Part shown: positions 1 through 22,522 of the stretch, piece after piece
Position numbering within the stretch: position 1 is the stretch's first letter
Layout: every line of letters starts with the position of its first letter
IMG/VR virus record: IMGVR_UViG_3300032105_000098
Location: 1 to 22,522 of that record
Length of the DNA: 22,522 bases
Source of the DNA: a virus
Reading direction: 5' to 3' (one strand)
Made by a program: the position numbers and the translations under genes
Notes under the pieces: model-generated
Database searches by the model: none
What the model saw: the letters and a program-made list of their open reading frames with translations, nothing else
Told to the model about the DNA's origin: nothing

Positions 1-109
1 TCCTATCCCCTGCGACCAAACCGGCACCTGTCCCCATTGCCTCCTTTCCCGCGTCTCCCCGGTGAGCGCCTTCTACATTCCCGCCCATCGGGCAAACCCT
101 GAACCCTGA
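1..109 (+). CDS. C-terminal end of an unknown Cys-containing protein (partial)
   Basis: The second forward frame is open from the left edge to a TGA at 107-109 and encodes about 35 residues. They include a Cys cluster (C-x5-C-x2-C around TGTCPHC) and then an ordinary, non-repetitive tail. The amino-acid mix looks more protein-like than the other frames, and the next gene follows 15 bp later with a good ribosome binding site, so this is probably the last part of a gene cut by the window edge. The cluster could bind zinc. No family can be recognised from so short a piece, and a chance open frame is possible. Confidence 0.4.
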   Translation, partial: PIPCDQTGTCPHCLLSRVSPVSAFYIPAHRANPEP

Positions 110-124
110 AACCCAAGGAGAACG

Positions 125-466
125 ATGGGACACCATCTCGAAGGACGGGACAAATTCAAATCCGGCAAATACCATTGGTGCCCGGAGGGATTCTTCGCCT
201 TCAAACTGACCGACCGCGACGCTTGGCAGCCACTGTTCTGCTACGCCGACACGACCAAAGACCACGCCCTTGCCCAGGACCTGACAAAGGCCGTCCAAGC
301 GGAGATTTGGGAGGCGCGGATCAAATGCCGCGACTTTCACGAGGTTAGCCAGCCGGACGGCATCGCCACCTCGATTTGTTGGATTTGCGGGTCGCCCATG
401 TGCCCCAGGTGCGAGCCCGAGGATCCCCATCGGAGGCTGCACACCTGCTGCGAAAACGGAAGCTGA
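125..466 (+). CDS. Unknown 113-aa protein with C-terminal Cys cluster
   Basis: I do not recognise the family. The ATG at 125 follows AAGGAG at a suitable distance. The N-terminal two thirds are mixed, with many aromatic residues (HWCPEGFFAF, AWQPLFCY). Near the C terminus is a tight C-x2-C-x4-C-x2-C cluster (CWICGSPMCPRC) followed by H-x-C-C, which suggests a small zinc-binding module. It lies at the head of the rightward run that leads into three DNA methyltransferases, so it is probably an early phage gene. A zinc-binding regulator or nucleic-acid-binding accessory role would fit, but this is inference from the Cys pattern alone. Confidence 0.65.
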   Translation: MGHHLEGRDKFKSGKYHWCPEGFFAFKLTDRDAWQPLFCYADTTKDHALAQDLTKAVQAEIWEARIKCRDFHEVSQPDGIATSICWICGSPMCPRCEPEDPHRRLHTCCENGS

Positions 467-489
467 ACCCCGAACCAGGAACCTTAACC

Positions 490-744
490 ATGCCCCGCTG
501 GAAACATAGACGGCACGCCCGCAGGCGGGCCAAGGAGCGATACGGCTTGCCCCTCTCCCCTTCCGAGTATGAAGGGCTGGTGGATCAGATCGCCGGAGGC
601 GCCGCCCCGCTGCTGCAACCCGACAAAGTGGGCCTGACGATCTTTGCCGTCCAGCACCGCCACCTGACCCTGTGGGCCGTGTACCAGGAAACCTGCCACA
701 CCATTTTAACCTTCCTGCCCCCCGCCTGGGCCGGAAACGGATGA
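490..744 (+). CDS. Unknown small basic phage protein, 84 aa
   Basis: The ATG at 490 is preferred over the in-frame ATG at 376, which lies inside the preceding gene. The 490 start is preceded by AGGAACC at normal Shine-Dalgarno spacing, supplied by an AACCAGGAACC repeat. The protein begins with a very basic segment (MPRWKHRRHARRRAKERYGL) followed by a leucine-rich helical part and a C-terminal segment ending in ILTFLPP. Small proteins with an H-RRRAKERYGL start and a TFLP-like end occur in other phages as uncharacterised proteins, by my recollection only. The basic N terminus suggests nucleic-acid contact. Its stop overlaps the ATG of the next gene (ATGA). Confidence 0.65.
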   Translation: MPRWKHRRHARRRAKERYGLPLSPSEYEGLVDQIAGGAAPLLQPDKVGLTIFAVQHRHLTLWAVYQETCHTILTFLPPAWAGNG

Positions 745-1439
745 GCCCGCGGAAAGAGGTGATCGGTAACGCTACGCTTTACCTCGGCGATTGCCTGGAA
801 GTGATGCCTTCGCTCGGCCCGGTCGACGCCGTCGTGACCGATCCTCCCTATGGAATTGGGTATGTGCATCGCGGAAATATCCGCGGAGAAAAAGCCTTGG
901 TGGGCCAAACCAAGGCGGCGAATTCAAGGGGCATTCTCCCGATTACCAACGACGATCGACCCTTCGACCCGGCCCCGCTGTTGGGATTCAGCCGAGTCCT
1001 GATGTGGGGCGCCGATCGCTACCGCGCAAGGCTCCCCGAAACGGGCAGTTTCATCGCCTGGGATAAATCGCTTGGGCGCGGGCCGGCGGACAATTTTGTA
1101 GATGTGGAGTTCGCCTGGTGCAATTGGCGAGAGCCCCGCAACTGCGTTCGCATGCTCTGGAAAGGGCTGGTTTGCGACAAACGGGGAGAAAACAACGGGC
1201 TCCGGGTACATCCGGTACAGAAACCAATTCGGTTGATGGCGTGGTGCATCGAGCGAGCGGGCGGCGGCATCATTCTGGACCCGTATATGGGTTCGGGGAC
1301 AACGGGGGTGGCGGCGATGATCCTTGGGCGGAAATTCATTGGGGTAGAAATTGAAAAGAGGTGGTTCGACATTGCTTGCCGCCGCATCGAGGAGTCGCAA
1401 AGGCAGGGGGATTTGCTGGAAAAAATCCAGGGATGCTGA
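741..1439 (+). CDS. DNA (adenine-N6 or cytosine-N4) methyltransferase, DPPY class
   Basis: This is a 232-aa SAM-dependent DNA methyltransferase of the N6_N4_Mtase family. The catalytic DPPY is at residues 34-37, HPVQKP (motif X) near 157-162, and the SAM-binding DPYMGSGTT near 180-188. The catalytic motif precedes the SAM motif with the recognition region between them, which is the beta-class order. DPPY rather than SPPY favours adenine N6 as the target. The ATG at 741 overlaps the upstream TGA, and its own stop overlaps the next methyltransferase start, so the three modification genes are translationally coupled. No restriction gene is adjacent, so it is most likely an orphan enzyme that protects phage DNA from host restriction. 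Confidence 0.93.
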   Translation: MSPRKEVIGNATLYLGDCLEVMPSLGPVDAVVTDPPYGIGYVHRGNIRGEKALVGQTKAANSRGILPITNDDRPFDPAPLLGFSRVLMWGADRYRARLPETGSFIAWDKSLGRGPADNFVDVEFAWCNWREPRNCVRMLWKGLVCDKRGENNGLRVHPVQKPIRLMAWCIERAGGGIILDPYMGSGTTGVAAMILGRKFIGVEIEKRWFDIACRRIEESQRQGDLLEKIQGC

Positions 1440-2545
1440 ACGAACTCGCCCTGTTCGCCGGAATCGGCGGGATCCCCCTGGCCCTGCGGCCGTGGTGCCG
1501 CACCGTCTGTTACGTGGAAATCAACCCCTTCCGCCGCCGGGTGCTTCGAGCCCGCATGGCGGGGGGACAACTGGATTGGGCAACCATTGAAAACGACGTT
1601 GAAAAATTCGACCCGCGCCCATGGGCCGGGAAAATCGACATCATCACCGCCGGTTTCCCCTGCCAGGACATCAGCGCGGCGGGCGGCGGAGCGGGCCTGG
1701 AAGGAAAGCACAGCCGCCTTTTTTGGGAGGTCGTCAGGATTGCCGCTCTACTTCGAGCCCCGTGGCTTTTTCTGGAAAACAGCCCTCTTGCCCCTACCCG
1801 GATTGGACTCGCCGTCGCCGGAACGCTTGCCCAAATCGGTTATCTGGAAGGGCGGACGGGAATTCTATCCGCTGAGGATGTGGGCGCGCGCCACCTCCGC
1901 GAACGGTGGTGGGCGCGGGCCCACCGGCCGGGCACACGAGCGGGGAAAATACCAGCGGGACCGTGGCCGGAAAGGAAAGGAACGCCCGACCTTATCGGGG
2001 CTTCTCTCCCTTTTGGCGGGGGAAGGGAAATGATGCTGCCCACCGCGAAAAGCTCTCTGAGCGGTCCCGACTACGCCCGCGCCGCCCGCCCGAGAAGCGG
2101 CGGGGACGACCTGGTGACAAGGCTTCACCGGCTCCCCACAGGCACCATGAGCGAAGCCAAGAAAGGCTCGAAAAACTCGCGTTACGGAAAAGGAGACCTC
2201 AAATTGACGGCGGCTCTCCACCGGCTGCCAACCGGCGCCGCCCGCGACACCCGCTCCGGCAAGGGACGCAAGGACAACGGCCATAGCCCCCAGCTTCCCG
2301 AAGTGCTGGGCGGCAAGATCAACCCCGATTGGGAGGAGTTGTTTTTCGGTTATCCCCCCGGCTGGACCGACCCGGAACGGCTCGACCTGGAGCCCTTCCC
2401 CGGCTTCCACCTGGACCCGTGGGGATTGCCCTATCTGGCGAATGGAATGCCCGACCAAAACCAGCGCATCGCCGCCATCGGGGACGCCGTGGTGCCGGAG
2501 CAGGCACGGGAAGCCTTCGCCCGTTTAATGGGGATCGCCACTTGA
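1433..2545 (+). CDS. DNA (cytosine-5-)-methyltransferase
   Basis: This 370-aa protein has the C5-methyltransferase motifs in order: FAGIGG (residues 8-13, SAM binding), GFPCQDIS with catalytic Cys77, ENS (115-117, in place of the usual ENV), HLRERWW near 154-160 (motif VIII region) and GDAVVP near 350-355 (motif X, usually GNAVVP). The central target-recognition region carries three LPT-type segments (MLPT, RLPT, RLPT), a pattern I associate with phage Dcm-like enzymes. WEELFFGYPPGWT near 300 is also typical of this group. The ATG at 1433 overlaps the stop of the previous methyltransferase. The recognition sequence cannot be read from the protein. The EN(V to S) change lies beside a conserved Glu that is retained. 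Confidence 0.93.
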   Translation: MLNELALFAGIGGIPLALRPWCRTVCYVEINPFRRRVLRARMAGGQLDWATIENDVEKFDPRPWAGKIDIITAGFPCQDISAAGGGAGLEGKHSRLFWEVVRIAALLRAPWLFLENSPLAPTRIGLAVAGTLAQIGYLEGRTGILSAEDVGARHLRERWWARAHRPGTRAGKIPAGPWPERKGTPDLIGASLPFGGGREMMLPTAKSSLSGPDYARAARPRSGGDDLVTRLHRLPTGTMSEAKKGSKNSRYGKGDLKLTAALHRLPTGAARDTRSGKGRKDNGHSPQLPEVLGGKINPDWEELFFGYPPGWTDPERLDLEPFPGFHLDPWGLPYLANGMPDQNQRIAAIGDAVVPEQAREAFARLMGIAT

Positions 2546-3372
2546 CCGCCTCGCCAATTAGAATCCGCCCGCCCGTCCGCTGGCGCGGGGCCAAATGGAG
2601 GGTCGGCCCGTGGATTCTGGAGCATTTCCCGCCCCATGAACTCTACGTCGAGCCCTTCGCGGGGTCGGGTTCCCTTCTCTTCCAAAAAGAGCCGGCCCGG
2701 TTCGAGTGCATCAACGATCTCGATGGGGACGTGGTGACCTTTTTCCGTGTGCTGCGCGAGCGTAAGGAGGCGCTCGTGAATGCGCTCATGCTGACCCCCT
2801 ATGCCCGCGAGGAACTCCGGGCTTGCCTCAAACCCGCAAAAGACGACCTGGAGCGCGCCCGGCGCTTCTTCACCCGCTGCCACCTCGGCCGGGGCAACGC
2901 CTCCCGCCCCTCCGGGTTTCGCCCGCAAAAAACCAGTTACGGATGGAACGCCGACGTGGTGCGCCGCTTCCGCGCCCTGGATCATCTCGACGCGGCGGCG
3001 GAGCGGCTCCGCTTGGTGCAAATCGAATGCTTGCCCGCCCTGGAAGTGATTCGGCGCTTCGATCATCCGGGGGCGCTGTTCTATGTGGATCCCCCGTACT
3101 TGGGCGAGGCCCGCAACCCCCACCTCTACACGCGGGAAATGATGGGGAAGCGGGAACACAGGGAACTGGCGGTGCTTCTCCGCTCGCTCCGGGGAATGGT
3201 GGTGCTGTCGGGCGCCCCTTCTTCCCTGTACGCCGAACTCTACGGGGATTGGAGAATGGAAAGCCGCGAAACCTACGGGGAACAACACAAACGCTACACC
3301 GAATGCCTCTGGATTTCCCCCAACGCGGACAAGGCACGGCTCCAACAATCCTTGTTCGGCAGTGAGCCATGA
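2542..3372 (+). CDS. D12-class (Dam-like) DNA adenine methyltransferase
   Basis: This 276-aa protein of the MethyltransfD12 family has an N-terminal RGAKWRVGPWILEHFP (motif X), the SAM-binding EPFAGSGS (residues 37-44) and the catalytic DPPY (183-186) in YVDPPYLG. That is the alpha-class order of Dam and T4 Dam. The family transfers a methyl group to adenine N6. I chose the TTG at 2542 because it overlaps the TGA of the cytosine methyltransferase (TTGA), there is no in-frame ATG before motif I, and upstream codons would run antisense-like through the previous gene. It is the third methyltransferase in a row. The gene ends only 3 bp from the convergent gene on the other strand. Confidence 0.93.
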   Translation: MTASPIRIRPPVRWRGAKWRVGPWILEHFPPHELYVEPFAGSGSLLFQKEPARFECINDLDGDVVTFFRVLRERKEALVNALMLTPYAREELRACLKPAKDDLERARRFFTRCHLGRGNASRPSGFRPQKTSYGWNADVVRRFRALDHLDAAAERLRLVQIECLPALEVIRRFDHPGALFYVDPPYLGEARNPHLYTREMMGKREHRELAVLLRSLRGMVVLSGAPSSLYAELYGDWRMESRETYGEQHKRYTECLWISPNADKARLQQSLFGSEP

Positions 3373-3375
3373 CCC

Positions 3376-3714
3376 CTACACCCCCAACTCTTCCTGCATA
3401 CGCTTGACCGCATCCTCTATCGCCGGCTCCAGCAGATCGAGCGCGATGCTCTGCATGGAGCGGCGGCGGCTGACCCCTGACAGCCATTTGAGCATGGCAT
3501 GGTGCTTCCCTCCCATCCGCAAAAGAAACTTCTCCGTTCCCCCCACCTCGAAATCAGGGGTGGTTTCCCCTTTGCGGCTTTGCGCCTTGGCGTGAGGCGC
3601 TGTTTGCGGTTCGGGGTTTTTGGGTTGGCGAGGTTCCCCCGCCCCTTCCAGAAATTCCTCCAGGTCGCGGGGCCCTGGCGGGCGAGTCGTCAGGCCGGGC
3701 CTCTTCCCGCTCAT
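3376..3714 (-). CDS. Small ribbon-helix-helix-like partition partner of ParA
   Basis: This 112-aa protein starts at the ATG at 3714, which overlaps the ParA stop (ATGA), so the two are translated together. The N-terminal half is Pro-, Gly- and charge-rich and probably disordered. The C-terminal 55 residues (from EKFLLRM) form a short strand followed by two helices, as in ribbon-helix-helix proteins such as ParG that pair with small ParA ATPases. Gene order, size and position support a centromere-binding and autorepressor role. The fold is inferred from pattern, not from a recognisable signature. The stretch encoding PHAKAQSRK (3571-3597) is a copy of a repeat also found at 5123-5149. Confidence in the gene is high; in the RHH assignment it is moderate. 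Confidence 0.68.
   Translation of the reverse strand: MSGKRPGLTTRPPGPRDLEEFLEGAGEPRQPKNPEPQTAPHAKAQSRKGETTPDFEVGGTEKFLLRMGGKHHAMLKWLSGVSRRRSMQSIALDLLEPAIEDAVKRMQEELGV
3571..3597 (-). repeat. 27-bp GCAAAGGCGCAAAG-type repeat inside the RHH-like gene
   Basis: Read on the minus strand, this 27-bp stretch matches 5123-5149 of the plus strand at 25 of 27 bases (CCTCACGC, then AAAGGCGC-type units). It lies in the low-complexity N-terminal half of the RHH-like protein, where it encodes PHAKAQSRK. Confidence 0.75.
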
Positions 3715-4367
3715 GCGAAAACCTCCCCGTACAGCGCCCGCAGTTCCTTTGCCGCCTTGGCGTCCGGCGGCTGGTCCTCTACGGCGCACAGCCCCGCCCG
3801 CACGGCGTACCGGTGGGCTATCCGGTCGTACAGCACCGTTCGCGCCACCCCCAGGCCACCGCCGTCCGCATGGGCAAATTGGCCCGCCCCTTCCCAGGCC
3901 TGCCCGGCCTCCGCCGAGGCGGGGTTGGGGTTGGCCCGGTTGATAACGACCCACCCCCGCAGCGCCGGATTGAGCGCCTGGGCTTGCTCCACCAGCTCCC
4001 CCATCATGGCGAGCGTCCAGATGTCGAACTGTCCCGGCGTCACCGGAACGTATATCCGCTCGGCGACGGCCATTGCCCCCCGCAGCTCCAGCGAATCCCG
4101 CCCGCCCGCGTCAACGATCACGTCCCCGTACCGCCGGGCCAGGTCGCGCAGATCGGCGGCCAGGGACTTGCCGAACTTGCTCACGCAGGGGACGCGCGGC
4201 TCCTGCCCCGCCTCATCCCGCGTGGCCGCCCATGCCGACGCGCTCCCCTGCTTGTCCGTGTCCACCAGCAGCACGTCCCGCCCGGCCAGCATCCGCAGCA
4301 CCGCCAGGGCCGTGGCGATCGTGGTCTTGCCGGTTCCGCCCTTCTCCCCGCCGATCAACACGATCAT
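3711..4367 (-). CDS. parA: ParA-family partition ATPase
   Basis: This 218-aa protein has the deviant Walker A motif KGGTGKTT at residues 9-16, with the signature lysine at the first position. It also has VDTDKQGS (35-42, A' motif) and DVIVDAGG (82-89, Walker B region). The length fits the small ParF-type (Ib) ATPases, which lack an N-terminal DNA-binding domain and work with small RHH partners. Such ATPases bind the nucleoid and distribute plasmid or prophage copies. The ATG at 4367 has a strong AGGAGG at 4374-4379. The gene overlaps its downstream partner, and a phased repeat site lies just upstream. Together these make a complete partition cassette, implying an extrachromosomal lysogenic state. 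Confidence 0.92.
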   Translation of the reverse strand: MIVLIGGEKGGTGKTTIATALAVLRMLAGRDVLLVDTDKQGSASAWAATRDEAGQEPRVPCVSKFGKSLAADLRDLARRYGDVIVDAGGRDSLELRGAMAVAERIYVPVTPGQFDIWTLAMMGELVEQAQALNPALRGWVVINRANPNPASAEAGQAWEGAGQFAHADGGGLGVARTVLYDRIAHRYAVRAGLCAVEDQPPDAKAAKELRALYGEVFA

Positions 4368-4389
4368 GGGCCGCCTCCTATGGAGTCAG

Positions 4390-4444
4390 AGTGATATTTT
4401 TTGATACCAAAACGGTACCAAAGAGGTATCTCATTAATATCACT
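4390..4444. promoter_or_regulatory. Candidate partition centromere / parA operator
   Basis: Three hexamers, GATACC (4403-4408), GGTACC (4414-4419) and GGTATC (4425-4430), start exactly 11 bp apart. The outer two are inverted copies and the middle one is a palindrome on the same centre (4416.5). Outside them, AGTGATAT (4390-4397) is repeated inverted as ATATCACT (4437-4444). The site is AT-rich in a GC-rich genome and sits just upstream of the parA ribosome binding site. One helical turn between boxes is what cooperative dimer binding needs. I infer binding by the RHH-like protein for autorepression, segregation, or both. Confidence 0.65.
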
Positions 4445-4553
4445 ATGATATTCGGGAGTCAAAAAAACGCTAGAGCGCTGTTTTCGTTGATGATTTTACT
4501 TGACAAGCAAGCCGGAAAATCGGAAACTCTAATCATGTCAGACAGTTGGCAAC

Positions 4554-4870
4554 CGGCCCGGCGGACCCGGGGGATCTAGACAAGGGAGAAAAGATGGAAG
4601 TTCAAACCGGAAACGACCCGGCCGTACAAATTTGGGACCATTTGACGGAATCGGGCTGGCGATTACTTTTCAATGCGCCGGTCGGAATTGAGGGCCACGC
4701 CACAAAACATTTTGAGTTTTGGGCGAAAGGCGGGCGCGTGGTGATCGTCCAGATTTACACCCGAGGCGGAGTAGAGGTTTTCGCCCCGGTGTCGGACGAC
4801 AACAAGATTCAATCCACGCTGGAAGCAATTGATCGGCTGGTCTGAAAAACAGCGGCCCGGCGGAACCGGG
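4554..4870 (+). repeat. 18-bp direct repeat pair flanking the 4594-4845 gene
   Basis: An 18-bp GC-rich sequence at 4554-4571 (CGGCCCGGCGGACCCGGG) recurs at 4853-4870 with one mismatch. The two copies bracket the small gene at 4594-4845, 299 bp apart. They could mark a duplication or an insertion unit, or be binding sites; the sequence does not decide. Confidence 0.5.
4594..4845 (+). CDS. Unknown 83-aa protein
   Basis: I do not recognise the family. The ATG at 4594 is chosen over the in-frame ATG at 4546 because GGGAGA lies at the right spacing before it and the upstream codons look non-coding. The protein is soluble and of mixed composition: an amphipathic N-terminal helix (VQIWDHLTESGWRLLF), then alternating hydrophobic residues (GGRVVIVQIYTRGGVEVFAPV) that suggest a small beta-sheet, then a final helix. 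It is oriented away from parA, with the candidate centromere between them. A TTGACA-like hexamer at 4500-4505 could belong to its promoter, but no well-spaced -10 box is visible. It is flanked by an 18-bp direct repeat. Confidence 0.65.
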   Translation: MEVQTGNDPAVQIWDHLTESGWRLLFNAPVGIEGHATKHFEFWAKGGRVVIVQIYTRGGVEVFAPVSDDNKIQSTLEAIDRLV

Positions 4871-4910
4871 AAAACAAAAGGCCCGGCATGCGCGCAAACG
4901 CAGCCGGGCC
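4871..4910 (-). terminator. Strong intrinsic terminator of the leftward baseplate operon
   Basis: GGCCCGGC (4880-4887) pairs perfectly with GCCGGGCC (4903-4910). An inner TGCG (4889-4892) pairs with CGCA (4899-4902), leaving one bulged base and a 6-nt loop. On the minus strand the stem is followed directly by TTTTGTTTT (4879 down to 4871). The plus strand has no T tract after the stem. It therefore stops leftward transcription coming from the 8.1-5.2 kb operon before it can run antisense into 4594-4845. Confidence 0.8.
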
Positions 4911-4954
4911 TCCGCTAGAACGATTCTCTCAACCTGAGCAGATTGGAGAACATC

Positions 4955-5872
4955 ATGGATAACACGGAATTCACAACGATTCAAGCAAAACGCCGGGCGA
5001 TGATCGCCCGCGCCCGCGCCAATTCGCGCCCCGTTCTCCACCTCATTCCCCCGCGCTCTCGCCCCGGCTTTCAAGCTCCCGTGCCGGCGCCGGAGGTTAT
5101 TCGGGAACCAGGGACAACGACGCCTCACGCAAAGGCGCAAAGGCGCAAACCAGGAACCGGGAACCAGAAACTAGCAACCCCGCAACGCAAGGCCCACGTA
5201 GCGCATATTCGAGGCCCCCTTGCGCTCCGCCTGCCATCGGTGGGCGATCTCACACCCCATGCGCCGGGCAATCCCCTTGATTGCCCGGCCTGCTATTTCC
5301 CCGTCCCGCGTGGCCCCCGGCACCCCCCGCGTGAAACCCGCCAGCCTCCCCAGCGCGGCGGGCATGTTCCCCAGCTTGAGATTCAACCCCTCGCCCAGCG
5401 TCAGCACCAGCCCAAGCCGCTCTCCCCGCGCAACGGGCCGCCGGGCGGCGATGATGCCCGCCTGCTCCCAGGGGGAGCCGAAGGCGTCCAGGTCGAAAAT
5501 ATTGAACAGTGCCAGGTCAATGCACCGCAGCACCCGCCGGTTGTCCGCGCAGAACATCGTGCGGCCGTCCAGGTAGAGCTTGCTGTCGCAACCCTCGTAG
5601 TGGGCGGCCAGCCTCCAGACCGCCTTGTGAAGCTCCCCCGCCCCGGCGAAGGCGTCGAATACCCGCGCCTCTCGGGCCACCACGAACCGAAGCACGTTTT
5701 CCCGGATTTCAACCCTGGCCCCCCAGACCGCCGCGGAATGGTGCTTCTTCGTAGTGGCTTTAAGGGCGCTCCCAAAGCCCATTACAGGCCCTCTATTGCC
5801 GCAACGGTGCCTACCTCTACCGATACCTCCCCCAGGTCGGCCATTGCGGCTTTGAGCCGGTCAAGGGCCTGA
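4955..5872 (+). CDS. Doubtful ORF: plausible N-terminal segment, then antisense read-through
   Basis: The ATG at 4955 has a good GGAGAA ribosome binding site. The first 50 or so residues (MDNTEFTTIQAKRRAMIARA onward) look like a real basic protein. After the repeats at 5103-5170 the frame has no stop and continues to 5872 entirely antisense to the convincing minus-strand gene at 5171-5782. There the composition turns Pro- and Arg-rich, as chance frames in GC-rich DNA do. Most likely a short real gene lost its own stop codon when the repeats arrived, or only its 5' part is functional. I know no family for it. Confidence 0.3.
   Translation: MDNTEFTTIQAKRRAMIARARANSRPVLHLIPPRSRPGFQAPVPAPEVIREPGTTTPHAKAQRRKPGTGNQKLATPQRKAHVAHIRGPLALRLPSVGDLTPHAPGNPLDCPACYFPVPRGPRHPPRETRQPPQRGGHVPQLEIQPLAQRQHQPKPLSPRNGPPGGDDARLLPGGAEGVQVENIEQCQVNAPQHPPVVRAEHRAAVQVELAVATLVVGGQPPDRLVKLPRPGEGVEYPRLSGHHEPKHVFPDFNPGPPDRRGMVLLRSGFKGAPKAHYRPSIAATVPTSTDTSPRSAIAALSRSRA
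5103..5170 (+). repeat. Compound repeat: GCAAAGGCGCAAAG unit followed by AACCAGGAACC units
   Basis: A CCTCACGCAAAGGCGC-type unit (5123-5149) is flanked by GGGAACCAGGG (5102-5112) and by ACCAGGAACCGGGAACCAG-like units (5149-5170). The AACCAGGAACC family recurs at about 466, 18831, 20838 and 21385, always in plus orientation. The minus-strand gene to the right ends exactly at this block, its TAG being inside the last unit. Confidence 0.75.
5171..5782 (-). CDS. SAM-dependent methyltransferase-fold protein (Trm1-like motifs)
   Basis: This 203-aa protein has a class I methyltransferase layout. VFDAFAGAGE (41-50) matches the SAM-binding loop, the acidic residue in YEGCDSK (62-68) follows as expected for ribose contact, and FDLDAFGSPW (96-105) resembles the DxDPFGSP motif of Trm1-type tRNA methyltransferases at the motif IV position. 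The substrate (DNA, RNA or other) is unknown. The ATG at 5782 overlaps the stop of the ParB-like gene by one base (TAATG), so the two are coupled. It is the last gene of the leftward operon before the terminator at 4871-4910. It is short for a complete RNA methyltransferase and has no visible recognition domain, so an inactive or regulatory relative is possible. Confidence 0.6.
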   Translation of the reverse strand: MGFGSALKATTKKHHSAAVWGARVEIRENVLRFVVAREARVFDAFAGAGELHKAVWRLAAHYEGCDSKLYLDGRTMFCADNRRVLRCIDLALFNIFDLDAFGSPWEQAGIIAARRPVARGERLGLVLTLGEGLNLKLGNMPAALGRLAGFTRGVPGATRDGEIAGRAIKGIARRMGCEIAHRWQAERKGASNMRYVGLALRGC

Positions 5873-6393
5873 GCCTGTTGCGGTAGGGGGCCTTTCACGA
5901 CTATCCAAAACCGGTCGGAAACCTCCCTGGTTTCGATCTCTTCCACCGTCAGCGGCGAACCCCCGGCAAGAACCGCATCGAGTTCCGAGGGGGCGAACCC
6001 CAGCGCATCGAGCGGAAATTCTCCCGCCAGCTCCGCCAGTTCTTCCCGCAACAGATGATCGTCCCATTGGCCGTTTTCCGTCAGCTTGTTGTCCGCGATG
6101 CGGTAGGCCCGTTTTTGCGCCTCGCTCCACCCGGTGGCCACCAGCACGGGAACCTCGCGCATCCCCAGTTCCCGCGCCGCCAGCAGCCGCCCGTGGCCCG
6201 CGATCAGCTCCTCTTTTTCGTCTACCAGCAGCGGAATCGTGAAGCCGAACTCCTTGATGCTGGCCGCGATCTGCCCCACGTGCGCCGGGGAATGGGAGCG
6301 GCGGTTGCGCGCGGACGGCACCAGGTCGCGGACGGGCCGCAGCGAAACCTCGCGCTGAACCCCCTTGGGCGGGCTGTCTTTTTTTCGCGCCAT
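5782..6393 (-). CDS. ParB/sulfiredoxin-domain protein
   Basis: This 203-aa protein has an N-terminal ParB/Srx domain: NRRSHSPAHVGQIAASIKEF (30-49), a hydrophobic strand (TIPLLVD) and the signature IAGHGRLLAARELG (64-77), followed by a helical region (YRIADNKL) as in phage ParB-like proteins. No clear helix-turn-helix of chromosomal ParB is seen. Members bind or cleave DNA, and some act in nucleotide or base chemistry. This one lies between the baseplate spike gene and a methyltransferase-fold gene, not beside parA, so it is unlikely to be ParA's partner. The ATG at 6393 has GGAGGT upstream, 13 bp after the spike stop. A DNA-modification or anti-restriction role is inference. Confidence 0.8.
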   Translation of the reverse strand: MARKKDSPPKGVQREVSLRPVRDLVPSARNRRSHSPAHVGQIAASIKEFGFTIPLLVDEKEELIAGHGRLLAARELGMREVPVLVATGWSEAQKRAYRIADNKLTENGQWDDHLLREELAELAGEFPLDALGFAPSELDAVLAGGSPLTVEEIETREVSDRFWIVVKGPLPQQAQALDRLKAAMADLGEVSVEVGTVAAIEGL

Positions 6394-6406
6394 GAATTGA
6401 CCTCCG

Positions 6407-7363
6407 CTATTTCGTTTTCACCGTCACGCTGGTCTCGACCCCGGCGATCATCGGTAGGGTCGGCGGGCCGCTGGTTCCGCTGACCGGGTCCAGGTGGACG
6501 TGCGCGTTGAACAGGGTAAGGAAAGCATTGCCCAGTACCAGGGCCTCGGCGGCGGTCAGGCCGAGGTCGATCAAGGCGCTCACGATAGAGGATTTCACCG
6601 CGCTTTGCAGGGTGGCCGAACCGAGAACCGCTTCGATCAGCACGTCCCCCAGGGTAGCCTTGAAAGTGAGGTCCGTCCCGGCGATTCCCTCCCAGGCCCC
6701 CACCACCAGCTCGCTCCGGTCGCCCAACGTCGTGCGCTCCTCGGAGCCCAGGATTGCCGTTCGCGCGTCCCCGGCGATCTTTTGCGCCAGCGCGCCCAGG
6801 ATCGTTTGATCGAGGCTGCCCCCCACGGTCTCGGTGGCGTCCCCCTCCACGTCGCGGGTGAAGCTCCCCAGGGTTTCGGTCAGCTCCTCCGCCCGCACCG
6901 AAAGGATATGCGCGTCCAGGGTCAGCGCGCCGTCCGTTTGCAGGGTGACATTCCCTTTTCCATCGGCTTTCAGGAAAGCCCCGTCCCCCAGGGGCAGCAC
7001 CGTCTCCCCCGGCGCCAGCGCGGGCACCGGCCGCCCCTCTGCGATCGGCCCCATGATATAGGGATGGGCGGGGCTGCCGTAATCGAACCCCACCCGCACC
7101 GCCTGGCCGATTTCAGGAAAGCGCATCACCGGAGAGGCGGGAAGGGGCAGCCCTTCGAGCACGGGCCGGGCCGTGTCCGGCTGCCCCCCGGGGGTGAGGA
7201 GTTGCACGTCAACGGCGTATCTCGGACGGAAACGGTCCGTTCCCTTTTCTTCCGCCGGCGGGTCGGGAATCGCCACCACCACGCCCCGCCGGGAAACATG
7301 GTGCTCGGGAAATCCCGGAAAGGAGCGGCGCACCAGCGTTTCCATGGTTCGCAAAATGCTCAT
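6407..7363 (-). CDS. Baseplate spike protein (P2 gpV / VgrG-like)
   Basis: This 318-aa baseplate central spike sits at the tail tip and punctures the host envelope. The N-terminal third is the OB-fold part, with a VRVGFDYGSPAHPYIMG-like stretch typical of gpV. It is followed by repetitive short strands rich in Thr, Gly, Asp and Leu that would form the triple beta-helix needle. Near the C terminus HVH (288-290) in NAHVHLDP matches the His pair that holds an iron ion at the tip in P2 gpV and Mu gp45. The ATG at 7363 overlaps the TGA of the hub gene (ATGA) and is preferred over 7375. It is longer than P2 gpV (about 210 aa), mainly through a longer needle. Confidence 0.85.
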   Translation of the reverse strand: MSILRTMETLVRRSFPGFPEHHVSRRGVVVAIPDPPAEEKGTDRFRPRYAVDVQLLTPGGQPDTARPVLEGLPLPASPVMRFPEIGQAVRVGFDYGSPAHPYIMGPIAEGRPVPALAPGETVLPLGDGAFLKADGKGNVTLQTDGALTLDAHILSVRAEELTETLGSFTRDVEGDATETVGGSLDQTILGALAQKIAGDARTAILGSEERTTLGDRSELVVGAWEGIAGTDLTFKATLGDVLIEAVLGSATLQSAVKSSIVSALIDLGLTAAEALVLGNAFLTLFNAHVHLDPVSGTSGPPTLPMIAGVETSVTVKTK

Positions 7364-8079
7364 ATTTCGCCCCATTCGATCCGCACGTTTCCCTGCCTGA
7401 ACATGGCCCTGTTTACCATCACCGGGCCGGTGCCGGCGGCGGTGTCCTCTACCAGCACACCGGGCCGGAGTGCCGGAAGGGCCGGCAGCACGAGCGCCCG
7501 TTCTTCGCGGGCCACCACCAGGGCGGAATCAATCTCTATCGGATCACCGGCCCACGGCCCAGAGCCCCAGCGCCCCCAATACACCCGCCCGTCCGGCAGC
7601 CCGCTCCAGACGGCGTCCGGAACCTCCCAGGCCGGCCCCATCGCTTCCAACGCCGCGCGGCAACTCCCGGCGGCGGCGAAGTGGGGCAGCCGCCGAGTGA
7701 GATAGTTGCCCGTGGAAGGCAGCAGGAAGCTCAGCCCGGTCAGCGTTTCTATTTCGGCCAAAACCTCTCGCGGGGTGCAATGGCGGAGCGCGAAAGACGC
7801 CGGCAGTTTCAGCAAGGCGGAAGGTTCCCGCACGGTCAAAGACCACTCGCCCGGGGCGGTCAGCGCGCTTTCCGAAACCCGCCCCACCAGAACCGGCAGC
7901 ACATTGCCTTGTCCGCGCAGCCCGGCAAGATACCGCACCGCAACGGGTCCCGGCGGCCCTTCCAATTCCCGCACCACAAACCGGCCCCGCCCCACGGCGC
8001 CGAGTTCCAGGGTAACCGTCTCGCGGACCAATGTGACCGCCTCGCCGGCCAGCTCCAGCCGTTTCTCGATCGCAAACAC
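7360..8079 (-). CDS. Putative baseplate hub protein (gpD/gp27-like)
   Basis: This 239-aa, beta-strand-rich protein is encoded directly upstream of, and overlapping, the spike gene. In phages the hub that carries the spike is commonly encoded next to it. Short strands with Gly and Val (RGRFVVREL, GQGNVLPVLVGRV, GEWSLTV) and a central TPREVLAEIETLTGLSF segment resemble the start of the second tube-like domain in hub proteins. It is shorter than P2 gpD (about 390 aa). It starts with GTG at 8079 behind GGAGA. It is the first gene of the leftward operon; its upstream region is shared with the rightward antirepressor promoter. The assignment rests mostly on context. Confidence 0.55.
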   Translation of the reverse strand: MFAIEKRLELAGEAVTLVRETVTLELGAVGRGRFVVRELEGPPGPVAVRYLAGLRGQGNVLPVLVGRVSESALTAPGEWSLTVREPSALLKLPASFALRHCTPREVLAEIETLTGLSFLLPSTGNYLTRRLPHFAAAGSCRAALEAMGPAWEVPDAVWSGLPDGRVYWGRWGSGPWAGDPIEIDSALVVAREERALVLPALPALRPGVLVEDTAAGTGPVMVNRAMFRQGNVRIEWGEI

Positions 8080-8104
8080 GGGTTAATTCTCCGCTTCTTT
8101 TTTA

Positions 8105-8134
8105 TTGAAAAAGGTCATTAACACGATTTAAACT
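8105..8134 (+). promoter_or_regulatory. Promoter-like sequence for the antirepressor leader
   Basis: TTGAAA (8105-8110, five of six matches to the sigma-70 -35 box) and TAAACT (8129-8134, four of six to TATAAT) are separated by 18 bp in an AT-rich island. A start near 8141 would place the first RNA stem (8147-8164) at the 5' end of the transcript. The same island lies upstream of the leftward hub gene, so overlapping divergent promoters are possible. Confidence 0.5.
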
Positions 8135-8140
8135 TACCTC

Positions 8141-8334
8141 GTCGCCCCTGGAGGACAGTCCAGGTGCCCGGCTGCCTGGGTGTTACGATCCTGGAAAACG
8201 CCGGGGCGGAAAACTCCGCAGTACGGCGCGCCTTCCGGGTCGGTACGGCCCGGAACGTTTCAGGGATGCTCGCACCGGGTCGTGCCGCGCGAGCGGATGC
8301 TGTTCCATCCGCCCCTGGCGTTCCGGGTTTTTTT
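8141..8334 (+). ncRNA. Structured leader RNA with alternative terminator/antiterminator stems
   Basis: No gene is seen here, but a chain of perfect stems is: CCTGGA/TCCAGG (8147-8152/8159-8164), GCGGA/TCCGC (8206-8210/8215-8219) and TTCCGGG/CCCGGAA (8233-8239/8249-8255). CCCGGAACG (8249-8257) is also perfectly complementary to CGTTCCGGG (8319-8327), which is followed at once by T7 (8328-8334). The second pairing extends through CAGGG/CCCTG (8261-8265/8313-8317) and encloses two hairpins (GCTCGC/GCGAGC 8268-8273/8289-8294; GGATG/CATCC 8295-8299/8306-8310), giving a three-way junction on a terminator stem. The two pairings of 8249-8257 exclude each other, as in an attenuator or riboswitch. A free-standing small RNA ending at 8334 is the alternative. 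I match it to no known RNA family. Confidence 0.6.
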
Positions 8335-8358
8335 CAAAGGCTCGGGCGCCCGGGGTGC

Positions 8359-8379
8359 CCTCCTCTCCCCCAGAGGAGG
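8359..8379 (+). promoter_or_regulatory. Hairpin hiding the antirepressor ribosome binding site
   Basis: CCTCCTCT (8359-8366) pairs over 8 bp with AGAGGAGG (8372-8379) across a C5 loop. The right arm is the Shine-Dalgarno sequence of the gene starting at 8384. In this form translation would be blocked until the stem opens. GGGC (8344-8347) can pair with GCCC (8357-8360), which takes away the outer bases of the left arm, so an alternative fold could expose the site. Confidence 0.65.
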
Positions 8380-8383
8380 CGAC

Positions 8384-8905
8384 ATGTCCGACCAACTTCC
8401 CCTTGACTTGGCCTTCGACTTTGAGGGTCATCCCATTCATCCCTTTTTGCATAACGGCCAGCCCGCCTGGGAGACCGGCGAAGTTGCCGCCGCGCTCGGT
8501 ATGGCCGACGCCGCTAAAGGTGTCCGGGAGTCGCCGATCACCGAAAAGGGGCTGGATTACGACGTTGCTCAGTCGGAAATCCTGCCCTGGAAACGGAAAA
8601 ACCGTCTCCAGGGTCAGTCTCGCGCCGTCACGATCCTCTACGAATCGGGTTTGTATGCTCTCGTGCTTCGCTCCAACAAGCCCGCCGCGATGCGCTTCAC
8701 CCGCTGGGTGGTGCGCGACGTGCTTCCTGAAATACGGGCGACGGGCTCCTTTTCGCTGGCTCGGGTCGGGTTGGATCGGGATAAACTGGAGCCCGGAACC
8801 CTGATAAAACTGCTTGATCAGGAGCGCAAGGGCAGCCGTTACGCCCGCGACATCCTGGATTCGCTGGGGCTGCGGCCGGCGGAAGGGGGCGGAAATGGCG
8901 TCTAA
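8384..8905 (+). CDS. BRO-N domain antirepressor-like protein
   Basis: This 173-aa protein consists mainly of a BRO-N domain: a short beta-rich N terminus (GHPIHPFLHNGQPAWETGEV), AAALGM, then the diagnostic run LYESGLYALVLRSNKPA (85-101) and FTRWVVRDVLPEIRATGSF (105-123). In phages this DNA-binding domain is found in antirepressors that counter the lysogeny repressor. The usual C-terminal ANT or KilA-C domain is replaced here by about 50 residues ending in a helical DRDKLEPGTLIKLLDQER part. The ATG at 8384 has AGAGGAGG before it, buried in a hairpin. The gene runs rightward between two leftward structural operons, so it has its own promoter. It overlaps the next gene by 11 bases. Confidence 0.85.
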   Translation: MSDQLPLDLAFDFEGHPIHPFLHNGQPAWETGEVAAALGMADAAKGVRESPITEKGLDYDVAQSEILPWKRKNRLQGQSRAVTILYESGLYALVLRSNKPAAMRFTRWVVRDVLPEIRATGSFSLARVGLDRDKLEPGTLIKLLDQERKGSRYARDILDSLGLRPAEGGGNGV

Positions 8906-9173
8906 AAATTCCTTCCCGCGGCTGGAAACGGACGGGGTGCCCAGCGAAGGGCTAGGCCCTGTGTACGAAAACCTGGCCTGGGCTGCGTTGGCGGGCAATC
9001 GTCCCACCCGCATGGTGATCGGCCTGTTCCAGATGGCCGTGCTGCGATACGACCTCGCCTTTGAAGAGCACACTCCCTGTCCCAACGTCTCTCTGTCGGT
9101 CAGCGCGGATTCGCGGTACATCACCATGACCATTGACACCACCCATCCTTTCGGCAGCAAAGCCCGGAGTTGA
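8895..9173 (+). CDS. Unknown 92-aa protein coupled to the antirepressor-like gene
   Basis: I do not recognise the family. The ATG at 8895 lies inside the end of the BRO-N gene (11-base overlap, GGAAGGGGG as ribosome binding site), so it is co-translated. The protein is soluble: a polar N terminus, a helical centre (ENLAWAALAGNRPTRMVIGL) and a C-terminal pair of strands (NVSLSVSADSRYITMTIDT). Its only genetic context is the antirepressor-like gene, followed directly by a terminator. That makes it a candidate partner or modulator of the switch, on position only. Confidence 0.6.
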   Translation: MASKNSFPRLETDGVPSEGLGPVYENLAWAALAGNRPTRMVIGLFQMAVLRYDLAFEEHTPCPNVSLSVSADSRYITMTIDTTHPFGSKARS

Positions 9174-9179
9174 CCCATC

Positions 9180-9204
9180 GGGGCCCCGCGAGGGGCCCCC
9201 TTTT
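9180..9204 (+). terminator. Intrinsic terminator after the antirepressor operon
   Basis: GGGGCCCC (9180-9187) pairs with GGGGCCCC (9192-9199) across a GCGA loop and is followed by C and TTTT (9201-9204). It starts 6 bp after the stop of the 92-aa gene and separates the two-gene rightward unit from the convergent leftward operon, which ends at 9225. Confidence 0.8.
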
Positions 9205-9224
9205 CAAACCCGCTCGGGTATTTT

Positions 9225-9827
9225 CTACGGGTCCGGATAAAACCGGCTGGCGAATTTGTCGAACAGGGAAAAGGTCTTGAGAACCCAGCCCTCCGGGGCC
9301 GCGGGCGTCGCCGGCGTGCCGGAGGTGTCCGTTGTTTCCGGCGGAACGCCGGGCGGGGCCACCGCCGCCGGGGCGATCCGCTCGCGCGTGATTTCGGGAA
9401 TGCTCCGTTCTTCGATCAGCGTGAACTTGACGTTCCAGATGCGCTGGGTATCGTCCGGGACTACCTGGAAGAAATCCGCGAAGCGGGCCTGCCTGACCCC
9501 CAGCGCCTCAGCGGTGGGGTCGGTTAGCGCGTACAGTTTCGGCACCCCCGGCGAGCCCACCACCACCCCCAGTACGGCAAACCCGTCCGGGCTCAGCTCG
9601 CCGGCGGCGTCCGTGCGGGCCTGAAACAATTGCCGCAGACGCGCCAGGTCGGCCCCGTCACGGAAGCGCACCTTGCAGGAAACCCCGATAACCCATGCCT
9701 TCCAGCCCTGGTGGCTGGAGCCGGTGCCGGAGGTTTCCCCCGACTGATCCTTCCTGACCAGCTGCCCATTCGCCGTGACGCGGTGGTCATAGCCGGGCAG
9801 CGCCTCGCCGTCCAGATAGATCATCAT
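9225..9827 (-). CDS. Phage baseplate-complex-like protein
   Basis: This 200-aa protein is the last gene of the terminase-portal operon. The N terminus (MMIYLDGEALPGYDHRV), a central VSCKVRFRDGADLARLRQLF, and a strand-rich YALTDPTAEALGVRQARF followed by WNVKFTLIEERSIPE resemble proteins annotated in other prophages as baseplate complex protein, by my recollection. The Pro/Thr-rich segment near 160-180 looks like a linker to a short C-terminal helix (LFDKFASRFYPDP). The start is one of two adjacent ATGs at 9827 and 9824, 6 bp after the portal stop. A role in tail assembly is likely; the exact part is uncertain. Confidence 0.55.
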   Translation of the reverse strand: MMIYLDGEALPGYDHRVTANGQLVRKDQSGETSGTGSSHQGWKAWVIGVSCKVRFRDGADLARLRQLFQARTDAAGELSPDGFAVLGVVVGSPGVPKLYALTDPTAEALGVRQARFADFFQVVPDDTQRIWNVKFTLIEERSIPEITRERIAPAAVAPPGVPPETTDTSGTPATPAAPEGWVLKTFSLFDKFASRFYPDP

Positions 9828-9833
9828 GGCGGA

Positions 9834-10979
9834 TTAATCCCCCTCTGCGGGGCCGGCTTCATCCTCCGGGCCGTCAGGCTCTTCCGGCGCGGCCGGCTCC
9901 TCCTGTTCGTCGGGCAGGAAACTCTTGAAATGGATTTCCGCCGGAAGGAGCGGGTTGAGAAATTCCTCCAGCAACAGTTGGGTCGGCTCCACGAAGCTCA
10001 GGTTGAACAGGCGCAGCTCGTCGTTCAGTTCCCTGCCCCCCTGGGCCCCGCCCTTGGCATCGAGGATGATGGACATGAGGCGGGGCGGTATGCCGTGGGC
10101 GGTGATCACCTGTTCCCGGCTGGATTTCTGGATTTCCGGGTAATCGTCCTTGACGGGGGACTCCTTCGCGACACCCTTCACCTCCAGCTTGGCGTCCGGA
10201 TTCTTCAGCGCCAGGAACAGGGTCTTGAAATTCCCCGGCCCCTTGGTGCCCTTGATTTTTTCCTCGATCTCTTTCACCTGGGTTGATGACAGTCCCTGGA
10301 TGCCGGTCAAAAGAATTGCCAGCCCCGCATGGGCGCCGTTCTCATAGAACTTCCGCTTGAAATCGTTGCTCGCCCAGGCCAGGGCCACCGGCAGCAGGGC
10401 AGCCAGCCAGGCCGGCACGCCGTAGTGGTCGCTGAAAGGCGAATACTCGCGCAGGTGCGCGATCTTGCTCTGCGGAATTTCCCGGAACTCGATCTTGTCT
10501 TTTTCCGGCGGCACCACCTTTTGCACCCAACCGCCGTTTGCCTTTTTCCAAAGGCTGTTGGCCCGCACGTGGTGAAGCCGCACAGTGCGGCCCGGCACAT
10601 TGGTTTCCCGCTCCAGGTAACCGTTCCCGAACAGGAAAAAATCGGCCGCAAAGGCGTTCAGGTCGAAGTCGGAGAGCGTGGCCCGCACCGCGTCGCGCCT
10701 TTCGGTGTCGTACCCGTTGCCGATCGAGGCCAGCCGCTTGAAGGCCAGGCTCCGCGCGTGGTAGGTCCCCATCACCGTGCTCTGCAGCAGCACGCCCAAG
10801 TCCACCGGATACTTGATGACGCGGTGGCCGGCCTGGCTCCACTCGGTGATTTGCAGGTCGTTCAGCGCGCGGTCGAACAGCTCCCCCTGCGCGGATTTTT
10901 CGATCCCCACCTCAAAGACGAGTATTTCTTCGCCCTCAGCCGCTTCCGGGCCCATTTCCACCACTTCAGCATCGCCCAT
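9834..10979 (-). CDS. Phage portal protein (P2 gpQ / PBSX family)
   Basis: This 381-aa portal forms the ring at the capsid vertex through which DNA is packed and leaves. Family features visible are a clip/stem region with SDHYGVPAWLAALLPVALAW, followed by FKRKFYENGAHAGLAILLTG, then HGIPPRLMSI and a conserved GGRELNDELRLFN near the end. The last 25 residues are acidic and Pro-rich. Length is close to P2 gpQ (344 aa). The ATG at 10979 lies 21 bp after the terminase stop, so terminase and portal form a leftward operon, as the P-Q pair does in P2. Confidence 0.93.
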   Translation of the reverse strand: MGDAEVVEMGPEAAEGEEILVFEVGIEKSAQGELFDRALNDLQITEWSQAGHRVIKYPVDLGVLLQSTVMGTYHARSLAFKRLASIGNGYDTERRDAVRATLSDFDLNAFAADFFLFGNGYLERETNVPGRTVRLHHVRANSLWKKANGGWVQKVVPPEKDKIEFREIPQSKIAHLREYSPFSDHYGVPAWLAALLPVALAWASNDFKRKFYENGAHAGLAILLTGIQGLSSTQVKEIEEKIKGTKGPGNFKTLFLALKNPDAKLEVKGVAKESPVKDDYPEIQKSSREQVITAHGIPPRLMSIILDAKGGAQGGRELNDELRLFNLSFVEPTQLLLEEFLNPLLPAEIHFKSFLPDEQEEPAAPEEPDGPEDEAGPAEGD

Positions 10980-11000
10980 TCCGTCTCCGGGAATAGATTT

Positions 11001-12548
11001 CTAAAGGATAATCACGCCGGGGCCTCCCCCGCCCCATTCCGGGTGGCAGGCCAGCGCCAGCGCCCAAAAATCGTCCGCGTGGCCGATCCCTTCCCCGCGC
11101 GCGGCGACATAGCCCACGTCGGTTTCCAGGGCCTTGCGGTGGATCGCCAGGAATGAATCAATCAGCCGCTGGTCAAAGGGGATGCGGAGCCGCCGGGCGC
11201 TCACGATATCCTGCATGTTCAACACCAGTTCGGCCTTCAGGCGGGGCGTGAACCGCGCCAAGGTGGCGGCGGGCATTTCCTCGGCGACCCCCTCCGCAAG
11301 TTGCTCTCCGATGGTGGTCTGGTCGATCGTGAATTCCTCCGGCTGCCATTCCGCGATCAGGTTTTTGACTTTCGTTTCCTGGACTCCCAGCGCCATCCGG
11401 TTCATCAAGTGCCGATGCCGCCAGGTGAAGCGCGATTTGCCATTGACCTGATCCACGGCCAGGAAAATGACCGAGGTATCGTCCCGCTCCCGCGAGATAT
11501 CCAGCCCTCCCCAAATGGTGTCGTTGGGGCGCCTGGCAAAAATCCCGGTTTCCTCCTCATCCTCCAAAACGCAAGCCATGATTTCGTCGAAGGTGAAAAC
11601 CGCCCCCTCATCGTCAAGCGTTTCGCACATATACAGACGGCGGATCGCGCGGGGCGAAAACATCCTTTGAATTTTGCCCAGGTCGATCAGGTCGTTTCCG
11701 CCTTCAACCGCATCAATCACGGTCACCAGGTGGCGGCTCCAGCCGGCGCCGCCTCGTTTCGGGTCCCAAAGCTCTTCAAAGAAATGGGAGTGAACCGAGG
11801 GCGTGCTGGTGATGGTAATCCGGTAATCCTTTTGCGTGGCGATCGCGCCGGCATTCTCGTAGTGCTCTCGCGCCCGTCTGAGCCAGGAGAACTCGTCAAA
11901 ATACACGTCGCCGGACACTCCCTGGGCCGTGGCCTCGTTGGAAGCGAAGAAATTGATCTCCGCCCCGTTGGGCAGTTTGATAACCTCGCTGCCCCGCAAT
12001 TTCAGATCGTAACGGTTGCGGGCGATCTGTTTTATGTAGCGGTTGATTTGCCGGGTTTGCCGGAAGCTGGCGCTGATATAACTCTTGTCCCGCCCCCGGT
12101 TCAGCGCGTCGGTCAGCCCCTCCCAGGCGATCATCAGGGTAAATCCGACCTGGCGGGCCTTCTTGACGATCCGCAAAAGCGACTTGTCCTCCAGAAAGCG
12201 GCGCTGGTAGGCGAACAACCAGGAATCCTTCGGTTGCTCCTTGCTTTTCCGTTCCCGTTCCACCCGCTCGGCCCGGCGGCCGTCCCCCTTCCGCAACTGA
12301 GCCAGGTTGCGCGAATAGCGGTCCAGGTCCCTCCAGTCCTTGTCGCTCTTGTTCGGTTTGTCGGTCAGCGCCGCGATCGCGGCTTCGAGCCGCGCCTCGG
12401 GGGAACTGTTCTTTTTCCAGCCCTGGCGCTCCGCCCAGCGGCGCACAGTGCGCGGATCACGTTTCACGCGGGGTGCAATCTCGGCGGCCGACAGGCCATC
12501 GCTGTAGAGGCGCCGTGCCTCGTTCAATGCGTGCGGATCGGAACTCAT
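11001..12548 (-). CDS. Terminase large subunit (P2 gpP-like)
   Basis: This 515-aa ATPase and nuclease cuts concatemers and pumps DNA into the prohead. Residues 7-45 form a helix-turn-helix (LYSDGLSAAEIAPRVKRDPR) as in gpP. The Walker A-like KKARQVGFT lies at 129-137 and the Walker B VYFDEF at 215-220. The nuclease domain starts at GGLDISRERDD (D350), and a late acidic pair is in HADDFW (492-493). The ATG at 12548 is preferred over the GTG at 12554; no strong Shine-Dalgarno is seen for either. It is divergent from the head gene operon. Confidence 0.94.
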   Translation of the reverse strand: MSSDPHALNEARRLYSDGLSAAEIAPRVKRDPRTVRRWAERQGWKKNSSPEARLEAAIAALTDKPNKSDKDWRDLDRYSRNLAQLRKGDGRRAERVERERKSKEQPKDSWLFAYQRRFLEDKSLLRIVKKARQVGFTLMIAWEGLTDALNRGRDKSYISASFRQTRQINRYIKQIARNRYDLKLRGSEVIKLPNGAEINFFASNEATAQGVSGDVYFDEFSWLRRAREHYENAGAIATQKDYRITITSTPSVHSHFFEELWDPKRGGAGWSRHLVTVIDAVEGGNDLIDLGKIQRMFSPRAIRRLYMCETLDDEGAVFTFDEIMACVLEDEEETGIFARRPNDTIWGGLDISRERDDTSVIFLAVDQVNGKSRFTWRHRHLMNRMALGVQETKVKNLIAEWQPEEFTIDQTTIGEQLAEGVAEEMPAATLARFTPRLKAELVLNMQDIVSARRLRIPFDQRLIDSFLAIHRKALETDVGYVAARGEGIGHADDFWALALACHPEWGGGGPGVIIL

Positions 12549-12579
12549 GAACACAAGTTGTGCCCGATTGCCCCCGGTG

Positions 12580-12602
12580 AAAAGGCCACCGGGCGCCTTT
12601 TT
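12580..12602. terminator. Bidirectional intrinsic terminator between divergent operons
   Basis: AAAAGGC (12580-12586) pairs with GCCTTTT (12595-12601) across CACCGGGC, with an extra T at 12602, so either strand ends in a T tract. CCCGGTG (12573-12579) can alternatively pair with CACCGGG (12587-12593). It sits between the starts of the terminase and protease genes, where neither neighbouring gene ends. It may stop stray antisense transcription or act in an antitermination-controlled leader. Confidence 0.6.
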
Positions 12603-12604
12603 GT

Positions 12605-12634
12605 CCAGGGATCTCCATATCTGGAGTTTCCTGG
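12605..12634. other. Long stem-loop in the head-operon leader
   Basis: CCAGG (12605-12609) pairs with CCTGG (12630-12634), and CTCCA (12613-12617) pairs with TGGAG (12622-12626) across TATC. The bases between are GA opposite TT pairs and one T-T mismatch. It directly follows the terminator above. The remaining DNA up to 12738 shows no convincing promoter boxes. Possible roles are an operator or an mRNA leader structure. Confidence 0.5.
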
Positions 12635-12737
12635 CCCGGAAGTTCTTCCCATCCCTCGCAAGCGGGGATTATCACGGAATAAAAGCAACACGGCGGCGTC
12701 GACCAAGAGCCCCGTTATTGCGACTACGGAGACGGGC

Positions 12738-13511
12738 ATGACCAACCAGCTAACCGACATCAGCGTTTGGGAAATCACCCTCTGCAAGACGGGCAAGAAC
12801 GGTCTCCAGTTCGTCGCCAAGGCTGCGGACGGAGCCCCGCGCTTCGTGGTGCCCATCAGCAAAACCGATCCCGTGAAAAAGATCGTGGTGGGCGTCGTGT
12901 ACGAGCCGGACCAAACCGACACGGACGGCGACATCGCTTCGGCGGAGGAGATCCAAAAGGCGGCGTGGTCGGCAATGAAAAATCATGCCGTGGTCAACAA
13001 AAACGAGCACGGCTCCGAGCCGGTGGGCGCCTTCCTCGCCGAGAGCAGCATCGTCAAAGCCAATGACCCCGACGAATTTCCGGAAGGGGCCTGGGCCGTC
13101 GTAATCAAGGTCGAGGACGACGGGCTTTGGGCCGACATCGAAAAAGGCGACATCACCGCTTTTTCCATGGGCGGGGTCGCGCAGAAAACCCCCACGGGCA
13201 AGGCCGATGCCGAGCCGGCGGAGAAGAGCGTCTATGTGGATGCCAGCGTGTTCGCCACCGGCCTTGCCGACACCCTCAAACTGATTGAGGCCGTCGCCCA
13301 GACCATGGCTGACACGGTGGAAAAACTCACCGCGGCCAAACCGGACGACGCCGAGGCGGATAGCCCCGTGGCGAAAAACGTCGAGGCTATGGAAACGAAG
13401 TTGACCGCCTTGCAGGAGACCATCGGCAAAATTGCCGAGGCCATCACGGACGGCCGAGTGACCAGCCCCGAGCCGGGCAGCGAGACCGGCATTGACCCCG
13501 GCAAGTATTAG
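12738..13511 (+). CDS. XkdF-like prohead serine protease / scaffold
   Basis: This 257-aa protein opens the rightward head operon at the position of P2 gpO. The N-terminal domain (about 50-170) matches the XkdF pattern: GVVYEPDQTDTDGDIASAEE, NEHGSEPVGAFLAESSIV, EGAWAVVIKVEDDGLW and ITAFSMGG. Such proteases process the prohead. The C-terminal part (from about 185) is rich in Ala, Glu and Lys and predicted helical (VEKLTAAK, MTETKL-like heptads), as expected of a scaffold. The start is the ATG at 12738, although the frame stays open far upstream; those upstream codons are antisense to terminase and have no support. In P2 the equivalent protein combines protease and scaffold. Confidence 0.82.
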   Translation: MTNQLTDISVWEITLCKTGKNGLQFVAKAADGAPRFVVPISKTDPVKKIVVGVVYEPDQTDTDGDIASAEEIQKAAWSAMKNHAVVNKNEHGSEPVGAFLAESSIVKANDPDEFPEGAWAVVIKVEDDGLWADIEKGDITAFSMGGVAQKTPTGKADAEPAEKSVYVDASVFATGLADTLKLIEAVAQTMADTVEKLTAAKPDDAEADSPVAKNVEAMETKLTALQETIGKIAEAITDGRVTSPEPGSETGIDPGKY

Positions 13512-13552
13512 CGCGGCCCCGGCCGCCTACCCCTAGAGCCAGGAGCGCGGAG

Positions 13553-14497
13553 ATGGAAATTGTCAGCGATTATCTGAAAAAGCTGGAGGCTATTTACAAG
13601 GCCGCCGCGACCGATTTCAAGCTCTCGGGCGTCCTCACCGACCAGCAGACCCAGGCGTGGTTTACCCGCGTCTTTACGCTGGACGGATTTCTGCAACTGG
13701 TCAGCCGCCAGCTTCGCAGCAAGCTCTCCGGCAACACCGGCTTCATCGAGGGCTCCAACACGGCCTTTACCCGTATAGTCGAGGGGGCGAATGAGGACCC
13801 GAATGCGACCGAGGCGGATGTCCACACCACCCGGTTCAGCACGTTCCTGCTGCAGGACCTGGACGTGCACGCCTTCGTCGGCTATTCGGTCATCGACGAC
13901 AATCCGGAGCACGGGCTGTTGGAGAAGATCAACCAGGTCATTGACCAGTCCATCGCCAACTCCCTGCTGAACCTCGCCATCAACGGCACCACCGATACCT
14001 ATGTCAACCAGTTCCTGGAACTGGGCTTGGGATGGATCGCGCTGGCGAAGGCATCGGGCACCATCAACAAGGTGCTGCTGGTGACCGACGACGTGCGCCT
14101 GGAGGACTTGGACCTGCTGGTGATGGAAATGCTGTTGGAACTGCCCCAGCACCACCGCCAGGGCGCCGCCGTGATCATGTCCGACAACGAGCGCCTGCGC
14201 CGCATCAACCGGCTGGTGGAAACCACCAGCGGGGACGCCCGCTCCATCGCCATCGCGGCCATGACCGAGGAAACCAAGAACACGATCCACGGCAAGCCCA
14301 TCCTTGCGCCGCACTTCTGGCCGGACGGGTTTTTCATGCTCAGCCGCCCGCAGAATCTGGAGATCGACATTCACCGCGAGGTGCGCCGCGCAATCCTGGA
14401 GAAGGTTCGCCGCAAGGGCTTCGAGTACACGTATCTGGCCAAGGCGGACTTCGAGCTCATTCACCACGCCGAGGCCGTCGCCGCCTACATCCCGTAA
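13553..14497 (+). CDS. Major capsid protein (P2 gpN family)
   Basis: This 314-aa shell protein is probably of the HK97 fold. It has an N-terminal helix (DYLKKLEAIYKAAATDFKL), an E-loop region near GNTGFIEGSNTAFTRIVEG, and a body with typical P2-capsid features: FLLQDLDVHAFVGYSVIDD, INQVIDQSIANSLLNLAING, and a C-terminal LSRPQNLEIDIHREVRRAIL followed by EAVAAYIP. P2 gpN is 357 aa. It follows the protease gene by about 40 bp with AGGAGCGCGGAG before the ATG at 13553. The position between O-like and M-like genes matches P2 order. Confidence 0.9.
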   Translation: MEIVSDYLKKLEAIYKAAATDFKLSGVLTDQQTQAWFTRVFTLDGFLQLVSRQLRSKLSGNTGFIEGSNTAFTRIVEGANEDPNATEADVHTTRFSTFLLQDLDVHAFVGYSVIDDNPEHGLLEKINQVIDQSIANSLLNLAINGTTDTYVNQFLELGLGWIALAKASGTINKVLLVTDDVRLEDLDLLVMEMLLELPQHHRQGAAVIMSDNERLRRINRLVETTSGDARSIAIAAMTEETKNTIHGKPILAPHFWPDGFFMLSRPQNLEIDIHREVRRAILEKVRRKGFEYTYLAKADFELIHHAEAVAAYIP

Positions 14498-14507
14498 TAG
14501 GAACCGC

Positions 14508-15554
14508 ATGGAACAGCCTTCCCCGCTCGATACCCTGCGCCGCCAGCACCAGGCGGTGTTGGAGTACGAGGAATCCCGGTCAAAGCGGCGCGGCCCCCGC
14601 CACCCGCGCGAGCTGCGCCCGCACCTGAGTACTCTGGATCGGCACCTCGCTCAGTGGAAGCAGGTAGGGCCGGCCGCCGGCAGCGAAGAAGAAAGCCCGC
14701 TCCTGGCTCTGCGGGAGGAATGGCGGGGCATCTGCGGTATCCCGGACGGTGAGCCCCAGGAACCCCCCAAGAAAGCGGCCACCAGCAAACCCAAGGCTAC
14801 CAAGAAATCGAAGGCGGCCCACAAAAAGGGCGATGCCAAAAAGGATACACACCACGAGGGGGCCGAGTCGCAAGCCAGCGGCGCGGCCCCCACGCAACCC
14901 CCCGCCGAGAATGGAGCGGCCGGGGCGGATGAAGGCGAGGGCGGGGACGATCCCACTTACAAAATTCTCGGCAAGGGCGATTGGGTGAAATCCCACGCCA
15001 AGATCGTCCGCGAGGAAATTCCCCGAGTGAAGGCCACCGCCGCGGACCCGGAGAGCTACCTCAAAGCCAAACGAGCCTTCCTGAAACGGAATCTGCCCTT
15101 GCTGACCGAGTACGCGAAAAAACCCGAAAAAGCGCACTCCCCGCTTTTCGCCTACTGCGTGCTCTTTCTCAGCGACGCGGGGCAAACCGAAAAGGCATTG
15201 GCCCTGGCGGAAAAGGCCGTCGAACTGCTCCAGACCAGCGCCATCAAGCGCAATTTCCACGAGCTGCTGTTCGACGTGCGGCTTGCCCAACTGGAGCGGG
15301 AAGCTCCGGAAATGAGCAGAGTCGGCAAGGGACCGCGCTTCGACGCTTTCACCGCCCTGCGCGAACAGCTGATGGCGGACCCCTTTCGGGGCAACCACGC
15401 CAAGGCCAAGGTGCTGAGAATCTACGCCCAGGTTTGCATGGCGGTAGGCGACTACTCGACGGCGCAAGACAACCTGCAGCAGGTGCGTTTTCTCGATCCC
15501 AACATGGGGGTCGACACCCTCATGGCCAAGTGCGCGGAGCAATTGTCCCAGTAA
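14508..15554 (+). CDS. Terminase small subunit, P2 gpM-like, with charged linker
   Basis: This 348-aa protein lies directly after the capsid gene, where P2 has gpM. Residues 1-80 are helical and charged. Residues 85-145 form a low-complexity Lys/Ala/Pro and then acidic linker (KKAATSKPKATKKSKAAHKK). Residues 150-348 are helical, with TPR-like pairs (LFLSDAGQTEKALALAEKAV and QVCMAVGDYSTAQDNLQQV) ending in LDPNMGVDTL, which resembles the C-terminal region of gpM. It is about 100 residues longer than P2 gpM, mostly because of the linker. The small subunit binds DNA and presents it to the large subunit, encoded here on the opposite strand. The ATG at 14508 is 11 bp after the capsid stop. Confidence 0.65.
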   Translation: MEQPSPLDTLRRQHQAVLEYEESRSKRRGPRHPRELRPHLSTLDRHLAQWKQVGPAAGSEEESPLLALREEWRGICGIPDGEPQEPPKKAATSKPKATKKSKAAHKKGDAKKDTHHEGAESQASGAAPTQPPAENGAAGADEGEGGDDPTYKILGKGDWVKSHAKIVREEIPRVKATAADPESYLKAKRAFLKRNLPLLTEYAKKPEKAHSPLFAYCVLFLSDAGQTEKALALAEKAVELLQTSAIKRNFHELLFDVRLAQLEREAPEMSRVGKGPRFDAFTALREQLMADPFRGNHAKAKVLRIYAQVCMAVGDYSTAQDNLQQVRFLDPNMGVDTLMAKCAEQLSQ

Positions 15555-15557
15555 TCA

Positions 15558-15588
15558 GGCCGCCCGGCCGTTCAAAAACACGGCGGCC
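15558..15588 (+). other. Inverted repeat in the 15555-15609 gap
   Basis: GGCCGCC (15558-15564) pairs with GGCGGCC (15582-15588) across a 17-nt loop. It is not followed by a T tract, so it is more likely an mRNA stem than a terminator. Confidence 0.4.
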
Positions 15589-15609
15589 CCTCATTCGGAG
15601 TGAACGGGC

Positions 15610-16206
15610 ATGGACCGCATCCTGAAAAACAACCGTTACCGTCGTTACAGCGCCTACAACCCGGTGCTGGGCACCGGCATCGTCATGGGCATCCTCGCCG
15701 CCTACAACCAAAACGCGGCCCTGGTCACCGTTGTCAATCCCCTCGCCTCGGCCTACTGGCACATTGCGGAGTTTCTGTGGCTGCGAGTCGCCGCGGCGGA
15801 TGTCGGCTCTACCGACGTGCAGGTGGACATCCGCCACGATCCCACCGTGCGGACTGGAGCCCCCGCGGGAGGCTCGGCCATCACGCCGGTAGACCATTTA
15901 GTGGGCAAGCCTCGCGTCAGCCCGGCTTTGATCCAATTCGGCGCCGTCACGCCGGCGAACGCGGATGCCGGCGAGCAAAGGGTGATGGCCCGCGTGTTGG
16001 AGGCCGACGCGGCTCCGGCGTTCGACGTGGGCGACGAGTGGCGTCTCGACTTCGATGTTCTCCGTCCCGGCGGAATTTTTGTCGGTCCGCGCGTGCTGGG
16101 CAAGGGCGAGAGCCTGCTGGTACACGCGTTCGGCACGGCCATGACCGCCGCCCCGCAATTGGAAATGTTTTACCAGTTCCGCGAGGTGCAAGACCGCACG
16201 CTGTAA
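15610..16206 (+). CDS. Unknown head-region structural protein, 198 aa
   Basis: I do not recognise the family. After an N-terminal basic and aromatic stretch (ILKNNRYRRYSAYNPVLG) the protein appears almost entirely beta: alternating hydrophobic segments (AEFLWLRVAAADVGSTDVQV, DEWRLDFDVLRPGGIFVGPR, ESLLVHAFGTAMTAAP, LEMFYQFREV). It resembles a jelly-roll-like layout. It lies between the small terminase and gpL-like genes, where P2 has no gene, so a head decoration or fibre protein would fit. The ATG at 15610 follows GGAGTGAA. Confidence 0.6.
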   Translation: MDRILKNNRYRRYSAYNPVLGTGIVMGILAAYNQNAALVTVVNPLASAYWHIAEFLWLRVAAADVGSTDVQVDIRHDPTVRTGAPAGGSAITPVDHLVGKPRVSPALIQFGAVTPANADAGEQRVMARVLEADAAPAFDVGDEWRLDFDVLRPGGIFVGPRVLGKGESLLVHAFGTAMTAAPQLEMFYQFREVQDRTL

Positions 16207-16239
16207 TCGGGCACCCCCCGAGCCCGGTCGGGAGGCGGC

Positions 16240-16249
16240 GGGGGGGGGG
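16240..16249. repeat. G10 homopolymer in the 16207-16311 gap
   Basis: Ten consecutive G residues lie between the unknown structural gene and the gpL-like gene. The rest of the 105-bp gap is GC-rich with a short CGGGC/GCCCG inverted repeat and no clear promoter. The tract is prone to slippage and to sequencing error, but no flanking gene would be put in or out of frame by it. Confidence 0.7.
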
Positions 16250-16311
16250 CCGCGTGACTCGCATCACCCCGCCCGTTTCGCCTTCCCCGGGCCGGGTTTT
16301 CTAAGGTTGTC

Positions 16312-16755
16312 ATGCCGCCGCTCACGACCACCCACGACGCCCCGGTAGCGGAAACGCTCGCAAACGACCCGTTCTATGGGGACATCGAAGCGGGGGACTA
16401 TCAAGAGGCCTACCGGCTCCCGTCCAGCGTGGCACCGGCAACCTTTGTCCGGCAACTGGAAATGGCTCTTCAGGAAGTCAACGAGGAGCTGGCCGAGTGG
16501 ATGGCGGCGCGGGAAGCGGAAAGCCAAACGGTGCTCACGGATGAGCAGCGCCGCTATTACGAGGAAGCCGTTTACGCTTGGGCCTACGCCCTGCTGATTC
16601 CGTTGCTTCCCAGCCTCTACGCCACCGATCAGGCGGACGGGCTGGAGGACGACATGGCGGGCAACGAGGCGCGATTCCGGGCGCGGGCGGAAGGCTTCCT
16701 GAAACGCATCACCGGCCGGGCCGAGCCCGGGGAATTTTCAATGAGCGTGATCTGA
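16312..16755 (+). CDS. Head completion/stabilisation protein (P2 gpL-like)
   Basis: This 147-aa protein has the pattern of gpL: a short N terminus ending in an acidic turn (FYGDIEAGDYQEAYRLP), then FVRQLEMALQEVNEELAEWM, a polar loop and a second long helix (YYEEAVYAWAYALLIPLL). The helical family seals the filled head and forms a tail attachment site. Length is close to P2 gpL (169 aa), and the next gene is gpR-like as expected downstream. The ATG at 16312 follows AAGG. The stop directly adjoins the next ATG. Confidence 0.75.
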   Translation: MPPLTTTHDAPVAETLANDPFYGDIEAGDYQEAYRLPSSVAPATFVRQLEMALQEVNEELAEWMAAREAESQTVLTDEQRRYYEEAVYAWAYALLIPLLPSLYATDQADGLEDDMAGNEARFRARAEGFLKRITGRAEPGEFSMSVI

Positions 16756-17211
16756 ATGAAAAAATTGCAGGCCCTGGTGGATCACCTCACGGCGGCCATG
16801 GTCGCCAAGCCTGAGCAGATTAAAGGCGTGATGGAGAGCGGGGAGCCGCTGGTCTCATTCGAGGAATCCGGCCCCGACCTGCTGATCTTTTACCACCGCT
16901 ACACGGCCCGCGTGGTGCTGGAAGACCTGCCCCGCGACCTGACCCACGTGCTGGCCGCCACCTGCGCCTGGATCGAGGAGTTCGGCGACGATCGGGCGGA
17001 CGATTTGCTGGGCTGGGTCGGCGAGCCCAGCGACGACAAGCTGGGAGACGTGGATATCCGGGTGCAATTCCAGGAGGAGGCCCGCTACGTCCCCAAGCCC
17101 CAGGGCTACACCGGGCGGGACGTGGTCACCTGGCGCGGTGTGCAGTACGTCCCCGGCGAACAGGTGGCCGACAAGGCCACGGAAGTCGAATTGGAAGGAA
17201 CAACCGAATAG
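16756..17211 (+). CDS. Tail completion protein R (P2 gpR-like)
   Basis: This 151-aa protein starts MKKLQALVDHLTAAM and continues with PEQIKGVMESGEPL, FYHRYTARVVLEDL and a W-containing helix (CAWIEEFGDDRADD), which is the gpR layout. In P2, R and S are needed to finish the tail and join it to the head. The start follows the gpL-like stop without a gap, so the two are coupled. The C-terminal 35 residues (VVTWRGVQYVPGEQVADKAT) are polar and form an extension. A hairpin follows the stop at 17209-17211. Confidence 0.78.
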   Translation: MKKLQALVDHLTAAMVAKPEQIKGVMESGEPLVSFEESGPDLLIFYHRYTARVVLEDLPRDLTHVLAATCAWIEEFGDDRADDLLGWVGEPSDDKLGDVDIRVQFQEEARYVPKPQGYTGRDVVTWRGVQYVPGEQVADKATEVELEGTTE

Positions 17212-17236
17212 TCCCCCTCAGGGGGACCCTAGGGGG
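17211..17236 (+). promoter_or_regulatory. Hairpin at the R/S junction touching the S ribosome binding site
   Basis: GTCCCCC (17211-17217) pairs with GGGGGAC (17221-17227) across TCA. The same C5 run can pair with the GGGGG (17232-17236) of the Shine-Dalgarno of the following gene. The first pairing would keep the site free and the second would block it. Confidence 0.45.
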
Positions 17237-17241
17237 TGAAG

Positions 17242-17877
17242 ATGATCCGCATGACCGTCGAGGGACTGGCAAGGGTCCGCCGCGATCTCCAGGCTCTGAT
17301 GCTTCCCCCGCGCCGTAAAGCCCGGGTGCTGAAGAAGATGGCGGGCCACGTGACGAAAGCCTCCAAAGCCCGCATCACGCGCCAGGAATCGTTGCAGGGC
17401 GGAAAGTTCGCGCCCCGCAAGCCCCGCCGTGACGACGATCGCAAGGCCAAGCGGAAACTTCTCCTGGGTTTCCGCCGCCGCGTGCAGGTGCGGCTCCAGG
17501 GAGATACCGCCGTGATCTACGTCAGCAGCGGAAAGTGGGGAGCCAGGGCGCGACAGCACCAGGAAGGCTTTACCCAGGTCGTGAAACCCTCACGCCTGCG
17601 GCTCCACCGGGCCTCGCCGGAAGGGCCGGGCCAGGGGGCTACCCGGCGCCAGGCGCGACGGCTGAAAGAGTTGGGCTGGCGCTGGCCGCAAAAGAAGATC
17701 ATGGCAACCTACTCGCGCAAGCTGGCGGGTTTCCTGATTCGCAAGGAGGAAGGCCGCGAGCCCAAGCGTTCCTGGCGCATCGAGGTTCCGGCCCGGCCTT
17801 TCCTCGGGGCCAGCACGGCGGACAAGGCGGCCCTGCTGGAGATATTGCGGAAAGAGTTGCGGCGAGGCGCCGCATGA
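17242..17877 (+). CDS. Tail completion / virion morphogenesis protein (P2 gpS-like)
   Basis: This 211-aa, very basic protein of the phage virion morphogenesis (tail_S) family has MTVEGLARVRRDLQALM, then MAGHVTKASKARITRQES, GGKFAPRKPR and a strand region (RVQVRLQGDTAVIYVSS) with RQHQEGFTQ, ending in PARPFLGAS. P2 gpS is about 150 aa; the extra length is an Arg-rich insert near 120-165. The ATG at 17242 is favoured over the GTG at 17236 because AGGGGGTG lies at the correct spacing. The last codon overlaps the ATG of the following small gene (ATGA). Confidence 0.8.
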   Translation: MIRMTVEGLARVRRDLQALMLPPRRKARVLKKMAGHVTKASKARITRQESLQGGKFAPRKPRRDDDRKAKRKLLLGFRRRVQVRLQGDTAVIYVSSGKWGARARQHQEGFTQVVKPSRLRLHRASPEGPGQGATRRQARRLKELGWRWPQKKIMATYSRKLAGFLIRKEEGREPKRSWRIEVPARPFLGASTADKAALLEILRKELRRGAA

Positions 17878-18077
17878 CTTTTTGGATCATCGTGGTGCTG
17901 CTGGCCTTCACCCCGCTCCACGTGGAGCGGCTGTGGGCGCTGTGCCGGGAGAGCCACCCCCGCGCGGGGATTCTAATTCAGCCCGCCGAGGCAGTGCGGG
18001 GAGGTGAAAGGATGCGGGCCATAGAGGTGCAATGCTACCTGGCCGAGCCGGGCCCCATGAACGGAAGCGGACCATGA
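17874..18077 (+). CDS. Small membrane-anchored unknown protein, 67 aa
   Basis: This gene is coupled at both ends by ATGA overlaps (gpS-like upstream, amidase downstream). The first residues (MTFWIIVVLLAF) are a short hydrophobic segment, followed by a charged tail of about 50 residues. It could be a weak membrane anchor or a lipid-contacting lysis accessory such as a spanin part, but no lipobox is present and the hydrophobic run is short. It is placed in the lysis region by position only. Confidence 0.5.
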   Translation: MTFWIIVVLLAFTPLHVERLWALCRESHPRAGILIQPAEAVRGGERMRAIEVQCYLAEPGPMNGSGP

Positions 18078-18601
18078 AAATCGAAGCGATCCTTGTTCAC
18101 CATTCGGCCAGCCGCTTCGGCTGCGTCCGCATCATTGACGAGTGGCACCGCGCCCGGGGCTGGCGAATGATCGGCTACCACGCCGTTATCGGCAACGGGC
18201 GGCCCTTCAGGGCCGGGGAATACCTGCCCGCCTACGACGGGATTGTCGAGGTAGGCCGGACCCACAATTTCGATACGGTTATCGAACCGGAGGAGCGAGG
18301 GGCTCACGCGGCCGCCCTGGGGATGAACGCCCGCTCCCTCGGCGTCTGTCTGATCGGCCGCAAACTCGGCGACTACACCCCGGCCCAGCTCCGTGCGCTG
18401 GTGGACTGGCTCCGGGTCGTCTCCGGCAACATGAAGCACCACCACGGCCTGACGCCGGCCATCAAGGGGCACAAGGAGATCGACTCCAGAAAACCGGTGG
18501 ATCCTGACCTTTCCATGACGCGGCTCCGGCTGCTGGTGGCGGAGGGGACGGATCATCGCATCTTCAGCGATCGCGATCTGAAGGATTTCCTCCAACCGTA
18601 A
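18074..18601 (+). CDS. Endolysin: N-acetylmuramoyl-L-alanine amidase
   Basis: This 175-aa protein of the Amidase_2/PGRP fold cuts the bond between MurNAc and L-Ala in peptidoglycan, for lysis. The zinc site and catalytic residues are recognisable: VHHSAS (8-13, first His ligand), GYHAVIGNG (34-42, conserved Tyr) and GHKEIDSRKPVDPD (132-145), where H133 and D143 fit the last two ligands. The D in KPVDP replaces the Cys of T7 lysozyme, as in AmpD-type enzymes. There is no signal peptide, so export depends on a holin. The ATG at 18074 overlaps the previous stop. Confidence 0.9.
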   Translation: MKIEAILVHHSASRFGCVRIIDEWHRARGWRMIGYHAVIGNGRPFRAGEYLPAYDGIVEVGRTHNFDTVIEPEERGAHAAALGMNARSLGVCLIGRKLGDYTPAQLRALVDWLRVVSGNMKHHHGLTPAIKGHKEIDSRKPVDPDLSMTRLRLLVAEGTDHRIFSDRDLKDFLQP

Positions 18602-18611
18602 AGGAGAAGCC

Positions 18612-18830
18612 ATGCAAGCAATTTTATGGATCGGCGCAAATTGGGACTTCCTCGTTTCCGTGGCGTTCGGAATCGGACTCTTGATCGCCTGGTGGAACGG
18701 CAAGATCACCACTCGGCAATTGCTCGAGGTGATGGACGCCGAACCCAAGATTTCGAACTTCGCCTTTAAGAAACGGGCGGTCGATCTGGGCAAAACGTCC
18801 GCCGTCAAGGCCATCGCCAAGATCACCTGA
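18612..18830 (+). CDS. Small one-TM protein, holin candidate
   Basis: This 72-aa protein follows AAAGGAGAAGCC 10 bp after the amidase stop. One membrane segment lies at about residues 11-28 (FLVSVAFGIGLLIAWW), followed by a charged cytoplasmic-type tail (KKRAVDLGKTSAVKAIAKIT). The size, single hydrophobic helix and position beside the endolysin suggest a holin or holin-like membrane protein. The sequence is not one I can place in a named holin family. Confidence 0.55.
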   Translation: MQAILWIGANWDFLVSVAFGIGLLIAWWNGKITTRQLLEVMDAEPKISNFAFKKRAVDLGKTSAVKAIAKIT

Positions 18831-18861
18831 CCAGAAACCAGGAACCAGAAACCAGGAACCA
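18831..18861 (+). repeat. AACCAGGAACC repeat before the 18869 gene
   Basis: Three CAGAAACCAGG/AACCAG-type units in tandem fill the 38-bp gap between two small membrane-protein genes. The last AGGAACC precedes the ATG at 18869 and probably serves as its Shine-Dalgarno sequence, though at longer spacing than in the other copies. Confidence 0.75.
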
Positions 18862-18868
18862 AGCCCCC

Positions 18869-19051
18869 ATGCAGCTCGACACCACCAACGGCACCATCGC
18901 CGCCGTTTTTGCAGTTGGCGGGGTGGTGGGGGCTTTCCTCTACCGCGTGATATTCGCAGCGCGGTGGACCGGCAAGGTGGATGCCACCCTGAAAGCCGAC
19001 CGCGAGGAAATCCGCGCCTTGCAGGAACGCCTCAACGCCAACGGATTATAA
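18869..19051 (+). CDS. Small one-TM protein with coiled tail, spanin/holin-like candidate
   Basis: This 60-aa protein has an N-terminal membrane segment at about residues 9-27 (IAAVFAVGGVVGAFLYRVIF) and then a charged helix (DATLKADREEIRALQERLN) with heptad-like spacing. That is the layout of a short inner-membrane spanin or of a small holin partner. It follows the preceding membrane-protein gene in the lysis region. The start is the ATG at 18869 after the repeat block. Function is inferred from topology and context. Confidence 0.5.
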   Translation: MQLDTTNGTIAAVFAVGGVVGAFLYRVIFAARWTGKVDATLKADREEIRALQERLNANGL

Positions 19052-19064
19052 AGGAGCGTGAAAA

Positions 19065-20384
19065 ATGGCACTCGGTAAAGTCTCCATCACCACCGCCGTC
19101 GCCGGCACGCCCACCTTTGCCGAGCCGGAAGGGGTCGGCCTTTTTCTCGGCGAAGTCACCAGCGGGGACGGTTCGCTGAAGGCGATCGGACGGGAAACCG
19201 ACCTGGTGGCGCTGTTCGGTGCCGCGCTCGACCTGGTGGACACCCTGGAGGCCGCCCGTCAGAACGGCGGCCCCAACTGGAAAGCCTGGGCCTACGGCCA
19301 CAAGGATGTGCAAAAGACCATTGGCGTCGCCGCCGCGGTGGACAAGACCGGTGGCAAGGTGGGGATCCCCGTCACGGCGCACGGCATCCCCACCGGGGAG
19401 ACCATCACCATCGCCGGCACCACCAATTACGACGCTTCCTACGCGGTTGACCCGGACACCACCGTCAATGAAATCGTCATCGTGGCGGCCTTTGCGATTG
19501 AAACGTTCGACGGGACTGAGACGGTCACCTGGAACCAGACGTGGGAGACGGTGATAGCCGCCGCCCTCCCAGGGTGCGACCCCGAGTTCCTGGTGATCTG
19601 CAAGCCGGTGATCGCCGGGGCGGAGCTGACCGACCTGCAAACCGAACTGACGACCCAACTCGCCTTGCACCGGCGAATGTTCGCCATCGCCGCCTTCCGG
19701 GGCTACCTGACCGTGACGGACGCCGACTGGAGCGCCTACCTAACTACCGCAGGGGCCATCACCAACGCCATAGACGCAGCCCGCGTCATGATCGTGCCCC
19801 AGGTATTCGGCAACGAGCTGGGCGGCTTCGCGGGGCGCCTGCAAAAGGTGCTTGACGAGCGCTCCCCCAAGATCAGCCGTTCCCCCATGCGGGTCGAATC
19901 CGGCAGCGTGGTCAATCCCGGCGCCCTCGCGGCGGAGCTGCTTGACGACACGGGGGCCGCTCTGGAACTGACCCACCTGGAAGCGTTGGACGGAGACCGC
20001 TTCTCGGTTTTTCAATGGTACGTGGGCCGCGAGGGCATCTATTTCGCGGACGGGAACCTCCTGGCTGCGTCGGGGTCGAACGATCCCGCCGTGATCGAAT
20101 ACCTGCGGCTGCTGGACAAGGCGGCGCGCCGTCTCCGGCAAATTGCCATCGCCGCCATCGCCGATGATCAAGTGGTCAACACCCCGGCGGGCAACGCGGC
20201 CTTTGCCACCCGCCTCTCCCTGCCCCTGCGCCAGATGGTTGCCCTGGGCGAGATCAAACCGCTGGCCCGCGACGCCCTGGTGGTCACCTGGATCGCCGTG
20301 GACAAGGTCAAGGTCAGTTTCACCGTGCGGCCGCCCAACTCGCCCAAGGACATCACGGGCGAAATTACACTCGACACCAGTTAG
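19065..20384 (+). CDS. Contractile tail sheath protein (DUF2586-like) with inserted beta domain
   Basis: This 439-aa protein lies directly before the tube gene, as sheath genes do, and matches my memory of DUF2586 phage proteins. The N terminus (GKVSITTAV, VGLFLGEV) and C terminus (ALVVTWIAVDKVKVSFTVRP) contain the strands that link sheath subunits by donation. The middle holds a Rossmann-like core with EFLVICKPV and RMFAIAAFRGYL, and then RLSLPLRQM. Residues about 99-155 (VGIPVTAHGIPTGETITIAG, then NYDASYAV) interrupt the early core with a Gly/Thr-rich beta unit. The start has AAAGGAGCG before the ATG at 19065. The sheath contracts to drive the tube into the cell. Confidence 0.8.
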   Translation: MALGKVSITTAVAGTPTFAEPEGVGLFLGEVTSGDGSLKAIGRETDLVALFGAALDLVDTLEAARQNGGPNWKAWAYGHKDVQKTIGVAAAVDKTGGKVGIPVTAHGIPTGETITIAGTTNYDASYAVDPDTTVNEIVIVAAFAIETFDGTETVTWNQTWETVIAAALPGCDPEFLVICKPVIAGAELTDLQTELTTQLALHRRMFAIAAFRGYLTVTDADWSAYLTTAGAITNAIDAARVMIVPQVFGNELGGFAGRLQKVLDERSPKISRSPMRVESGSVVNPGALAAELLDDTGAALELTHLEALDGDRFSVFQWYVGREGIYFADGNLLAASGSNDPAVIEYLRLLDKAARRLRQIAIAAIADDQVVNTPAGNAAFATRLSLPLRQMVALGEIKPLARDALVVTWIAVDKVKVSFTVRPPNSPKDITGEITLDTS

Positions 20385-20396
20385 GAGGCTAAAGGC

Positions 20397-20831
20397 ATGC
20401 AACGCATAACCGGCCGCAACGTGACGGTCACGCTCTCCAACGGCATCCAGATCATGTTCGACACGGTGACGCTCACGCCGGACCTCGGCTTCGGGGTCGC
20501 CAGGAACCAAGGGCACCCGGACGGCTGGACGGATGGGGAAGTGGGAGCCGAAGGCGAGATCACCCTCAACACGGTGGAAATGCTCAAGCTGCAAGAGGCC
20601 GCCGGGGAAGCCGGTTCCTGGAAGGAATTGGAGCCGCTGGACATGACCTTCTACAGCCTCAGTTCAGGCGTGGAAATGAAGGTGGAAGCCTTCGGCTGCA
20701 AGATGGGCGCCCCGGATTTCAACCTGGACGCCACCAACAACGAGCGGCTGCAACACAAGATCGCGTTCATGGTCACCGATCCGGAGTTCATCCGAATCAA
20801 CGGCGTGCCGCTGGCCGAAGCGCCCGCCTGA
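20397..20831 (+). CDS. Tail tube protein (DUF2597-like, P2 gpFII position)
   Basis: This 144-aa protein follows the sheath gene by 12 bp with TTAGGAGG as ribosome binding site. It has the alternating strand pattern of tube proteins: ITGRNVTVTLSNGIQIMFDT, VTLTPDLGFG, GWTDGEVGAEGEITLNT, and a C-terminal LQHKIAFMVTDPEFIRIN. Hexamers would stack to form the inner tube inside the sheath. The size and the DGWTDGEVGAEGEI segment match DUF2597-type phage proteins by recollection. The gene order sheath, tube, chaperone, tape measure is that of P2 FI-FII-E-T. Confidence 0.82.
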   Translation: MQRITGRNVTVTLSNGIQIMFDTVTLTPDLGFGVARNQGHPDGWTDGEVGAEGEITLNTVEMLKLQEAAGEAGSWKELEPLDMTFYSLSSGVEMKVEAFGCKMGAPDFNLDATNNERLQHKIAFMVTDPEFIRINGVPLAEAPA

Positions 20832-20837
20832 CCGAAG

Positions 20838-20863
20838 AACCAGGAACCACAAACCAGGAACCC
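20838..20863 (+). repeat. AACCAGGAACC repeat before the tail chaperone gene
   Basis: Two AACCAGGAAC units fill the 35-bp gap. The second places AGGAA 8 bp before the ATG at 20867, so it can act as a ribosome binding site. Confidence 0.75.
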
Positions 20864-20866
20864 AAA

Positions 20867-21199
20867 ATGACCGAACCAAAAGAAAGCGGTTCGCCTGCGG
20901 CGGAAACCCGGACCGCAGGATCAGTGCGCCGGTACGAGATCACCGTGGGGGGTTACGATCACCCCTTCAAATTCACCGTGGCTTTGTCCGATTTCCAGGA
21001 ATTCCAGCGCGAGGCGCAACGGGACGCGGCCATGGCAACCAATAATTTCCTCCTTCGCACCTGCACGACTCCCCCCCGTGAGAAGTTGCTGGGAATTTTC
21101 GAGGAGCACTGGGGACTGCCCGGCCTCCTGATGGATAGGCTGGCAACGGAAATGGTGGGCATGCGGGCGGTCCACCTAAAAAACTCCACCGGCGCCTGA
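20867..21199 (+). CDS. Tail assembly chaperone, short form (P2 gpE-like)
   Basis: This 110-aa protein has an acidic, flexible N terminus (20 residues), two strands (RYEITVGGYDHPFKFTVAL) and helices (DFQEFQREAQRDAAMATN and LGIFEEHWGLPGLLMDRLA), consistent with the tail chaperones that coat the tape measure protein before the tube grows. It stands between tube and tape measure genes. Residues 104-106 (LKN) are encoded by CTA-AAA-AAC, a canonical -1 slippery site. Ribosomes that do not slip end at TGA (21197-21199). Confidence 0.82.
   Translation: MTEPKESGSPAAETRTAGSVRRYEITVGGYDHPFKFTVALSDFQEFQREAQRDAAMATNNFLLRTCTTPPREKLLGIFEEHWGLPGLLMDRLATEMVGMRAVHLKNSTGA
21178..21184 (+). promoter_or_regulatory. 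-1 ribosomal frameshift site A-AAA-AAC
   Basis: The heptamer AAAAAAC lies in the reading phase A-AAA-AAC, the phase required for simultaneous slippage of two tRNAs to AAA-AAA. A 9-bp perfect stem, GAGGACGGC (21208-21216) with GCCGTCCTC (21232-21240), lies 23 nt downstream. This is farther than usual for a stimulator, so other structures may be involved. Confidence 0.85.
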
Positions 21200-21381
21200 C
21201 GGAACTAGAGGACGGCGGCGAATTGGAGTTGGCCGTCCTCCTGGCCCGGCGCTGGTTCCCCGGCGCCGTCCCCTGGGACATCGAGAATCAGGCAGGCGCC
21301 ATGCTGCTGGACAAGCGCGAAACAGAGCGCCTCCAAAGGGCCGTGCAAAACGCCATCGTGCGAGCCATACGAATCAAGTAG
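21178..21381 (+). CDS. Tail assembly chaperone extension (P2 E'-like), reached by -1 frameshift
   Basis: From the slippery site the -1 frame stays open for 65 codons (CTC at 21184 to TAG at 21379-21381). It has no good start codon or ribosome binding site of its own. Fused to residues 1-106 of the chaperone it gives about 171 aa. The extension is protein-like: an acidic start (LTELEDGGELELAVLLARRW), FPGAVPWDIENQAG and a helical end (ETERLQRAVQNAIVRAIRIK). In P2 (E/E') and lambda (G/GT) the frameshift product binds tape measure and tail tube protein. The extension ends 39 bp before the tape measure gene, as in those phages. Confidence 0.85.
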   Translation, partial: KKLHRRLTELEDGGELELAVLLARRWFPGAVPWDIENQAGAMLLDKRETERLQRAVQNAIVRAIRIK

Positions 21382-21384
21382 GGG

Positions 21385-21416
21385 CCAGGAACCAGGAACC
21401 AGAAACCAGGAACCCC
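21385..21416 (+). repeat. AACCAGGAACC repeat before the tape measure gene
   Basis: Three tandem units (CCAGGAACCAGGAACC, AGAAACC, AGGAACC) fill the gap between the frameshift extension and the tape measure gene. The last AGGAACC places a Shine-Dalgarno-like AGGAA about 8 bp before the ATG at 21421. Confidence 0.78.
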
Positions 21417-21420
21417 AAAC

Positions 21421-22522
21421 ATGGCCGCCGGCCAACCGTCCGCCCTGCAATTCATCCTTCGCCTTAACGACCGGATCACCGGTCCCATGGGGCGCGTCGT
21501 GCGCACCGTCACGGGCCAGGCCCGATCCATGGCCGCCGACGTCAACCGCGCAACGGGCTTGATGCAGTCGGGGTTCATCGCCGCCACCGCCGGGGCGCTG
21601 GCGCTTGCGGCGGTGTTCGCTTCCCCCATTTCCGCCGCCGCTGCTTTTGAATCGCAGATGGCCTCCGTGCGGGCGGTCACACAGGCCACAGCCGCCGAAA
21701 TGAGCGGCTTGACCAAAACCGCCCGGCGGCTGGGCGCGACCACCAGCTTTTCCGCCTCCCAGGCCGCACAGGGGATGCAGTTTTTGGGGCAGGCAGGTTT
21801 CAAAACAAACCAAATCATCGCCGCCATGCCGGGGGTGCTCGACATCGCTAAAGCCGGGAGCCTGGAGCTGGGCCGCGCCGCCGATATCGCGAGCGACATT
21901 CTTTCCGGGTTCGGGCTGCGGGCGGCGCAGATGGGACGGGTGGGCGACGTGCTCACCAAAACTTTTATCTCCTCCAACACCAACCTGGAGATGCTCGGCG
22001 GGACCATGAAATTCGTCGGGCCGATCGCCTCCAGCGTGGGGGAAAGCCTGGAAACCATGGCCGCCGCCGCCGGGCTGCTGGGCAACGTGGGCATCAAAGC
22101 CTCCCAGGCGGGTACGGCCTTGCGGGCGATTTTGCTGCGGCTTTCGGCCCCCACCGGGGAGGCCGCCGCCCGCCTGAAATCCTTGGGCGTAGCCACCAGT
22201 GATTCCGCCGGACGGTTTTTGGGCATGACCCCCATTCTGGAAAAGCTGGCCGCCGCAACGACGGGGCTGGGGAACGCTGCCCGGCTGGGGGCCTTCAAAC
22301 GTATTTTCGGGGAGGAAGCCGCAGCCGCCGCGGTGCAACTGGTCAAACAGGCCGGATCGGGCGGGCTGCAACCCTTCATTGAGAAACTGGAAAATGCACG
22401 GGGCACCGCCAACCGGGTGGCACGGGAAATGGACGAGAATCTGCGGGGGAAGCTGCTGGGGCTCAAATCGGCCTGGGAAAGCCTCAACATCACCATCGGC
22501 AATCTTTTCCTGCCCATGCTGA
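21421..22522 (+). CDS. Tail tape measure protein, TP901 family (partial, cut by window end)
   Basis: The frame is open from the ATG at 21421 to the window edge, giving 367 residues. The family core is clear: after an N-terminal helix and a hydrophobic segment (AATAGALALAAVFASPI), AAAFESQMASVRAVTQA is followed by LTKTARRLGATTSFSASQA, QFLGQAGFKTNQIIAAMPGV, and later AGTALRAILLRLSAP and LNITIGNLFLPML. The protein runs through the tube lumen and sets tail length, so the whole gene is expected to be much longer. It follows the chaperone genes that are needed to keep it soluble, and its start site lies right after a repeat-derived ribosome binding site. Confidence 0.92.
   Translation, partial: MAAGQPSALQFILRLNDRITGPMGRVVRTVTGQARSMAADVNRATGLMQSGFIAATAGALALAAVFASPISAAAAFESQMASVRAVTQATAAEMSGLTKTARRLGATTSFSASQAAQGMQFLGQAGFKTNQIIAAMPGVLDIAKAGSLELGRAADIASDILSGFGLRAAQMGRVGDVLTKTFISSNTNLEMLGGTMKFVGPIASSVGESLETMAAAAGLLGNVGIKASQAGTALRAILLRLSAPTGEAAARLKSLGVATSDSAGRFLGMTPILEKLAAATTGLGNAARLGAFKRIFGEEAAAAAVQLVKQAGSGGLQPFIEKLENARGTANRVAREMDENLRGKLLGLKSAWESLNITIGNLFLPML

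Follow-up and report, generated by a model that had tools for sequence, protein, structure and literature searches.

A predicted terminator/antiterminator leader RNA upstream of an antirepressor-like gene in a P2-like phage

A P2-like phage appears to carry a terminator/antiterminator leader ahead of an antirepressor-like (BRO-N) gene, a reading that is well supported by the sequence and its computed folds. The logic of this predicted leader is known from other phages, but the RNA appears to fit no described family. On balance, we think it somewhat probable that the leader (8141–8334) silences the antirepressor-like gene at two levels, by terminating transcription and by burying the Shine-Dalgarno sequence. 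We infer that the RNA is made and that its termination is conditional. The features discussed are collected in Table 1; "the window" denotes the whole stretch of DNA analysed, which is an entire virus record of 22,522 bases.

Searches against Pfam and PHROG protein families identified the phage as P2-like, with a contractile tail. Nucleotide relatives of the window were absent from the phage records searched, and protein relatives of the phage share 26–44% identity. From gene order and general knowledge, we take the genes at 9827→9225 and 8079→6407 to correspond to tail genes U and D of P2. Between these – strand tail genes, and opposing the late genes, a + strand cassette is inserted that consists, in order, of a promoter, the leader, the BRO-N gene, a 92-aa ORF, and a closing terminator-like hairpin. 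The cassette (~8105–9204) is most likely a "moron" of this P2-like phage with transcription of its own, and a late tail-gene transcript from the – strand would run antisense across it, which could provide an extra layer of control. Both ORFs show gene-like codon use. The names of the protein families that it matches suggest that the BRO-N protein acts as an antirepressor; 49 nt separate its gene from the terminator. The 92-aa ORF, for which we found no relative in Pfam, PHROG, NCBIfam, or the phage records, is possibly a coupled partner of BRO-N. Elsewhere in the window, the tail sheath gene (19065–20384) encodes an insertion of ~70 residues past the N-terminal part in comparison with five P2-like sheaths. 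Genes for a ParA-like ATPase and a ParB-like protein, at 3711–4367 and 5782–6393, may hint at maintenance in the manner of a plasmid or at control of DNA modification. The window contains no tRNA genes, and we rejected on that ground the idea that the leader is an attachment site at a tRNA.

Table 1. Coordinates of the cassette, its predicted RNA elements, and the surrounding phage genes
Feature	Position	Strand	Basis or remark
Terminase, portal		–	Protein families
Capsid, endolysin, tail sheath		+	Protein families
Two baseplate genes	8079→7360, 7375→6407	–	Protein families
Sigma-70-like promoter, TTGAAA-N18-TAAACT	8105–8134	+	9/12 consensus matches
Promoter hexamers TTGAAA, TAAACT	8105–8110, 8129–8134	+	Spacer 18
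Predicted structured, non-coding leader RNA with an intrinsic terminator at its end	8141–8334	+	Fold, T7, coding scores
5′ leader segment with complementarity to the ribosome-binding region of BRO-N	8141–8177	+	Fold, shuffles
Segment A, CCUGGAA	8190–8196	+	Predicted to pair with B
Segment B, UUCCGGG (DNA TTCCGGG)	8233–8239	+	Predicted to pair with A, or with C (antiterminator)
Predicted terminator, closing stem of 12+5 bp around hairpins 8268–8294 and 8295–8310	8247–8334	+	Fold
Segment C, CCCGGAACG	8249–8257	+	Predicted to pair with B or D
Stem extension CAGGG/CCCTG	8261–8265/8313–8317	+	Inside terminator
Segment D, CGTTCCGGG	8319–8327	+	Predicted to pair with C
T7	8328–8334	+	Abuts C:D stem
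Predicted pairing partner of the 5′ leader segment, includes Shine-Dalgarno	8338–8383	+	Fold, shuffles
Perfect 8-bp hairpin CCUCCUCU-CCCCC-AGAGGAGG, predicted to bury the BRO-N Shine-Dalgarno	8359–8379	+	Fold
BRO-N Shine-Dalgarno, AGGAGG	8374–8379	+	3′ arm of the 8-bp hairpin
BRO-N domain antirepressor-like protein, 173 aa	8384–8905	+	Pfam Bro-N 1.1e-10; PHROG anti-repressor Ant 1.6e-22
Small ORF, 92 aa, overlaps BRO-N end by 11 nt	8895–9173	+	Gene-like codon use
Terminator of the cassette, perfect 8-bp hairpin followed by T4	9180–9204	+	Sequence, hairpin scan
HP1 ORF34-like baseplate protein	9827→9225	–	Protein families

The elements named in the original prediction all lie where it placed them, including the promoter-like sequence, which is present if imperfect. 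Promoter-type hexamer pairs were found twice against 0.3 expected, the cassette promoter being one of the two, and no + strand gene lies close upstream of it; the transcript is predicted to start near 8141. The 194-nt gene-free stretch had been described as folding in an ordered manner, and this was borne out by a minimum free energy of –100.8 kcal/mol, compared to –86.1 ± 4.7 in dinucleotide shuffles (z –3.14), with none of 200 shuffles as stable. Every frame of the leader received a negative coding score from codon use. When we scanned both strands of the window (450 folds of 194 nt, 30 shuffles each), the leader region ranked third (–) and fifth (+) by z-score, with similar z-scores reached by several coding regions. 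Those coding regions, a GC content of 67%, and the single instance of the RNA are what might be expected of a functionless chance structure in GC-rich sequence. We regard such an origin as very improbable, given that the fold, the T7 terminator, the Shine-Dalgarno hairpin, the promoter, and the closing terminator stand in functional order on one strand within one cassette.

The C:D pairing forms a perfect 9-bp stem that abuts T7, with 5 bp more, and encloses two hairpins. No longer perfect stem occurs beside any run of at least five T on either strand of the window (the next reaches 8 bp), which favors the earlier reading of this element as a terminator. Since the T-run is found solely on the + strand side, the direction of the element is fixed as +. 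Segment C had also been proposed to pair either upstream or downstream, and thermodynamic folding of both states supports this: constrained folding gave –96.3 kcal/mol for the antiterminator state versus –100.8 kcal/mol for the terminator state. Among growing prefixes of the RNA, B:C prevailed at most steps between 8260 and 8320, and A:B plus C:D replaced it at 8325–8330. A sequential A:B / B:C / C:D layout is completed by the fourth segment, at 8190–8196, whose presence gives B an alternative partner of its own. The leader is thus predicted to form mutually exclusive stems, one of which is followed by a U-tract, as expected of an attenuator.

The second level of silencing would act at the ribosome-binding site. 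The hairpin holding the BRO-N Shine-Dalgarno sequence is one of seven distinct perfect hairpins of at least 8 bp in 22.5 kb; it is paired with a probability of 0.92 in the RNA downstream of the terminator, and the Shine-Dalgarno sequence has a mean paired probability of 0.89–1.0 across all three RNAs folded. In a fold of 8141–8440, the 5′ end of the leader (GUCGCC, 8141–8146) pairs with GGCGAC (8378–8383) just ahead of the start codon, and more helices join the 5′ end to the ribosome-binding region, up to 8177/8338. The same GUCGCC has an unpaired probability of 0.80–0.96 in the terminated RNA. The two arrangements are near-equal in energy (–146.0 vs. –147.3), and the Shine-Dalgarno sequence is mostly paired in both. 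With 1000 shuffles of the target of each type, dinucleotide shuffling equalled this complementarity once and mononucleotide shuffling four times; 5 of 2226 places of the same geometry also reached it (its own included). These figures serve as a guide and not as a test, because the complementarity was spotted after the fact in GC-rich sequence. Binding in trans was predicted at –12.9 kcal/mol, an unexceptional value since 15 of 200 shuffled targets reach it. The Shine-Dalgarno hairpin, the pairing between the 5′ end and the ribosome region, segment A, and the closing terminator are all additions to the original prediction.

Could these elements simply keep the gene quiet? An unregulated insulator, in which a fixed terminator and the Shine-Dalgarno hairpin keep expression of a costly gene low and constant and B:C has no role, has several points in its favor: of the two final states, the terminator is the more stable, terminator and hairpin alone would account for silence, and the analysis brought no trigger to light. 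We nevertheless judge it rather unlikely, as a plain terminator would need far less length and order than the leader has (z –3.1), segment C is flanked by ready competitors on both sides, and related genes have regulated RNA leaders.

The classical attenuator layout of A:B / B:C / C:D would also suit a riboswitch or attenuator in which 8147–8219 binds a ligand, a protein, or a tRNA and toggles B between its partners A and C. The original prediction had proposed such a sensing role for this 5′ part, and we found no support for it. Searching Rfam with the leader, at the gathering threshold and up to E 10, returned no match of note, whether to a riboswitch or to another family, and no homologues were found that could display a conserved aptamer core. 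The 5′ part appears to be better explained by pairing with the BRO-N ribosome-binding region than by ligand sensing. We therefore retain the terminator/antiterminator half of the leader reading and consider the sensing riboswitch a slim prospect.

Translation of the leader itself offers a further route to regulation. A GTG at 8164 with a GGAGG at 8150–8154 (spacing 9 nt) opens an 80-codon frame that overlaps the BRO-N start, and ribosomes on it would melt both the terminator and the Shine-Dalgarno hairpin, much as translational coupling operates through orf45 for anrP in the isrK operon (PMC4825925). However, the codon use of this frame (–0.31, vs. +0.23 to +0.58 for phage genes) disfavors it as a real gene, it has no family match, and its start region lies within or beside the first hairpin, all of which makes a translation-coupled leader the faintest of prospects.

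RNA control fits what is found beside related genes. We examined seven moderately similar BRO-N relatives (L084, L112, and L279–L283), one of which, L084, was left out of the count as its BRO-N frame extends past the end of the locus and the sRNA-Xcc1 there precedes another ORF. A C4, sRNA-Xcc1, or isrK RNA was located directly upstream of BRO-N in five of the six relatives with a readable upstream region: sRNA-Xcc1 in L112 and L280, isrK and C4 together in L282, C4 in L283, and, in L279 (the same place as L285), an isrK-like element below the curated cut-off (46 vs. 50 bits, E 9.5e-7) along with a weak c4-a1b1 match. The covariance-model search found no such RNA upstream of BRO-N in L281. An exact 7–9-nt complement of the ribosome site occurs 77–96 nt upstream in L112, L280, L282, and L283; in L279, the Shine-Dalgarno complement is 6 nt. 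Most other BRO-N genes from two genome samples (the phylum of a Desulfovibrio and the class of a gammaproteobacterial MAG) had no such RNA, so an upstream RNA is not a trait of all BRO-N genes. Type II hammerhead ribozymes were observed ~1.5 kb or less from two BRO-N genes of the Desulfovibrio-phylum sample (L298:549–618, – strand; L317:2983–3048, + strand). The earlier hint at c4 RNA thus holds for the relatives of the gene, but the window RNA matches none of the three families.

C4 RNAs are processed by RNase P and act in trans. They are built of a closing stem with two loops, one of which covers the ribosome site, and repress ant (PMC5320573; PMC12197685). Like C4 of P1/P7 (RF01695; c4-a1b1, RF03163), the window element is predicted to have a closing stem around two hairpins (8247–8329), ends ~50–55 nt before an antirepressor-type gene, and belongs to a leader complementary to the ribosome site. 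Unlike C4, it gave no match to RF01695 at gathering (45 bits) or E 10, its closing stem runs directly into T7, and it lacks the 7–9-nt anti-Shine-Dalgarno hairpin loop present in the C4-type leaders of the BRO-N relatives; the loop of its second hairpin, CUGUUC, has no complement at the ribosome site. The sRNA-Xcc1 RNA (RF02221) is likewise a three-stem RNA, with a second hairpin loop of similar size, and lies ~43 nt upstream of BRO-N in L112 and L280, but the window RNA has no match to its covariance model (53 bits) and its loop is not complementary to its Shine-Dalgarno sequence.

The leader of the IsrK system carries an intrinsic terminator and gives rise to a short RNA and to a read-through mRNA, which downstream pairing of the leader keeps translationally inactive; the short RNA activates the antirepressor in trans via orf45 (PMC4825925). 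The IsrK-orf45-anrP arrangement of Gifsy-1 (isrK, RF01394) resembles the window in its promoter, its terminated structured leader, and the antirepressor downstream, and, in prediction only, in the pairing of the leader with downstream ribosome-site sequence. It differs in that the window RNA has no covariance-model match at 50 bits or E 10, its terminator is a branched three-stem element, no conserved small ORF like orf45 lies between terminator and gene, and the Shine-Dalgarno sequence belongs to the antirepressor-like gene itself. The sar RNA of P22, a small antisense RNA that pairs with the ant mRNA (PMC12197685), also exerts RNA control over an antirepressor ribosome-binding site, but by description it is an antisense RNA, whereas the window RNA is the mRNA's own 5′ leader. 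As the covariance models failed and there is neither a C4 loop nor an equivalent of orf45, we claim a type of function and not membership.

The window leader is a single sequence, no homologue having been found in the viral, genome, phage, and plasmid collections searched. Phage and plasmid records returned only chance pieces of it, and P2-like relatives found via terminase and tail sheath (26–44% identical) were without the leader. The viral and genome contigs searched held no close BRO-N relative and one distant one (L283); a BRO-N search of 395 and 274 genomes at E 1e-18 found none, at a threshold too strict to inform. A model of the terminator element, built from the window sequence alone and thus of low sensitivity for diverged relatives, gave one weak match in 546 genomes (E 0.006, L323) and nothing convincing in related loci. 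We judged the L323 match to be chance, since the sequence is repetitive and no antirepressor is nearby. L323, from one of the genomes in the Desulfovibrio-phylum sample, consists of GC-rich tandem repeats. The 16-mer CCGGAACGTTTCAGGG matched 28 viral contigs, many with a common 18 nt, and these matches do not continue along the leader. The 18-nt CCGGAACGTTTCAGGGAT recurs in >20 viral contigs (L003–L030), which apparently represent one unrelated conserved locus.

Under the two-level silencing that we favor, transcripts would start from the 8105–8134 promoter and most would stop at T7, yielding an RNA of ~190 nt, while the alternative B:C pairing would let a fraction read through. In the read-through mRNA, the 8359–8379 hairpin or the leader's own 5′ end would bury the BRO-N Shine-Dalgarno sequence. 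The short terminated RNA may in addition act in trans on the Shine-Dalgarno site, blocking it as C4 does or activating it as IsrK does. A bolder and more doubtful proposal, which we offer tentatively, is that the leader represents a new family of antirepressor-control RNAs, in which the three-stem element is both terminator and switch and the anti-Shine-Dalgarno sequence sits at the 5′ end of the transcript, with an origin separate from those of C4, isrK, and sRNA-Xcc1.

Antirepressors decide prophage dormancy and can also mediate cross-talk from one prophage to another. The leader, if confirmed, would add a further RNA design beside the C4, isrK, and sRNA-Xcc1 silencing group and would suggest that RNA control of antirepressor-like genes recurs with unrelated sequences. 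The survey of BRO-N relatives, with a known antirepressor-type RNA in five of the six whose upstream region was readable, turns this into a testable general statement on the control of antirepressors by RNA.
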